DNA from: a virus
Reading direction: 5' to 3' (one strand)
Length of the DNA: 47,130 nucleotides
IMG/VR virus record: IMGVR_UViG_3300015171_000008
Coordinates: 1 to 47,130 of that record
Positions 1-47,130 of the stretch are shown here, piece by piece. Position numbers and translations under genes: made by a program. Below the pieces are notes generated by a model. The model did no database searches and was not told the DNA's origin. It saw only the letters and a list, made by a program, of their open reading frames with translations. How positions within the stretch are numbered: position 1 is the first letter of the stretch; each line of letters opens with the position of its first letter.

Positions 1-742
1 CTCCCGCTACCGTTGGGAACAATGCCCCAGGTCCAATCAGGACTGCCTGAGCTCCATTTACGCCTGCGTAAACGTTTGCGACGGCCGCGTTGCCCGATCC
101 CGCGTCACTAAGTGTGGGGGCCGTTACTGTGGTTAGAGCGCTCGTCGTGACAGTAATTGAGCATAAATAATATCCATTTCCAAGAGACACCATCGACTGA
201 CTGGCGGCAGAGAAATTGGGGCCAAAGATGGTAGCCGCAACACCAACCGCACCGCCCGCCAAATCAAAAACACAATAAGCCCCGCCGGTCGGATTTGTGG
301 TTGCGGTTGCAGCATCGGTTATCTCCAGTGTTGCACGAGTCCGCGTACCTTGCTTCATTATCCGGGCATGCGTGTAGGATATAGAGGATGCGGCTTTTAG
401 AACCGTTTGTGAAACATAATGCTGGCCGTTTGTGGTGTTCTCAACCAAAGCCCCGATGTTAGCGTTGCCATCCGGTCCTGTCGCAACATTCGCAGTTACG
501 GTGGAGTTTACGTTGCCCCACACCTGCGTCTTGGTGGCGTCCTGCGACCACACCAGCAGGTTCGGTTTGCCGCTATTTCCGGAACTGATCTGCGGACTGG
601 CGATGACGACTTCACCAGTGACCTTGTTGCCTCCAGCAAGCAGCACATTGCGCTGCATGGGCGTCAACCCCAAAGCTACCTCATTCGCAAACGCGGAAGT
701 AGCGGCACCAATCAGCAATCCTCGTTTTGTGAATTTGAGCAT
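1..742 (-). CDS. Secreted fibre-like protein, 3' end cut by window edge
   Basis: The frame is open from an ATG at 742 to the left edge, about 247 codons without a stop, so the C-terminus lies outside the window. The N-terminus has a basic stretch, a short hydrophobic core and a small-residue site around residues 17-20, which resembles a Sec signal peptide. The rest is rich in Thr, Ala, Gly and Asn. A segment around residues 195-210 (SLGNGYYLCSITVTT) resembles the beta-sandwich carbohydrate-binding modules at the ends of phage fibres. It starts 5 bases after the stop of the gene at 748-1926, so it is likely the last visible gene of that operon. A role in surface or receptor binding is inferred. 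Confidence 0.7.
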   Translation of the reverse strand, partial: MLKFTKRGLLIGAATSAFANEVALGLTPMQRNVLLAGGNKVTGEVVIASPQISSGNSGKPNLLVWSQDATKTQVWGNVNSTVTANVATGPDGNANIGALVENTTNGQHYVSQTVLKAASSISYTHARIMKQGTRTRATLEITDAATATTNPTGGAYCVFDLAGGAVGVAATIFGPNFSAASQSMVSLGNGYYLCSITVTTSALTTVTAPTLSDAGSGNAAVANVYAGVNGAQAVLIGPGALFPTVAG

Positions 743-747
743 AGCTG

Positions 748-1926
748 TTAGTTCTGCGGCCCAGAGAGCGTCCAGCGCACGAGTTTGTTTTGATCCGCCG
801 TGTCGGTCGCGACCGTGACGGCGCACAGATAGAGATTTTGTCCCGGCGACGTATCCACATTCTTGTAGTCCCAGGTGATGCCCTGTAGCGCCGCATAGCT
901 GTTGGCATCGCCCGTCGTTACCGCAGGGGCAGCAGGCGTGATGGCGAACGGCGGGGCAATTAAGAAAGCGTCATCGGTATCGCTTCCCGAGAATGCCGAG
1001 TTATCAGTGCAAGTAGTCCCAGTCGGGTTTTTCTGCCAGATACGAACCACAAGCTGTCCAACAGAGGCGCCGGTTGATTTGTAGCCGATGTTGGTGAGGA
1101 TGCCGCTCCCGCCGTTGACACGAGCTAGGGCAATAGAGAACAAGCCCCCAACAGACGTACCGGCCGCATGAGACGAATTTGCTGGGGTGGCTGTAGCGAC
1201 GATGGCGCCACTGTCGTAACCGCCAGCAATGACGCGCGTGTTGCCAAGCAAATCCATGCTGGCAAAATCGAGGTTGCCGTTCGTTCGCGCAGCGGCCGTA
1301 GTCTCAACATACGCCATTCCAATAGCGCCAGTCTGACTACCGTAAAGGGCGTTTTTGGCCACTCCGATAGGATTGACAGAGAGCGCCCCACCAGCCGTCA
1401 CAGTTGCAGTATTGCCCCCCTGTACAATCGTAACATTGCCGCCACCCGAACCGCCTCCACCACCAGAACCAGAAGGCGTGCCAGTTCCACCAGAGACGTT
1501 AATTGTCGTTGTGCTAGATGCCGTAATACAAGCTACAGTATCAAACGCTCCGACCGTATAAGTAAAAAATCCACCAGGAGCAACTTGATCGTTTGACGTA
1601 GTTGCAGTGGTTGCACCAGTTCCAGGCTTACAAAAAGCCGCTACCGAACCTGTATTATACAAAACAGCAGTGCCGCCACTTGGCAGAGAAACACTGCTAG
1701 AAACACTAGAGACAGATATTGGCGTAGCGTATGCTGGCGTTGGTGCAAATGCAGCAGAAGTAAAAGAACCAGTCACAGGAAAAGGTGCAGTCTGACTAAC
1801 CGGAATACAATTTCTACCACTTGTATCTGTTATGCAAACTTTAACTGATATTTGAGCAAAAGCATTCTTATCAAGCGCAAAAAATGCGCAAAATGCCCAC
1901 ACTAATAATGCGAGTAAATAGCGCAT
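748..1926 (-). CDS. Secreted Gly/Thr-rich fibre-like protein
   Basis: The 392-residue product starts with a clear signal peptide: MRY, a hydrophobic core, then a NAFAQ cleavage site near residue 24. I preferred the ATG at 1926 to an upstream in-frame start because it places the signal peptide at the very N-terminus and has GGAA upstream. Two N-terminal Cys residues (VCIT, RNCIP) could form a disulfide. A Gly-Ser linker near residues 155-165 separates an N-terminal beta-rich part from a C-terminal part. The composition and position beside other fibre-like genes suggest an appendage or adhesin. I recognise no named family. Confidence 0.7.
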   Translation of the reverse strand: MRYLLALLVWAFCAFFALDKNAFAQISVKVCITDTSGRNCIPVSQTAPFPVTGSFTSAAFAPTPAYATPISVSSVSSSVSLPSGGTAVLYNTGSVAAFCKPGTGATTATTSNDQVAPGGFFTYTVGAFDTVACITASSTTTINVSGGTGTPSGSGGGGGSGGGNVTIVQGGNTATVTAGGALSVNPIGVAKNALYGSQTGAIGMAYVETTAAARTNGNLDFASMDLLGNTRVIAGGYDSGAIVATATPANSSHAAGTSVGGLFSIALARVNGGSGILTNIGYKSTGASVGQLVVRIWQKNPTGTTCTDNSAFSGSDTDDAFLIAPPFAITPAAPAVTTGDANSYAALQGITWDYKNVDTSPGQNLYLCAVTVATDTADQNKLVRWTLSGPQN

Positions 1927-1952
1927 GTTTATATTCCGATTCAAAATAAATA

Positions 1953-2402
1953 TTACTGGCAAGCCCAAACACCGGCCTTAGCCGAAAAGCAATCGTACGC
2001 GGTATGAGTTGCCAAAGTGGCCGAAGTTCCATTGTTAATAGTATCTTGCGTAGCGCTTACCGGATTATTTGTGACATTTGGATAAATAGTTAAAGTCGAT
2101 GCGCCATTATTGTAAAAACGAATAGAGACTCCCGGCAAAGCAAACGGGATTGAAATTCCAGTGCTTGCCGCAGTCGTGTCAATTTCAACAAATTGAAGAT
2201 TAGACGGAATGACGGTCGCTGTAGCCTGAGTGGTACCAGCCGCCGTGACACCGTTCGTAAAAGTATTGTTCTGACCTTGAGCCAGCCCTAGAACATAAGC
2301 CCCGTCGATTAGACGAAAGCCGGGCGTAGGAACCTGCCCGACTCCCCAGGCGATGCCAACGGCAGCAATCGACGCCAGAATACCGGCTAGAAGCTTTTTC
2401 AT
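1953..2402 (-). CDS. Small secreted beta-rich protein
   Basis: The product has 149 residues and begins MKKLLAGILASIAAVGIAWG, a strong Sec signal peptide, with an AAAGGA ribosome site before the ATG at 2402. The C-terminal half contains a segment around residues 90-150 (IRFYNNGASTLTIYPN, then DTINNG) like the short trimeric beta modules found in phage fibres and head fibres, and a Cys pair near the end (DCFSAKAGVWACQ). It lies between the O-antigen polymerase-like gene and another secreted fibre-like gene. The function is unknown; a virion or surface role is inferred. Confidence 0.65.
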   Translation of the reverse strand: MKKLLAGILASIAAVGIAWGVGQVPTPGFRLIDGAYVLGLAQGQNNTFTNGVTAAGTTQATATVIPSNLQFVEIDTTAASTGISIPFALPGVSIRFYNNGASTLTIYPNVTNNPVSATQDTINNGTSATLATHTAYDCFSAKAGVWACQ

Positions 2403-2403
2403 A

Positions 2404-2766
2404 TTAAGGAATCCTTTGTTGAGCCAATAAGGTTTTTACAAAAACATGATTTGGAGCTAAGTCATAAAGCTCTTTAAATTGTTTTGCCGCACCTTCGAAA
2501 TCATTTGCCGCTATCATTTGTCGAATCAAAATTATCATTAGGCTAGTTGAGTTTGGTTCGTAGTATTTGACAGCCAATAATACGTCTAAGTTATTCTGGA
2601 TATCTGCAACTTGCATAATTCCAGTTCTAAATCTAAAATCCCATGGAAACATCTTAAGCGCGAATTGTAATTTGCCTAAATCTTGTTCCAGCATTCCTTG
2701 CGTATGAATATATTCTGCCGCTCCAAAACACAAACTGAGCGTCATCCCAATTACGCAAGCAATCAT
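2404..2766 (-). CDS. C-terminal part of split O-antigen polymerase/ligase-like protein
   Basis: This frame begins at an ATG at 2766, inside the 3' end of the gene at 2654-3613, and encodes about 120 residues. It starts with a membrane helix (MIACVIGMTLSLCFGAAEYI), followed by a soluble part rich in short helices ending near AQQRIP. A last membrane helix followed by a helical, TPR-like tail is how Wzy/PglL-type proteins end. The longer open frame back to 2931 has an unlikely N-terminus (Arg- and Trp-rich) and is probably not translated. It is either a separately initiated subunit or, more likely, the shifted end of one ancestral protein. Confidence 0.55.
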   Translation of the reverse strand: MIACVIGMTLSLCFGAAEYIHTQGMLEQDLGKLQFALKMFPWDFRFRTGIMQVADIQNNLDVLLAVKYYEPNSTSLMIILIRQMIAANDFEGAAKQFKELYDLAPNHVFVKTLLAQQRIP

Positions 2767-3613
2767 AGAAACAAAGCGACGTAATAAATAAAGTTGTAGG
2801 CACATATAACGGAAAACCAAATAAACCCTCAATGAGAAACGCCAACACCACGTATTTAAGCGTCGATTTCGTAAATACTGTGCCCAATATAATCGCTGTG
2901 TAAAAGATAACTCCAAAAATCCCATAATCAAAAATTAATTCGAGCAAGTCATTATGAATGTGAATGATCGAATATGAATTATCTACTATATCGAAATAAT
3001 TTAAATATTCATTGCGGAATGAGTTAATTCCATGTCCTAGTAAATTAAGATGTGTTGTCGCAAAGGTCCAAAGTTCTAGGCGATCTTGAATGCTCGTACT
3101 TCTCAGCAAGAGGCTTGAGAATATTATCAATATAATAATTCCACAAAGCAGTAGCTTCCATTTGACGTTTAACTTTATCGCAATCATACCCACAATAAGC
3201 AAAGCGATCACCGAAGCGCGTTGCATCGGTAACAGCATTGCCGGAACCATTAGCGGCAGTAGATAATATAGGCGATAAACTAAGCATCCAACTATCACCA
3301 GTGCCGTTGCTTCGGCCAGTATGTTACCATTTATAAACAGTCCAGGAGGCGAATTAAATATTTGCACAACTGGACGGTATCCAAACCATTGAAATAAACA
3401 GAAAATGCTATTTATTCCAACACCTAAAGAACAAGCAATAAACAGGTGCTTAAATTGCAAATCAGCTTTAAAGTGTATCAGCAAGGGAACAAAAGCAAAC
3501 AATGAACACCATCTTAGAGTTGTAGCCGCACCTTCAACGTTTGGCCAGTATGCTGTGAATAGGACAAATGCTAACAAAAGCCATGGGCGGCACCAGTTAA
3601 AGATGCCGCCCAT
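2654..3613 (-). CDS. O-antigen polymerase/ligase (Wzy/WaaL/PglL)-like membrane protein, frameshifted at C-terminus
   Basis: The 319-residue product has about eight or nine hydrophobic segments. It carries the signature of the Wzy_C superfamily: an RLELWTFA...LLGHGINSF segment before a loop with HIHNDLLEL, the conserved His-Asn-Asp-x-x-Glu region of O-antigen polymerases and ligases. The frame is good to FPLYVPTTLFITSLCF near 2775. Beyond that its tail is Trp- and Arg-rich and atypical, while the +1 frame continues with the expected last membrane helix. Phage-encoded polymerases of this class (such as Wzy-beta of phage D3) alter host O-antigen and block superinfection. That role is inferred here. 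The gene sits among fibre genes. Confidence 0.7.
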   Translation of the reverse strand: MGGIFNWCRPWLLLAFVLFTAYWPNVEGAATTLRWCSLFAFVPLLIHFKADLQFKHLFIACSLGVGINSIFCLFQWFGYRPVVQIFNSPPGLFINGNILAEATALVIVGCLVYRLYYLLPLMVPAMLLPMQRASVIALLIVGMIAIKLNVKWKLLLCGIIILIIFSSLLLRSTSIQDRLELWTFATTHLNLLGHGINSFRNEYLNYFDIVDNSYSIIHIHNDLLELIFDYGIFGVIFYTAIILGTVFTKSTLKYVVLAFLIEGLFGFPLYVPTTLFITSLCFYDCLRNWDDAQFVFWSGRIYSYARNAGTRFRQITIRA

Positions 3614-3621
3614 TTAATCTA

Positions 3622-4959
3622 TTACGGTTCCGCCGACCATCCAATTACGCCAGTGCCAGCGCCAGAACCGACAAACTCCGATGCCTGACCGGCAGTAGCA
3701 GTAGTTTGAGAAGATAGCGCACCAGTCGCAGGAGTGTTGCTAACACCAGTGGTTACGAGAGTGCCGGGAGTGGTCTGAGTACCGGCAATGAGCAACTTAA
3801 ATCCTCCAATGGTGATAGGCGAAGTGATTGGAGTAATGCGCATTAGTTGCGGGAAACGATAGAGAATATTAACTTGATTGGTAGCACCGACAATAGCACT
3901 TGCGTAAATCGGAGTGCCCGCCGAACCATTCTCTTGAATAGTCCAATATCGCGCAAGCTGAAGATTCCAATCGTCAGCTAGGTTACGGCGAACGAACGGG
4001 CTAGGCGCCGTTGAAGTTCCGCCGCGATATTCAAGCTGCGCGTTACCAATTTCAAGATAATCGTTGGTTCCAGCAGTACCAACGCCAGTAAGGCAGATTT
4101 TAACGCCAACGCCTAGCGTCTGAGTAGTAGTTCCGGTGGCGTAATAAGGAATCTGCGCCGCAACGCTATAGCGCGCCCAGCTAGTTGATGCTGTGGTTAG
4201 AGTGTTAACGGCCTCAGTGTAATTGGTAATATTCTGAGTGCCGGTCAATGAGCTAGCAAAAATTCCGGTATTAGTGCCCTGACCATTAGCGGCGCCAGTC
4301 GTCACGTCAGTCGCAGTATGATAACCAATAACGAGATTCACACCGAGCGGTGAAAAGTTAGCGCCCTGTTGAAGCTCAACCGAAAAAATAGCCGTTCGAG
4401 TACCAGTTGACGCATTAATAAAGGGCTCTGATTCCGCATCTGGCAAAAGCTGACCAACGCAATATTGTCCAGTTGCAGTTTGATTAGCCACGCGCTGAAT
4501 GCGCATGGACGCCAAAGAACCAGGAGGCTGACTAGCTGCACCAGTTTGCTTCGAAACAGTCACAAGCGGTGCAGTAGTTCCACCATAAACATACCAACCA
4601 TCGGCGGTATAGATTGCCGTATTCAGAGAAAGCGAGGCAAAGCTAGTACCACGCTGCCAAAGATTCTGTCCAAAATCACCGCCAACAATACCGTTAATCT
4701 TGTTATAAAGTAGTGGAACCGGAATCTTACCAGATTGAATACCGCCAGCTTGCGCCGGATTGGTATCGGCAGGCACCGTTTCATTTCCAGTTAAAGCGGG
4801 ACCAGCCGGAATAGTAGACTGACAAACGTTGTTAACAGTGCTGGCGCAATAGCTAGGACCGCCAAGAATCGGCATGTCCGGTGCAAAAGTCTGAGCTAAA
4901 GCAGCAATTCCAGTAGCAGCAACCGTAGCAAATAAACCGATTGCAATTTTGCGTAACAT
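3622..4959 (-). CDS. Secreted tail-fibre/adhesin-like protein
   Basis: The 445-residue protein starts MLRKIAIGLFATVAATGIAALAQ, a classical signal peptide with an AALAQ cleavage site, behind an AAGGAT ribosome site. From about residue 90 it matches the layout of phage fibre C-termini with a carbohydrate-binding jelly roll: NLWQRGTSF and TADGWYVY near the start, a Ser/Thr-rich core, then LEIGNAQLEYRGG, PFVRR and LARYWTI. That last pattern occurs in many phage and prophage fibre tips. A receptor- or glycan-binding role follows from that layout. The signal peptide on such a protein is unusual. It starts the operon that continues into the O-antigen polymerase-like gene. Confidence 0.75.
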   Translation of the reverse strand: MLRKIAIGLFATVAATGIAALAQTFAPDMPILGGPSYCASTVNNVCQSTIPAGPALTGNETVPADTNPAQAGGIQSGKIPVPLLYNKINGIVGGDFGQNLWQRGTSFASLSLNTAIYTADGWYVYGGTTAPLVTVSKQTGAASQPPGSLASMRIQRVANQTATGQYCVGQLLPDAESEPFINASTGTRTAIFSVELQQGANFSPLGVNLVIGYHTATDVTTGAANGQGTNTGIFASSLTGTQNITNYTEAVNTLTTASTSWARYSVAAQIPYYATGTTTQTLGVGVKICLTGVGTAGTNDYLEIGNAQLEYRGGTSTAPSPFVRRNLADDWNLQLARYWTIQENGSAGTPIYASAIVGATNQVNILYRFPQLMRITPITSPITIGGFKLLIAGTQTTPGTLVTTGVSNTPATGALSSQTTATAGQASEFVGSGAGTGVIGWSAEP

Positions 4960-4980
4960 AATTTACATCCTTAAAATGAG

Positions 4981-5007
4981 GAAAATCTAATTCTTCGGCC
5001 GAAGAAT
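4981..5007 (-). terminator. Probable factor-independent terminator after small terminase
   Basis: Positions 4990-5007 form a perfect 18-base palindrome (ATTCTTCGG and its complement). On the minus strand it is followed by TAGATTTTC. It lies between the end of the terminase/small membrane peptide genes and the start of the secreted fibre gene at 4959. The T-run is short, so termination may be partial. Confidence 0.5.
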
Positions 5008-5009
5008 CT

Positions 5010-5078
5010 TTAGAACTTAGCGTAATAGATAGCAAAACATAGACTGATAAAAACGATAGTTAAGGCGATAAATGTCAT
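5010..5078 (-). CDS. 22-residue membrane peptide
   Basis: The ATG at 5078 overlaps the TGA of the small terminase gene as ATGA, a typical coupling arrangement. The 22-residue product is almost one hydrophobic helix (MTFIALTIVFISLCFAIYY, then AKF). It ends just before the palindrome at 4990-5007. Nothing more can be said about function. It could be a chance short frame, but the overlap and composition favour a real gene. Confidence 0.4.
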   Translation of the reverse strand: MTFIALTIVFISLCFAIYYAKF

Positions 5079-5704
5079 GACACCAATTTAATCTCAATAG
5101 GAACAACGTCTAACGGTTCCAAGTCGCTATCAATCTGTTCCACAACCTTAAGCTTGTTAACGTTCTGTTCGGGCGATGGAATTAAAACAAGCTCCATCAC
5201 ATTATTCTGAAATAGATTGTTGTTAGTCGAATTATCAATGTTGATTTTACCAGTGTAACCCAACACTTCAGCGTAAGCTTTTAAAGCTGCGATCCGATCT
5301 TTAGCTTCGTGAACGTGGAAAGCCTGCCCGTTTCGCGTAACTTTTTCATCTGCAAGTGCAAGCAGCCTAGCGGCTAACTCCGTCTTGTCAAGCGGCTTTT
5401 CTACTGCTTTGATGGATTTCAAATAGATATCGCGACTGGCCATCGCTATCGGGTCGGCCATCCAATGAGCCGATACCCACAATGCAGGCCCCGTCTGATC
5501 ATTAAAAATCTCTAGCCCTGCCTTGAATGCGTTGTCGCGATTAACCTCCCCAAGCTTCGCTAATGCGATGCCAAAAGCCTTTTTCTTTTCTTCGTCAGTC
5601 GCGAATGCCGGTAGGATTTCAGCCTGGGGAGGTGCTGGATTGGCGAACGTACCCCACGCAGGGCGTTCAACTTCGAAGAATGTATTCAGTCTAGTCCAAC
5701 TCAT
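5075..5704 (-). CDS. Terminase small subunit-like protein
   Basis: The 209-residue protein has the layout of phage small terminase subunits. There is a helical N-terminal half, then a segment around residues 130-160 (KDRIAALKAYAEVLGYTGK) followed by a polar linker rich in Asn (NIDNSTNNNL), as seen where the DNA-binding/oligomer core meets the C-terminal tail. The product would recognise the packaging site and hand DNA to the large subunit. No large subunit is visible next to it; the fibre island follows instead. The ribosome site is weak. It is preceded by the strong terminator at 5721-5760, so it needs its own promoter or readthrough. Confidence 0.65.
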   Translation of the reverse strand: MSWTRLNTFFEVERPAWGTFANPAPPQAEILPAFATDEEKKKAFGIALAKLGEVNRDNAFKAGLEIFNDQTGPALWVSAHWMADPIAMASRDIYLKSIKAVEKPLDKTELAARLLALADEKVTRNGQAFHVHEAKDRIAALKAYAEVLGYTGKINIDNSTNNNLFQNNVMELVLIPSPEQNVNKLKVVEQIDSDLEPLDVVPIEIKLVS

Positions 5705-5720
5705 TAACCGGCATTACCAC

Positions 5721-5760
5721 AAATAAAAACCCGGTGCTAGGGGGGTTATAGCACCGGGTT
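5721..5760 (-). terminator. Strong factor-independent terminator
   Basis: On the minus strand, positions 5749-5760 and 5728-5739 form a perfect 12-bp stem (AACCCGGTGCTA and its complement) with a 9-base loop, followed by TTTTTATTTG. It follows the gene at 5792-6325 and separates the early small-gene block from the terminase/fibre block. Confidence 0.9.
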
Positions 5761-5791
5761 CCGAGGCAGCCCAACTCGCCGCATAGCTTTA

Positions 5792-6325
5792 TCAGGCTTC
5801 TCTAACTACTAACACACCATCGCTTGGTGACTTCTGACCTTTAGCATACTCAAAGTCCTTTGTCACCGGATACGCTGCGAAATGACGCGAATAAATCAAC
5901 TTAGGACGCAACACCGCACTCGCACTGTAAATGGAATTGCCAGCGCCATCAACTTCCGGCTTGTTGTTAATGAAATTACGGCTTTTAATGTGGACTTCTT
6001 CCTGTACCTCATGACCATCAATGTCATGTTCCTCAATCGAGTAATAATTACGTGCTCGAAAGATTTCTTGCCGCATATATTCGAGCGTATCATTCGCTGT
6101 GTCAGCATTGGCAACAAAAAAGCCTTCGCCAACTGCCAACTCGTCAAATGGATAACGCGAGAAAAAACCTTTATCATCCGGTCCAATGGCATCTTTTACG
6201 CGAATAAACTTTGCAGGCTCAATCTTCGGCTTGTCTTTTTGAACATCGACAACTTCTCTCTGCTTTTCTTGACCTAGCTCTTGCGCGCTAAAACGAGCAT
6301 TGTCAGTAACCGTTTGCGTTTCCAT
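5792..6325 (-). CDS. Phage protein with YPF-x-x-L-x-V-G-x-x-FFV motif
   Basis: The 177-residue product shares a motif around residues 58-72 (RYPFDELAVGEGFFVANAD) with the protein at 7492-8148 (KYPFEKMEVGQSFFVPVSA). The two are therefore paralogues or share a domain. The motif is familiar from small, abundant early phage proteins of unsettled function. An AGGA site precedes the ATG at 6325. The N-terminal third is charged and probably disordered. The strong terminator at 5721-5760 follows the gene. Confidence 0.65.
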   Translation of the reverse strand: METQTVTDNARFSAQELGQEKQREVVDVQKDKPKIEPAKFIRVKDAIGPDDKGFFSRYPFDELAVGEGFFVANADTANDTLEYMRQEIFRARNYYSIEEHDIDGHEVQEEVHIKSRNFINNKPEVDGAGNSIYSASAVLRPKLIYSRHFAAYPVTKDFEYAKGQKSPSDGVLVVREA

Positions 6326-6373
6326 GACTAAAATCCTATGTTGGGGAAAGTCTGGTTAAACGCGCTAAGTGGC

Positions 6374-6397
6374 AAAAAAGTTCCCTCACCCAACTTT
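6374..6397 (-). terminator. Weak terminator-like hairpin
   Basis: On the minus strand AAAGTT (6392-6397) can pair with AACTTT (6377-6382) around a 9-base loop, followed by a run of T. It lies just after the stop at 6398. The stem is only 6 bp and AT-rich, so it is a candidate only. Confidence 0.35.
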
Positions 6398-6415
6398 CTA
6401 ACTTTCTAACTTTCT
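6392..6415. repeat. Three tandem copies of an 8-bp repeat
   Basis: AACTTTCT occurs three times in a row and overlaps the last codons and stop of the gene at 6398-6679. A change in copy number would alter the C-terminus or stop of that gene. Confidence 0.8.
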
Positions 6416-6679
6416 AATTATACAATCAAATTCATCTTCTCCTTCTGGCGTCAAATATTTAAAAGTTTTGTCAACATATTCTCGCTTAAATCTCAATTCT
6501 CTTAACCTATAGAGATTTATATTAACTGTAATTGTATCTTGCAAATATTCAGCAGCGGCACCAAAATGATATGAGCTTTCAACCCTACCGCGAACTTGAC
6601 AAATATCATTTCGCCTTAAATCATCTGAAACATTTACAAAATCGCCATCATTTGGTCCGCCAATACATTTTAATTTCAT
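6398..6679 (-). CDS. Small hypothetical protein
   Basis: The 93-residue protein begins MKLKCIGGPNDGDFVNVSDD. The ATG at 6679 is chosen because GGAGGA lies 9 bases upstream and because the start of the form 'KCIGGPxDG' is common among small phage proteins. The N-terminal part looks like a small beta-barrel, and the C-terminus is charged. No function is known to me. It follows the KTSC gene at 6681 without a gap. Confidence 0.6.
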   Translation of the reverse strand: MKLKCIGGPNDGDFVNVSDDLRRNDICQVRGRVESSYHFGAAAEYLQDTITVNINLYRLRELRFKREYVDKTFKYLTPEGEDEFDCIIRKLES

Positions 6680-6680
6680 T

Positions 6681-6899
6681 TCAATCAATCCTCCAGCATC
6701 CCAGGCCCCGGATGCTGGTTTGAAAATAGCGTCCAGCACTCTCAGCTTTTTTTAAATTGTGATAATGTGATTTGTCACAACTTGGATAATGGTATGTTGC
6801 GCCGGAAGTAAATTTGATCTCCAATGTGTCTTTGGCGTCGTGGTAGTCTATATGTTCTATTGAGGATGAATTTTTAATTTTGTGATGATTGGTTGTCAT
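6681..6899 (-). CDS. KTSC domain protein
   Basis: The 72-residue product matches the KTSC domain over most of its length: an SSSIEHIDYH start, then TLEIKFTSGATYHYPSCD, then YHNLKKAESAGRYFQTSIRG. In this family a Y-D/H-x4-L-x-V/I-x-F pattern is followed by G-x-x-Y-x-Y and an A-x-S-x-G-x-YF-x-x-x-I-R pattern, all visible here. The domain is found alone or fused to lysyl-tRNA synthetases and RelA-like proteins. Its role in phages is unknown. The tRNA at 6916-6992 lies immediately upstream. Confidence 0.85.
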   Translation of the reverse strand: MTTNHHKIKNSSSIEHIDYHDAKDTLEIKFTSGATYHYPSCDKSHYHNLKKAESAGRYFQTSIRGLGCWRID

Positions 6900-6915
6900 T
6901 TCAACTCCATTTGAT

Positions 6916-6992
6916 TGGTGCGCTCGATCAGATTCGAACTGATAAACAAGAAATTTTAAGTTTCTTTGCGTTACCGATTAGCATACGAGCGC
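6916..6992 (-). tRNA. tRNA with UAA anticodon (reads UUA, Leu)
   Basis: A full cloverleaf is visible on the minus strand. The acceptor stem is GCGCTCG/CGAGCGC (6986-6992 and 6920-6926), then A73 and an encoded CCA (6916-6918). The D arm has three good pairs and a GG-containing loop. The anticodon arm is AGAAA/TTTCT with loop CTTAAAA, giving anticodon UAA. The variable loop has 5 bases, and the T arm ATCAG/CTGAT has loop TTCGAAT. A UAA anticodon reads the leucine codon UUA, but bacterial leucine tRNAs normally have a long variable arm, which this one lacks. Charging identity is therefore uncertain. Confidence 0.85.
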
Positions 6993-6998
6993 ATTAGC

Positions 6999-7202
6999 TC
7001 ATCTATTCAACACATTCAAAGCTTCAACAACCGACTCTGACGTTTCAAACGGCCCGAGACTTTCAAACTCGCTATCAATGTAATATTCAACTTTTTTCCA
7101 CCACCATTTGCCAGTCTCAACGCTGCGCACAGTATATTTTACAGGTTCAAATTTTATTTCACCTTTAAGCCATTGAATTTGAATTTGATCAGTCCCATCC
7201 AT
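6999..7202 (-). CDS. Small hypothetical protein
   Basis: The 67-residue protein starts MDGTDQIQIQWLKGEIKFEP. The ATG at 7202 follows GGGGAA at a good distance; an upstream in-frame start at 7232 would overlap the preceding gene more. The sequence alternates aromatic and charged residues (KWWWKKVEYYIDSEFES) and looks like a small beta-sheet protein. It ends 7 bases before the tRNA. Function unknown. Confidence 0.55.
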   Translation of the reverse strand: MDGTDQIQIQWLKGEIKFEPVKYTVRSVETGKWWWKKVEYYIDSEFESLGPFETSESVVEALNVLNR

Positions 7203-7206
7203 TTGC

Positions 7207-7428
7207 TCATTTCCCCTTAGCTGTCTCAACAATATAATTATTCAGAATTGCCCACACAGTGAGTTTCCCGATCCAAATCCTGTGAGAACGATTGCTATAG
7301 TCGATATCTTCTTCCCTGACCACATTATCGTTAGCGTCGAAAACTGTAACTGTCAATGGAAAAGTGTCAATTGGTTTCATTAATGGGACTGACTCAGGAC
7401 CATTTAAATTAGGATGCTTTTTATTCAT
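7207..7428 (-). CDS. Small protein, paralogue of the one at 8753-8986
   Basis: The 73-residue product resembles the protein at 8753-8986 over its C-terminal 45 residues. Both have a beta-strand segment ending in VFD or IYD, then a Val/Ile-Arg-Glu motif, then W-I-x-x-L/V-x-x-WA-I/V, and finally a Tyr-containing strand ending G-K/R. The shared pattern points to a duplicated gene. Function unknown. Confidence 0.6.
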   Translation of the reverse strand: MNKKHPNLNGPESVPLMKPIDTFPLTVTVFDANDNVVREEDIDYSNRSHRIWIGKLTVWAILNNYIVETAKGK

Positions 7429-7442
7429 TAACCCTCACAATA

Positions 7443-7470
7443 GCCCTGACCGGCGTATTCCGATCAGGGC
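7443..7470 (-). other. GC-rich hairpin between genes
   Basis: On the minus strand, GCCCTGATCGG can pair with CCGGTCAGGGC, 11 pairs including one G-T, with a 6-base loop. It lies between the stop at 7492 and the start at 7428. No T-run follows, so it may be a processing or mRNA-stabilising structure rather than a terminator. Confidence 0.6.
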
Positions 7471-7491
7471 CAATATCAATACGTAATGAAA

Positions 7492-8148
7492 TCAAGCAGT
7501 CCGAGCAATAACAGCACCATTAGCCGGTGCAGTCCAACCACCATACGACTTGCCAGCTTCAACAGGCCGGATTTCAAAGTTGCGAGTAAACTTGCGAACG
7601 TCAACCTGTTTTGTCTCCATGATCTTGTTTCCAGCCGCATCCAACTCCAACTTATTACCCTTGCCGCGCTTCGCACGAGTGACAGACTTCTGGCCAACCA
7701 CTTCGGCAAAGCGAAGCTTGGCACTCGACACAGTGCTGCCAAGCGTCTTTACCGGATCAGGATGCTTCGCACTAACCGGAACAAAGAAGCTCTGACCAAC
7801 CTCCATCTTTTCGAACGGATACTTAGTCGGCGCTCCACCGCCACGCAAACCCGCACCACGCTTAGACGCAGGCAACTCAATGCCACTAATTAACTCATAG
7901 TTAGAGGCCGATTCGGCAACCGGAGCGGCATTACCATTCGCCAGATAGGCCGCGCCAGCCTCATTAATTCGGACCTGGGCGGTGCCCGTGGCCGGATCAA
8001 CAGGCGCACAATCAATCAACGCAGGCTGCAAACCCAAGCCAGCTTCCATTGCCTGGGCATGATTTACATGCGTCACCTGACCACTGGCAATAGCCGCAAG
8101 CAATTCACGATTTACAGCACTTTCCACAACTTTACCCTTCTTAGCCAT
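7492..8148 (-). CDS. Larger member of the YPF-motif paralogue pair
   Basis: The 218-residue protein starts behind AGGAAG. The N-terminal half is Ala-rich. The middle has KYPFEKMEVGQSFFVPVSA, matching the protein at 5792-6325. A basic segment follows (SVTRAKRGKGNK), then an RKFTRNFEIRPVEAG strand region. The basic stretch would suit nucleic-acid binding, but that is inference. Close relatives are common in phage early regions without a known role. Confidence 0.65.
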   Translation of the reverse strand: MAKKGKVVESAVNRELLAAIASGQVTHVNHAQAMEAGLGLQPALIDCAPVDPATGTAQVRINEAGAAYLANGNAAPVAESASNYELISGIELPASKRGAGLRGGGAPTKYPFEKMEVGQSFFVPVSAKHPDPVKTLGSTVSSAKLRFAEVVGQKSVTRAKRGKGNKLELDAAGNKIMETKQVDVRKFTRNFEIRPVEAGKSYGGWTAPANGAVIARTA

Positions 8149-8162
8149 ATTTTATCTTCCTG

Positions 8163-8387
8163 TTATGATCCCTTTTGGGTCGCTTGGCATCCCTGAGATC
8201 GCTTTGCGTTCAAATCGCCATCATTGGCAATACCGGATTTATAGGAAACAGTCCTATTCATGTCAACACGTTCAACCCATCTTTCATTGCATTCGCCAAC
8301 AATATTTTCTTCTTCGGCGCCGCACTTCACACAAAACATAATCCAGCGATGACCATCAGCGTAAGCGTCTGTTTTATGATTTCTCAT
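8163..8387 (-). CDS. Small Cys-containing protein, possibly zinc-binding
   Basis: The 74-residue product has a FCVKCGAEEENIVGEC segment (residues 18-33), a Cys-x2-Cys followed by a third Cys. This could bind zinc with a further Cys near the C-terminus. The ATG at 8387 overlaps the stop of the AP2 remnant (8384-8386) as ATGA. The C-terminal 20 residues are polar and low in structure. Function unknown. Confidence 0.55.
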   Translation of the reverse strand: MRNHKTDAYADGHRWIMFCVKCGAEEENIVGECNERWVERVDMNRTVSYKSGIANDGDLNAKRSQGCQATQKGS

Positions 8388-8512
8388 TTGATAAAAAACT
8401 CCCCATGCAGTTCCATGGCAGCTTTATTATAGGCTTGTACGGCCTCTTCTATAGTGTCAAAAGTTCCAAGCACAATGGACGCTGTAAACTTATTGTTTTT
8501 AGACGACCGTAC
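8384..8512 (-). pseudogene. Remnant of an AP2-domain (HNH-AP2 homing endonuclease) C-terminus
   Basis: This 43-codon stretch has no start codon near its 5' end and is directly in frame after the TGA at 8513-8515. It reads SSKNNKFTASI, then LGTFDTIEEAVQAYNKAA, then MELHGEF. That matches the end of AP2 DNA-binding domains found in phage HNH homing endonucleases (W/F-x-A-x-I, L-G-x-F-D-T-x-E-E-A, A-Y-x-x-A-A, H-G-E-F). The usual N-G-K strand between the ASI and LGTF parts is missing, so it looks like a decayed, internally deleted fragment. No HNH part is visible upstream. Confidence 0.6.
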
Positions 8513-8749
8513 TCATTTTCCTTCCTCTTTCTTTTCCTCAACCGGCTTCTGTGCCGCCTGTTGCTGTTCTGCCACCTGTTGACGCAGCTTGTTAATAAGC
8601 GGCGCGGCCTTGTTAAATGGCTGCGTTCCCAATCCTTCGCCGATTAGGTCAAGCTCTGTCGCATTAAGTTTCAAGCTGTATTCCTGAACAGTCTGAGCAT
8701 AGGCTGAAGTTGATAGCACTAAAAATCCAATAACAATAGTCTTTTTCAT
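8513..8749 (-). CDS. Small secreted protein with charged C-terminus
   Basis: The 78-residue product starts MKKTIVIGFLVLSTSAYAQ, a clear signal peptide with an AYAQ site. The mature part is helical and Gln-rich (LRQQVAEQQQAAQ) and ends in a charged Lys/Glu tail. An AAGGTGAAGG region precedes the start, overlapping the end of the gene at 8753. It would be a periplasmic helical peptide. Function unknown. Its TGA stop is in frame with the AP2 remnant that follows. Confidence 0.65.
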   Translation of the reverse strand: MKKTIVIGFLVLSTSAYAQTVQEYSLKLNATELDLIGEGLGTQPFNKAAPLINKLRQQVAEQQQAAQKPVEEKKEEGK

Positions 8750-8752
8750 CCT

Positions 8753-8986
8753 TCACCTTCCATGTTTGATTTCAACTCGATAATCTTTAGTCACTGCCCA
8801 CAATAACACATTGTTTATCCACTTGCGAACACTATTTTTACTGAAATCTTTCTTATGCTCACGAATTAAACGCTCGCCGTCGTAGATGAAAACGTTAATC
8901 ATAACGGCTCGGCGTCGTTTGGGTTCGTTGTATGGACCGCCGCAATCAAAATCGGCATATTCGGGATAACTGAATTGCTGCGACAT
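8753..8986 (-). CDS. Small protein, paralogue of the one at 7207-7428
   Basis: The 77-residue product has a 28-residue Tyr- and Arg-rich N-terminal segment, then the core shared with 7207-7428: INVFIYDGERLIREH, NSVRKWINNVLLWAV and DYRVEIKHGR. A shorter form could start at the internal Met before INVF. The pair probably arose by duplication. Function unknown. Confidence 0.6.
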   Translation of the reverse strand: MSQQFSYPEYADFDCGGPYNEPKRRRAVMINVFIYDGERLIREHKKDFSKNSVRKWINNVLLWAVTKDYRVEIKHGR

Positions 8987-9039
8987 TTCCCCTCCGCGTC
9001 AACCAGAGAAACGCCAACCCATTAAACACCATCCACCAC

Positions 9040-9180
9040 TCAATGGCTATTAGAATATTTTCTGAGATCATGAGAGTGATCTTTCGGCAAATTAGCAAAC
9101 CTTTGAGCACCAACCGTCCAACAAATAATTTGAGATTTCAATTCGTCAATGATTAGATTGGCCTCAACTTCTATCTTCAA
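9040..9180 (-). CDS. Possible 46-residue protein with TTG start
   Basis: This frame is open for 46 codons in an otherwise empty stretch and reads like a real helical protein (KIEVEANLIIDELKSQ, then WTVGAQRFANLPKDHSHDL). It has no ATG or GTG near its start; the TTG at 9180 is assumed and no ribosome site is visible. A short ATG frame just upstream ends nearby in another frame, so a frameshifted small gene is another reading. Confidence 0.3.
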   Translation of the reverse strand: MKIEVEANLIIDELKSQIICWTVGAQRFANLPKDHSHDLRKYSNSH

Positions 9181-9237
9181 TAGATTGACTTGTATTCATT
9201 AAGACCACGATTGATTTATCCATTTGATTTGCTCCAT

Positions 9238-9308
9238 GATATTTGGCTGGTAGAGCAACCAAGGCGCCTCGGCCTGACTTAAAGTCATAGCTCTACCACC
9301 CGAATATC
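9238..9308 (-). other. Long forked hairpin (three-way junction)
   Basis: The arms 9238-9256 and 9290-9308 are inverted copies with 17 of 19 positions paired. Between them, on the minus strand, two smaller hairpins can form: TGACT/AGTCA with a 3-base loop, and CCGAG/CTTGG with loop GCGC. The second pairs fully only in minus-strand RNA (a G-U there would be A-C on the plus strand). The stop codon at 9307-9309 lies in the base of the stem. It could be an mRNA end, a processing site or a tRNA-like element. Confidence 0.6.
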
Positions 9309-9552
9309 ACTTCACTTTGATAATCACACCATCTTTCATTTCACATTCGGCATACCAAGTGTGGGCAGCAGGATAATGCGGACCCTCGATTGCAACACGG
9401 CCGGTGTGATTAGAAAGATCAGGGCCAAGGCCCGGTTGATACGCCTTAACTGAAGCGAATGATGATTTTACTCCGTCGTGATTGTCAAGATAATTTGCCA
9501 CTGCTGCCTTAAACAGCTTTTTTGTTTTGAAGTTATAATTTGTGTAGGCCAT
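9307..9552 (-). CDS. Small hypothetical protein
   Basis: The 81-residue protein begins MAYTNYNFKTKKLFKAAVAN, with GGAG 10 bases before the ATG. It has a basic helical N-terminal region and a C-terminal part with GRVAIEGPHYPAAHTWYAE, which looks like a small beta-hairpin fold. Similar small proteins are common in phages. The name and function are not known to me. The forked hairpin begins at its stop codon. Confidence 0.6.
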   Translation of the reverse strand: MAYTNYNFKTKKLFKAAVANYLDNHDGVKSSFASVKAYQPGLGPDLSNHTGRVAIEGPHYPAAHTWYAECEMKDGVIIKVK

Positions 9553-9569
9553 TAGTCATTCTCCATTTA

Positions 9570-9614
9570 AGTTGACAAGCCAACCTTACTTTAATCCAGA
9601 TTGACTTGTCAACT
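9570..9614. promoter_or_regulatory. Inverted repeat with RTTAAAGT box upstream of 9307-9552
   Basis: AGTTGACAAG (9570-9579) and CTTGTCAACT (9605-9614) are a perfect 10-bp inverted repeat 25 bases apart. Between them lies one copy of the RTTAAAGT box (9588-9595 on the minus strand). The position just upstream of the start at 9552 suggests an operator or promoter region. Confidence 0.5.
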
Positions 9615-9620
9615 GTTTAT

Positions 9621-10379
9621 TTAATTCAACGGTGCTAAATCAAGCCATTGAACACCAGGAACATTCATCTCAATCAAAATCTGCACCGTATCTTCGGCAA
9701 ACTCAGATAGAAACTTGTCCCGAGCAGCATGCGCGTCAGCGGCATGAGCAGCAGCATGAGCGTCAGCAGCATGAGCAGCACGAGCAGCATGAGTAGCAGC
9801 ATGAGCAGCAGCATGAGCGTCAGCAGCATGGGCAGCAGCATGAGCAGCATCAGCAGCATGAGCAGCATGAGTAGCAGCAGCAGTATGAGCAGCAGCATGA
9901 GCGTCAGCGGCATCAGCAGTATTTTTCGCTTGTAACGCCGCTTGTCTAGTTCCCTCTATTTCGCACAAATTAGCAGCTTCAAGCAAAGCTGCTTTATGAT
10001 CAATATTTTTACAAATTGACGCTGCCGCTCGTAGTGCAAAGGGAACGGCTTTTTTAATAGCAAGGCTGGCGACACTTTTTGCAAATTTAACATTGTCAAA
10101 AAATCCAGCACTGCCGAGTTGAATTAGAGCCAGCCGACGCATTCCGTTAGCTCTGACTTGATTTGATGACCATTTGGCGTCATTTAATCTAATTTTAAAT
10201 GATCGCAAAACTGGCGCCACGCAAACAGGGTTATCTCCATGCGGCAAGCCAAATGCATAGCAAACAGCAGCCTCGACACACATTTCACCCGGCTTATTAT
10301 TTCCAAGCCCGGCAACAAGACCACAATTCACCAATTCGAGAACTTTCTCAGCATGTTGCCTAGTGACTTCAATTGACAT
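9621..10379 (-). CDS. Conserved phage/bacterial protein with Ala-His-Asp repeat tail
   Basis: The 252-residue product starts at the ATG at 10379 with GGAGAG upstream; the frame is open further but lacks a better start. The N-terminal 150 residues (HAEKVLELVNCGLVAGLG, CVEAAVCYAFGLPHG, LNDAKWSSNQVRANGMRRLA) form a conserved helical domain seen in many proteobacterial and phage proteins of unknown function. Residues 165-240 are built from AHAADAHAAA-type units. A short unique tail follows. Ala-rich repeats of this kind also occur in putative immunity proteins, but I make no assignment. Confidence 0.65.
   Translation of the reverse strand: MSIEVTRQHAEKVLELVNCGLVAGLGNNKPGEMCVEAAVCYAFGLPHGDNPVCVAPVLRSFKIRLNDAKWSSNQVRANGMRRLALIQLGSAGFFDNVKFAKSVASLAIKKAVPFALRAAASICKNIDHKAALLEAANLCEIEGTRQAALQAKNTADAADAHAAAHTAAATHAAHAADAAHAAAHAADAHAAAHAATHAARAAHAADAHAAAHAADAHAARDKFLSEFAEDTVQILIEMNVPGVQWLDLAPLN
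9727..9935. repeat. Degenerate repeats encoding Ala-His-Asp tract
   Basis: About 200 bp are made of near-identical GCAGCATGAGC and GCGTCAGCAGCATGAGC units on the plus strand, coding for Ala-, His- and Asp-rich repeats on the minus strand. Copy number is likely to vary between isolates and assemblies. Confidence 0.85.
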
Positions 10380-10446
10380 TTTTTCTCTCCATTCGACGTT
10401 GAAGTTGACGACTTTAATTGGACCGGTGGCCCTGTCAACTATTATT

Positions 10447-11283
10447 TCACAACTCACAAGCCTTCCGTATCATATCCCAGGTTTCAACCGTCATTCTAAT
10501 TGTGATGACGCTATCATCTTCATCATCTATCTCAGTCGTCACAGCGTCAAATGCTGCTTTAACTGCCGCAACCAGTCCCAACGAACGTTTATTGGCTGGT
10601 GGCTTGGCTTCTGGTTCTGGTGAAGCCTCAACATGCCTTGGCAATGCCCGCTGACTTCCCTCCGCTTCGGCAACTGCCACTGCATCCTGAAGCACCCGGG
10701 TTGCCTTGGCGCCGTTGTGTTCCTTTAGCGTTGCCATTGCCATTGAAGGCGACACCTTGCCTTCTACCACCATTTGCTTAATCGGTTCCGGCATCGTTAG
10801 CAAGTCGAGAATTTGACTTATCCGCGCTGCGCTAATACCAGCCTTCTTAGCGATATCGCCTTGCTGCCATCCCATATCAACAAGCCGCTTATAGACTCTG
10901 GCTTGCTCCATTTGAGAGAACGGTTTACCGCTATTCCGAATGATCTGGCTGAATAGCTTATCGGCATCATTTGAATATCTATCTTCCAGGATCACTGGAA
11001 CAGTCTTAATTTCAGCGCCACGACTGATTGCCAGCATGATCGCTCGCAATCGGCATTCACCATCCGACAGCCAAGCTTCACCGTTCTCCCATGAAACGGT
11101 TAGTGGCTGTCTAACGCCAATCTCGGCAATTGACAGTGCCAATTCCTCAACGTGTTGAAGATTGGTCGGTTCGTTGAAGTCGCGACCATTCCAGTTAGCT
11201 TTAACCTTGATCTTTGCAGGATTGATTTTATGAAGATCGGAGCGACCTTCAGCGATTGATGCAATGCCGGTGCTTTTGCTCAT
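10447..11283 (-). CDS. ParB-like DNA-binding protein
   Basis: The 278-residue protein starts at 11283, where ATGA overlaps the stop of the upstream gene. Residues 40-75 carry the ParB/Spo0J N-terminal fold (HVEELALSIAEIGVRQPLTV, then SDGECRLRAI in place of the usual G-E-R-R/H). Residues 120-165 form the helix-turn-helix (QGDIAKKAGISAARISQILD). The C-terminal 50 residues are helical and acidic. No ParA is nearby, so it may regulate transcription or bind phage DNA rather than partition a plasmid-like prophage. Confidence 0.8.
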   Translation of the reverse strand: MSKSTGIASIAEGRSDLHKINPAKIKVKANWNGRDFNEPTNLQHVEELALSIAEIGVRQPLTVSWENGEAWLSDGECRLRAIMLAISRGAEIKTVPVILEDRYSNDADKLFSQIIRNSGKPFSQMEQARVYKRLVDMGWQQGDIAKKAGISAARISQILDLLTMPEPIKQMVVEGKVSPSMAMATLKEHNGAKATRVLQDAVAVAEAEGSQRALPRHVEASPEPEAKPPANKRSLGLVAAVKAAFDAVTTEIDDEDDSVITIRMTVETWDMIRKACEL

Positions 11284-11471
11284 GATTGCACCATTTCGGT
11301 ATTGCGAAGCATGTCGGCGGCTCGGCGCCATACATAAATTTCTCGCAATGCCAATTCTCTACCTTTATTGGTAGTTTTTGGTTTGGAGACTGTCATTAGA
11401 GTGTTATTTGCAAAGCTATCGAACATCTCTGCAATATCTTCAAGCGACTTGGCTTTATAAGTGAGCGACAT
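11280..11471 (-). CDS. Small helical protein coupled to ParB-like gene
   Basis: The 63-residue product (MSLTYKAKSLEDIAEMFDSF, then GRELALREIYVWRRAADMLR) is helical and charged. It starts behind GGAGGGGA and its TGA overlaps the ATG of the ParB-like gene, so the two are co-translated. The promoter candidate at 11519-11546 lies about 45 bases upstream. Function unknown. Confidence 0.6.
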   Translation of the reverse strand: MSLTYKAKSLEDIAEMFDSFANNTLMTVSKPKTTNKGRELALREIYVWRRAADMLRNTEMVQS

Positions 11472-11518
11472 TTTGACTTCCCCTCCATCTGACTTGCGTT
11501 GCCATTCAACGCACCATC

Positions 11519-11546
11519 AACTTAAATTATTTAACTGGATTGTCAA
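11519..11546 (-). promoter_or_regulatory. Sigma-70-type promoter for the ParB operon
   Basis: On the minus strand TTGACA (11541-11546) is followed after 16 bases by TAAGTT (11519-11524). It lies upstream of the start at 11471, with room for the GGAGGGGA ribosome site. Confidence 0.5.
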
Positions 11547-11589
11547 ACAAATAAAGACAAATTGTTAGGTAATTAAATTGCTTTATTCA

Positions 11590-11610
11590 ACTTTAATTAG
11601 CAACTTTATT
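11590..11610 (-). promoter_or_regulatory. RTTAAAGT boxes at the 3' end of gene 11606-11965
   Basis: ATTAAAGT (11590-11597) and AATAAAGT (11603-11610) on the minus strand lie 13 bases apart at the end of the gene at 11606-11965, about 45 bases upstream of the promoter at 11519-11546. The spacing matches the other clusters of this box. Confidence 0.4.
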
Positions 11611-11965
11611 TCGAACGCGGACCCCCACGAACATATCCGCCAGCCAAATGACTGTCAAGCTCTTTCGGATTAATTCGCTTTAATTCCCGTGTCGTTTGAT
11701 GGATTACCCACACTTTGCCAGCAAATGCTGCCCCTCGCTTGTCATCCTTAAACGTTGCAGCCGACATTGCGGCAACCTCGCTATGCAAGCTGTAACGTTT
11801 TTGTTCCCTATCCCAAAGCACCTGGGCCTTTGTAATGGCTTCAAGCTCCGAATGGCCAGTGCAACGGACTAGCCATTGATCGCCATTAGGAAGCACCGCA
11901 TAGGCCAGCCAAGCCTCATTGGGCTTGGCGTTGGTTGAATGATAGGTAACGATTTGCGTGGTCAT
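11606..11965 (-). CDS. Hypothetical protein
   Basis: The 119-residue protein starts at an ATG that overlaps the stop of the 44-residue gene upstream. It has a beta-rich N-terminal part (NEAWLAYAVLPNGDQWLVRCTG), a helical middle and a C-terminal tail ending GGYVRGGPRSK. No known domain is evident. The tail's Gly and Arg content may reflect nucleic-acid contact, which is speculation. Confidence 0.6.
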   Translation of the reverse strand: MTTQIVTYHSTNAKPNEAWLAYAVLPNGDQWLVRCTGHSELEAITKAQVLWDREQKRYSLHSEVAAMSAATFKDDKRGAAFAGKVWVIHQTTRELKRINPKELDSHLAGGYVRGGPRSK

Positions 11966-12096
11966 TTGAACACCCGTGTAAAGCGGTAATCGTTATCCTG
12001 ATTAGACCAGAATTTTACGATTGAATGACGCGCCCTAACCTCCGGTGTAAACTCACGAAGGCTTGCCAAAGCCGCTCTGTAGGTTTTGAAAACCAT
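11962..12096 (-). CDS. 44-residue basic protein
   Basis: The ATG at 12096 follows GAGGGGA at a good distance. The product (MVFKTYRAALASLREFTPEV, then HSIVKFWSNQDNDYRF) is basic and aromatic, and its TGA overlaps the ATG of the next gene as ATGA. Position behind the promoter at 12123-12150 makes it the first gene of that transcript. Function unknown. Confidence 0.55.
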   Translation of the reverse strand: MVFKTYRAALASLREFTPEVRARHSIVKFWSNQDNDYRFTRVFK

Positions 12097-12122
12097 GACC
12101 ATTCCCCTCTGTTGATTGCCCT

Positions 12123-12150
12123 AAGTTAAACTTTTTAATTCAACAGTCAA
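12123..12150 (-). promoter_or_regulatory. Sigma-70-type promoter
   Basis: On the minus strand TTGACT (12145-12150) is followed after 16 bases by TAACTT (12123-12128), the same form as the promoter at 11519-11546. The RTTAAAGT cluster at 12154-12211 lies immediately upstream. Confidence 0.5.
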
Positions 12151-12153
12151 TCA

Positions 12154-12211
12154 ACTTTAATGCATAGCTCTCATGCAACTTTAACCTATCACTTTAACGT
12201 AACACTTTAAT
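12154..12211 (-). repeat. Four RTTAAAGT boxes
   Basis: Minus-strand copies lie at 12204-12211, 12191-12198, 12178-12185 and 12154-12161. The spacings are 13, 13 and 24 bases. The cluster sits just upstream of the promoter at 12123-12150, the typical place for an activator- or repressor-binding array. Confidence 0.6.
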
Positions 12212-12329
12212 TGCAACCAGCAATCAACATTCCACCAATATTCATAGCTGGACCTGGACACTTAGATGCGTTGACGGCAAGCCAAATCATAACGGCTATA
12301 GATAGGACTATAGCAATCCTACCTTTCAT
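12207..12329 (-). CDS. 40-residue secreted or membrane peptide
   Basis: The product is MKGRIAIVLSIAVMIWLAVN followed by 20 residues with two Cys and several Gly. It looks like a signal peptide or anchor followed by a short tail. The ATG at 12329 overlaps the last 11 bases of the metallopeptidase-like gene in another frame. Function unknown; the overlap supports translation. Confidence 0.45.
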   Translation of the reverse strand: MKGRIAIVLSIAVMIWLAVNASKCPGPAMNIGGMLIAGCN

Positions 12330-12558
12330 GACCAAATCCCCACCCATTACAATGCGCCAACTCATGCCGACGCAACACGGCTTGATTAGCTTTTGGCAGA
12401 TAGATCAGACAGCCACCATTGCCCATTCGAAACGTACAGGCATAAGCGCCTGGACATAGCGACAATATTTCATCGGCCGTTAGAACCTTTTCGATTACAG
12501 GAACTAGCGGGCGATGCAAATATTGCTTAGGAATTGGATAGGCTTGGTCTAAGGTCAT
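12319..12558 (-). CDS. Small metallopeptidase-like protein
   Basis: The 79-residue product ends with RRHELAHCNGWGFGHE, a His-Glu-x-x-His motif followed by x2-Gly and a third His, like the zinc site of metzincin-type peptidases. The upstream part has one Cys pair (LCPGAYACTF) that could form a disulfide. Short phage proteins with this HExxHxNGW motif are common and untested. The protein has no signal peptide. The start overlaps the gene at 12555 as ATGA. Confidence 0.6.
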   Translation of the reverse strand: MTLDQAYPIPKQYLHRPLVPVIEKVLTADEILSLCPGAYACTFRMGNGGCLIYLPKANQAVLRRHELAHCNGWGFGHER

Positions 12559-12893
12559 TTTCGTAACTCAACATAATAGCCGCTTGCTCGAAATTCAGAA
12601 GCGGCTTTTTCATCAACCACAATATTATACATATTTTTCTTTTCTTCTTCAAACTTAATCAACCCAAGAGCCTCTAAATAGTCACATAGCTTACTAAACG
12701 GAATGTCTGGACGATTCATTGGACCTCCAGCTTGTGAATTTTGCATTTTACTATAAGCTTCTTCTCTTGTCATTTTAATTTCTTTCTTTCGCTTTATACA
12801 TTCGCCATCAACAGTTTTAACAAAAACATCACCGTTCGGACCTTTACCAATCAAATATTCATAAGCATCACCATTGACATCCCGCCAGTTCAT
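12555..12893 (-). CDS. Hypothetical protein
   Basis: The 112-residue protein starts with an ATGA overlap at 12893. An initial beta-rich stretch (YEYLIGKGPNGDVFVKTVDG) is followed by a charged helical region and a C-terminal FRASGYYVELRK. No domain recognised. It belongs to a run of genes from 13074 to 12319 that overlap by 4 bases, so they are likely one mRNA. Confidence 0.55.
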   Translation of the reverse strand: MNWRDVNGDAYEYLIGKGPNGDVFVKTVDGECIKRKKEIKMTREEAYSKMQNSQAGGPMNRPDIPFSKLCDYLEALGLIKFEEEKKNMYNIVVDEKAASEFRASGYYVELRK

Positions 12894-13072
12894 TTCCTCA
12901 CCGCCTTTTCCTCATACCACAAATGAAAATCTAACTTTTGTTTTGAAACTTCGCATTGCTCAATACTCAACGTCAAATCCTCAATGTATAATAATCCAGG
13001 ATCATCCGACGCCAACTCAATGCGAAGCAATTGCTTCAAATGTTCAAGACGACTGTATTCTTGTTTGGCCAT
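12890..13072 (-). CDS. Small helical protein
   Basis: The 60-residue product (MAKQEYSRLEHLKQLLRIEL, then a charged amphipathic helix) looks mostly alpha-helical and could form a coiled coil. It starts just after the VRR-NUC gene ends at 13074 and its stop overlaps the next start. Function unknown. Confidence 0.5.
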   Translation of the reverse strand: MAKQEYSRLEHLKQLLRIELASDDPGLLYIEDLTLSIEQCEVSKQKLDFHLWYEEKAVRK

Positions 13073-13073
13073 T

Positions 13074-13499
13074 TTACATTTTCCTCTGTTCGAGATAACT
13101 AATCACAACATCCCTAGCCTGTTCCCACCCAACACAAACCTCAGCAACATAACCCTGACACCGAAGCATGTCAATCCATACTTTTTGTTCTGGTGTAGCT
13201 CTGCCGACTGGCTTAACAATCCTATTTCCATCTGATGACAATACAGCAGGCGCTTTAAACTCAATCCACAATCCACTGAATTGACCACGCCTAATCGGCA
13301 AACAAATATCAGGCACGCCAGCTTTAACACCAGTACCCTTAAGTTTACCAGCCGTTCGCTTGTCACGCCATCCACCATTTGGGATAGCAAACATCCATTG
13401 TGTCTCTGGATATCTAGCCCTATTGATTTGAAAATAACAGAACAATGCGGACTGATGCGAATCTTCGGAACCGGATTTAGCAAGGATTTCTGGTGTCAT
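13074..13499 (-). CDS. VRR-NUC domain nuclease
   Basis: The 141-residue product matches the VRR-NUC branch of the PD-(D/E)XK nucleases. It has an early Glu/His region (SEDSHQSALFCYF), an IPNGGWRDKRTAGKLKGTG segment, then GVPDI (Asp) and GLWIEFKAP (Glu-x-Lys) for the active site. Stand-alone VRR-NUC proteins of this size are frequent in phages and may resolve branched DNA or degrade host DNA. It is soluble and has no extra domains. Confidence 0.85.
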   Translation of the reverse strand: MTPEILAKSGSEDSHQSALFCYFQINRARYPETQWMFAIPNGGWRDKRTAGKLKGTGVKAGVPDICLPIRRGQFSGLWIEFKAPAVLSSDGNRIVKPVGRATPEQKVWIDMLRCQGYVAEVCVGWEQARDVVISYLEQRKM

Positions 13500-13544
13500 T
13501 TTAATGCCGCGTCCATAATTGCACGTCGAACCCTCTCAATCATT

Positions 13545-13730
13545 TCATTCGACATCTTCCATTCCCCATATCTGCCGTCGATACGGCAAGCCAAGCCGTC
13601 TAGCTCGCCTGTGCAAAGCTCCTAGACCGTGACCCATCCTAACTGCCAAAACCTTATCTGGCAAGCGTGTTGGCCAAAGTTTCTTCAACTTTTCATCGTC
13701 AATTTTAATTGGTAAACGTTTACTCAACAT
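13545..13730 (-). CDS. GcrA-like helix-turn-helix protein
   Basis: The 61-residue protein reads DEKLKKLWPTRLPDKVLAVR, then GHGLGALHRRARRLGLPYRR. This is the layout of the N-terminal DNA-binding region of GcrA-type regulators (K/L-x-x-L-W-x3-L-S, then V-x-x-R-A-x-R-L-G-L-P). GcrA proteins are typical of alphaproteobacteria, where they act at methylated GANTC sites. The C-terminal sigma-binding part is absent. A phage regulator of host or phage transcription is plausible. Confidence 0.6.
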   Translation of the reverse strand: MLSKRLPIKIDDEKLKKLWPTRLPDKVLAVRMGHGLGALHRRARRLGLPYRRQIWGMEDVE

Positions 13731-13759
13731 TGACTAGAACTCCCATCATTATTTCGTCA

Positions 13760-13801
13760 CTGGCGACTATAACAATTCAGAGCATGATTGCTAGTCGCCA
13801 G
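13760..13801. other. Inverted repeat with large loop
   Basis: CTGGCGACTA (13760-13769) and TAGTCGCCAG (13792-13801) form a perfect 10-bp stem; inside it CAAT/ATTG may add four pairs. No T-run follows on either strand, so it is not a standard terminator. It lies in the 142-bp gap between the genes at 13730 and 13873. Confidence 0.6.
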
Positions 13802-13872
13802 TAGCTAAATAATAGCCGCTTTTAATTGGTGCGGCGCATTGGACAACTCCTATTCCAAGTTACAGATAATCA

Positions 13873-14094
13873 CTACTTTACAGCGCGCAACTTAACGCCG
13901 CTGCGCACCATAACAGGAACCTTAGCAAACCACAACCAATCATAATAAGTTGAAGCCATCCTTACAACATCGCGAGCATGAATGCCCGGATCGCTGCCTT
14001 CAAACCGATTGCATTGTGTACTCGCCATATTCAGCGACATTACACGATAATCCCGCTTTAATGTTCTCGACTCAGTATCTTGCCTTTTACTCAT
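13873..14094 (-). CDS. Small hypothetical protein
   Basis: The 73-residue protein starts behind AAGGA. It has a charged N-terminus (MSKRQDTESRTLKRDYRVMS) and a C-terminal part with GIHARDVVRMASTYYDWLWF. The second half resembles a small helical fold with exposed aromatics. No family recognised. Two RTTAAAGT boxes and one close variant lie just upstream. Confidence 0.5.
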   Translation of the reverse strand: MSKRQDTESRTLKRDYRVMSLNMASTQCNRFEGSDPGIHARDVVRMASTYYDWLWFAKVPVMVRSGVKLRAVK

Positions 14095-14105
14095 TCAACA
14101 TCCTT

Positions 14106-14141
14106 ACTTTAACCCATCCACTTTAATTGTCAAGCTTTAAT
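14106..14141 (-). promoter_or_regulatory. RTTAAAGT boxes with TTGACA
   Basis: Minus-strand copies GTTAAAGT (14106-14113), ATTAAAGT (14120-14127) and variant ATTAAAGC (14134-14141) are spaced exactly 14 bases. TTGACA (14128-14133) sits between the last two. They lie upstream of the start at 14094 and overlap its likely promoter. Confidence 0.55.
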
Positions 14142-14165
14142 TTGCATGTCAGTCATGCATTTATG

Positions 14166-14726
14166 CTATCCCCATTGCTCAGCCATCGCATTAGCAATTC
14201 CTTGCAATGTTCTACTTCTTTCTTTCCAACGATCAGAACTAGGCGCCATCCGATGAACACGAGCTTCGCGACCATCAACAATATCCGTGGGCTTTAACAC
14301 TGGTAAATTCTTTAACCATAGACAAGTTGCTTTAATCTCGCCATGCCCAAATTGCCACGGCTGGATGATTTGATCTGGCTTTCGTATCCTACTCGATATA
14401 ATTGAAATTGGATTTTCTATTGCAATGCGCTCAATCGGTGCATTCATTAACATTCGAACAAACTCTAATGCCTCCACTTGTTCAACTTGCTTTTCTTTGA
14501 ACCATCTAGCACCACTAACCGCTAGGTGCGTGCAAGGGGGATGTGCAATCATTAAGTCCCATTTCCAACTAGAATTATTTAACCACCATTTTATATCACC
14601 TTCTAAATGCTGCCCACAATATTCATTGTCACACGGCAACAAGTCGCACGACCAGGCGTCATGTCCGCGTTTGCGGAAAGCTTCGCGGACAATGCCACTA
14701 AATTCACAAGCTATCAGGACTTTCAT
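14166..14726 (-). CDS. DNA (cytosine-5) methyltransferase-like protein
   Basis: The 186-residue product has a cofactor-binding start (MKVLIACEFSGIVREAF), an Asp in the second strand (SCDLLP), a Pro-Cys catalytic motif (HPPCTHLAVSGARWF) and the later IENP motif. These follow the order of cytosine-5 methyltransferases. The protein is about half the usual length and lacks a clear target recognition domain, like many phage 'Dcm-type' proteins. It could methylate phage DNA against restriction, or act in modified-base chemistry. The TTGACA promoter at 14733-14761 would start the mRNA near its ATG. Confidence 0.65.
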   Translation of the reverse strand: MKVLIACEFSGIVREAFRKRGHDAWSCDLLPCDNEYCGQHLEGDIKWWLNNSSWKWDLMIAHPPCTHLAVSGARWFKEKQVEQVEALEFVRMLMNAPIERIAIENPISIISSRIRKPDQIIQPWQFGHGEIKATCLWLKNLPVLKPTDIVDGREARVHRMAPSSDRWKERSRTLQGIANAMAEQWG

Positions 14727-14732
14727 AGATTT

Positions 14733-14761
14733 ATCCTATTTGCTTTAACTGGTTATGTCAA
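14733..14761 (-). promoter_or_regulatory. Promoter candidate for methyltransferase gene
   Basis: Minus-strand TTGACA (14756-14761), 17-base spacer, TAGGAT (14733-14738). The predicted start falls close to the ATG at 14726, so the message would be nearly leaderless; no ribosome site is visible. An RTTAAAGT variant (GTTAAAGC, 14742-14749) lies in the spacer. Confidence 0.5.
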
Positions 14762-14840
14762 CTGCGACTTTTACAGTCGTTAGGCTGAAAGTAGTCTTCT
14801 AAGGTTTGCTTACACTTTTACGTATGCTTAAGTACTTGTT

Positions 14841-15107
14841 CTCTCTCTTCTTCTTATATTTCTTATATTTCTTAGGAAGAAGTAATGTTAAGACTATTTA
14901 TACAATGGAGTTATTAAGTATTGCTACTAAACAATTATCTAACAATTAAAATAGAGGGGGTATAGGTGTGCCCTACGTAAGAACCTAAGAAAATAAGAAA
15001 CGCTTTACTTTCATACACTTATCTGTAAGAAGCCCGTAAGAAGCCTAAGAAGTGTCTTTTATATCACACTGTAAGAAACGTAAGAAACGTAATAAACGTA
15101 AGAAATG
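14841..15107. repeat. Iteron-like YTAAGAAR repeats, candidate origin or regulatory region
   Basis: The 400-bp stretch 14727-15127 has no gene. On the plus strand GTAAGAAC, CTAAGAAA, ATAAGAAACG (14973-15002), GTAAGAAGCC twice plus CTAAGAAG (15025-15052), and four copies of GTAAGAAAC or near variants with a 9-base period (15071-15107) recur. A smaller cluster in the opposite direction (TTCTTATA/TTTCTTAT/TTTCTTAG, 14851-14875) lies to the left. The region is AT-rich and borders the replication protein gene. A replication origin is the likeliest role; terminator or regulator binding is also possible. Confidence 0.6.
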
Positions 15108-15127
15108 TAACCTCTCATAACTACCAA

Positions 15128-17464
15128 CTATTCCTTTAATATATCGGTATTGCTAACGACAAATGCCTTTTGAATTGTCCCGTATTTATCTACAAGCTGT
15201 GCTCTGCCAACCTCTCTTATCTTATCACTATCAACTAGCGTCTGCATTGCCTTCTTTAGTGCATTGGTTGCACCAATCTTATCATTCTTAAACGCCGCAT
15301 TGTTAGCTAATCTCTTGTTGAGATATACATAAGGAATAACCTTCTCATAGTGCATTTTCTGATGACTGGAATACTTAGAAACATAATCCCAATCCTTGAC
15401 AACGTATTCACGAATAACACGAATCATCTCATTAATCTGTTTTATCTCTTGTGTATTAGCTCCAATTTCACCAGATTCAAACTTACTCGATAGCATCTTA
15501 ATATCACGCTCAATCAATCCCATTGACCATTTAACAAGTTCGGCCGTAATGATTGGATCATTCATATTAACACCAACTGCTAATAATCCAGATAAACGCA
15601 TTACTTTCATGTGGGCACGATTCCACAATTCCGCTATAACATCATCAGAGGAGAAATTTATTTGCTTAGTTGTTTTCTTATCATAATCACGCAGCATTAA
15701 CCTTGCTTCATCGTCGCAAGCAATAGAAATAACTGACTTTTTATACATGATGGTTTCGCAATATGCAACAAGCGATGCAAAACGTTCAACCAACGGCATG
15801 GATGGCTGAATACTTTCATGACCTTCGTTTAGCTCAACTCTTTCGCCGCTATATTCAATAATTAAAAATCTAGGGAGAAGTCCCATTGAAATCATATCTT
15901 CATTGAGTATTGAATGAAAAATCTTTGGGGTACTTTCTCCGACAATTGATAGGGCTGGATTTTCTGTTAATCCAACGCTATCTTCTGACTTAGAATAGAT
16001 TGAGCCTTGCAACGTTTGCCCATGACCTGACTTATTGTATAGATCGAGTAACATCTGATAGAGCATCTTATCTGCGGAGTTAGCATACTTATTACTAATG
16101 CGATCTATGGTGATTCCAAATTCACCAAGAACAGAAACAAAGCAATTGGACGTTTTAGCTAGATGCTTGACCAATGCTTGACCGCTATTGATAATGGCCG
16201 GACCACGAAAACGCGGTGACGTTGGCACTTGCATTTTAATTGAGTTCATTAGCTTATCAATACCGGATGCTGCCGACTCTTTGCCACGTCCTGTCTTAGC
16301 CAATAGCAGGACGTATTGATTAAGTCCGGTGCCACTGATATTGAATGCGCGACCTGTGACGCCAGCCATTAGTCCTATCGCTGCGGCCAATGCAATTTCT
16401 GGAACAGGGCGCGGAGCGGCTTGATAGATAAATTGGGCGATTTCGCCCAGGAGGCCTGGGGGAAGGATTAGAGAACTAGACTGATTAGATATGGATAAAA
16501 TAACATTATGCACAACGCCATTGATAGGAATATTATTGTTAGAACTTGACACATTCTTTTGAATCTGATCATTTGCCATAGCCTTATCAATCGCTATCTT
16601 AAATCCATCAAAGTCGAGCGGAGGCAGCATTCTATCGAATGATTTATTGATCATCCAATTGAGATAGTCGTTCCTCTTAGCCTTGTCTCTACTTCCCAAC
16701 TTAGATTGTCTGAAAATACGTTGTATTTGATTTCTATTTTGCGTATAAAAGGCCACAATATCAATAAATGCAAAATCTGCCTCAGATTGAGATTTATAGT
16801 TACTTTGCCATTCGCCCTCATTGAGAAGTTTAAATTTTTCTCCATTTGCAGCATTAGCGGCTTGTTCGATAACTTGCACGTCAGTTTGCTTTTCACTGTC
16901 ATCACCTTTGAATATGTGAATGGCTGGCGCACCAGCGCCCATTTGCTCCCACAACTGCATCAGCATTGATTGCCGTTCAACAATTGGTCTCGATTGGCCC
17001 GTTGAGGGGTAGACATTACCAGTCATCGTAAAATAACGCTGACTGGAATAGATTTCGATATTGGAACGACGACGGCCTTGCGGCACTATGCCCTTGACTA
17101 CAACGTGTAGCCCTTTGCCAGACGGACTAATTTCACTATAACTATCGAACTCATGATAAATTTTAATCTGACGGTCTAACGCTACCTGATCGCCGGCGGT
17201 ATCGTCTAAATCAATGCCCGAAAAAGGATCGCTATCACTGAAAACAAATCCCAAACCGTTATAGTCGCCAACAGCATTAAGAGCACTACCGAAATCAGTC
17301 CAAGTGTGAGGATCGGTAACGCTGGCGTGTGTTCCTGTCTTTGCATTGTAAGGCACCTTAGTTGGTTTTGCTGCGCCAATATCTTCGTATTTCCATACGA
17401 TCCATTGTGGTAAAGACTTTAATTCATCAGGAATGTTGTCATATTGAGAAGATGACACAGCCAA
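15128..17464 (-). CDS. Primase-like protein with DUF3987-type ATPase region
   Basis: The 778-residue protein has an N-terminal region (residues 1-160) like the PrimPol-linked domains of phage replication proteins: LPQWIVWKYED, GLGFVFSDSDPFSGIDLDD and SPSGKGLHVVVKG. From about residue 330 it matches DUF3987 proteins: LPPGLLGEIAQFIYQ, then a P-loop-like LLLAKTGRGKESA and a conserved ESTPKIFHSIL. Such proteins act as primase-helicase or helicase loaders in phage replication. The stop at 15128 abuts the iteron region. It starts near 17464, just inside the RHH regulator. Confidence 0.75.
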   Translation of the reverse strand: MAVSSSQYDNIPDELKSLPQWIVWKYEDIGAAKPTKVPYNAKTGTHASVTDPHTWTDFGSALNAVGDYNGLGFVFSDSDPFSGIDLDDTAGDQVALDRQIKIYHEFDSYSEISPSGKGLHVVVKGIVPQGRRRSNIEIYSSQRYFTMTGNVYPSTGQSRPIVERQSMLMQLWEQMGAGAPAIHIFKGDDSEKQTDVQVIEQAANAANGEKFKLLNEGEWQSNYKSQSEADFAFIDIVAFYTQNRNQIQRIFRQSKLGSRDKAKRNDYLNWMINKSFDRMLPPLDFDGFKIAIDKAMANDQIQKNVSSSNNNIPINGVVHNVILSISNQSSSLILPPGLLGEIAQFIYQAAPRPVPEIALAAAIGLMAGVTGRAFNISGTGLNQYVLLLAKTGRGKESAASGIDKLMNSIKMQVPTSPRFRGPAIINSGQALVKHLAKTSNCFVSVLGEFGITIDRISNKYANSADKMLYQMLLDLYNKSGHGQTLQGSIYSKSEDSVGLTENPALSIVGESTPKIFHSILNEDMISMGLLPRFLIIEYSGERVELNEGHESIQPSMPLVERFASLVAYCETIMYKKSVISIACDDEARLMLRDYDKKTTKQINFSSDDVIAELWNRAHMKVMRLSGLLAVGVNMNDPIITAELVKWSMGLIERDIKMLSSKFESGEIGANTQEIKQINEMIRVIREYVVKDWDYVSKYSSHQKMHYEKVIPYVYLNKRLANNAAFKNDKIGATNALKKAMQTLVDSDKIREVGRAQLVDKYGTIQKAFVVSNTDILKE

Positions 17465-17495
17465 CCCCGCGCAAAAGGAGAAAGAATGAGGCTAG

Positions 17496-17663
17496 CTAAG
17501 TGGCTTGCTCGGAATGCTGGCGCACTATAATTCTTAAAACTTCTGATATGGATAGGCGTTTGTCTAAGCGACGCTCTAGCTTAATGCGAGCCTCGGTTAA
17601 CAGGCGGTCATCCTCGATTTCGAGATAAGCCACCACTCGGCGCAGTTCTGATTTTTTTGTCAT
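17496..17663 (-). CDS. Ribbon-helix-helix DNA-binding protein
   Basis: The 55-residue protein (MTKKSELRRVVAYLEIEDDR, then LERRLDKRLSISEVLRIIVR) matches Arc/MetJ/CopG-type ribbon-helix-helix regulators: a basic beta strand, then two helices. I use the ATG at 17663 rather than an upstream in-frame start at 17801, since the extension contains the divergent promoters. The -10 element at 17670-17675 would place the transcript start at or near this ATG. It likely represses both divergent promoters, as in other phage control regions. This is inference. Confidence 0.7.
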   Translation of the reverse strand: MTKKSELRRVVAYLEIEDDRLLTEARIKLERRLDKRLSISEVLRIIVRQHSEQAT

Positions 17664-17669
17664 AGTTCC

Positions 17670-17698
17670 GCCATAACCGACTAGGCTCTGCGTGTCAA
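17670..17698 (-). promoter_or_regulatory. Leftward promoter of the RHH gene
   Basis: Minus-strand TTGACA (17693-17698), 17-base spacer, TATGGC (17670-17675). It faces away from the rightward promoter at 17722-17750. Its -35 and that of the other promoter form a perfect inverted repeat GTGTCAA...TTGACAC, a natural repressor site. Confidence 0.5.
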
Positions 17699-17721
17699 CG
17701 TGAATTTTGTGAACATTGTGC

Positions 17722-17750
17722 TTGACACGTCTTTTTCCATAGGCTAGACC
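17722..17750 (+). promoter_or_regulatory. Rightward promoter of the structured RNA and replication genes
   Basis: TTGACA (17722-17727), 17-base spacer, TAGACC (17745-17750). The -10 is weak (three of six). The predicted transcript start, about 17757, falls at the first base of the first hairpin (17758) of the structured region. Confidence 0.5.
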
Positions 17751-17756
17751 GTCAAT

Positions 17757-18050
17757 CGCTTGCCAACGATCCCTTGCTCGGCAAGCAGGCTGTACCGGCA
17801 ACCTTAAGGCGGCGATGACTCATGCATTGGACTGCCACCGGGGAGTTACGTCCATGCTGCGGTGCTGGGGCATGAAAACGGCGAATGCCTTACTTAATAA
17901 GGCTACCGGCACAACAATTCCTCGAAAGGGGAATAGCTAGCTTGATGTTCGGCTATTAACCATGAACCCGGGTCAGGCATACCGTAAGTCCTAGGGAAGG
18001 GTCGATAAATCGACTGCTTGATACCCGCAATGCCAAGCTAGCTTTAATTA
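17757..18050 (+). ncRNA. Putative structured non-coding RNA or long structured leader
   Basis: About 290 bases without a plausible gene hold many stable helices. GCTTGCC/GGCAAGC pair at 17758-17764 and 17780-17786. A bulged 8-bp stem runs 17824-17832/17850-17857, and its loop can pair with downstream CGGTG (17836-17840/17860-17864), a pseudoknot. GGCAT/ATGCC pair at 17869-17873/17885-17889, and GCCTTA/TAAGGC at 17887-17892/17898-17903. A 7-bp hairpin with GAAA tetraloop spans 17917-17934. AGCTAGCTTG/CAAGCTAGCT, 10 bp, pair long-range at 17935-17944/18034-18043. GTCGA/TCGAC with a TAAA loop lies at about 18001-18014. The region seems richer in GC than its flanks. No known family is assigned; ORF-less HEARO-type RNAs are worth testing. 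Confidence 0.65.
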
Positions 18051-18062
18051 TTTGGAGATCAA

Positions 18063-18203
18063 ATGAAACTTCCCTATTGGATTCAAACAGGAAAGCATTT
18101 CATTTGGTATCGAAAAGTACGCGAATGCCGCGATTACTGGAATGCACGTTGGGTTCACTATTTGACAATTGGACCTAAAACTTTCAAATGGGAAACCAAA
18201 TGA
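18063..18203 (+). CDS. 46-residue Trp/Lys-rich protein
   Basis: The ATG at 18063 follows TTGGAG at a good distance, just after the structured RNA. The product (MKLPYWIQTGKHFIWYRKVR, then DYWNARWVHYLTIG) is rich in Trp, Tyr and Lys and looks like a small beta fold. Its TGA overlaps the ATG of the next gene (18200) as ATGA. It is the first gene of the rightward operon. Function unknown. Confidence 0.6.
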   Translation: MKLPYWIQTGKHFIWYRKVRECRDYWNARWVHYLTIGPKTFKWETK

Positions 18204-18478
18204 CTACAAATAAATCACGTCTAGTTAAAGTTAAATCAGCCGACGAACCGTGGAATTACATTCATCTAGTTGATGGCACAGTCATTACGACACGTCACAT
18301 TGTTATTGGTGTATTGCAAGTGCTAGATGAAAGTGGCAATCCGATTGTCGATGCAACCGGAGCAATTCAATATGGTGTTGCCTACAATATCATTGTCTGC
18401 GTTGAAAGCTCGCCGATGATTGAGGAAAGGCAAATTGATATATCTCCCGGATTGCGTCCCTTGTTAAAGGTGAATTAA
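18200..18478 (+). CDS. Hypothetical 92-residue protein
   Basis: The start at 18200 overlaps the stop of the previous gene; an upstream ATG at 18188 is less well placed. The product is beta-rich (WNYIHLVDGTVITTRHIVIG, QYGVAYNIIVCVESSPMIEE) with a Pro-rich end. No family recognised. It may be a small binding protein of the early operon. Confidence 0.55.
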   Translation: MTTNKSRLVKVKSADEPWNYIHLVDGTVITTRHIVIGVLQVLDESGNPIVDATGAIQYGVAYNIIVCVESSPMIEERQIDISPGLRPLLKVN

Positions 18479-18479
18479 A

Positions 18480-19007
18480 ATGACCGAATGGGGAACCGGC
18501 TGGAATGTACCGCCACAAATGTTAAATCCTACGGCGCCACCTAAAAACCCATGGGACTTGCTAAACCAAGATCAGTTGCTAATGGAACACGACGCTTTGC
18601 AAAAGCAAATTGCAAAGCTAAAAGAAACTGAAATGGAGTTACGCAAGTACATTGTCGATAGGGCGTTTCCGAATAAGCATGAGGGAATGAATACGCTCGA
18701 ATTGGGCAATGGCTATGAGTTAAAAGCGAATATAAAATTTAATTACAAGCTGGCTGACAATAAAGTTGTGGAAGATTGCTTGGATCGTATTGCGCTAACG
18801 GGCAATCAAGGGGCATTCATTGCCGAACGCTTAGTGTCCTGGAAACCTTCATTCCTTGTAACAGAGTACAGGGTGTTGCAGGAAGAAGCTAAAGAAGGTT
18901 CGGACGCAGCTAAGGCAATCTTGAAGATTGTAAACGATGAAATGCTTGTAATTTTAGAAGCGGCGCCAGAGTTAAAGATTAAAGAGCCTCGAAAGGCTAA
19001 GAAATAA
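18480..19007 (+). CDS. Conserved phage protein preceding Sak4-like ATPase
   Basis: The 175-residue protein has an acidic, Pro-rich N-terminus, a coiled coil around residues 30-60 (LLMEHDALQKQIAKLKETEM), and a conserved C-terminal region (LVSWKPSFLVTEYRVLQEEA). The pattern is typical of a protein family found directly before Sak4-like ATPases in phage recombination clusters. It probably works with that ATPase. The name of the family is not certain to me. The stop is next to the ATPase start. Confidence 0.6.
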   Translation: MTEWGTGWNVPPQMLNPTAPPKNPWDLLNQDQLLMEHDALQKQIAKLKETEMELRKYIVDRAFPNKHEGMNTLELGNGYELKANIKFNYKLADNKVVEDCLDRIALTGNQGAFIAERLVSWKPSFLVTEYRVLQEEAKEGSDAAKAILKIVNDEMLVILEAAPELKIKEPRKAKK

Positions 19008-19691
19008 ATGCAACAATCTGATCTAAGGCCCGCTAAAGTATTTGCCCAACAGTTTGGGGTTAAAGCTATTACATTCGGTGGCCCTGGTAGCGGTAAAACG
19101 CCCATTATTAACACTTGCCCGCGTCCATTATTATTAGCCACAGAACCCGGACTGCTATCAATGCGCGGCAGCAATGTGCCCACATATTTAGGATTCGACA
19201 CCAAATCGATTGATGACTTCTTTGCTTGGTTTTTTAGTTCAAATGAAACTAAAAATTTTGATACGTTGGCTATTGACAGTTCAAGCCAAATGGCGGACAC
19301 GTATTTGCAAGGCGCATTAAGCGGTAAAAGCAAAAGTGGCAATAAAATGCACGGATTGGCAGCTTACGGCGAAATGGCAACCGAAACAATAAAGCACCTT
19401 CGTCCTCTTTATTATACTCGTGAAAAGCATGTCTATATGATCGCCAAGGAAACAGTTAGCGATAGTGGATTTAAAAAGCCGTATTGGCCTGGACAACAAT
19501 TAAACGCTGACGTTCCATTCCTCTATGATGAAATCCTTCACCTAGGAATCCATAACGTGCCGAGTATGGGACAAGTTAAAAGCTTCCAATGTCAAGGATC
19601 AATTGATGTTATGGCGCGTGATCGCACGGGGAGCTTATCGAACTATGAGCCGCCGGATTTTGGCGCGTTAATCAAGAAATGTATGAGTTAA
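19008..19691 (+). CDS. Sak4-like RecA-fold ATPase (recombination)
   Basis: The 227-residue protein has a Walker A motif (FGGPGSGKTP, residues 25-34), a Walker B-like strand with TLAIDSSSQMADT, and a compact RecA core with no DNA-binding C-terminal domain. This matches the Sak4/AAA_24 ATPases of phage single-strand annealing systems, which work with an SSB. The adjoining ssDNA-binding protein and nuclease genes support that. The acting residues are not otherwise altered. The next gene starts 2 bases after its stop. Confidence 0.75.
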   Translation: MQQSDLRPAKVFAQQFGVKAITFGGPGSGKTPIINTCPRPLLLATEPGLLSMRGSNVPTYLGFDTKSIDDFFAWFFSSNETKNFDTLAIDSSSQMADTYLQGALSGKSKSGNKMHGLAAYGEMATETIKHLRPLYYTREKHVYMIAKETVSDSGFKKPYWPGQQLNADVPFLYDEILHLGIHNVPSMGQVKSFQCQGSIDVMARDRTGSLSNYEPPDFGALIKKCMS

Positions 19692-19693
19692 AC

Positions 19694-20059
19694 ATGCCAG
19701 ACGATTATGTATTTCCAAGCACTCCTAGTGAGAAAGTTATTCACACTAGTAGCGGATCACAACTCACGTATGATAAACTAGCAAAGGAAAGACCAATGAA
19801 CGATAGGAAAGAAACGGAAGAAAGAATGGAATTGCCGAAAGCGTTAAAGCTGGAAATCACAGGCTATCGCAAACTGAATGAGGAAGAAACCACCTTAATT
19901 AACTTGCGCAAGAATGAAGCAATTCAGGTAGGAGAAATTATCACCAATCTTGAAACACGAACCGATATTGACAAACGCTGGCTCGCCATCGCCAAAACCG
20001 ATTTACAAAAGGGCTTCATGGCTCTTGTGCGAAGTATCGCTAAACCCGAAACCTTCTAA
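19694..20059 (+). CDS. acb2: Acb2/Tad1 hairpin-family anti-CBASS protein
   Basis: The last 70 residues carry the Acb2 hairpin signature: TGYRKLNEEETTLINL, then DKRWLAIAKTDLQKGFMALV with ending RSIAKPETF. Acb2 proteins from Pseudomonas phages and T4 Vs.4 bind cyclic oligonucleotide signals as hexameric sponges and block CBASS and related defences. The first 35 codons (MPDDYVFPSTPSEKVIHTSS) are extra compared with those proteins. A second start at 19796 with AAAGGAAAG upstream would give the usual 87-residue length, so which start is used is open. Confidence 0.8.
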   Translation: MPDDYVFPSTPSEKVIHTSSGSQLTYDKLAKERPMNDRKETEERMELPKALKLEITGYRKLNEEETTLINLRKNEAIQVGEIITNLETRTDIDKRWLAIAKTDLQKGFMALVRSIAKPETF

Positions 20060-20072
20060 CGGAGAACAATCT

Positions 20073-20716
20073 ATGTCAGGTATTCTATTCAATGCCCGTG
20101 ACCACCAGCCCCAACAGGGCGGTGGAGTTGCCCACCCTGTTGGTACATTTGATGCTCAAATTACCAATACGTCAGCGCAAAAGACTAAGGACGGTTCCGG
20201 TACAATGTTCGTTGTTGAGTTAACGACACCGGGCGGTAGAACCAAAGCCAGCAAGCAGTTGAAATTGCCAATAAGGAGTTATCGGCATTATGCCATAGTG
20301 TGGGCATTTTCTCAATCTCTGCGCCGACTGATGCCCAAGGCAATTTGGACATGCCTAATGTTGGCAAGGAAATGCGGGGTTCCAGGCTGAAAATTGAAGT
20401 TGGTTTTCAGATTGACAAGGAAACCAAACAGCCTACAGCTTATACCGAAGTCAAAAAGGTGCTGGACGTACAAGGCAATGAGCCTGGACGTGCGGCAGCA
20501 GTGCCACAGCCTCAGCAGCAACCCGTTGTTAATCAGCAGGCGCCACCCGCTCAGAACGGGGCATGGGCAGGCCAACCTCAAAATAACGCACCAGCTAACG
20601 GCGCTGGCGGCTGGCAACCGGGTCCAACGCAGCAGCCTGGACCGGCAGCACAGCCGGGAGGCTGGACGCAGCAGCCGACACAGGGCAATCAAGCGCCGCC
20701 TTGGGGCAATCGGTAA
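20073..20716 (+). pseudogene. DUF669-like ssDNA-binding protein gene, frameshifted
   Basis: The ATG at 20073 has GGAGAA upstream. The first frame encodes about 56 good residues (HPVGTFDAQITNTSAQKTKD, then MFVVELTTPGGR) and then runs into a poor tail ending at 20390. In the -1 frame from 20240 to 20716 the family match resumes: NQSQQAVEIANKELSALCHS, then GIFSISAPTDAQGNLDMP. In DUF669-type proteins a strand ending in N-L-W-N is expected between these parts; it is absent, so several codons plus a frame are lost. The C-terminus is Gln/Pro/Gly-rich. A sequencing or assembly error is possible for such a core gene. Confidence 0.7.
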
Positions 20717-20791
20717 CCAGAGCCAATGCGGGCTATCGCGCGATCAGCGGCTTAACACCGTAGGCCAACAGACCTGATAGCTAACTTAATT

Positions 20792-20817
20792 AATAGGGCT
20801 TCAGCCCTATTATTTTA
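20792..20817 (+). terminator. Factor-independent terminator
   Basis: AATAGGGCT (20792-20800) and AGCCCTATT (20803-20811) are a perfect 9-bp inverted repeat, followed by ATTTT. It lies after the ssDNA-binding gene and could attenuate transcription into the nuclease and helicase genes. Confidence 0.75.
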
Positions 20818-20833
20818 AATGGAGAATGAGAAA

Positions 20834-20875
20834 ATGCCATACCAACATAGAATATTTGTAGCATTCTATGATTAA
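20834..20875 (+). CDS. 13-residue leader peptide overlapping nuclease start
   Basis: The ATG at 20834 is preceded by GGAG 9 bases upstream and is followed by 12 codons (MPYQHRIFVAFYD) and TAA. The nuclease start at 20868 lies 8 bases inside this frame and has no ribosome site of its own. This arrangement suggests that leader translation controls the nuclease gene. Confidence 0.4.
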   Translation: MPYQHRIFVAFYD

Positions 20876-21737
20876 CCTTTCCATCCCCGAAGATCGCAAG
20901 AAACTATCCGAACAAATAAAATCGGATATAGACGAATATTGTAAAAAGAAATACAATGAAGCCACGCCACGCACTCATTTAGGCGCCAGCGAAATGGGCG
21001 AAGAATGCGACCGTAAGTTACTCTATAAATTTCGTTGGGTTAAGCATGAAGTTCATGAAGGTAGGGTGCAACGACTGTTCCAAGTAGGGCACGATGCAGA
21101 GCCTAGATTTATTGAATATTTAAGAGGGATTGGGTTTGAAGTTAAAGAGTTTGATGAAGATGGAGTACAATTCAGAATTTCAGGCTGTGACGGCCATTAC
21201 GGTGGCTCGCTTGACGGTATGTGCAAAGCACCAGCCCATTATCAAATTAATGAAGATTTGATATTCCTAAACGAGTTTAAGACCAATGGAACAGGGGCAG
21301 GATATTCTGGAATTGCCAATAAGGGCGTTATTAAAGAAAAACCAAAACACTGGAAACAAATGTGTCAATATGGCCATCATTACAGGCTGCGCTACGGTCT
21401 ATATCTCATCGAAAACAAAAATGACTCTGATATCACCGTCGAAATTGTTGAACTTGACTGGAATATCGGAATAGAGTTAGAAAAGCGAGCGCGAGATATT
21501 ATATCGGCTAAAACACCACCGCCTAAGATTAGCGAAAATCCTGCTACGTTCGATTGTAAATTCTGCTTCGCAAGAGACATATGCCACTATGGCGAACCTG
21601 TTCAAATCAATTGTCGCAGTTGTCGCAATGCTAGTGCGGCGGAGAATGGAGAATGGGCTTGTGCGATACACGGGCAGATACCAAAAGATTTTATAAAGAC
21701 TGGCTGTAGTCAGCACGTTTCGATAAATGGAGAATGA
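20868..21737 (+). CDS. PD-(D/E)XK exonuclease (Cas4/RecB-like)
   Basis: The 289-residue protein has a SLDGMCKAP region (Asp) and LNEFKTNG (Glu-x-Lys) around residues 112-145, the expected active-site motifs of RecB-family nucleases. There is an early Cys (MGEECDRKLLYKFRW) and a C-terminal Cys cluster (CKFCFARDICHYG, CRSCRNA), which is the 4Fe-4S pattern of Cas4-like phage nucleases. It likely resects DNA ends for Sak4/SSB annealing. Translation may depend on the leader peptide at 20834. Confidence 0.75.
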   Translation: MINLSIPEDRKKLSEQIKSDIDEYCKKKYNEATPRTHLGASEMGEECDRKLLYKFRWVKHEVHEGRVQRLFQVGHDAEPRFIEYLRGIGFEVKEFDEDGVQFRISGCDGHYGGSLDGMCKAPAHYQINEDLIFLNEFKTNGTGAGYSGIANKGVIKEKPKHWKQMCQYGHHYRLRYGLYLIENKNDSDITVEIVELDWNIGIELEKRARDIISAKTPPPKISENPATFDCKFCFARDICHYGEPVQINCRSCRNASAAENGEWACAIHGQIPKDFIKTGCSQHVSINGE

Positions 21738-23374
21738 GGAATGAAAATGCGTGCGATAAAAATGCCATGATCACCCTCCGCCCATACCAAGAGGATGCGA
21801 TTGATTCAATTTGGGATTACTTCCAGAGCGGCAATACCGGCAATCCGTTAATTTGTCATCCTACTGGCACGGGCAAAAGCGTTCTACCGGCCGTATTTAT
21901 CGAAAGAATAATTAAAGCATGGCCAACCCAAAGATTTCTTCTAATAACCCATGTCTCTGAACTGATAAAACAGAACGCGGAAGTTCTACAAGCAGTGTGG
22001 CCACAAGCTCCACTTGGCATTTATTCATCTGGACTTAAACTAAAGCAAAGCGCATTCCCAATCGTCTATGCGGGTATACAAAGCGCCATTAAAAGTCCGA
22101 CGTGCTTCGGCCATCGCGACCTGATATTCATTGACGAAGCCCATCTAGTCGGCATTGAAGAATCGTCACGCTATTTAACATTCCTCGCTATTATGAAAGC
22201 GATTAATCCGCACGTTAAAATCATCGGGCTAACCGCAACGCCTTTCAGAATGGGCCAAGGGCTGCTCAGTGACGTTATCGTTGATGAAAACGGAAATAAC
22301 AAAAACATTTTTACAGACATAATTCACGACTTGACCGGAGTCGAAAGCTTCAATCGCCTGATTGCTGAAAACTACATGGCACCACTAATACCGCTACGGA
22401 CTAAAACCGAAATTGACATCAGTAATGTGGGCATTCAAGGTCACGAGTTTATAGCAAGTCAATTGCAACACGCCGTCGATAAAGAAGAAATAACCTATGC
22501 GGCATTGCGCGAAGCGGTTGAGGCTGGCCAGAATAGAAAAGCTTGGCTCATATTCGCTAGCGGCATAGAACACTGTGAACACATTGCCGCTCAGCTTAAT
22601 AGTTTTGGAATTGATTGCGCCGCTGTTCATTCTAAGCAAACTGACGAATATAACGCAGCGGCAATTGCGGCTTTCAAATCTGATAAGCTGCGCTCAATTG
22701 TCAGCTTTGCCAAGATCGCAACCGGCTTTAACTATAATGACGTTGACTTAATTGTTGACCTAAACCACACAATGAGCATTCCAAAACATATTCAGAAACT
22801 AGGACGCGGTACTAGGGTTAAGTCGCAAGCCGATAACTGTTTAGTTTTAGATTTCGGTAAGAATGTTCCGCGTCTTGGACCAATTAATGACCCGATTATT
22901 CCACGACGCAAAGGGGAGAAGCAAGGCGACCCTCCAGTTAAACTTTGCGATAACTGTGGTGCCTACAATCATGCGTCAGCGCGGATCTGCTGCCAGTGCG
23001 GCGAAGAATTTATTTTCAAAACGAAACTTGTTGCAACATCTGGCACAGATGCTATAATTAGGTCCGACTTGCCAGTTATCGAATCCTATTCAGTATCTCG
23101 TGTCATCTATTCGCCGCATAATAAGATTGGTTCCCCACAATCAATGAAAGTGACTTATACATGCGGAGTCCAGAGCTATCGCGAATGGATTTGTTTGGAG
23201 CATTCAGGATTGCCAGGAAAGCTAGCACGCAATTGGTGGAGATTGAGACATAAAGGTGATCCGCCAACTACAACGGCAGAAGCGCTGCGGCATATGTCCG
23301 AATTAAAAGTGCCGAAGAAAATTAAAGTGTGGTGTAATAAAAAGATGCCTGAAGTGGTAGGTTACGAATGGTAA
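21734..23374 (+). CDS. SF2 DEAD/DEAH-box helicase with C-terminal zinc ribbon
   Basis: The 546-residue protein has motif I (HPTGTGKSV), motif Ia (LLITHVSELIKQ), DEAH box (IFIDEAHLVG), motif III (GLTATPFRMG), and later motifs around KIATGFNYNDVD and LGRGTR. A four-Cys zinc ribbon (CDNCGAYNHASARICCQCG) lies near residue 410. These fit the UvsW/RecG-like remodelling helicases in phage recombination clusters. The ATG at 21734 overlaps the previous stop as ATGA; MITLRPYQEDA at 21767 is an equally plausible start. Confidence 0.85.
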   Translation: MRNENACDKNAMITLRPYQEDAIDSIWDYFQSGNTGNPLICHPTGTGKSVLPAVFIERIIKAWPTQRFLLITHVSELIKQNAEVLQAVWPQAPLGIYSSGLKLKQSAFPIVYAGIQSAIKSPTCFGHRDLIFIDEAHLVGIEESSRYLTFLAIMKAINPHVKIIGLTATPFRMGQGLLSDVIVDENGNNKNIFTDIIHDLTGVESFNRLIAENYMAPLIPLRTKTEIDISNVGIQGHEFIASQLQHAVDKEEITYAALREAVEAGQNRKAWLIFASGIEHCEHIAAQLNSFGIDCAAVHSKQTDEYNAAAIAAFKSDKLRSIVSFAKIATGFNYNDVDLIVDLNHTMSIPKHIQKLGRGTRVKSQADNCLVLDFGKNVPRLGPINDPIIPRRKGEKQGDPPVKLCDNCGAYNHASARICCQCGEEFIFKTKLVATSGTDAIIRSDLPVIESYSVSRVIYSPHNKIGSPQSMKVTYTCGVQSYREWICLEHSGLPGKLARNWWRLRHKGDPPTTTAEALRHMSELKVPKKIKVWCNKKMPEVVGYEW

Positions 23375-23589
23375 CGCCTAAACTCCGCATTGACGCCCTA
23401 TATGATATCCAAACTGCGCTGTATAATGCCATCCGTGCACTAGATCAGCCTCTATATCGAAGTTGTTTAAACTGTATGAAATTTAATGAAAAAGCTGAAT
23501 TGTGCGCCTTGTGCAATCAAAGGCCACCGGCTAAAGTTATCGCGTATGGCTGCGATCAATGGGAAGACGTAAGAGAGGTGCCGTACTAA
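23368..23589 (+). CDS. Small zinc-ribbon-like protein
   Basis: The 73-residue product has two Cys pairs (CLNCMKF and LCALCNQ, residues 33-52) and a last Cys, forming a likely zinc knuckle. The start overlaps the end of the helicase gene. Small Cys4 proteins of this kind occur in phages as transcription or packaging helpers, but no function can be given. Confidence 0.6.
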   Translation: MVTPKLRIDALYDIQTALYNAIRALDQPLYRSCLNCMKFNEKAELCALCNQRPPAKVIAYGCDQWEDVREVPY

Positions 23590-23801
23590 TGTTTAGATGC
23601 ACAATCCCTTATCGTCGTTATAAAAAGAAATACAGCCAGCCATATTTAGCAGTTTCACAAGAATACAAAAGGCTAATTAAACATATTCAAAAGGCCATAG
23701 CTAGCAATAAAGAAATACAATATGAACATACGATATTATCGGATGGAAAAAGTTGGTACGTTAACAAATGGTATGATCAAATCGAAGTTACCATAGAATG
23801 A
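23589..23801 (+). CDS. Basic 70-residue protein
   Basis: The ATG at 23589 overlaps the previous stop as TAATG. The sequence is rich in Lys, Tyr and Arg (TIPYRRYKKKYSQPYLAVSQ), with a helical middle and a beta end (WYVNKWYDQIEVTI). It may bind nucleic acid. No family recognised. The upstream in-frame extension from 23559 lies inside the previous gene and is unlikely. Confidence 0.5.
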   Translation: MFRCTIPYRRYKKKYSQPYLAVSQEYKRLIKHIQKAIASNKEIQYEHTILSDGKSWYVNKWYDQIEVTIE

Positions 23802-24781
23802 GCAAAAGACCACGCCAACCAAAACCAACTCAAAATGAATCTTCTCTACTTTCCGCCCTTCAATTCTGTTCTTTGGTGACTAAAAAAGAAGGTGCTGCGC
23901 CAGACACACATATTCTATTGTCAAATCATTGGGCAGTTGCATTCAATGGCATTCTCGCGGCTGGATGCAAAATTAATGAGGATTTACATTGTGCTCCCAA
24001 TGCGGAGTTAATGACTTCCGCATTGTCTAAGTGTGGGGAAAACCTTTCAATCACACAATTAGATAATGGACGATTGTCGTTAAAGTCGGGCAAGTTTAAA
24101 TGCATGGTGCCGTGCATCGACCCATTGTTACTTTCGATTGCAATTCCTGACCCTCAACTCGCCATGATAGATGACCGTTTTAAAGAGGCTGTGGGGGCCG
24201 TGGCTGTTTTGGCGAGCGAGGGAGGGCAGAGCGTTATAACCGCATCAATATTAATGGCTGGCGCTTCTGTTATAGCCACAGACAGAAAAGTCATGATAGA
24301 ATTTTGGCACGGCATTGACCTGCCATATGGCATAGCTCTGCCAAAATCTTTTGCTGTGGCGCTCACTAAGATTTCAAAAAAGTTAACCGGATTCGGATTT
24401 AGTCAATCAAGTGCAACATTTTATTTTGAAGATGAAAGCTGGTTGCGTACTCAATTCTACGCCGAACCGTGGCCTGATGTTAAAGGCATATTAGATAGAA
24501 AATGTAATGCGTGGCCAGTTCCAAATGATTTTTGGAAAGGCTTAGACGCAATCGAGCCATTTGCCGAGAACGATGTTGTATTTTTTGATAGTGAATTGAT
24601 ACGAACGCACGATGATGAAACAGGCGCCACCTTTGAAATATTTGGACTGGTTAAAGGTCCAATATTCAATATTAAGCAATTAAATTTGATTCGTACATAT
24701 GTAAAGCAAATAGATTTTAATGATAAGTTGACACTTTGGTTTGGAGATAGATGCCGTGGAGCTATTGCGGGAAGAAGTTAA
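23798..24781 (+). CDS. Sliding-clamp-like (DnaN-type) processivity factor
   Basis: The 327-residue protein reads as three repeated beta-alpha domains of about 105 residues. The first contains LSNHWAVAFNGILAAG, then LSLKSGKFKCMVPCID, a pattern of clamp proteins (L-x-L-x-S-G-K-F-K). The middle domain has ATDRKVMIEFWHG and the last a CRGAIAG strand. A clamp beside a family B polymerase is unusual but known in phages. I rate the call as good but not certain, since sequence similarity of phage clamps is weak. Confidence 0.6.
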   Translation: MSKRPRQPKPTQNESSLLSALQFCSLVTKKEGAAPDTHILLSNHWAVAFNGILAAGCKINEDLHCAPNAELMTSALSKCGENLSITQLDNGRLSLKSGKFKCMVPCIDPLLLSIAIPDPQLAMIDDRFKEAVGAVAVLASEGGQSVITASILMAGASVIATDRKVMIEFWHGIDLPYGIALPKSFAVALTKISKKLTGFGFSQSSATFYFEDESWLRTQFYAEPWPDVKGILDRKCNAWPVPNDFWKGLDAIEPFAENDVVFFDSELIRTHDDETGATFEIFGLVKGPIFNIKQLNLIRTYVKQIDFNDKLTLWFGDRCRGAIAGRS

Positions 24782-25025
24782 TGGCTCTTTCGCTAGTCGA
24801 CGTGATTCAGCTCGGACCACTAAGCCTATCCACCATCTATTGGCGCCACGAAGTCGCGATTATCGAATAGGTGGACGACAGCAGATTCCGCGAATGGTCA
24901 AGGGTCTGCCGGTAACAAGCGACAAGCGGCGTAATGGGGAAGCGAGAACCGTTCAAGCAACCCCCGCCCACCTTCGGCTGGAACTATTACACCGTTGATG
25001 CGAAGTGAACACGAAGGGCCACGTT
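24782..25025 (+). other. Stretch without a supported gene
   Basis: An ATG at 24781 overlaps the previous stop (TAATG) and gives 29 codons (MALSLVDVIQLGPLSLSTIY) ending in TAG at 24868-24870. The same frame continues with a TAA near 24915 and then a readable segment (MGKREPFKQPPPTFGWNYYT) up to 25010. This could be a small gene broken by two stops, or chance. Base composition becomes richer in GC from about 24870. Confidence 0.35.
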
Positions 25026-25382
25026 ATGACCGATCCCGACCTGTCTGTAGGCTCGCTCAACGATACGACGCCGTTTGAGACTGACATGAGCAAGCAGCGT
25101 TTCCCCGGTATCGCACGGGCCGCGCTTGAGATGTCTTACGCTAACGGAGGCGTTAATTGCGGCAGGCGCGAAAGTGATGTGCTAGAAAAGCTGGAGCCAA
25201 TCTTGGCCGAATGTGATCTCGCGATGGACCTGCCAGAAATAAGCAAGTGGTTAGACGCGCTTTCCAGCGGGGACATGCTGACACTGGTCGATGGCGAAGA
25301 GAGCGACCAGCACCAAATCGTGACATGCGCGCCGAACGGTACGGACTCGATTCTCAACCTGATTTTTGACCACGTAGCTTAA
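25026..25382 (+). CDS. Hypothetical protein of the GC-richer cassette
   Basis: The 118-residue protein starts at the ATG at 25026, inside GGCCACGTTATGACC. It has no domain I recognise; the second half (LDALSSGDMLTLVDGEESDQ) is acidic. Its codons use more G and C at third positions than the AT-rich neighbours, so it may have been acquired separately. The start context is nearly repeated at the next gene (GGCCCGTTATGACC). Confidence 0.55.
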   Translation: MTDPDLSVGSLNDTTPFETDMSKQRFPGIARAALEMSYANGGVNCGRRESDVLEKLEPILAECDLAMDLPEISKWLDALSSGDMLTLVDGEESDQHQIVTCAPNGTDSILNLIFDHVA

Positions 25383-25385
25383 CCC

Positions 25386-25698
25386 CTCATCTGAGGCCCG
25401 TTATGACCCACACTCCCGGACCGTGGAAGCCCTTCGTCAATAACAGCGTCGTCGCTGTGATGAAGGGCGGCAGTCGCAAGGAGGTCATCAAGTGGACCGG
25501 CTTTGACGGTTCGGATTTTCCGAATGACGTGGAAGCCAACGCCCGCCTGATCGCCGCCGCGCCTGATTTGCTGGCGGCGCTCAAATTGGTTGACTACGAT
25601 GTCCGTCACCATTTGCGAAACGACGACATCGGAACTGCGCTAATCCGCCCGCACGCAGTCAAGGCCGTGCGCGATGCCCTCTCGCTCATCTGAGGCCC
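25386..25698. repeat. 14-bp direct repeats flanking the 25403-25693 gene
   Basis: CTCATCTGAGGCCC occurs at 25386-25399 and 25685-25698, 299 bases apart. The second copy contains the stop of the gene between them. This looks like the mark of a duplication or a cassette exchange. Confidence 0.7.
25403..25693 (+). CDS. Small phage protein of the 'THTPGPW' type
   Basis: The 96-residue protein begins MTHTPGPWKPFVNN and ends with NARLIAAAPDLLAALKL and a short helical tail. This N- and C-terminal pattern belongs to a very common family of short proteins in phages of GC-rich proteobacteria; no function is known to me. It is bounded by 14-bp repeats and is GC-richer than the surroundings. Confidence 0.75.
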   Translation: MTHTPGPWKPFVNNSVVAVMKGGSRKEVIKWTGFDGSDFPNDVEANARLIAAAPDLLAALKLVDYDVRHHLRNDDIGTALIRPHAVKAVRDALSLI

Positions 25699-25725
25699 TC
25701 CTGTCAGCCTGACACTCAACAGAAA

Positions 25726-27663
25726 GTGCTCCGACAATTGCTAAACGAAACCGGCCGACTAACTCTCGACAGTAAAATCAAGCTAAAACCTCCCATCATT
25801 CGCGAACCAATTCCCTTTCAATTAGCGACCGAGGCCGAAATTATTTCTGGCGCTGGTGGCACACTCATTGTTGACACAGAATTATATAATAATTTTTTTC
25901 TAATTCTTATGAAAGATATTAGCACCGGCAAATTGATAAAAATCACGCTAGATAACTTTAATCCCCAAATGCTTAGTTGGATATTACATGCCTATACAAC
26001 AGTCGGTTTCAATTACTATAAATATGACTTGCCGGTTATATGGACTGCCCACAAATATCAAAACTTAAGGAAAATACGCCAAGTTTCCGATGCGATCATA
26101 TTACATAATACTTGGCCGACCAATTTACAAAAGGAATTTGATTTCAAAATCCATCCAACACCACATATAGACCTGATCGAACTATGCCCCGGTCAACACA
26201 GTTTAAAGCTCTATATGGGGCGATTACATTCAAAGCGCATTCAAGAATTGCCGTTTAATCCCTATACCGAATTGACCGAAGAACAGAAAACGGTAGTTAC
26301 AGATTATTGCCACAATGATATTGTGGGCACACAAGAATTATTTTTGCACAATCGCGAGCGCATAGAATTGCGCGAGGCATTAGGCAAAGATTTTAAAATA
26401 GATTTGCGCAGTAAGAGTGACGTGCAAATGGCCGAATCAATGATAGCTAGAGAGATTTACAGCATAACAAATCGTTGGCCAAAAAAAGCTGATATAGAGC
26501 GCGAATATAGTTTCAAATATGATCCGCCGCCTTATATAAAATATGCCACGCCACAACTTCAAAAGCTATTGATGGACGTTTGCAATACGGAGTTTCACGT
26601 TGAATCAGGACAACTTTATAGACCAGAGATATTCAAGAATTATTTTGCCGAAATAGATAAATTCAAATTCAAATTTGGCATTGGCGGCTTACACTCGTGC
26701 GAGGAAAATGTTAGCTATAAAGCTGACGACGAGTGGATGATAGTTGATCGCGACGTTACTGGATATTATCCAAACATTATTGCAAATCTAGGGTTATATC
26801 CAGAACAATTAGGCGCTGTGTTTTTAGATGTTTACAAGAAAATGAAAGTTGATAGAGAATATGCAAAGAAAAATAAAATATTTACTAAGGATAAAGGTTT
26901 AAAAATTGCATTGAATGGAGTTAGCGGCAAACTCAATTCGGAGTATAGTATTTTCTATTCGCCAAAATGCTATTTGCAAATGACGCTCACAGGCCAATTG
27001 TCAGTGCTAATGTTGGCCGAAATGTTGCAATGCCAAGGAATGCAAATAATCAGTGCCAATACTGACGGCCTTGTCATCTATTGTCGCAAAAATGATTATG
27101 AAAAATTACTCTATTGGATTGATTATTGGGAAAAAGAAACCTGCTTTCCTACCGAAGAAACGTTATATAGCTACTATTATGGCCGTGACGTTAATGCCTA
27201 TTTCGCCGTCAAGACTGACGGAACAGTCAAAGTCAAAGGACCATACAGCGAAGTCGGATCACAAACAGGGACGCGATTGGACAACAATCCGATAACTTTA
27301 ATTTGCTCAGATGCTATTAAATTGTTACTTGGAAAAAATATTCCGATTGAAAAGACCATAAAAGAATGCAAAGATGTAACTAGATTTGTGATTGTTCGTA
27401 ACGTGACGGGCGGTGCCCACAAAAACGGTCAGTATCTCGGCAAAGTCGTAAGGTGGATTTATGGAAAGAATGAGTTTGGAACGATCAACTATGTCAAGAA
27501 CAATAACAAGGTGCCAGATTCGGACGGAGCAATTCCGCTTATGGATTTGCCGGATCAATTTCCGAGTGACAAGATTGATTACGAGTGGTATATTAAAAGA
27601 ACGGTGGAAATGTTAACAGAGATAGATTATTACAAGCGGTCTAAGCAGATGACGTTTTTCTAG
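25726..27663 (+). CDS. Family B DNA polymerase with 3'-5' exonuclease
   Basis: The 645-residue protein starts at a GTG. The exonuclease motifs are present: TLIVDTEL (Exo I), VGFNYYKYDLP (Exo II) and YCHNDIVGTQE (Exo III). The polymerase motifs are VDRDVTGYYPNI (motif A, Asp), KIALNGVSGKLNS (motif B) and ISANTDGLVI (motif C, with N-T-D in place of D-T-D). This is a compact phage polymerase lacking an evident terminal-protein region. The stop TAG overlaps the stop of the opposite M15 peptidase gene in CTAG (27660-27663). Confidence 0.85.
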   Translation: MLRQLLNETGRLTLDSKIKLKPPIIREPIPFQLATEAEIISGAGGTLIVDTELYNNFFLILMKDISTGKLIKITLDNFNPQMLSWILHAYTTVGFNYYKYDLPVIWTAHKYQNLRKIRQVSDAIILHNTWPTNLQKEFDFKIHPTPHIDLIELCPGQHSLKLYMGRLHSKRIQELPFNPYTELTEEQKTVVTDYCHNDIVGTQELFLHNRERIELREALGKDFKIDLRSKSDVQMAESMIAREIYSITNRWPKKADIEREYSFKYDPPPYIKYATPQLQKLLMDVCNTEFHVESGQLYRPEIFKNYFAEIDKFKFKFGIGGLHSCEENVSYKADDEWMIVDRDVTGYYPNIIANLGLYPEQLGAVFLDVYKKMKVDREYAKKNKIFTKDKGLKIALNGVSGKLNSEYSIFYSPKCYLQMTLTGQLSVLMLAEMLQCQGMQIISANTDGLVIYCRKNDYEKLLYWIDYWEKETCFPTEETLYSYYYGRDVNAYFAVKTDGTVKVKGPYSEVGSQTGTRLDNNPITLICSDAIKLLLGKNIPIEKTIKECKDVTRFVIVRNVTGGAHKNGQYLGKVVRWIYGKNEFGTINYVKNNNKVPDSDGAIPLMDLPDQFPSDKIDYEWYIKRTVEMLTEIDYYKRSKQMTFF

Positions 27664-28220
27664 CCCCATTTCGCATAAACGTTTCGCCTGAAATGCTTAT
27701 GCGCATACCGTCGTAAATTCATCCCATCGTCAACATGTCCGCAGTCACGAAATGAACACCCATCCCTAAGCCCGTGTTTCGCCGCTAAAGCTGCCACATG
27801 GTACATCGGCCCTGCCGTCTTACCCCATCCTCGCTGATCAATATCACATGCCGCGCCAGCGTAATGCCGACTGTTCGGGACATGGCCGCCACTCGCATAG
27901 CAGCCGATATGAGAGGGCCTATAGCCATTAGCTACAAGGTCCGCGATAAAGCCTGTAAAGCGACTGGCGACGCTAGCAGCGACCCGGATAGGGATTCCTG
28001 CGGCAGTGGCTACCGTCACAATTCCACCCGACGCCTCGGCATGAGCCATTTCGTGAATTGATGGTGCGGCATGATGACGCACATGGCGATGGCGCTTAAT
28101 GTGACGATGCTTTACATGATGACCCGGCTTCATTTGAGCAAAGCCTGGAATTTGAGGCTCGGCATGAGCAACAGAGCTAAAACAGATTACCAATATTCCA
28201 ATTAAAAGTTTTTTCATCAC
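27660..28220 (-). CDS. Secreted M15-type D-Ala-D-Ala carboxypeptidase-like lysin
   Basis: The 186-residue protein starts with a signal peptide (MKKLLIGILVICFSSVAHAE), then a His/Lys/Arg-rich segment (residues 33-52) and a catalytic part with SRHYAGAACDID and DCGHVD. These match the His-x6-Asp and His-x-Asp zinc motifs of M15 peptidases. Four more Cys (GCYASGG, GCSFRDCGH) may form disulfides. It would cut peptidoglycan peptides in the periplasm and be exported by the Sec route, unlike the GH19 endolysin upstream. The His-rich segment may bind metal or outer-membrane components. Confidence 0.75.
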   Translation of the reverse strand: MMKKLLIGILVICFSSVAHAEPQIPGFAQMKPGHHVKHRHIKRHRHVRHHAAPSIHEMAHAEASGGIVTVATAAGIPIRVAASVASRFTGFIADLVANGYRPSHIGCYASGGHVPNSRHYAGAACDIDQRGWGKTAGPMYHVAALAAKHGLRDGCSFRDCGHVDDGMNLRRYAHKHFRRNVYAKWG

Positions 28221-28492
28221 ACCACCTTTTTCGTTCGTGCGTCTTGGGCTGCGTTACGCAACTGTAGCTGCTTTATTTGTTCACCCAATGACACATATCT
28301 ACTTTCGTCTTTATCCTCATGATCATTCATTTTAGTTTCTATTTTAGTTTCTAGTTTTTCCATTCCTTTGTAGAACGAGCTTCTATTATTGGATAGTTGT
28401 GTTGAGAAAAACCAACCTAGCGTCACAGCACTAGAAATTACAGTTAACCCCAATCCGGAAAAGGCAACAATATGTTCAACAGGTATCCCCAT
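28217..28492 (-). CDS. Single-span membrane protein with coiled coil (holin or spanin candidate)
   Basis: With the ATG at 28492 (GAGG upstream) the product has 91 residues: an N-terminal membrane segment (HIVAFSGLGLTVISSAVTLG) and a helical, charged tail (KLETKIETKMNDHEDKDESR, then LGEQIKQLQLRNAAQDARTK). The layout fits an inner-membrane spanin or an accessory lysis protein. Genes overlap on both sides. An in-frame start further upstream (28513) is possible. Confidence 0.5.
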   Translation of the reverse strand: MGIPVEHIVAFSGLGLTVISSAVTLGWFFSTQLSNNRSSFYKGMEKLETKIETKMNDHEDKDESRYVSLGEQIKQLQLRNAAQDARTKKVV

Positions 28493-28502
28493 AATAAAAG
28501 CC

Positions 28503-28985
28503 TCATAGTCCAAATGGCGCCAATAGGGCAGGAAGCGTTAATGCTCCGCCAGCAATCTTAGATAATAATGTAATTACGTCTTGTTTCAATTCTTCGGCAA
28601 ATGGAGCGCACGCCACTTTCAAAGGTGATCCTGGACGTAAAGCGTTGACCAAATCGCGATTACGTTGAAACGCCGTAATGATATGCGGTTCAGGCAATGC
28701 CGCCCCTTGCGCCGTCTGCTGTGCGTTAATCAGTGCAATCCAAGCGTCATAGCAATTAGATGCAATAGAATCGCCAGTTGCCTTTGCATCAGCTGTGGCG
28801 GCCTGTAAATCGGCCAATGCAACTTGCTGAATCTTTGAAATTAAATCTGGCGCGGCTGCTTCGGCTTGCCTGCCACCAACAGCCGCTTTAATATCTTCAA
28901 TGGGGCGACCCGTTAACTGTGGTCGCGTTTGAGCAAATGAAGGTGCTGAAATTAGAAATAGAATGAGAACGATAAATAATTTCAT
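28503..28985 (-). CDS. Secreted protein of the lysis block
   Basis: The 160-residue protein begins MKLFIVLILFLISAPSFAQT, a signal peptide. The mature part is helical (LISKIQQVALADLQAATADA) with two Cys and ends in a Leu/Pro/Ala hydrophobic stretch (GGALTLPALLAPFG). Similar unnamed proteins occur in proteobacterial phage lysis blocks. It may be a spanin-like or export-helper protein. It overlaps the holin-like gene as ATGA. Confidence 0.6.
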   Translation of the reverse strand: MKLFIVLILFLISAPSFAQTRPQLTGRPIEDIKAAVGGRQAEAAAPDLISKIQQVALADLQAATADAKATGDSIASNCYDAWIALINAQQTAQGAALPEPHIITAFQRNRDLVNALRPGSPLKVACAPFAEELKQDVITLLSKIAGGALTLPALLAPFGL

Positions 28986-29266
28986 GGCTTTGCTGCTCCA
29001 ATTGCTCCAACTGCCTCATTCATAATCCTTTTAGCTTCTGGAATAGTCGGAGGCGGTGCCAATGGACCACTAGCGTTAGATGAAAAGCCATTTAGCGCAG
29101 TTAACAAAGAAACATTTATAAAAGAGATTAGACCCATCCATCCACTAACATAAGGAATCCAATCAGCAGGAACAACATTAGTTAAATGAATAGTACCCTG
29201 CGAAATACCTTGCGCAATAACGGTAATCACTCCTAACCAAAAAGTAATTTTAGGGTCAACTTTCAT
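28982..29266 (-). CDS. Holin-like protein
   Basis: With the ATG at 29266 the product has 94 residues and two membrane segments (ITFWLGVITVIAQGISQG and WMGLISFINVSLLTALNG) joined by a short loop, then a Pro-rich and helical tail. Size, position next to the endolysin and topology fit a class II holin. An upstream start would add a Cys-containing extension. No specific family is proposed. Confidence 0.6.
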   Translation of the reverse strand: MKVDPKITFWLGVITVIAQGISQGTIHLTNVVPADWIPYVSGWMGLISFINVSLLTALNGFSSNASGPLAPPPTIPEAKRIMNEAVGAIGAAKP

Positions 29267-29885
29267 CTTTGCCACTCCACAAATCAATAAAATTTTGAAT
29301 TTTGTGATTATCTCGAACTAAATCAGCAGAAATTATTGGATTACCGACTTGAATTAAAGGCTCGCGAGCATGCACATAGGGGTGTGTGGGCACAAGAGAA
29401 ACCACGTCAAGTCCAAATCGATATTGGCGAACAGCTATCTTTTTTAAAGCGTATTCGCCAAGCGGAGACAAGCCACGTGGCGCATCAAAGGTAACGACTT
29501 CGGTAGGAGGGCGGCCATCGATTGTCTGTAATGCTGCGTAAATAGTTGCCATTACTCCACCGAGACTGTGCCCACACACATTATAATTTCCGTCTGGAAT
29601 CTCAATATGTTGCCGAATATCGTTTACGGCAGTAAGAAAGCCTAATGGCATTAATCCCAATTTGATATGGGCAAACGAATCTAGCTCTAATGCTGGAATT
29701 TCCAATAGATCATAAAACCAATCCAGTCCAGTTTTAGAACCTGGAAAACAGATAGTTGGAAAGCCGTTAACGGTTCCTAAATAAGCCCTAGCATTCTTAT
29801 TTAATCCTTGAAAGTCTGGCTTGCCGTCATATGCCGATTGGCAAAGTAGAGCATAGTTCAAATCTCTATTGATCATTTCCGACAT
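29256..29885 (-). CDS. Class 3 lipase/esterase-like protein
   Basis: The 209-residue protein has the nucleophile elbow of lipase class 3 (YNVCGHSLGGVMATIYAAL), an early GFPTICFPGSK strand, an Asp region (VVTFDAPRGLSPLG) and a later His (TDNHKI-type position at DNHKIQNF). It lacks a signal peptide. A lipase in a lysis block could weaken the outer membrane or act in the cytosol; neither is shown by the sequence. The start overlaps the small secreted protein gene. Confidence 0.75.
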   Translation of the reverse strand: MSEMINRDLNYALLCQSAYDGKPDFQGLNKNARAYLGTVNGFPTICFPGSKTGLDWFYDLLEIPALELDSFAHIKLGLMPLGFLTAVNDIRQHIEIPDGNYNVCGHSLGGVMATIYAALQTIDGRPPTEVVTFDAPRGLSPLGEYALKKIAVRQYRFGLDVVSLVPTHPYVHAREPLIQVGNPIISADLVRDNHKIQNFIDLWSGKDES

Positions 29886-30040
29886 TTAACTTTTCCCGAA
29901 GGTGTGTAACAACTTGACGGAAACCATCCTTTAGATTCCCACGAATAGCTAGTTATGACGTAACTATGCTTTACCCAATAAGCGTTGACTGGAAATGACA
30001 CCATTGCAAAAGCTATTGCAATCCAAATTCTTTTTTCCAT
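29873..30040 (-). CDS. 55-residue secreted protein overlapping endolysin and lipase genes
   Basis: The ATG at 30040 lies inside the 3' end of the endolysin gene and the stop lies inside the lipase gene start. The product has a signal peptide (MEKRIWIAIAFAMVSFPVNA), then 35 residues rich in Tyr, Ser, Trp and Lys with two Cys. Its frame is used on neither side, and the overlaps match the tight spacing here. It may be a small periplasmic lysis protein; no function can be assigned. Confidence 0.55.
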   Translation of the reverse strand: MEKRIWIAIAFAMVSFPVNAYWVKHSYVITSYSWESKGWFPSSCYTPSGKVKCRK

Positions 30041-30660
30041 AAAGCTAATTCCCTGCGTCTTTCGGACAATCCATTGAGGCCGCCATTAAGCCGCTTAGTT
30101 TCATTAACAATGTCGTCTTTCTTAGCGAATGGTAAACAGCCACAAACAATCCAATCAGCAACACCACATTCAAAAGTGTGATCAGGATCAATTATCAATT
30201 TAGGATTGTCAATAATGTTAAAACCAGCATCATTTTTATCTAGAAACGCCTGAAGCTTTGCAAAGCCTTCACGTCCAGTCACTTGCGAAAGTCCAGCACC
30301 GCGATAATCAAAGCCATCTGTACTAGGTGGCGGCTTATTGCCCATTCGACCGCCATAAGCAATTTCGCCAATCATCTGTTGATTGTGGGCATAATTATTA
30401 GCCATTGAAACTGAGAAGTGACTTGGAAATATTTGAAGCAATCTTTGTGCCGTATAATTAAGGCTTTCAATCATTTCTAAGCCTTCTCCGCATTCTTCGG
30501 AGAATTGCGCCATGGCGTGAGCTACAACAAGATTAGAATCTAAGCCATACTTTTCGAATACTCTAGCTGACGAATTGGCAATGCCTTCCATTAAACCGGG
30601 AATATGTTGATTTCCGTTTGGCCAGCGCCGTTTCATTATATCTATGGTTAAAGGTTTCAT
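30013..30660 (-). CDS. GH19 chitinase-type endolysin
   Basis: The 215-residue protein matches phage GH19 lysozyme-like endolysins. It has HAMAQFSEECGEG (catalytic Glu region), NYTAQRLLQIFP, IGEIAYGGRMGNKPP and YRGAGLSQVTGREGF in order. The catalytic Glu pair lies near residues 54-57. It has no signal peptide or binding domain, so export depends on the holin-like protein. It is the first gene of the lysis block and starts just after the tailspike gene ends. Confidence 0.85.
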   Translation of the reverse strand: MKPLTIDIMKRRWPNGNQHIPGLMEGIANSSARVFEKYGLDSNLVVAHAMAQFSEECGEGLEMIESLNYTAQRLLQIFPSHFSVSMANNYAHNQQMIGEIAYGGRMGNKPPPSTDGFDYRGAGLSQVTGREGFAKLQAFLDKNDAGFNIIDNPKLIIDPDHTFECGVADWIVCGCLPFAKKDDIVNETKRLNGGLNGLSERRRELALWKKEFGLQ

Positions 30661-30669
30661 TTTATTTCC

Positions 30670-33600
30670 TTAGCAGGTTATATTATAGTTTGCCGCGCAG
30701 CTTCGTGGACCAGTTCCGTTTGCTGTAGTGGCTGCAAAACCGTAACTTGCGCCAACGATCAGTGGTCCGGTGGCGTTATTCGTAAGCGTCGTGCTTCCGA
30801 TTTCAGAGCCGTTTATGATGGTTGCTTTGGCCTTAGTTATAACTATTGGTGACGAAAATACCCCTCCGTGAATAGTAGTTATTGCTGTTGTGTTAGTCGT
30901 ATCGTCGACATACAGACTATACGTATAAGTACCGGAAAAATCAGATACTCCAAAATGATTTTCGCATAACGAAATGGCGCACGCACCTTGATGAAACCCA
31001 TATGTGGTGGCGGCGGCTTGGTCTATTTTTACACGCTCATACCAATTGGCACCTGTGCTATTTATTCCGCCCCCAGCGGTTCCAAATCCGGCAAAATATA
31101 CATCAGAAATGAAACCGTCAACGCCAGCAGTTTGTAAGGCATAAGACCCACCCCATATATAACTATTTGTTAAATTAACAAGCCGTCCTGACGCTATAGT
31201 TACAGTAGGATTAGTTGCAGTAGAATGAATATCTCCAACAATAAATAAGTCTCTAATGCCAGCATTTACAGTTGTTGAATCAAATGCCAACGCTGTAATA
31301 TCTAGAGTTCCTCCTGTCACAGTTATGGAGCTAACTCCAATTCCAGAACCTAGTAATATTACAGTTCCTTTTACAGTTAAAGTAGTTCCTATAATGTAAT
31401 TTCCTGGTGGAAAATATACAATCCCACCAGTGTATGTACTATTCATATAATTGATTTGACATTGAATTGCCGCCGAATCATCCGTGGAGGCGTTGCCAAC
31501 GGCAGCCGCGCAGCTATTAGCACCAGACTTAACGTCAACCCATGGTGCGCCAGAGCCAAAATAAGTATTGGCGTTAAATTTTTGAATTGCGGTCCATGTA
31601 TTTGCATGAGCGAGGTTGATTGACGCCACACTAGCACCAGTGGTCGGCGATATTGTCAAGGTGCCATCTGAGTTAGAAATAGAAGCCACTGCGCCACATG
31701 CGCCACCCGACGCAATTAGGTTTCCACTCGCATCAATGCTAACACAATTATTATTAGTCAAAGTGCCAGAAGTGGTTGCAACTTTAGACGTATTGCCGCT
31801 AACAGCAGTTATAGATTGGCCATTAATACTAAAAGCGTTGCCAGTGCCAGCCGTATTATAGGTTTTATTTGTTAGTGTATCGGTGGTGGCTTTTCCGATT
31901 AAGGTGTCGGTGCTAGTTGGCAAAGTCAAAGTGCCAGTATTAGAAATAGTTGCTATGATAGGAGCAGTTAACGTTTTATTAGTTAGTGTATCCGCTGTAG
32001 CTCTGCCCACAATAGTATCGGTGGCCGAAGGTAGCGTCAATATTCCGCTTGCAGCAGCCGCAACAGCTAAAGTAGTAGTTCCACTAGTAGCACCGGAAAT
32101 CTTAACAGTACCTTGAACACCACCGGCCAAGCCTACGGTTAAAGCGCCAGTGGCAATAGTGAGGTTTGGATTTCCCGATACGATAGTTGAAGAAGTGCCA
32201 TAATAGGCGATTTGCCCAGCCGTACCGCCGCTAACAGTTCCGCCACCACCGCCTGTAGTGCAAGCTCCACCAGCGTCAACAAGATTTGCATTAGCATCAA
32301 TACTGACACAATGACCACTTGTAAGAACGCCAGAAGTGGTTCCGACCGTAGCGGTATTGCCCGCAATGGCCGTTACAGATGCGCCGCCGATTTTAAAGAC
32401 GTTGCCAGTTCCACCAGTATCAAATGTTTTATTGGTCAATGTGTCCGTTGTGGCGCGACCAACATAAGTATCAGTGCCTTGAAAAGTGATTGTTGAAGAA
32501 TCCACACCAGCCAATGCAATAGAATTGGCAACTGAAAACGTCTTAGCGTTGGTTAATGTAAAAGTGCCAGTTGATGAAGTGAGCGTGAGCCCGTTAATCG
32601 ACGTAGCTGTTGCAATACCTAAGCTCGGAGTGGCTAAAGTAGGACTAGTGTTAAAAACTAATGATCCACTTCCAGTCTCATCAGAAATAATGCTCAATAG
32701 TTGCGCAGAAGTTGTAGCGGCAAAAAATGAAAGATTATTTGCAGAAGTAGCGCAGGTTACACATGCAATATTGCCAGTTGTAGTAGTTATGGCTAGCGGA
32801 GCACTTGCCGTAACCGCAGGAGTTCCTGTAGAATTTCCCCATGTGATAATAGTGTTTCCTGCGGTTCCCTGTGCTGTTTGAGTGACATTCCCGCTAACAC
32901 TACCCACAATGGTCAAAGCCCCACTGCTGCCTGTGGCACCAATAGTTAAGGTTGGATTAGACCATGTTAAATTTGGCGAGCCAGCGAAAGCGCCAGAGCT
33001 ATTAAATTGAATATCGGTAGTATTGCCTCCTGGCGTTGTCCCCGCACCGCCGCCCGTAGAACTAATGACACCAGCACCACAAGTCATATTGGCGCCGCAA
33101 GTCAAGTCACCAACCATTCCCTGAATAGAAGTAACAACCGTTGACGTTGAAATACTAGCGTCAGTCAAAACCTTAATAACGTAATTCATACTTTCCATTG
33201 GCTGAAGTATATTCAACGCCGTTCCGCTGCCACCTAACGGCGTTGTTCCAGTCATAGAAGGTAGCGTAGAGGCTCCGGTATTTGTTACGCCAGAGTTAAC
33301 TTGTACGGCGCCGCCGCTAGCACCAGAGTTTCCAGCAGGAGCACTATACGTGTGTGTATGCGAACCTTGTCCCGCCGCAATAGCAGTTGCGAGCGTGATC
33401 ACTGGTAAATTAGCTTGCGCAATAGTTTGACTTTGAGTCCCGCATTTACCACCGATACTATCTGGCGAAGTACAAGACGATAAAATTGTTGAATTTGTAC
33501 CGCCCATATTGGTGCGGCCAGCAATTACACGACCACGCAAATCAGGAACATTAAATGTAGTAGTTCCATTACCATTGCCAAATGGGAAAAATATTGCCGT

Positions 33601-34284
33601 CACATTAGAAGTGATATTGGACGGATTACTAGCGACAACAGTTGAAGCAGTTTTTGAAACTACAGTTGTTCCAGCGGGCATACACGATAATTCGATATTT
33701 GCCCCAATTGGAATTTGAGTAGTATCTGGAATTGACGAAATTGTAGTACTAGAACTAGTGCAAGCAACAGTATTGGTTAAAGTAATTGCGGTAAATAGAT
33801 TAGCGTAAGTCGTTCGCGAAACCTCTTGACCATAAGCAAAAGCGTATTGCAGCGGCGCAACAATACCGGCCCATGGCTTGATTGAGCCAACTGCCGCACC
33901 ATCGCCAACTAACGATGCCTGACCGGGAGCGAGAGTTGAGCTTGTCACCTTGTCCCAAATTGTATTTCCGTTCATGTCCTTTAGGACTTGACGATAGCTG
34001 CCACTGCCGAATATCTGTAAGCCGCCATTTGGCCTACCGGCAGCGTCCAAGATCACAGGGTTTGTATTGGGCGTTGTCTCGGCAGAATCCGACCATGTAG
34101 TTTTACGAGTTGAAGTGCTCGGAATATAAAAATCGACTGTGCCAGAAGTTACAGGATTGCCGTTAGAATCAAAGTATTGCTGAAGCGCATTAGGAAGCAG
34201 TGAAGCAGTCTGAGCATAAAGTTGCCCACACATAGCAAGGCTAATAATGAAGCTATTGAGTATAACGGCAATAATCTTATTCAT
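30670..34284 (-). CDS. Tailspike with signal peptide, collar domain and pectate-lyase-like depolymerase
   Basis: The 1204-residue protein begins with a signal peptide-like stretch (MNKIIAVILNSFIISLAMCG, then QLYAQ). A head-binding module follows (about 30-110: YFDSNGNPVTSGTVDFYIPS, then NPVILDAAGR). A Tail Collar domain spans about 135-360 (WAGIVAPLQYAFAYGQ; FNVPDLRGRVIAGRTNM). Then come Gly/Thr-rich repeats with TDTLTNKT units and a duplicated 55-residue segment (about 618-678 and 808-865). A pectate-lyase-like beta-helix starts near 912 (DDSAAIQCQINYMN; GGIVYFPPGNYIIGTT). It probably degrades host surface polysaccharide. Confidence 0.8.
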   Translation of the reverse strand: MNKIIAVILNSFIISLAMCGQLYAQTASLLPNALQQYFDSNGNPVTSGTVDFYIPSTSTRKTTWSDSAETTPNTNPVILDAAGRPNGGLQIFGSGSYRQVLKDMNGNTIWDKVTSSTLAPGQASLVGDGAAVGSIKPWAGIVAPLQYAFAYGQEVSRTTYANLFTAITLTNTVACTSSSTTISSIPDTTQIPIGANIELSCMPAGTTVVSKTASTVVASNPSNITSNVTAIFFPFGNGNGTTTFNVPDLRGRVIAGRTNMGGTNSTILSSCTSPDSIGGKCGTQSQTIAQANLPVITLATAIAAGQGSHTHTYSAPAGNSGASGGAVQVNSGVTNTGASTLPSMTGTTPLGGSGTALNILQPMESMNYVIKVLTDASISTSTVVTSIQGMVGDLTCGANMTCGAGVISSTGGGAGTTPGGNTTDIQFNSSGAFAGSPNLTWSNPTLTIGATGSSGALTIVGSVSGNVTQTAQGTAGNTIITWGNSTGTPAVTASAPLAITTTTGNIACVTCATSANNLSFFAATTSAQLLSIISDETGSGSLVFNTSPTLATPSLGIATATSINGLTLTSSTGTFTLTNAKTFSVANSIALAGVDSSTITFQGTDTYVGRATTDTLTNKTFDTGGTGNVFKIGGASVTAIAGNTATVGTTSGVLTSGHCVSIDANANLVDAGGACTTGGGGGTVSGGTAGQIAYYGTSSTIVSGNPNLTIATGALTVGLAGGVQGTVKISGATSGTTTLAVAAAASGILTLPSATDTIVGRATADTLTNKTLTAPIIATISNTGTLTLPTSTDTLIGKATTDTLTNKTYNTAGTGNAFSINGQSITAVSGNTSKVATTSGTLTNNNCVSIDASGNLIASGGACGAVASISNSDGTLTISPTTGASVASINLAHANTWTAIQKFNANTYFGSGAPWVDVKSGANSCAAAVGNASTDDSAAIQCQINYMNSTYTGGIVYFPPGNYIIGTTLTVKGTVILLGSGIGVSSITVTGGTLDITALAFDSTTVNAGIRDLFIVGDIHSTATNPTVTIASGRLVNLTNSYIWGGSYALQTAGVDGFISDVYFAGFGTAGGGINSTGANWYERVKIDQAAATTYGFHQGACAISLCENHFGVSDFSGTYTYSLYVDDTTNTTAITTIHGGVFSSPIVITKAKATIINGSEIGSTTLTNNATGPLIVGASYGFAATTANGTGPRSCAANYNITC

Positions 34285-34339
34285 AATCGGCCTATTATAT
34301 ATAGATATAGATGAAATACTAATTGGAATGGCAATAGCA

Positions 34340-36493
34340 TTATTTTCTGGATTCGTTGGCGCTCTCTGTCAAAGCGACAGGCAAAGTAACCGGCAATCTT
34401 AAAAGACTATCACGCGAAAGTAAATTCCTTCGGTCGCGAACCTTCTGCACTCTATCTAAAATGTCAACTGCGTTATCGCGTTGCGCACCTTGCCGTGAAA
34501 GAATGTCACCGACGCCAGCAATCTTACTATCTGTTTTATATGCCCGATAGCTTTGCAATCCTCTACTTCCAGCTTGTTTAACTCCGCTAATTGTAGCGGC
34601 CACGGCTGGCGTACCAGCTATTAAATCTATGCCAGCACCTTTAATAAACTCACCTGGAATTGATTGGCTTGATGGTCTAACGCCCAACTCCTGCTGAATG
34701 GCTTGGATTTGTGCCGTCCGTGATCCGCCTTCAACTGTTCGCTCAGTTCTCCTAAAATTCAAACTATTATGAATAGCGTCTAATACATCTTCGGCATTTT
34801 TACCGTGCATTAGTAAGAATTTATCTCTATTAACTGATTTACGCTCAAATAATTTTTGAGCGGCATTTAATTCGCCAGTTGGACCTTTATCTAACATATC
34901 CCCAATGGCCGCTAAACTACCTTGCCGAATGGTTTCTTTAACCTCATCTGGTGCAGCAATATAAGTTCTTGCAAACTGATTATAATTGGTCTTATCGCTA
35001 AACGCCTCTTTGCCAATATCTAAGCCTTTAGCAACTTTCATTTCTTCAGCAAATTTTTCATCTGCCGCTTTCATTTCTGGAATTGATTTCAACTCCGCAT
35101 TAACCTGCGCACGTATGTCTTTAATCTTACTTAAAGTATTTTTACCCATGCTTGACGTTGGCTCGCCAGCCTTTTCAATTAGGCTATCAATTCCAATTCT
35201 AACTTCATGCAAGTCTTTGGCACTATATTTTGGAACGCTAATGCTATTTCCTTGCGCATCCTTTTCATTGCGAAAAATATACGACTTAACCTCCTTCAAT
35301 ATTTTTGTTTTTCCGCCAACGGAACTTTTTAGCTGTTCATCGATACTATCTACAATCGGTTGAACGTCCAAAACCTTCGGAGAATTGTGAGCAAGCTTAT
35401 AATCTCCACTCACTGCATTTTGCGCGTCTTTGACAATACGTTCTCTAGCAACGTCTAAATCAGGTTTGCCGCCTAATTTTTGCTCGAATAATGTTTTTGC
35501 GGCATTGTCAGCTTCGTCGGCACGGGCGGCGTAGCGCCCTTTTAAAAGTGACGAACCACTACCGCCTGACTTCGCTACTGTTTCGGTAACGTCTAACAAC
35601 AGCGGATCAAGATCGGCGATTGTCGCATTAGGTCCAAGCCTATTCAATTCAGTTTTAATTTGCACTGGCGTTAAACCGGCCTGCTCAAATTTATCCAAAA
35701 CATATTTAGAAGCTTCTGGATTTAATCCGCCAAGCTTGGCTGTTTTTGAAATGCCGTAATCTGTAATAAGCTTATTCGCTAATGACTTTCCGGCAATGGC
35801 CGCGCCTTCGAACGCAGGCCCTGCAACCACACCAGATAGCAAACCTCTACCAACATTTCGGCCCAATGATTCATCATTACCAGATGACGTTAACGCGCCA
35901 AACTCAGAACCTATTACACCGCCTTTGTAAGTAGCGGAAGTCAATCTATTGGCTAATGGTGCTAATTCTCTGACGCCATTATTAATTGTGGGCAAAGCTT
36001 TAGTGGCAATATCAACGCCTTTAGAAATAGTTCTCGCTGGCGTTAAAACGCTAGATGCTCCAATCTCGCCTAGCGTTTGTCCAATCGAATATCCCGTGCT
36101 AGGATTTTCAGGTACGGCTTTATTTTCTTCTTCAACTCGTTTATCAAAAGCCTTTTTACGTTCGGCACCAGGGCCAGTAACTTCGACTTGTCCAGTATCT
36201 AAATTAACTTTAGCGTTTGAATTTAATAACTGATCGAAAAAGCCGATACCTTTGCCCACACTGTTAGCGACGACATTTACACCGCGCTTGGCACCTTCAA
36301 CTACATCTGGAATGGTTTCGCCTTGATGACCGATTACACTCTTGCGTGTATGTGCCGCAGCTGCTTCACCCGCCGACATGGCGCTATACTTATCAATTAG
36401 ATTTTTAATATCGTCATCGACAACAATAGTTTTATCGGCAGTATTATCGCCACTGCCATACTTTCCTATTAGAGCGTCGTATTCACCGGCCAC
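34340..36493 (-). CDS. Ejection (internal virion) protein, gp16-like position
   Basis: The 717-residue protein starts at a GTG right after the stop of the gene upstream. It is helical, rich in Ala and charged residues, with a Gly-rich hydrophobic stretch around residues 185-240 and scattered coiled coils. Long helical proteins of this type between gp20-like proteins and tailspike in P22-type phages are ejected into the host on infection. No catalytic motif is visible. The call rests on position and composition. Confidence 0.55.
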   Translation of the reverse strand: MAGEYDALIGKYGSGDNTADKTIVVDDDIKNLIDKYSAMSAGEAAAAHTRKSVIGHQGETIPDVVEGAKRGVNVVANSVGKGIGFFDQLLNSNAKVNLDTGQVEVTGPGAERKKAFDKRVEEENKAVPENPSTGYSIGQTLGEIGASSVLTPARTISKGVDIATKALPTINNGVRELAPLANRLTSATYKGGVIGSEFGALTSSGNDESLGRNVGRGLLSGVVAGPAFEGAAIAGKSLANKLITDYGISKTAKLGGLNPEASKYVLDKFEQAGLTPVQIKTELNRLGPNATIADLDPLLLDVTETVAKSGGSGSSLLKGRYAARADEADNAAKTLFEQKLGGKPDLDVARERIVKDAQNAVSGDYKLAHNSPKVLDVQPIVDSIDEQLKSSVGGKTKILKEVKSYIFRNEKDAQGNSISVPKYSAKDLHEVRIGIDSLIEKAGEPTSSMGKNTLSKIKDIRAQVNAELKSIPEMKAADEKFAEEMKVAKGLDIGKEAFSDKTNYNQFARTYIAAPDEVKETIRQGSLAAIGDMLDKGPTGELNAAQKLFERKSVNRDKFLLMHGKNAEDVLDAIHNSLNFRRTERTVEGGSRTAQIQAIQQELGVRPSSQSIPGEFIKGAGIDLIAGTPAVAATISGVKQAGSRGLQSYRAYKTDSKIAGVGDILSRQGAQRDNAVDILDRVQKVRDRRNLLSRDSLLRLPVTLPVALTESANESRK

Positions 36494-37900
36494 TTACTTA
36501 TTCCCAATATCTATTAAGCCTTGCTTATCTACAACTTTCAACGACTTGAAAAACTTCTTAGCGTTAAATCTATCTGTTGGATTTTTGCTTTCGAGTTTTT
36601 TAGACATATCGGAGATTAATTGCTGTCGATCTTCAGGCGACATCCTATCTAATATAAATGCACGTTCGTCCATGCTTGCCGGAAATGTAGATCGGTGTTG
36701 CCCGTAATTGTGCATGTCGATTCGTTGAGTACCTTTTTCATCGCTAAATGCACCAGGTCTAGCCGCTTCAATACGATCTAGCGCAATTTGATCCTCAGTT
36801 AGCTTTTTTAAAGCTGGTAAAATCTGCACGTTTGGATTTGGACTAGATGCCTCTTTTAATGTTTGCGAAGCGTCCGAACGTTGCGCAGCGCCACTAGATG
36901 AAACATACTGATTTAATTTCTTAATAATCTCTTGTGTAATTGCAGTCTGATCGTTTTTAGTTTGAATTGGAATAATGCCTGCATTTTTCATTGCCGCAAC
37001 AATTTGAGTAAACTTTGCCGTTCCAGGTCCGCTGTGCTGCAATTGATCCATTAAATCCAACGCTTGAACAGCCGGTTTAATTGCAGTCAATCGGCTAGTT
37101 GCAACCTCCTGATCCAATGCTAGTTGCTTTTTACCTTCTTCAAACATGGGCGGTGGACCGCCTGCTGTAGTGCCAGAAGCGCCAAATCGGCCATCAAAGC
37201 TTTGCCCCGGAGCGTCACTAGGACGTGGTTGTGGCATAGGAGGCGCTACAGGTAAACGAGACTGAGCAGGCGTAACCGTGGGAGCTTGAACCGAAGGCGA
37301 TGCCCCAGGGGCGCTACCGGCTACAGGTAAGCCGGGTGATTGGGGCTGATTGGCCCCGATGGGCTGCTCGCGACCAGTCTGCTGATTAAATCCAGGTGTG
37401 CCGGGAGGCAGTCCCGTTGGAACAACCGGACCAGTAGCTGCAACTTGACCTTGCCTATTAGTAACAGGCTGTACCCCATTGCCCATATTTTCTAATCTAG
37501 GATTATCACCCGCATACCATCGTAGGGCTTCCATTCTTTGCAAAGCTAAGTCACGTGTAGAATTTATGTATTTACGAACAGCATCGGGGTCTTGCGCTAA
37601 CTGTGATTTACCAGGAATACGAGAGACAAATTCCGCAAAATGATCTGGTGTCATCAATCCTAATTTTTGTAAATACTGTGCTCTATCCACAACTTTAGTG
37701 CTGTTTAAATCAGGATCGTCAGCCAATGCACCTAGCGCATTATTTACAATATCAAAATGCTTATTGGTTAATTCAAGCTTAGCACGATCAATCCCAATCT
37801 TATTAGCCTCTAGTCCCTGGTATTGCCCAAGCTGCTCCATAGCACTTTTTTGTGCTGGCAACTGCGGCTTTAAATATGACGACGTGTCAACCTCAGCCAC
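36494..37900 (-). CDS. Ejection protein with Pro/Gly/Gln-rich centre
   Basis: With the GTG at 37900 the product has 468 residues. It has a helical N-terminal 150 residues, a long low-complexity centre rich in Pro, Gly, Gln and Ala (about 155-270) and a helical C-terminal part. An upstream TTG start is possible but less likely. This resembles the injected tail-tip proteins of P22-like phages. It starts inside the small membrane protein gene and its stop abuts the next start. Confidence 0.55.
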   Translation of the reverse strand: MAEVDTSSYLKPQLPAQKSAMEQLGQYQGLEANKIGIDRAKLELTNKHFDIVNNALGALADDPDLNSTKVVDRAQYLQKLGLMTPDHFAEFVSRIPGKSQLAQDPDAVRKYINSTRDLALQRMEALRWYAGDNPRLENMGNGVQPVTNRQGQVAATGPVVPTGLPPGTPGFNQQTGREQPIGANQPQSPGLPVAGSAPGASPSVQAPTVTPAQSRLPVAPPMPQPRPSDAPGQSFDGRFGASGTTAGGPPPMFEEGKKQLALDQEVATSRLTAIKPAVQALDLMDQLQHSGPGTAKFTQIVAAMKNAGIIPIQTKNDQTAITQEIIKKLNQYVSSSGAAQRSDASQTLKEASSPNPNVQILPALKKLTEDQIALDRIEAARPGAFSDEKGTQRIDMHNYGQHRSTFPASMDERAFILDRMSPEDRQQLISDMSKKLESKNPTDRFNAKKFFKSLKVVDKQGLIDIGNK

Positions 37901-38069
37901 TATATTTATCCATTTCTCTTGCAAACATATTTAATACGCCAAGGATGATTAATGAACAGCCTATAAAAATATTAAACATTGGCCAAAAAGGATGCTGTAA
38001 TTGATCATAAGTCGGATTGACCATCCAAAGCCAAAAGATGCCAATTGATATTATAATGAAGCTTTTCAT
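37893..38069 (-). CDS. 58-residue two-span membrane protein
   Basis: The ATG at 38069 is one base from the stop of the next-upstream gene. Two membrane segments (FIIISIGIFWLWMV and FNIFIGCSLIILGVLNMF) flank a short polar loop. The stop lies inside the next gene. Small membrane proteins in this place might help ejection or act as an extra holin. No homology is claimed. Confidence 0.5.
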   Translation of the reverse strand: MKSFIIISIGIFWLWMVNPTYDQLQHPFWPMFNIFIGCSLIILGVLNMFAREMDKYSG

Positions 38070-38816
38070 TTAGGCCGCTCCACTAAAGTAATTTCCGTTA
38101 GCATCATATCCAGCCGAAGCGCCACCCATTGTTGCACCAGGACCGGCATTGCCGGGAGTTCCACCAGAACCGCCATAAAGGCCCTTATATGCAGCATAGC
38201 CTGCGACATTGTTAGTGGCATTTGTTATTCCGGCCGCTGTCTGATTAGCCGCTGCCGCTTGCGCATTACCCGCACCGATCTGAGCACTTGCCGCAGTACC
38301 AGCCGCAGCAGTACCCGCCGAACCCGTTTGAGCACTGGCATTTTCGCCAGTATCAACCAAGCCCTTTAAACGATTGTAAGCGTTCGCTTGATTAGTAATT
38401 GCGTTATTAAATTGATTTTGATAAGTACTATCGGCCAATCCGGTTGCGAAGGTAGCCGCTCCTTTTAATGCCGCGCCAGAACTTCCCAATCCTCTAGCCG
38501 CTGCGCTATTTTGAACAGCCTTTAATCCTTGCGTCTGATTAAATTGATAACCTGGAGTTTGTTCTAACGTCGCTTGGTCCATCGTAATAGGCGACGTTAA
38601 TTCAGTAAGACGATTAGTTAAATCTGTAGAAGCTGTTTGCCCAATATCGCGATAAGGCAATAAGTCCCCTCGCGTAGTATTATACATTGATAACGCAGTA
38701 TTAGAAGCGGTATTGGCCGCATTAGTATGAGCTTGCGCGGCAGTGTGGGCAGCATAAGCCGTAGACGCTGCGCCGATTACGCCAGAGCCTATGATTGCGG
38801 TTGCTACCCAAGCCAT
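38070..38816 (-). CDS. DNA transfer/ejection protein, gp7-like
   Basis: With the ATG at 38816 the protein has 248 residues: an N-terminal hydrophobic segment (VATAIIGSGVIGAASTAYAA), then Ala/Thr/Asn-rich helices, with PGYQFNQTQGLKAVQNSAAA and GLGSSGAALKGAATF, a motif common to DNA-transfer proteins of P22-like and related phages. The C-terminus is Gly-rich. The function in DNA delivery at infection follows from the family. Confidence 0.65.
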   Translation of the reverse strand: MAWVATAIIGSGVIGAASTAYAAHTAAQAHTNAANTASNTALSMYNTTRGDLLPYRDIGQTASTDLTNRLTELTSPITMDQATLEQTPGYQFNQTQGLKAVQNSAAARGLGSSGAALKGAATFATGLADSTYQNQFNNAITNQANAYNRLKGLVDTGENASAQTGSAGTAAAGTAASAQIGAGNAQAAAANQTAAGITNATNNVAGYAAYKGLYGGSGGTPGNAGPGATMGGASAGYDANGNYFSGAA

Positions 38817-38817
38817 G

Positions 38818-39261
38818 TTAGTTTTCCAATACGGGAATGACCAACTGCCCACAATGCTCTAAACATTCAACTTCACTCTGAGCAATAAAATAGGATTCAA
38901 TTTTATCTAAATCTGTTTCATGAGTTCCGTGGATAGTCAACCAAACGCAATCCTCATGAGCAATTGCAATCCGCTTGGTTCCAGCCTCAGACACAACATG
39001 AAATGGTGCTCTAATTCGTTTGACTTCGTGCCCAATCAACACAGACATTTCGCCTTTAGTTAGAATATTAAACTGACTGTATTTATGAACCTTGCCAGTT
39101 AGCATTACACCTTTTGGTATATATAATTCTCTGACATAAGTTCCATATGCAAAATAATGTTTAACGTCTAATTCAACTTGCTTTTCTTGACGCATCAAAG
39201 CTTCAAGAGCTAGAACCTTTTCTCTCGTATTTAACTCATTAAATATTTGTGGGACGTTCAT
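38818..39261 (-). CDS. Cupin-like virion-operon protein
   Basis: The 147-residue protein carries a beta-rich core (ELYIPKGVMLTGKVHKYSQF, then MSVLIGHEVKRIRAPFHVVS) and then a conserved TKRIAIAHEDCVWLTIHGTH with E-T-D-L-D-K-I-E. This pattern occurs in many phage genomes beside the tail genes and looks like a double-stranded beta-helix (cupin) fold with possible His metal ligands. Its role is not established. It overlaps the LuxR-type gene by 23 bases. Confidence 0.65.
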   Translation of the reverse strand: MNVPQIFNELNTREKVLALEALMRQEKQVELDVKHYFAYGTYVRELYIPKGVMLTGKVHKYSQFNILTKGEMSVLIGHEVKRIRAPFHVVSEAGTKRIAIAHEDCVWLTIHGTHETDLDKIESYFIAQSEVECLEHCGQLVIPVLEN

Positions 39262-39454
39262 TCAATTCCCTATACATCATCCCGATAACATGAGTTATAT
39301 TCTTAGCATTAACCTTATTAAATATATGCAATCTGTGGGCATCAATGGTTCTAGGACTGTTATTTAAAACTCTTGCCATTTCCTTAGTGGATAAGCCATC
39401 TAAGGACAATTCAATAATTCGTTTTTCGGCTTCGCTAAGATTATCTATTATCAT
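39239..39454 (-). CDS. LuxR-type helix-turn-helix protein
   Basis: The 71-residue product has the LuxR/GerE DNA-binding fold: LSEAEKRIIELSLDGLSTKE, then MARVLNNSPRTIDAHRLHIF and NKVNA. It has no input domain, so it is a stand-alone regulator. Its presence inside the virion operon is unusual; it could tune late or host genes. It overlaps the gene at 39451 by 4 bases and the cupin-like gene by 23. Confidence 0.75.
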   Translation of the reverse strand: MIIDNLSEAEKRIIELSLDGLSTKEMARVLNNSPRTIDAHRLHIFNKVNAKNITHVIGMMYRELNERPTNI

Positions 39455-39777
39455 AAATTTGGTAAGAATTGAATCACTGGCAACACCGAATAAGTCACTT
39501 TTACAATATCCTTAATAGCGACTGGAATTAGCTTAACTCCGGTAACGTCTATTGTGACTGTACCACGAATCAATGCAATTGTTGAAACTGTTCCGCCTAT
39601 AACTGCAATTTGTCCAGGCTCTTTAGCCACGTAATTGAATGGCGAAACTCCAACTATTAAACTTACTGCGGCACTTGGCGCTTGCACGAATTGTTGAAAA
39701 AAGGTTGTCCATGGAGCTAATGCTAATCCACTTCTGTCAACTAAAGGTGCGTCAAGTCGTGGAACAATTAGGGCCAT
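39451..39777 (-). CDS. Small tail-region protein
   Basis: The 108-residue protein begins with DAPLVDRSGLALAPWTTFFQ, and then has a beta-rich, Val-rich C-terminal part (AVIGGTVSTIALIRGTVTID). Proteins with this N-terminal pattern occur between gp10-like hub and ejection genes in P22-type phages. They are unnamed. The start overlaps the last base of the gp10-like gene. Confidence 0.55.
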   Translation of the reverse strand: MALIVPRLDAPLVDRSGLALAPWTTFFQQFVQAPSAAVSLIVGVSPFNYVAKEPGQIAVIGGTVSTIALIRGTVTIDVTGVKLIPVAIKDIVKVTYSVLPVIQFLPNL

Positions 39778-41243
39778 TAGGAACGCAACTTCACAGCATC
39801 CACAAACGCACCATTCAGTGCTGTTTTAAATGGTGCTGACCATGATAATTCAAAAACCCTATCTCGCGCCATGCCCAATCTATTCCAGGACGCTTGCGTT
39901 AAGAAGTCGCCACCAGAGCCTAGGGACTGCACCAAGGCTTGACCATACGTAATGCCGCCATCGTCACTAAATCGCAAAGACACAGGAAAGTCAACATTAG
40001 GATCAGGCGGATCGGCAGTGCCGACTTGCATTGACGCAATAAAATTTTTGTAAACTACGCGGTCACCATCCTCGATCATGTGAGGGAAAGTGAGGATGCG
40101 TGAAATTGGGTTACCATTATCAGTGTACGTGTCAAAATCTAAAATATAAATATTACCATTGGCATAATCTCCAACAATATTCAACCCTTGCCAGAACATA
40201 GCGCCATTCGCCAGCGGTCTACTAAAGTTACCGTTATTATCACTTGATAACCATTCGCACCATTGTTTAGTTTTCAATTCATAAAGCCAGCATTTATTTA
40301 CACTTGGAAATATCAAAGCGTAAAAAGCATGGTCGGCGGTTTGAAAACAAAAACCAATAGCGTCTGCAATTGTCGCATATTTGGCGATCTGACTTGCAAT
40401 ATAAGGAGTTGATATTTCCTCAATATCATAACCAACACCTTTAACTATAATGCCATGGCCTTGCAAGTTTTGCATTAGCCAGAACGTTAAAACATCCTGA
40501 GTTACCGCCGAATAAGGTGCAGCGCAGCCATGATTAACGTAGGCACCTTGCACTTGTTGAAAGAAGAAATCTGCCGCGCCTGTACCAATCCAAATCTCAG
40601 TTGTAAGAGCGCCAATCAGCCATAGATTTTGATGAACAGTTAAAATAGCAATAATAGGATCAGCTGAACCAGCCTTGGCGGCAATGTCTAGCGGATCAAA
40701 TGATGTTCCCGTCGTCAATAGTGTAAAGTCTACCAGCGAAAGCGAAATGTAGAATTGATTAGTTGCTGGACGGTTGAACACAAAGAATGTATCAAGAAAT
40801 AACACAAAGTCAGAACCATAAAAGCTAGGATCGACAATTGTGCCAAAAGCATTAGAATTAATATCAATAGCATATCCGGTAGCCGCGCCATCGACAAGCA
40901 CAACGGCCAAACCATTATCCGCCATATAGACTTGATTCGGCCTATCGGCGATGTTGCCCACAAATACAAGCGCGCCATTTGTCGCCATGAAGTAGACAGT
41001 TGGACCGATTACGATATACGCAGTGTCAATTGACGTTCGATACAAACAGCGGCAAGCACCATTACCACCGGCAGGAACAACGGCACTCGTAAAAAGCAAC
41101 GTTCCAGGCGTAGGATATTCCGTAAATGGAAAAGGGCTTAGCGGACTTTCAGCATTGCTTTCCGCGTACAGATTAATACTTTTTTGCGCACTCGCAATAG
41201 GCGAACGCCCTTGATATGGATTACCGATTAGTGGAGTTTTCAT
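39777..41243 (-). CDS. Tail hub / packaged-DNA stabilisation protein, gp10-like
   Basis: The 488-residue protein matches the P22 gp10-type hub layout: MKTPLIGNPYQGRSPIASAQ and SINLYAES at the N-terminus, GYDIEEIS in the middle, and a C-terminal FSDDGGITYG segment. These proteins plug the portal and carry the tailspikes. The relation to gp4-like and coat genes upstream is in the expected order. The start lies in overlap with the small gene at 41240. Confidence 0.8.
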   Translation of the reverse strand: MKTPLIGNPYQGRSPIASAQKSINLYAESNAESPLSPFPFTEYPTPGTLLFTSAVVPAGGNGACRCLYRTSIDTAYIVIGPTVYFMATNGALVFVGNIADRPNQVYMADNGLAVVLVDGAATGYAIDINSNAFGTIVDPSFYGSDFVLFLDTFFVFNRPATNQFYISLSLVDFTLLTTGTSFDPLDIAAKAGSADPIIAILTVHQNLWLIGALTTEIWIGTGAADFFFQQVQGAYVNHGCAAPYSAVTQDVLTFWLMQNLQGHGIIVKGVGYDIEEISTPYIASQIAKYATIADAIGFCFQTADHAFYALIFPSVNKCWLYELKTKQWCEWLSSDNNGNFSRPLANGAMFWQGLNIVGDYANGNIYILDFDTYTDNGNPISRILTFPHMIEDGDRVVYKNFIASMQVGTADPPDPNVDFPVSLRFSDDGGITYGQALVQSLGSGGDFLTQASWNRLGMARDRVFELSWSAPFKTALNGAFVDAVKLRS

Positions 41244-41485
41244 AGCTTAGTAAAATGTTTAGTCCCATCTGCCGAAAGTGAATAGCCGTTTTCGGCTGCG
41301 TATTGAATATCGCGCAAATATGATTCCAACTTACTATTGAGAATTGCAATTGGATCATTTTTGTAAATTGGAACTTCGATAACTTCTTTAATTACATGAG
41401 GATTATTTACATTGCAATCTTCTTCGCTATACAGCAAGTCGTTATCCCAACTCAGTATAAAATCTTCATTTAAGTAGTTTGGCAT
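41240..41485 (-). CDS. Small hypothetical protein between head-completion and hub genes
   Basis: The 81-residue protein (MPNYLNEDFILSWDNDLLYS, then NSKLESYLRDIQYAAENGYS) is acidic in the first half and helical later. Its stop overlaps the hub gene start as ATGA. No family is recognised. Its position suggests a virion accessory or regulatory role. Confidence 0.5.
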   Translation of the reverse strand: MPNYLNEDFILSWDNDLLYSEEDCNVNNPHVIKEVIEVPIYKNDPIAILNSKLESYLRDIQYAAENGYSLSADGTKHFTKL

Positions 41486-41496
41486 GTCATCTCCAA

Positions 41497-42234
41497 TTAA
41501 TACCCGTCAGGATTCCACAAACTAAATGCCTTACCCTGCCGAAGTCCAGGCGGCATTTGCAATTCAGGAATTTGCGTATTGACAACCTTGATTGTATTTA
41601 AAGCAACCTTAGCCAAGCCGCCAGTTGACGGTTTCGGATCGACTTGATACATTGAACAGATGCGCAGAGCTAAATTATAATGCACAGCTTCCGCATATTC
41701 TTCCGGCATTGTAAAGACGGAATCAATTGTGTTCGGCCATCCCAAATCAGATTCACAAATCATGTGGATTGTATAGGAGGCATCTGGAATTGGCCAGATA
41801 AATAGATTGCCAAGATTGGCATTGTTCTGATTGTCGTAAAAGAATGCTTCTGGAAAAGTGTTTAAACTCTTGACTGTAATTCTAATGTAATCTTCATAGG
41901 AGAAGATTTGACTAAGTGGCAAGCTAACCGGAGTTCCACTTTGCGTGTTCTGAATGAAGTAGCCACCTTTGAATTGCCTTGGACGTGGTGTGATATTCCA
42001 ATAGCCTCCCGGTCCAACGGTGTTAGAAATTGCGCTATTGCCTAACGTCGAATAGTCCGAAAGACTTGGAACCATCCAACGACGACGCTGCCATTGATTA
42101 GTTAAACGTTGAAGTAAAACAAAACAATCGTTAACATCTTCCGCTAATGGTGTCTGGCCGACACCGAGGATTTGAGCCTCTTTGAGACTCAATACGATGA
42201 AGTCCCTAGCTGTTTTAGCATCAAGAGTTGGCAT
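41497..42234 (-). CDS. Head completion / tail accessory protein, gp4-like
   Basis: I use the Met at 42234 (MPTLDAKTARDFIVLSLKEA) since relatives start this way; an in-frame ATG at 42255 adds seven residues. The product has about 245 residues with a conserved LLQRLTNQWQRRRWMVPS segment and NLFIWPIPDASYTIHMICES. This fits the P22 gp4-type proteins that close the portal ring after packaging. Its place just after coat and before gp10 agrees. Confidence 0.7.
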   Translation of the reverse strand: MPTLDAKTARDFIVLSLKEAQILGVGQTPLAEDVNDCFVLLQRLTNQWQRRRWMVPSLSDYSTLGNSAISNTVGPGGYWNITPRPRQFKGGYFIQNTQSGTPVSLPLSQIFSYEDYIRITVKSLNTFPEAFFYDNQNNANLGNLFIWPIPDASYTIHMICESDLGWPNTIDSVFTMPEEYAEAVHYNLALRICSMYQVDPKPSTGGLAKVALNTIKVVNTQIPELQMPPGLRQGKAFSLWNPDGY

Positions 42235-42274
42235 AATTGCATTTCTGCCATGCACTTTTGCATGACGATTTCTG

Positions 42275-42303
42275 TTGAATTAAAGTAGCGAGTTATCTAT
42301 AAA
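42275..42303 (+). promoter_or_regulatory. Promoter of the plus-strand gene 42334-42555
   Basis: TTGAAT (42275-42280), 17-base spacer, TATAAA (42298-42303). The predicted start lies near 42310, before GGAG at 42322-42325. It is one of the few promoters pointing against the virion operon. Confidence 0.65.
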
Positions 42304-42333
42304 TAATCATCGACATTGAAATGGAGCAAGCAA

Positions 42334-42555
42334 ATGAACCTCAAAAATAACAAATGGCTACTGGATATTGAAAGTCGCGGAAAACTCGCTTTCAATAAAA
42401 ATCTCATAACCAGCCACAAAGACGCTGAAAAATACGCACGTAAAACATACATGGCGGTAATCGAGCGTGAAGTTTTTGTGTCTGGTTGGAATATGGCCTT
42501 TTGGGACGAACAAGAGCGCGTCTTAAAAGCAAGCCGGATTAAAGAGGGGGCCTAG
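42334..42555 (+). CDS. Independently promoted 73-residue protein within the virion operon
   Basis: The ATG at 42334 follows GGAG by eight bases. The protein (MNLKNNKWLLDIESRGKLAF, then KYARKTYMAVIEREVFVSGW) is basic and helical and ends NMAFWDEQERVLKASR. It reads against the surrounding late genes and has its own promoter and terminator, the arrangement of a 'moron' gene. I do not recognise it. Confidence 0.6.
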   Translation: MNLKNNKWLLDIESRGKLAFNKNLITSHKDAEKYARKTYMAVIEREVFVSGWNMAFWDEQERVLKASRIKEGA

Positions 42556-42562
42556 CCCCCTC
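42544..42562. terminator. Bidirectional terminator between convergent genes
   Basis: GAGGGGGC (42544-42551) and GCCCCCTC (42555-42562) form an 8-bp stem with loop CTA. On the minus strand TTTAAT follows; on the plus strand little T follows, but the position at the stop of the plus gene and near the minus-strand stop at 42565 suggests a shared terminator. Confidence 0.5.
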
Positions 42563-42564
42563 CA

Positions 42565-42939
42565 CTACTTCTTACCATCCCAACCCGGCTGCTTACTGGC
42601 ATCCACCTTCGGCTTATCGGCAAACTTCTTCGCCGCCCTATGCTCAATGTGGGTAGCGTAATAACCCTCATCATTAGCAGCGGATTCCTCATCCTCATTA
42701 TTTACAACGCGGCTCTGTTGTGACATTGAAGGATGCTGAAGCATCATCTTTCCCTTATCGTTCTCAATGAGAACCTTTTCGAAAAGGATTCCGCCCTTGT
42801 CATCAAACTTGTGAACAAACATAGGATATTTCGTATGTCCAAATTCGTTAATGATATTGGGGTTAACGCCGTGCTCAGGATGTGGATTGGCAACAGTCCA
42901 TTCAGGATGATTACCGATGTTGGAATTGAAATCAGCCAT
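42565..42939 (-). CDS. Small virion-operon protein downstream of coat
   Basis: With the ATG at 42939 (AAGGA upstream) the product has 124 residues. It has a polar N-terminus (MADFNSNIGNHPEWTVANPH), a beta segment (GHTKYPMFVHKFDDKGGILF) and a Lys/Asp-rich tail. Place and size suggest a coat-associated or decoration protein; no homology is claimed. Confidence 0.5.
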   Translation of the reverse strand: MADFNSNIGNHPEWTVANPHPEHGVNPNIINEFGHTKYPMFVHKFDDKGGILFEKVLIENDKGKMMLQHPSMSQQSRVVNNEDEESAANDEGYYATHIEHRAAKKFADKPKVDASKQPGWDGKK

Positions 42940-43001
42940 TTTCATGTTCCTTTAAATGAAAAAGACGACGGGCATTTGCGACCGCCGGTCATGGGAGGAA
43001 A

Positions 43002-44249
43002 TTAAATCTTACCGGCAATACAACATAACCACTCAGGTTTGACGTATAAGAAACCAAACAATACGTCAATTCTTGTAGCCAATTGATCAGAGTTGGGAAG
43101 ATAATCGGTCAAGATACGAATGCTGATACCATCGTAATTAGCGCGAGCAGCTTCCTCAACGGCCTTCTTGGGCATAACCAAGTCGGCAGTTGCCATAGTA
43201 ACTGCCTTCTGTACGAAGGCAATCGACTTTCGATATACAGAGCTAGCGGGAGTTGCCAGCACCATTGCCGCGCCATTGATTGGCGAGCTATCAACGGTCT
43301 GATATTGAACGTCAGCACCGCCGACAACACCACCAACCGGAGGCACCAAACCAGGATAGATCGGAATCGAAGTTCCGCCCGTTCCAACGTCAGCTGTTGC
43401 AACAAACTGTGCCAGAGTGCCGTTAGACTGCTTGGTAACGCGGTTAGCACTGTTCACATTAGCGAAGGTGAAAATGTCACCCTTCTTAATCGTGCCAGTA
43501 ATAGCATTGACCGTAATGGTGCCACCAGTAAACGCAGTGGTTTGGCCACCGCCGTTTACAGTGCCACCAGCCGAAAAGCTGCCAGTGGTATGCTTGATGG
43601 CCGTCTGATCTTCAAACCAACGCTCATAGCCAAGACCGGACTTCATGCTACCAGTACGAAATTGAGCACTAATTTCCGGAGTAGGATTGAGCAAACCGGC
43701 CAAAGACGAAACCGCACGGGCATTGGCAAACGGATCAAGCACAATTCGGCGAGTCATCATATCGGCCGAATTAGTGGTGAGCGTGGCATTGCCCGCAAGG
43801 AACGTGTCCATGGTCGGGTCAATGATGTTGCCAGCGCCATCGACGTTGGAAACAAGATTGGACACGCCACCTTCCGAACCAAGCATGACAGTAGAGGCAA
43901 CCTTACCAGCAAGGTTGTTAATCATTGGTGCCATAACGATCTCCGAATAATCGTCAATCGACATGGTGCGCTCGGCAGTGGTAAACGGCACAGCTACATT
44001 CTTCTGACTGGAAACAGTCAAAGTGGTGTACTGCTCATTAGTAGCCTGAAGCTGCATCGCCGGACCATCGGTCACGACATAATCGTTTGGCAGTCGAATG
44101 CGCAAGGTGGAACCAATCTTGGCGCCATCAACGGCAAAGCTGCCGTCGTATTGCGTATCCATATTCATAATATAGAGATTAGAGTTTTTGAATAATCGTA
44201 CTGCTTCAGCGGTGATCATGTCGATAGTTAACAAAGAATTTCCGGCCAT
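43002..44249 (-). CDS. Major capsid (coat) protein, P22 gp5-like
   Basis: The 415-residue protein matches the P22 coat family: SLLTIDMITAEAVRLFKNSN near the start, IGSTLRIRLPNDYVVTDG, then YTTLTVSSQKNVAVPFTTAE and DDYSEIVMAPMINNLAGKVA. There is a Gly/Thr-rich insertion domain around residues 225-290 and a C-terminal end with LPNSDQLATRIDVLFGFLYV. It forms the HK97-fold capsid with the scaffold encoded upstream. A homing endonuclease remnant separates scaffold and coat genes. Confidence 0.85.
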   Translation of the reverse strand: MAGNSLLTIDMITAEAVRLFKNSNLYIMNMDTQYDGSFAVDGAKIGSTLRIRLPNDYVVTDGPAMQLQATNEQYTTLTVSSQKNVAVPFTTAERTMSIDDYSEIVMAPMINNLAGKVASTVMLGSEGGVSNLVSNVDGAGNIIDPTMDTFLAGNATLTTNSADMMTRRIVLDPFANARAVSSLAGLLNPTPEISAQFRTGSMKSGLGYERWFEDQTAIKHTTGSFSAGGTVNGGGQTTAFTGGTITVNAITGTIKKGDIFTFANVNSANRVTKQSNGTLAQFVATADVGTGGTSIPIYPGLVPPVGGVVGGADVQYQTVDSSPINGAAMVLATPASSVYRKSIAFVQKAVTMATADLVMPKKAVEEAARANYDGISIRILTDYLPNSDQLATRIDVLFGFLYVKPEWLCCIAGKI

Positions 44250-44294
44250 TGTGATCTATCCTTCAAATCTAATTTTGGTTAAAGTCATGAGTTA

Positions 44295-44477
44295 GTGAAA
44301 AATAAAAATAGCGATGTACCGTTTGCGCAAAAGGTAGCCATATTGCAGTCCAAATGGGAAATTGCTCGGCGCTTGACTGCCGAACGATTGAACAAGCCCG
44401 ACGATCTATTTACAGCGGATCGTGCGAATCACGCATCTTCGAATGCCTATAATGCCGACAAACGGGCGATAGCTTAG
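44295..44477 (+). CDS. Possible plus-strand 60-residue protein
   Basis: A GTG-started frame of 60 codons reads as a helical basic protein (DVPFAQKVAILQSKWEIARR, then NKPDDLFTADRANHASS). It lies in the gap between coat and the endonuclease remnant. No ribosome site or promoter is clear, so it is only a candidate. Confidence 0.35.
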   Translation: MKNKNSDVPFAQKVAILQSKWEIARRLTAERLNKPDDLFTADRANHASSNAYNADKRAIA

Positions 44478-44501
44478 AGTGCCCACACTAATGTGGACTT
44501 G

Positions 44502-45092
44502 TCAATCCTTTTTATGTCGATTTTTAGCGGCGATTGACATATTCAGGCGAGCTTCGTCTGACACCACGCGTCCCTTAAGAGAATCCGATATGTTTTGTCT
44601 AGCTTGTTCTGAGCGTTTACGCCCTGTGGTTTTAGCAATTCTATTTGCAATTTGTTCGTCACTTTGTTTACGACCACTATTGAGTTTATTTCCAAGCATC
44701 TTCAACCGACGCTTTTCTTTAGTAGCTTCAGATTGCTTGTGACCTAAATGTGATTGCCGCAACTTCTCTCTAGTTTCCTCACTCGCTTTAACACCAGTTC
44801 GATTGCGAGCAACCTTACAGATATTGTAACCTATATTTATATCGGTAGCGTTTAAACGTTAAATCCAATACTGCTCACGATTAATCAAATCGCTTGTATA
44901 TTCAATAGCGTGAAATTGAAAGCAAGCTTCTCCGTAAGCATTCCAAGCGGCTTGCAGATGGCGATTGTGGTGATTATTCCGATTCAATTCGAGCCGATGC
45001 AATCACCATCTATCTTGAAATTCAACGGCACTTCCGACATACAACTTGTTGTTAACCGTATTGACAATCAGATATATGCCGGAATTTACCAT
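44502..45092 (-). pseudogene. GIY-YIG homing endonuclease (NUMOD3) with two in-frame stops
   Basis: One 197-codon frame starts with an ATG at 45092 that overlaps the scaffold stop as TAATG. It reads SGIYLIVNTVNNKLYVGSAV (GIY-YIG motifs), then TGA at codon 30 (45003-45005), then LHRLELNRNNHHNRHLQAAW (catalytic Arg/His region) and INREQYWI, then TAA at codon 78 (44859-44861), then NIGYNICKVARNRTG and NUMOD3-like repeats ending near 44502. Without the stops it would be a full-length free-standing homing endonuclease. TAA, TGA and TAG all end other genes here, so decay or sequence error is likelier than stop recoding. Confidence 0.85.
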
Positions 45093-46015
45093 TACCGATA
45101 ACCTGCCGCCCTAGCCTTATTCCTAGCCTCAATCTGCGCCGCTCGCTTACGAATGAAATCAGGTGACAATGCTCCGCTAGCATCTTTGATTTCCTTATCC
45201 CTAATAACCAAATCATTGCTAGTCGAACTAGTCTTACCACCAAGCGGCGTAATCGGATCAGGAACCTTAGACAATTCCTTAGCCTTTGGCTTAGCGCCAG
45301 TCGTTATTTTATTAGAAATCTTACTTAGCTCAACTGCCGCCTTTGTGGGGTTCAATGCAATAATCCGTTCGTATTCGTCAACGTCATCTGCCAGATTGGC
45401 AAGCACAGCAGCGCCATTATCCAAGTCATCAAGGATGCCAATCATGTGACCAGGGATAGGCGCAACATCTTCGGCAATAGCTTTAATCTTTTTAATGAAG
45501 TCCTTGTCAATCTTTTCGGCAGCATCGGCCAGCCGATTACTAGCCTGCACAAATTCGCGCTCTGCGGCTTTAGCTTCAGCCTTTACACTAGCTCGCTTTT
45601 CAACTTCGTCATCATCGTACTTACCCTCCTTACCCTCTTTGGCGTCGGCAAGTTCCTTTTTGACAGCCGCTAATTCTTCTTCAAGCGTTTTACGCTTTGC
45701 GACTTCCTTGTCGATCTTACGTTGGATTCGTGCTTTTTCAGCGGTAGTCTTTGCCTCCGCTTTAGCCGTTTCCAATTCCTCTTGCTTTTCTTCAGAGGTT
45801 TCGATTTCTTCTTTTGTTTCGGTAACGGTTTCTGTTCCTGATTCTCCGCTTTTATCATCAGCGTCATTAGCTGCATCGGAGTTATCATCCGTCTTTGCCT
45901 CAACTTCCTCTTTCTTCTCTACAACTTCTCCATTGTCGTCCTTAGTTACAACGCCAGTAACAGTAACAAGCTTGCGCGCCTCAGCCGCTAATTCTCGCTC
46001 AGTTTTATCAGCCAT
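45092..46015 (-). CDS. Scaffold protein
   Basis: The 307-residue protein is very acidic and helical, with long coiled coils (about residues 75-135, ETSEEKQEELETAKAEAKTT) and a C-terminal part with NKITTGAKPKAKELSKVPDP and a basic end (RKRAAQIEARNKARA). This composition and the place just before the coat gene are typical of P22-type scaffold proteins, whose basic C-terminal hook binds coat. The ATG has GGAG upstream. Its stop overlaps the start of the endonuclease remnant. Confidence 0.75.
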   Translation of the reverse strand: MADKTERELAAEARKLVTVTGVVTKDDNGEVVEKKEEVEAKTDDNSDAANDADDKSGESGTETVTETKEEIETSEEKQEELETAKAEAKTTAEKARIQRKIDKEVAKRKTLEEELAAVKKELADAKEGKEGKYDDDEVEKRASVKAEAKAAEREFVQASNRLADAAEKIDKDFIKKIKAIAEDVAPIPGHMIGILDDLDNGAAVLANLADDVDEYERIIALNPTKAAVELSKISNKITTGAKPKAKELSKVPDPITPLGGKTSSTSNDLVIRDKEIKDASGALSPDFIRKRAAQIEARNKARAAGYR

Positions 46016-46016
46016 A

Positions 46017-46265
46017 TTATCTCCAATGCGTTGACCAATTAGTAACTTTTATATCCCGTCTTCTAACTTCAGCTTCAATCCTATCGCACAAAGCCTTGTA
46101 TTCAGGATTGACATGATCCGTCATTGACGTATGTTTAATCTTTCTATTCTTCAATCTTTCAATGCGAATAGGGTCCGCAAGCTTCTTTTGTCTATTCTCG
46201 TGCATTGCGAGAATAGATTCACGATAGGCAATTAGCTCTGTGTCGGATAGTTCCTCAATATTCAT
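46017..46265 (-). CDS. Small helical protein upstream of scaffold
   Basis: The ATG at 46265 overlaps the previous stop as TAATG. The 82-residue product (MNIEELSDTELIAYRESILA, then NPEYKALCDRIEAEVRRRDI) is helical and charged, and looks like a short coiled-coil protein. Function unknown. It is part of the operon leading into scaffold. Confidence 0.5.
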   Translation of the reverse strand: MNIEELSDTELIAYRESILAMHENRQKKLADPIRIERLKNRKIKHTSMTDHVNPEYKALCDRIEAEVRRRDIKVTNWSTHWR

Positions 46266-46504
46266 TAACAAAACTTCTTAAGCGAACTCATTTTATCCTT
46301 GGCGACTTCCTTTACAGCCTTCATTAGCTGCGGATCGCTACGGTGCTTTTCCGCTCTTTCAAGATCGCGCATAGCATCCTCGGCACGCCATTTCATATCA
46401 TCATTTGAGCGGACTGGCTTTGGATCATCATGGATAATTTTAACTGGAATTGGTGTCTCACTCGTGGGCAACTTATTATTTGGAATGCGTCCCTTTTTAG
46501 CCAT
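46265..46504 (-). CDS. Small charged protein upstream of scaffold
   Basis: The 79-residue protein begins MAKKGRIPNNKLPTSETPIP behind AGGAG. The second half is a charged helix (DDMKWRAEDAMRDLERAEKH, then KAVKEVAKDKMSSLKKFC). Short proteins with this layout are common next to portal and scaffold genes in podoviruses. Function unknown. Confidence 0.55.
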   Translation of the reverse strand: MAKKGRIPNNKLPTSETPIPVKIIHDDPKPVRSNDDMKWRAEDAMRDLERAEKHRSDPQLMKAVKEVAKDKMSSLKKFC

Positions 46505-46512
46505 AATATCTC

Positions 46513-46920
46513 CTAATGACTCGTTATTTTGCTTGAATTAAATATAACCGGTAAATCTCTCTTATCGCCTTTCGGCAACATCTTTTCCAACGCTTTCATA
46601 TTCATTGTGTGCGGATCAATTGCGTCAAGATAAGGTTCGTTTGCCCGTTCGAGGTATGCGGCAGTGATCTCAGCTTTCATGTTCTCGTGAATGTCAGGAC
46701 GGCCTAGCATATCCAAGCACAGTTCTATTGCCTTTGGCAAGAAGGTTAAAAACTTTGCTCGCGCGAAAGCTTTAGCGGATTTAAATTCCGAAGTCATGCC
46801 AGCCGAGCGGCAATCCTCGAAAAAAGTGCCCGCAAGTTCCCCCGCGACCTTTTCGAACAAGGTGTATTTAGGTTGAGATAAGAGATATTTTTTGTGTTTG
46901 TCGGCTAAGTTATCGGTCAT
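46513..46920 (-). CDS. Conserved phage protein upstream of scaffold
   Basis: The 135-residue protein contains KAFARAKFLTFLPKAIELCL and LGRPDIHENMKAEITAAYLE, a helical pattern conserved in podoviruses between portal and scaffold. It is unnamed and might contact portal or scaffold. Its ATG overlaps the stop of the cut-off gene on the right as ATGA. Confidence 0.6.
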   Translation of the reverse strand: MTDNLADKHKKYLLSQPKYTLFEKVAGELAGTFFEDCRSAGMTSEFKSAKAFARAKFLTFLPKAIELCLDMLGRPDIHENMKAEITAAYLERANEPYLDAIDPHTMNMKALEKMLPKGDKRDLPVIFNSSKITSH

Positions 46921-47130
46921 TTGCGTTTCTCAAAAGGATTGTTATCGGTAGGAGTAAAAGTCACACCTGGATAAGCGCCACTAAACAAAGGTTGACCCTT
47001 TTTCATTACTACGTCTTTTAGCGATTGTGGAATGTCGATGTAGTGGATAGGACCATTTTTAGAATTACCAATATTATCTCGCAATTTATTCCACTCAACT
47101 TTTTGTTCAGCGGTCATAGGTTTTGAATTT
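46917..47130 (-). CDS. C-terminal end of a large phage protein, 5' cut by window edge
   Basis: The frame is open to the right edge (71 codons), so the start may lie outside. The visible end has HYIDIPQSLKDVVMKKGQPL followed by FSG and a Pro-rich tail ending in Lys-Arg. A 'DIP-x-S-L-x-x-x-V-x-x-x-GQPLFS' end is typical of the C-termini of large multi-domain phage proteins (polyvalent or MuF-type). An internal ATG at 47117 is possible but less likely to be the start. Confidence 0.55.
   Translation of the reverse strand, partial: NSKPMTAEQKVEWNKLRDNIGNSKNGPIHYIDIPQSLKDVVMKKGQPLFSGAYPGVTFTPTDNNPFEKRK

Follow-up and report, generated by a model that had tools for sequence, protein, structure and literature searches.

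Tailed phage virions are regarded as purely cytoplasmic assemblies, and their spikes are normally produced in the cell and joined to the particle there. The closest described proteins to the one considered here are the tailspikes of the phages P22 and Sf6 (gp9 and gp14), whose solved domains are numbered from the protein start and which presumably lack a signal peptide (SP). Spikes of the same head-binding family are encoded by the Xanthomonas phage PBR31, the Pseudomonas phage PAE2 and Phage DSL-LC05. Some phage proteins, namely SAR endolysins and spanins, do use the host Sec machinery, but these are lysis proteins and not virion spikes. Coat proteins of filamentous phages are virion proteins inserted through Sec; their assembly, however, takes place in the inner membrane as the phage is extruded, whereas the phage analyzed here has a tailed lytic-type virion. 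The virion of the Agrobacterium phage Milano is described as cysteine-rich, with many disulfides, including those of the spikes and short fibres (PMC10811340). Unlike our reading of the phage below, the available portion of that article proposes no export, and the word "periplasm" is absent from it (PMC10811340). No papers on Sec export of tailed-phage spikes, alone or together with disulfide formation, were found in the open-licence literature.

The window, i.e., the whole stretch of DNA that was analyzed (47,130 bases), is the IMG/VR record IMGVR_UViG_3300015171_000008, classed as linear. It contains P22-type virion genes, namely head closure (phrog_578), DNA ejection (phrog_598), major head protein and scaffold genes. 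The nearest major capsid protein in the cultured-phage collection was that of the Pseudomonas phage PAE2 (50.5% identity). The tailspike gene is placed after the DNA-ejection genes, as that of a normal spike would be. This P22-like gene position, the head-binding fold and the pectate-lyase-like C-terminal domain are shared with the P22 and Sf6 spikes; in contrast to those, the window spike has a cleavable leader before the domain and paired cysteines. The coordinates of the features are given in Table 1. In addition, a tRNA-Leu (taa) gene was found (6916–6992, minus strand), as well as an ORF (9621–10457, minus strand) whose product contains a long alanine/histidine-rich repeat (AHAADAHAA...), which corresponds to an 84-nt repeat present in 15 register copies.

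Table 1. Features of the window. Scores are those of the home-made signal peptide scorer.
Feature	Coordinates	Strand	SP score	Basis or remarks
Fibre-like protein, cut by contig end	1..742	-	3.4	phrog_5939 tail protein, 1.6e-11
Glycine-rich fibre-like protein, 392 aa	748..1926	-	5.3	SP residues 1-24; 6 mature cysteines
Fibre-like protein, 149 aa	1953..2402	-	5.5	SP residues 1-20; 2 mature cysteines
TPR-type ORF	2404..2931	-		Weak TPR matches; overlaps the Wzy_C ORF in another frame
Membrane protein like O-antigen ligases / O-oligosaccharyltransferases (Wzy_C)	2654..3613	-		PF04932
Fibre-like protein, 445 aa	3622..4959	-	7.1	SP residues 1-22; 4 mature cysteines
Terminase small subunit	5075..5704	-		phrog_5334, E 6.7e-12; flanks island; same neighbour in relatives
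Tailspike, 1204 aa	30670..34284	-	5.1	SP, head-binding domain, Collar, long middle, pectate-lyase-like C-terminal domain
Tailspike head-binding (virion attachment) domain, about residues 25-120	33925..34212	-		AF2 model and fold matches
Tailspike signal peptide, residues 1-24, predicted cut before Q25	34213..34284	-		Alignment with 17 relatives

An earlier note on this DNA had ascribed Sec-like signal peptides to the tailspike and to the four fibre-like products of Table 1. All five ORFs lie where it placed them, on the minus strand. Signal peptides were evaluated with a home-made scorer of n-, h- and c-regions. In a check on 42 E. coli K-12 genes, values of at least 5 were obtained for 6/6 exported products and for 1/36 others (a multi-pass transporter); some export labels in this check are not in the annotation and are assumed to be correct. 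Four of the five products scored at least 5 (5.1–7.1) and have n-, h- and c-regions with an AxA-like site, as substrates of Sec and signal peptidase I do; the product of the contig end was borderline and incomplete, with a weak signal peptide at about residues 1–25. The presence of signal peptides on the spike and fibre-like products was confirmed, with this one reservation. The observation is also broader than originally described; the cysteine signature, the spread through relatives and the ligase-like island gene are absent from the earlier note. Anchoring as lipoproteins (signal peptidase II) was rejected, as a lipobox was not found and cysteine occupied the predicted +1 position in 0/5 products. 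An artefact or a wrong start codon was ruled out by the conservation of leaders in relatives and by cysteine parity.

Signal peptides are also present in the lysis region, so not every product bearing one is fibre-like. Two genes of that region (27660–28217 and 28503–28985, both on the minus strand) encode strong signal peptides; the first product has weak endolysin matches and four mature cysteines, and the second has two cysteines. A further strong signal peptide was found in a 78-aa protein without cysteines (8516–8749, minus strand), which has homologues in G003, G006, G008 and G009.

A search with the first 128 residues of the spike gave 32 viral loci. An SP-like segment was found in 18/18 close IMG/VR relatives (the first found, L010–L027); its sequence varied and its end position was the same. 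The distant matches contained a signal peptide in 0/14 cases and started at the domain, most of them being near-identical copies of one protein. In the alignment of the window spike with 17 relatives, the leaders vary while Q25 is invariant and A24 nearly so, and the predicted cut after residue 24 (GQLYA|QTAS in the window spike) falls at a site common to the relatives. Note that the scorer set the cut of the window spike at residue 17, in disagreement with this common site.

In 51 measurable SP-bearing spikes, a conserved proline follows the predicted mature N-terminus at a distance of 3–8 residues (mode 6). In 21/23 measurable SP-less spikes, the nearest methionine is 4–8 residues before the same proline, the other two values being 1 and 12; sequences lacking the proline motif (6 with and 19 without a signal peptide) were left out. 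The predicted cleavage thus leaves an N-terminus like that of the SP-less relatives. In all 34 INPHARED records with the spike domain, the match begins no earlier than query residue 11, and a signal peptide was found in none of the three INPHARED spikes whose N-termini were read. The PBR31, PAE2 and DSL-LC05 spikes, unlike the window spike, start at the domain without a signal peptide.

Contigs bearing the titles Bradyrhizobium, Hyphomicrobiales, Rhodospirillaceae, Acidiferrales and Sulfopaludibacter contain SP-bearing relatives of the spike domain. Short SP-bearing proteins with the head-binding domain were also found in Bradyrhizobium and Rhodospirillaceae contigs (L125–L129). For two of these (L126 and L127), an integrase-like gene is located upstream and no clear phage structural genes were seen in the part read. 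Two IMG/VR records with names suggestive of isolate genomes (L180 and L185) encode, after DNA-ejection-like genes, an SP-bearing spike and then a second SP protein.

The AF2 model of the mature spike (residues 25–409) has pLDDT values mostly above 90 in the head-binding domain and is confident over most of its first 90 residues. Residues 10–96 of the model match the P22 tailspike head-binding domain (1lkt; Z 10.7, 84 aligned residues, 2.3 A), and matches were also obtained with Sf6 (7ukj, Z 10.9) and with the cyanophages Pan3 (9vyg, Z 11.3) and Pam1. Residues 10–91 of the Pan3 chain correspond to residues 10–91 of the model, i.e., the mature numbering agrees with that of a solved SP-less spike. 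The model therefore places the head-binding fold expected of a P22-type tailspike at the predicted mature N-terminus. The earlier note was correct in its premise that a head-binding module normally stands first in such a spike. The PBR31 spike belongs to the same head-binding family (INPHARED domain match), and the available part of its description terms its N-terminal portion a virion-binding domain (PMC10975493). Downstream, the window spike contains a Collar domain (PF07484, 3.8e-12) and, at about residues 928–999, a pectate-lyase-like match above its cut-off (PF12708, E 5e-9), which points to the right-handed beta-helix receptor domain of P22-type tailspikes.

The mature window spike contains 18 cysteines, which form nine neighbouring pairs, and the counts for the other clearly SP-bearing fibre-like products are also even (Table 1). 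Even counts, between 8 and 18, were found throughout the window spike and its 17 relatives (16 of these sequences are complete and 2 run into contig ends). A wider set, which overlaps these relatives, comprised 104 loci, of which 24 came from bacterial genomes and the other 80 from viral contigs; 10 that were truncated, short, misframed or ambiguous were removed, leaving 94 spikes (54 with and 40 without a signal peptide). Mature cysteine counts were even, odd or zero in 51:3:0 SP-bearing spikes versus 14:19:7 SP-less ones (n = 94, Fisher's test 9e-8), and in 39:3:0 versus 10:19:7 at 70% non-redundancy (2e-7). Among spikes with at least two cysteines, the contrast was weaker (even:odd 51:3 versus 14:9, p 0.0006). 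The odd SP-bearing spikes are L111, L118 and L195, and some SP-less spikes are cysteine-rich; L128 and L129, with four cysteines each, were counted as SP-less despite SP-like letters upstream.

The spacing of cysteines follows the same division: median gaps are 18 within and 100 between pairs in even SP-bearing spikes, versus 36 and 39 in SP-less ones. When the nine window pairs were followed by column through the 17 relatives, both cysteines were present in 41 cells, neither in 94 and one only in 18. Some of the last are probably alignment offsets (in G006 and G019, a 10-residue pair lies nearby); because of these one-only cells, parity and spacing were relied on instead.

Parity was also counted in 22 records (the window and G001–G021) with crude gene calls made for this analysis, the scorer making no use of it. 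Even, odd and zero counts were found in 70, 7 and 11 complete SP-bearing ORFs without a lipobox or a further membrane span, versus 254, 386 and 351 of the ORFs that lacked both a signal peptide and a membrane span (Fisher's test 6e-19). One of the seven odd ORFs is the window spike itself, owing to the scorer cut at residue 17 instead of 24. With one ORF taken per blastp family, even:odd was about 34:4 versus 119:189. The contrast persisted at thresholds of 4.5, 5, 6 and 7 (lipoproteins included). The N-termini could instead be chance or membrane-tethering hydrophobic stretches and not working signal peptides, given that the scorer yields false positives with membrane proteins and that the product of the contig end is weak. 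This explanation is highly improbable in view of the AxA|Q-type sites conserved in relatives and of a parity that is independent of the scorer and holds at every threshold tried, from 4.5 to 7.

In a poorly resolved tree of 99 head-binding domains, the signal peptide label changes at least 7 times, and 3 of these changes are forced by supported branches. Only three phylogenetically independent pairs were obtained, with parity the same way in one or two of them, which is too few for a test; in one pairing among those listed, parity went the opposite way in one independent pair.

Among exported proteins, having an even number of cysteines is regarded as characteristic of DsbA substrates, according to the available part of the source (PMC7678975). 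The spike and the 392-, 149- and 445-residue proteins, which combine a signal sequence with even mature cysteine counts, are candidate substrates of this type. Paired cysteines of this kind mark proteins that fold with disulfides in an oxidizing compartment, so Sec export of the SP-bearing spike and fibre proteins is very probably real. The same even-cysteine parity is shown by bacterial exported proteins, so it supports export and disulfides but not docking on the virion. There may also be dual targeting, with a cytoplasmic spike fraction building virions and an exported one having another role. The h-region of the spike is only moderately hydrophobic (score 5.1), and Met18 could start a shorter form; however, no internal start close to the mature end recurs in the relatives, and the cysteine pairing suggests selection on the oxidized form, so we consider this quite unlikely.

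The fibre-like proteins form an island next to the terminase small subunit gene, and in most records with the flank present the island runs toward the terminase large subunit and portal genes. Members of the 445-residue family were found in 15/22 related records, usually adjoining a terminase-small-like gene. Within 9 kb downstream of such a member, 1 to 7 genes with signal peptides were counted, including the member where it scored. An SP-rich island adjoining terminase genes thus recurs in relatives. The model of the 445-residue protein has a mean pLDDT of 50.1, its better middle part resembling CBM4-type carbohydrate-binding modules, and no match to this protein was found in INPHARED. The C-terminal 159 residues of the 392-residue protein share 77% identity with an SP protein from G008. 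The N-terminus of the truncated product, which has two cysteines in the part present, resembles a G008 SP protein by eye (LTPxQR...LL), but blastp gave no match. The 149-residue family, with members in 12/22 records, is a natural test of the association of signal peptides with cysteines: the five SP-bearing members all have two mature cysteines (5/5), versus 3, 2, 1, 1, 0, 2 and 1 in the seven SP-less members. A fibre module with cysteines was also looked for by regular expression, but the pattern was too strict to find anything useful.

In several relatives, an O-antigen-ligase-like membrane protein is also encoded within the SP-rich island. The PF04932 match of the window protein (E 5e-7, 29.9 bits) is below the cut-off of 31.7, and those of four tested island homologues (38.7–41.6 bits) are above it. 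Examples from G000, G001 and G012 have the Wzy_C membrane protein and the other-frame TPR ORF between island genes. A similar split is seen in G001 and G012, where separate TPR homologues adjoin Wzy_C, which makes a sequencing error in the window alone unlikely; the two frames (2404–3613) possibly represent a two-subunit enzyme or a programmed frameshift. Searches of viral contigs with the Wzy_C protein and with an ejection protein gave no loci. The putative ligase-like protein may, speculatively, attach glycans to the exported fibres or alter the surface of the host.

A signal peptide alone would bring a protein only to the periplasm, and the exported proteins might not be virion parts at all but exclusion factors, decoys or free polysaccharide-cutting enzymes acting in the envelope or after release. 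The carbohydrate-binding-like folds and the ligase-like gene of the island suit a change in the envelope, and a virion-attachment domain was not detected in the island proteins. However, the spike keeps a P22-type head-binding domain with a predicted mature start equal to that of SP-less virion spikes, its gene comes after those for DNA ejection, as is usual for a spike, and a second large spike was not seen; on balance this possibility appears unlikely. Apart from the spike, no large candidate for receptor binding was seen in the window. A small SP-less protein (38818–39261) with a "short tail fiber" PHROG match might bind the host in place of the spike.

We therefore favour, with a probability of about 0.6, maturation of the spike and fibres in the periplasm with docking of the spike on the virion at lysis. 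The tailspike and the lectin-like fibre proteins would pass through the host Sec channel, and signal peptidase would remove the leader and leave an ordinary spike N-terminus. The proteins would then fold in the oxidizing periplasm, with disulfides between neighbouring cysteines and probably with the assistance of host DsbA-type enzymes. Short-tailed heads would assemble in the cytoplasm, and the head-binding domain of the spike would meet them and dock at lysis. Export and disulfide folding are supported by two independent sequence signals, the conserved signal peptides and the paired cysteines; we infer docking from the conserved attachment domain and from the lack of another large spike in the window. 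P22 tailspikes can bind heads in extracts, which makes docking at lysis plausible. The island proteins would likewise belong to the virion.

The conflict seen by the earlier note between an exported appearance and cytoplasmic fibre assembly is real. Of the three roles of export that it offered, a periplasmic step accords best with the cysteine pairing and with a virion-attachment domain that is intact, and late release fits docking at lysis. Display on the host surface, for instance for exclusion, may still apply to the small island proteins, but it needs passage through the outer membrane, and no component carrying a Sec substrate across it was found. A wider scheme, to which we give slightly less than even odds, would be assembly in two compartments, with cytoplasmic heads and short tails and with exported, oxidized spikes and lectin-like fibres, perhaps O-glycosylated by the phage-encoded ligase-like enzyme, joined only at lysis.

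If spikes mature outside the cytoplasm, disulfide chemistry would be open to phage adhesins, and infection would depend on the host Sec and Dsb functions. Annotation should then keep tail genes with signal peptides, and a leader together with paired cysteines on a virion-attachment domain would provide a sequence test for such phages.

Follow-up and report, generated by a model that had tools for sequence, protein, structure and literature searches.

A WaaL-fold membrane protein gene of environmental phages and the probable gene for a TPR-like membrane protein that overlaps its 3' end

Organization of the locus

The window analyzed here is the whole of virus record IMGVR_UViG_3300015171_000008, 47,130 bases from a podovirus-like phage whose coat protein is of the P22 type and whose primase is Kakheti25-like; no integrase match was found in this record. 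On its minus strand, within an island of fiber-type genes, lie two open reading frames, A and B, that overlap in different frames (Table 1). An earlier note on this DNA had described a phage-borne Wzy_C polymerase/ligase-like gene in a fiber-type island, and this is borne out by ORF A, which carries the motif HIHNDLLE and matches PF04932. The same note placed a TPR-like tail in the +1 frame, and that frame does indeed hold ORF B, which is open to its stop at 2404 and has TPR-like matches.

Table 1. Coordinates of the A/B locus and the adjoining genes in the window
Feature	Positions	Strand	Remarks
Upstream fiber-type island gene, signal-peptide-like N-terminus	3622..4959	-	Homologues adjoin A in several relatives
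ORF A, Wzy_C/WaaL-fold polytopic membrane protein, 319 aa, complete	2654..3613	-	Pfam PF04932; AF2 model
A Arg132 codon, first conserved Arg	3218..3220	-	Corresponds to WaaL Arg191 of 7tpg; near-invariant in 25 A proteins
A Arg178 codon, second conserved Arg	3080..3082	-	Corresponds to WaaL Arg265 of 7tpg; near-invariant in 25 A proteins
A His220 codon, HND motif	2954..2956	-	Corresponds to His of AHND in 7tpg; invariant in 25 A proteins
GAGGG resembling a Shine-Dalgarno site, 5 nt upstream of B start	2826..2830	-	Duplex -6.1 kcal/mol
ORF B, 138 aa, +1 frame of A, most likely start TTG 2820-2818	2404..2820	-	Kept in 25 loci; own-frame selection
A/B overlap, 167 nt	2654..2820	-	Both frames constrained only near end of last A helix and start of B helix
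B membrane helix, about residues 16-35	2716..2775	-	From sequence; within helix 2-45 of model
B TPR-like helical repeats, about residues 48-134	2419..2679	-	Profile matches and model
Next gene	1953..2402	-	ATG 1 nt past B stop in the window

The genes of the locus are tightly packed. A starts 8 nt past the stop of the upstream gene. At the other end, the start of the next gene overlaps the B stop as ATGA in four relatives (L077, L078, L108 and L117), and the spacing between the two genes is 0 to 20 nt in the window, L125, L081, L115 and L101. Because the next gene starts at the B stop, B, and not A, is the gene that ends there.

The fiber-type genes of the window (748-4959, minus strand) have what appear by eye to be Sec-like signal peptides (for example, MLRKIAIGLFATVAATGIAALAQ), which is unusual for virion proteins. 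Similar islands are present in L077, L078, L080-L082 and L108, and some of the homologous genes have no signal peptide. The signal-peptide-like starts suggest that the products of this island may be exported proteins and not tail fibers. Elsewhere in the window, a protein with an Acb2/Tad1 hairpin domain (19679-20059, plus strand; PF24729, E 2.3e-13) is a candidate counter-defense factor that would sequester cyclic nucleotides. Two DUF7303 paralogues lie close together at 5792-6325 and 7492-8148 (minus strand), and the sole tRNA found is a tRNA-Leu with anticodon taa (6916-6992, minus strand). The protein at 9621-10457 (minus strand) has a single match, to a Plasmodium histidine-rich model and below cut-off, which probably reflects low-complexity composition.

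Gene A is predicted to encode a complete WaaL-fold protein

By hmmscan, the window A protein matches PF04932 with an E-value of 5.4e-7 and 29.9 bits, just short of the 31.7-bit cut-off, and a genome search covering A and its neighbors gave 33.5 bits. The family match is general: 21 of the 25 A members described below match PF04932, the best with an E-value of 1.8e-10. In the AlphaFold2 model of A (pLDDT 81), residues 5-289 align to residues 10-402 of the 403-residue WaaL chain in 7tpg (Z 14.5, rmsd 4.5, 259 residues aligned). FtsW/RodA structures score lower (Z about 6 to 9.3), and unrelated structures do not exceed a Z of 5. A shares with WaaL a predicted fold over near-whole length together with the Arg, Arg and His positions, although the two proteins differ widely in sequence, at only 17% identity.

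WaaL was reached only by this structure comparison and by phmmer from a bacterial relative. Foldseek alone gave weak matches for the A model, of which the best was FtsW (E 0.096); a sequence search of the PDB with an A query (A3) yielded no relevant match, and NCBIfam no useful one. The residue equivalences in Table 1 were drawn via a bacterial relative, using the L136-7tpg alignment. We take the two arginines and the histidine that are conserved in A and WaaL to be catalytic active-site residues.

The earlier note assigned the final membrane helix that it expected to the +1 frame. This helix is not missing from A, because the model spans the full WaaL fold and bacterial relatives end after the same last helix. 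In summary, the modeled structure indicates that A alone is a complete Wzy_C/WaaL-fold (SEDS-like) membrane protein.

Gene B is predicted to encode a membrane-anchored TPR protein

B has a basic N-terminus, one membrane helix and a TPR-like domain. Its AlphaFold2 model (pLDDT 94.5) has a long N-terminal helix (residues 2-45) followed by TPR-like hairpins. A profile of B matches many TPR chains, both designed and natural, with a best E-value of 5e-27, and the top natural and designed Foldseek matches to the model are again TPR proteins, with modest E-values; Pfam TPR matches from single B sequences are mostly under cut-off. In one locus, L076, B has been cut down to the membrane helix and a short tail, just before 1249 (minus strand), which points to the helix as the core of B. 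Neither Wzy_C_2 (PF11846) nor PglL_A domains were found by Pfam search at E 0.1 in 25 A and 25 B proteins.

The A/B pair is conserved across environmental phages

Direct searches with the window A or B found no relative in IMG/VR or among 50,697 named phages, and the A proteins of L082 and L109 had no relative among named phages. Relatives were instead reached from the capsid protein, which led to 74 related viral loci that were searched for Wzy_C; an alignment of A then led to 32 loci. Twenty-five distinct loci have a readable 3' end: the window, L077-L082, L099-L102, L105, L106, L108-L111, L115-L117, L120 and L122-L125.

In every one of these 25 loci, window included, B occupies the +1 frame of A; L076, with its truncated B, makes a 26th. 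The two genes overlap in 24 of the 25. In the other, L079, B has its own ATG 97 nt past the A stop, and in L116 and L120 the B stop falls 8 nt before that of A. L077, which comes from another metagenome contig, shows the same overlap as the window, with an A protein that is 49% identical. Of 25 records tested, all 12 with A also have B, and B is missing from all 13 without A.

The cassette is found in phages of at least two different capsid lineages, and also in phages without the window capsid protein. The L109 record looks T7-like, with internal virion protein, head-tail adaptor and major head families, and the L122 record has tail and baseplate-type matches. Searches of bacterial genomes, one of the two without a positive control, found only distant Wzy_C proteins without B. 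A fused, single-frame A-B homologue was not seen. Directly after the A/B cassette of L100 lies a transposon-associated ORF (4742-5818, plus strand) that appears TnpB/OrfB-like by eye.

Selection acts on A and then on B

We looked at the codon positions at which related loci differ. In nine pairs, substitutions fall at A third positions up to the end of the last A helix and at B third positions beyond it, a switch from A-frame to B-frame selection with a chi-square of 98 (p 6e-22). Between the two zones lie about six codons that are slow at every position, as expected at the switch, because there both proteins need the same bases. Pooled pN/pS values from six pairs are 0.37 in upstream A, 0.23 in A beneath the first 17 codons of B and 1.05 in those 17 codons of B, then 1.40 in the A tail and 0.41 in the B helix and the start of the TPR part. 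In the window/L077 pair, the A tail and B are about equally conserved. The length of the A tail is what chance permits given the B protein. Upstream, every member has at least 21 open codons in the B frame, and in 10 of 24 the opening exceeds the shuffled expectation (P <0.05). Because these 25 loci are related to one another, they do not provide independent tests, and the numbers given here are best read as guides.

Taking the sequences and the model together, B is probably a separate TPR-like membrane protein, under purifying selection in its own frame. The view that the frames together make up a single protein is not confirmed.

B probably starts inside A

The start of B in the window is most likely a UUG codon inside A, at 2820-2818, after the GAGGG. 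The ATG at 2767-2769, at which the earlier note thought translation might restart, is present, but the TTG upstream of it, with GAGGG at 2830-2826, is the likelier start. The duplex energy of this GAGGG (-6.1 kcal/mol) compares with -6.8 to +1.9 kcal/mol for other start sites tested in the same phage. For the best combination of Shine-Dalgarno (SD) site and start codon in the B frame, the mean is -5.1 kcal/mol; when A is shuffled synonymously, it is -1.6 kcal/mol.

The recurrent site is a TTG 17 codons ahead of the B helix, with SD site and TTG together there in eight members. Seven GC-rich relatives (L102, L106, L109, L110, L111, L115 and L122) have GGAGG-N6-TTG at the same place; in these seven, the TT of the TTG belongs to a Phe codon written TTT, even though TTT accounts for just 10-38% of their Phe codons and is rare in some. 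L125 has GGAGG ahead of a TTG nearer the B helix. Overall, about nine members, the window among them, have a clear SD site with TTG, which is absent or weak in others: no B-frame start with an SD match was found in L082, L100 and L105, and only a weak one in L078. Because the SD site and TTG fall in codons of the conserved VE[AG]-x-F[AG]FP of A, part of the signal could be incidental.

Alternative explanations

PglL-type O-oligosaccharyltransferases consist of a Wzy_C enzyme with an extra periplasmic helical C-terminal part. These fused enzymes resemble, in outline, a Wzy_C part with a TPR part behind it, which would suit a once-fused polymerase gene that an indel has broken in the window phage. 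However, the same layout recurs in 24 other loci, and both parts are under purifying selection; no fused homologue came to light; and A is complete by comparison with WaaL. A decayed or split gene, as the earlier note had considered, is therefore very improbable, and a lesion at the 2766-2775 junction is not borne out. A sequencing or assembly error is less probable still. The window is a single metagenome contig, but L077, from another, and 23 more loci share the overlap, and with 24 loci from many metagenomes alike, an indel error in the reads is effectively excluded. Nor is there any sign of phase variation, another suggestion of the note: the junction has no repeat tract, and the arrangement is constant over 25 loci. 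Reinitiation after the A stop is unlikely because the B start precedes that stop by 167 nt and because B terminates before A in two relatives.

Programmed +1 ribosomal frameshifting, by which a slip near the end of the last A helix would give an A-B fusion beside a shorter A, deserves more weight. The +1 phase is constant; the A tail and the first 17 codons of B are both unconstrained, as a frame switch predicts; and some members have no clear B start. Because the 17 N-terminal residues of B are unconstrained, the switch in selection is also expected from a +1 frameshift. In L079 (2050-2160, plus strand), A ends in CCC TGA, the sort of context at which +1 shifts occur, and the B frame stays open across the A stop from a point 14 nt ahead of its end, although this conjunction may be coincidental. 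Against such a mechanism, the junction has no shared slippery motif: the best columns reach 20/23, and where the window has TGT TTC TAT, L080 has GTG GCG GGT. The codons from -1 to +4 are constrained in both frames, and a fusion would put the last helix of A directly onto the helix of B, with no loop. Moreover, the B frame is already kept open ahead of any such site, with an SD site and TTG at codon -17 in the eight members noted above. We therefore consider frameshifting, although the main rival, unlikely. The explanation that we favor as probable is that the locus is a conserved overlapping gene pair, rather than a split or decayed gene, and that A and B form a two-gene cassette whose proteins would be made separately, with B begun internally.

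Comparison with known systems

There are precedents for this layout. In lambda Rz/Rz1 and the MS2 lysis gene L, too, a membrane-targeted protein is read in the +1 frame of a different gene from an internal start, and the initiation codon of MS2 L is UUG. The nested arrangement is alike, but the proteins and their function are unrelated to those of A and B. We know of no overlapping gene for WaaL. The PglL type differs from A/B in that here the parts are separate chains in different frames and Wzy_C_2 (PF11846) is not matched. No gene that overlaps one for an O-antigen polymerase turned up in a literature search.

Among phage polymerases, Wzy of Salmonella phage epsilon15 is reported to have a Wzy_C domain, as A does, and the portion of the source that covers it does not mention an overlapping TPR partner (PMC4815439). 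Phage D3 of Pseudomonas offers the closest functional model, and is comparable by analogy. The relevant parts of the published accounts describe its Iap as a 31-aa transmembrane peptide that is made with the phage Wzy and mimics the second helix of Wzz, and state that Wzy-beta and Iap together convert the O-antigen (PMC12004945, PMC4815439, PMC4652898). D3 infection is also described there as making the host resistant to other phages (PMC4815439, PMC12004945). Iap is without a TPR domain, and we found no overlap reported for it, whereas here the partner is overprinted on the 3' end of the enzyme.

Proposed function of the cassette

In the model that we propose, gene A would yield a complete WaaL-fold glycan polymerase or ligase in the inner membrane, which we infer from the modeled fold to act on a lipid-linked glycan. 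Gene B would start within A, in the +1 frame, at a UUG whose SD site lies in A codons, and would produce a type II membrane protein with a short basic cytoplasmic N-terminus, one helix and a periplasmic TPR-like domain. Anatomy and selection both support the idea that A and B are separate chains from one message. B may lie beside A in the membrane, where it would either help A, in substrate handling or chain length, or disarm the host polymerase. By altering the surface glycan of the host during infection, the cassette might, for example, exclude competing phages.

In the second of these roles, B would act like Iap and inhibit the host polymerase or its chain-length regulator, and A would stand in for the host enzyme. 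This is a question within the overlapping-pair explanation, since the gene layout is the same and only the target of B differs. The D3 peptide, made with its phage Wzy, and the B of L076, little more than a membrane helix, are consistent with it; but most B proteins have a conserved TPR domain, which Iap does not, and we rate this role as somewhat doubtful. A little less doubtful, but still tentative and to our minds likelier wrong than right, is the broader possibility that the overlapping pair is a mobile cassette in which a WaaL-fold polymerase has an obligate, overprinted TPR second subunit, an undescribed two-subunit type that rewrites host polysaccharide across unrelated phages.

Phage-encoded O-antigen polymerases are already known. 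To our knowledge, however, a dedicated TPR membrane partner that is always overprinted on the polymerase, and is carried across phages with different capsids, has not been described. Annotation pipelines would call such a locus a frameshifted pseudogene or drop B, and a conserved gene would stay hidden within another. The A/B pair allows a direct test of the ways in which phages replace or redirect the polysaccharide polymerases of their hosts, and it bears on the control of Wzy/WaaL-fold enzymes by single-helix partners.

Follow-up and report, generated by a model that had tools for sequence, protein, structure and literature searches.

A phage early leader with at least two conserved structured RNA modules ahead of a replication operon

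Background

To our knowledge, few phage leader RNAs are understood beyond put and the nut sites. The put RNA of HK022 consists of two stem-loops and suppresses termination via the zinc-binding domain of the RNA polymerase beta' subunit; putL, of about 70 nt, lies just downstream of an early promoter, has A3 as its first paired base and exerts its effect over at least 10 kb (PMC9378689). Like HK022 putL and putR, the RNA described here is structured, directly follows an early phage promoter and precedes early genes. It lies in IMG/VR virus record IMGVR_UViG_3300015171_000008, and the window denotes this whole stretch of 47,130 nt (47 kb).

The rightward early operon of the window encodes a Sak4-like annealing protein, a Cas4-type exonuclease, a helicase, a clamp and a DNA polymerase, and a primase-helicase gene runs leftward from the divergent control region. 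A good intrinsic terminator is present within the operon, just 5' of the Cas4-exonuclease gene (20791-20812). The closest annotated phages include Pseudomonas phage 73 / Kakheti25-type siphoviruses, with a protein identity of 40-49%; their divergent control region is short, whereas that of the window is long. No DNA match to this region was found in annotated phages and plasmids, and no relative was found with protein P0002 as a marker for close phages. Scans of viral contigs yielded more than 100 related loci, which are L-numbered.

Results

Boundaries of the leader

The leader is framed by the following features:

17722-17750, plus strand: rightward early promoter, with -35 TTGACA (17722-17727), 17 nt and -10 TAGACC (17745-17750)
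17670-17698, minus strand: divergent promoter of the regulator/primase operon, with TTGACA (17698-17693), 17 nt and TATGGC (17675-17670)
18044-18057, plus strand: U-rich stretch TTAATTATTT, then the SD GGAG (18054-18057), read from the sequence, with CTTTAATTATT common to L183
18063-18203, plus strand: first ORF of the operon, 46 aa, for which no Pfam match was found

The start site of the rightward promoter is predicted, not mapped, at about 17757. Its -10 element is weak and was not flagged by a consensus promoter scan; the same form of promoter recurs at the equivalent place in nearly all relatives, and the promoter stretch CTTTTTCCATAGGCTA is common to the window and L183. The first helix begins 7 nt after the -10 element, i.e. 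at the predicted +1, in agreement with the first-pass annotation, which had placed the promoter start at the first base of this helix. That annotation also had the RNA end just before the ribosome site of the first replication gene. The ribosome site is indeed found 10 nt downstream, but the first ORF has no recognisable function or replication identity, and the Sak4-like gene is only the fourth in the operon. The stop codon of the 46-aa ORF overlaps the probable start of the ORF that follows (ATGA at 18200). An inverted repeat at 18051-18115 (83% over 18 nt) could base-pair part of the coding sequence of the first ORF with its own SD and start codon, which is a possible further translational control of this ORF.

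Neither a uORF nor an ORF of at least 60 aa fitting the region was found on the plus strand of the leader. A scan of the window with ARAGORN reported a single tRNA-Leu at 6916-6992 and no tRNA or tmRNA in the leader.

Folding of the whole leader

A single structured unit of about 290 nt, as originally proposed, is not supported. The fold of the whole 294 nt is chance-like (z=-0.95), with 37 of 200 shuffles folding equally well, and the number of long stems does not exceed that of mononucleotide shuffles. Instead, the leader comprises at least two modules that have different relatives. By part, the fold z-scores are -0.07 for module 1, -2.37 for the middle segment and -2.34 for module 2, the latter two being a moderate improvement over shuffles. 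The case for a structured RNA is therefore based on comparative evidence, from L002 for module 1 and L183 for module 2, rather than on folding energy. Individual stems that had been noted before, namely a perfect 7-bp hairpin at the 5' end, a GAAA-tetraloop stem and a 10-bp long-range stem closing the 3' half, are all present at the coordinates listed here and below. The middle segment, for which no relative was found, including its GAAA hairpin, contains these stems:

17850-17934, plus strand: middle segment as a whole
17887-17892/17898-17903, plus strand: hairpin from the stem listing
17917-17923/17928-17934, plus strand: GAAA-loop hairpin from the stem listing
17862-17868/17906-17912, plus strand: possible long-range pairing from the stem listing

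Module 1 and its relative in L002

17758-17843, plus strand: module 1, covariance model match to the L002 leader
17758-17764/17780-17786, plus strand: P1, perfect 7-bp hairpin
17787-17793/17798-17804, plus strand: P2, with loop ACCG
17808-17817/17825-17829 and 17832-17836, plus strand: P3
17794-17798 with 17838-17842, plus strand: candidate pseudoknot between ACCGG at the P2 loop and CCGGG

Each module has two firm sequences, and the E-values of the models are rough. When the window alone was used to build a covariance model (R2), the L002 leader was the sole other match in 616 kb (E=0.015); with filters switched off, it was matched at E=4.5e-5 in 58 kb. Module 1 constitutes the entire leader of L002, with the three hairpins retained. 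Since MAFFT misplaced the P1 hairpin, a model-based alignment was used, which is biased towards the structure. In this alignment, and with a structure that was fitted to the window's own fold, 43 of 43 scored cells pair and six pairs show compensatory changes on both sides. Eight of 500 shuffles were as good, and slid alignments paired 23-51% of cells. The sequence AGGYUGUACCGGCARCCUUAAGG is nearly invariant between the two. In the whole leader of the window, the predicted pair probability of P2 is 0.01; support for P2 comes from L002 and from conservation. The possible pseudoknot noted earlier is kept in both sequences, but its pairing is invariant and it remains a candidate.

Module 2 and its relatives

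17935-18043, plus strand: module 2, covariance model match to the L183 leader
17935-17944/18034-18043, plus strand: H1, 10-bp closing stem
17947-17952 and 17954-17959 / 18018-18023, 18025-18027 and 18029-18031, plus strand: H2
17967-17969 and 17971-17972/17990-17991 and 17994-17996, plus strand: H5
18000-18005/18010-18015, plus strand: H4

A model built from the window only (R1) detected the L183 leader with E=2e-5 in 402 kb. Module 2 constitutes the entire leader of L183 and is, apart from the promoter, the sole alignable non-coding stretch between the two contigs (blastn: 77% identity over 123 columns, E=6e-23). The fold H1(H2(H5,H4)), which was picked with L183 and its L038 likeness in view, suits both sequences, and 100% of cells pair. 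Two pairs are changed on both sides, from G-C to A-U in H2 and from C-G to G-C in H4. Slid alignments paired 15-47% of cells, and 134 of 500 shuffles were as good, so that with two sequences this count is weak by itself. The mean pair probability of H1 in the whole leader is 0.96, and the junction sequences UAUUAACCAUGAACCCGGGUCA, GGGAAGGGU and ACUGCUUGAUACC are conserved.

The minimum-energy fold of module 2, with a hairpin GUUCG/UGAAC and GGGUCA/UGAUACCC, was rejected, as the changes from the window to L183 break or half-fit it. It was replaced by H2 because these changes are compensatory there: G to A together with C to U, and G.U to A-U, the latter outside the counted pairs. In the window, the resulting consensus fold is 3.6 kcal/mol less stable than the minimum-energy fold.

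A third sequence is suggestive of a further member. The L038 leader folds strongly by itself (z=-4.55), adopts the architecture of module 2 and contains GCYAUUAACC, GGUCA and GGGAARGG-hairpin-CUGYUUGA in the same order. It scored 17.3 bits (E=3e-4 in 211 nt), and with the R3 model it was the sole other match listed (E=4.2 in 872 kb); in a sequence-only comparison with the window, it did not fall under the listing threshold of p<0.03. The pattern GGGAARGGN{8,16}CTGYTTGAN{1,3}CCC occurs in 21 stretches of the viral contigs and in a leader only at L038, which is not independent evidence because the pattern was drawn after L038 had been seen.

Strand, coding potential and mosaic composition

Summed over the four module folds, 14 G.U pairs and one A.C were counted on the plus strand. 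On the minus strand, the 14 G.U pairs would become A.C mismatches and the one A.C would become a G.U. A minus-strand RNA (fold z=-2.93) was ruled out by these counts and by promoter direction, as the minus-strand promoter lies to the left of the RNA region and points away from it. Another reading is a DNA-level element, such as a replication origin or operator, whose RNA folds would be a by-product or a replication primer. The divergent region adjoins the primase, and a local minimum of cumulative GC skew lies nearby, although gene orientation also switches there. The 14 G.U pairs of one strand and the compensatory changes indicate RNA, and this reading is very unlikely.

Within module 2, the window and L183 differ by indels of 13, 10 and 8 nt, none of which is a multiple of three. 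This is in line with the earlier statement that no gene fits the region, and conservation of coding in one frame, which had been named as evidence against an RNA, was not seen. Changes that keep the proposed pairs in homologues had been named as the test in favour, and such changes were found for module 1 with L002 and for module 2 with L183. From these sequence comparisons, a real conserved structured RNA is almost certain.

In whole-contig searches, module 2 was found only in the window and L183, and module 1 only in the window and L002, so that neither relative carries the module of the other. The leader of the window therefore looks mosaic: both its promoter and its module 2 are of the L183 type, and an L002-type module and an unmatched middle are set between them.

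Searches for known RNA families

The first-pass annotation had considered a remnant of a mobile RNA and advised a search against all Rfam models, in particular HEARO, group I introns, GOLLD, ROOL and raiA. No family match was found. With the Rfam 15 models, no match at gathering level was obtained in the RNA region of the window, a local search at E<=5 returned four weak matches to unrelated families far under their cut-offs, and the leaders of the relatives gave no family match, only tRNAs elsewhere. Neither module core was found in 84,980 bacterial and archaeal genomes, and no description of these RNAs was found in the open-access literature. As Rfam, annotated phages, plasmids and bacterial-genome scans yielded none, the HEARO and intron readings fail. 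A mobile or catalytic remnant (HEARO/omega, group I intron or self-cleaving ribozyme), for which only the initial impression of many helices speaks, is thus extremely improbable.

The exact core motif TACCGGCARCCTTAAGG occurs at six loci in viral contigs, two of which are real and belong to one phage type. The relaxed motif TGTACCGGCAN{22,42}CACCGGG was discarded, as its 86 stretches are apparently chance occurrences in coding DNA except for the known phage.

Leaders of the relatives at the same site

Nearly all relatives have a TTGAC-16/17-TA promoter at the equivalent place, and the leaders downstream of it differ completely. In a scripted measurement, 42 of 76 distinct leaders were shorter than 60 nt; the window is counted among them by error, since the script used an ORF start within the RNA. 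About a dozen relatives carry a tiny uORF with a strong SD at the leader site (L212, L242, L228, L236/L209, L193/L028, L208, L198, L194, L210, L231, L056/L072 and L005). In several, this is followed by a canonical terminator-like hairpin and a U-run just 5' of the first gene, for example in L212 (MISPG*), L228 (MR*), L236 (MSIRR*) and L194 (MTGG*); further peptides are MRADT* and MSRLPKK*. These leaders are apparently leader-peptide attenuators, and their tails resemble CTTTAATT, which follows H1 in the window.

A third leader RNA family was found in two relatives:

L039, from 4178, plus strand: leader RNA, fold z=-2.35
L200, from 2694, minus strand: leader RNA, fold z=-2.79

Its closing stem, UCUGGUGA/UCACCAGA versus UCUAGUGA/UCACUAGA, shows a G-C to A-U exchange around a nearly constant core. 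In L039/L200 and in L038, the closing helix spans from +1 to just before the gene.

In three relatives, tRNA genes lie inside the early leader, between the promoter and the first gene (L060:3238-3312, L065:2008-2084 and L077:3683-3837), so the site can carry RNA cargo. This has a bearing on the possibility that a small RNA is cut from the early transcript and acts in trans, e.g. against host defence. The modules do swap like cargo, but no processing signal or terminator that would release such an RNA was detected, and the SD and a gene follow within 10-20 nt; we regard this possibility as quite unlikely.

Other tRNA genes of the relatives occur within the primase-helicase ORF, which stays open across them; they have its strand and frame and fall in an interdomain linker:

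L002:5882-5955
L183:3945-4093
L024:2628-2781
L025:2795-2948
L028:2256-2409
L039:2856-3011
L038:2690-2764
L199:3847-3924
about 15 more loci

They are mostly Gln-TTG and Met-CAT and once Tyr, and some ORFs cross two tRNAs. Processing of these tRNAs would cut the primase message in those relatives; no tRNA was found in the primase linker of the window. In L027 (3-2549, minus strand) and also in L221, the primase carries about 320 additional residues close to its Walker A motif (TGRGKE), a position typical of inteins.

Discussion

The earlier suggestion of a long structured leader starting at the first base of the promoter finds support in homologues that differ in sequence but retain the pairs. 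The best overall explanation, to which we assign a probability of about 0.4, is a 5' UTR that folds from +1 into tandem RNA domains and acts in cis on the operon. Cis action is itself very likely, and the leader probably controls the expression of the replication genes; most likely, it gates or stabilises the early replication message.

In this mechanism, the first transcribed bases would form tandem compact domains, with module 1, the unmatched middle and module 2 in succession. In module 2, H1 would enclose a three-helix junction with conserved bases, resembling an aptamer on its P1 stem. Directly behind the 3' arm of H1 come the U-rich stretch and the SD, and the formation and stability of H1 would set the traffic of RNA polymerase or ribosomes into the operon, as in an attenuator or riboswitch. 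The reader of the junction may be a phage or host protein, a small molecule or an RNA. Pairing from +1 would also shield the 5' end of the early message.

Gating as the main mode is favoured tentatively. The uORF-terminator relatives have an attenuator layout at the same site and promoter type, and the helix-closed leaders of L039/L200 and L038 are likewise consistent with it. However, the U-rich UUAAUUAUUU after H1 is a poor terminator tail, the H1 loop comprises about 90 nt, and neither a ligand nor two exclusive states with separate support are indicated anywhere. Since L002 has module 1 only and no such closing helix, a gate cannot be common to all. Moreover, a helix start at +1 is unnecessary for attenuation and suits 5'-end protection or a put-like RNA equally, and these two readings are close rivals.

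Pairing of the 5' nucleotides keeps RNase E and RppH off the ompA mRNA, and the sole job of the leader might be to stabilise the message in this way. Among seven structured leaders (window, L023, L183, L038, L039, L200 and L190), which include no fewer than four unrelated sequences, the distance from the -10 element to the first helix is 6-8 nt, compared to 13-16 nt in the uORF or tRNA types. Nevertheless, a plain hairpin would suffice for this purpose, conserved junction sequences and two tandem modules would be left unexplained, and +1 is predicted only. Stabilisation as the sole function is therefore unlikely.

A put-like antiterminator acting in cis, in which the nascent leader binds the host RNA polymerase and downstream terminators are ignored, would agree with helices that begin at +1 and with the terminator inside the operon. 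However, many relatives of any leader type have a strong terminator 5' of the Cas4-exonuclease gene, several of them with leaders shorter than 30 nt, and none was detected there in L002, which carries module 1. As in-operon terminators do not track leader type, put-like action has no specific support. The modules are also not close to the two-stem plan of put, and no element is common to L183 and L002; we consider this reading rather doubtful.

Beyond gating, a speculative and improbable idea is that, in this phage group, exchangeable RNA domains (module 1, module 2, the L039/L200 RNA, tRNAs and uORF-terminator units) are docked at +1 of the early operon. Some of these would be new protein-free elements, forming a class beside put, that reprogram the polymerase of the host or sense the condition of the infected cell. 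Two or more RNA structures with no Rfam entry are joined like building blocks at a single promoter. The natural single-module relatives, L002 with module 1 and L183 with module 2, are ready controls, and phage control of early replication genes via the first transcribed bases is thus directly testable. Surveying one promoter site across relatives can reveal many alternative answers to the same control problem.

Comparison with known systems

The RNA of the window is ornate and structured like HEARO (OrfB-associated RNA), group I introns, GOLLD, ROOL and raiA, some members of which occur in phages or mobile elements. It differs from them in having no Rfam 15 match, and no mobile-element gene was seen adjoining it. 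Compared by description only, HK022 put has two stem-loops, whereas the window has three hairpins in module 1 and a closed three-helix junction in module 2, and no link of its RNA with downstream terminators was found. The closing helix around a junction with conserved bases, near a U-rich stretch and an SD, recalls riboswitch or attenuator leaders; unlike these, the RNA has no Rfam family or known ligand, consists of two unrelated tandem modules and is paired from +1. The leader-peptide attenuators of the relatives (L212, L228, L236 and L194) use a uORF of 2-7 codons and mostly a canonical terminator-like hairpin, whereas the leader of the window, which has no uORF, shares with them the promoter type, the site and the operon.
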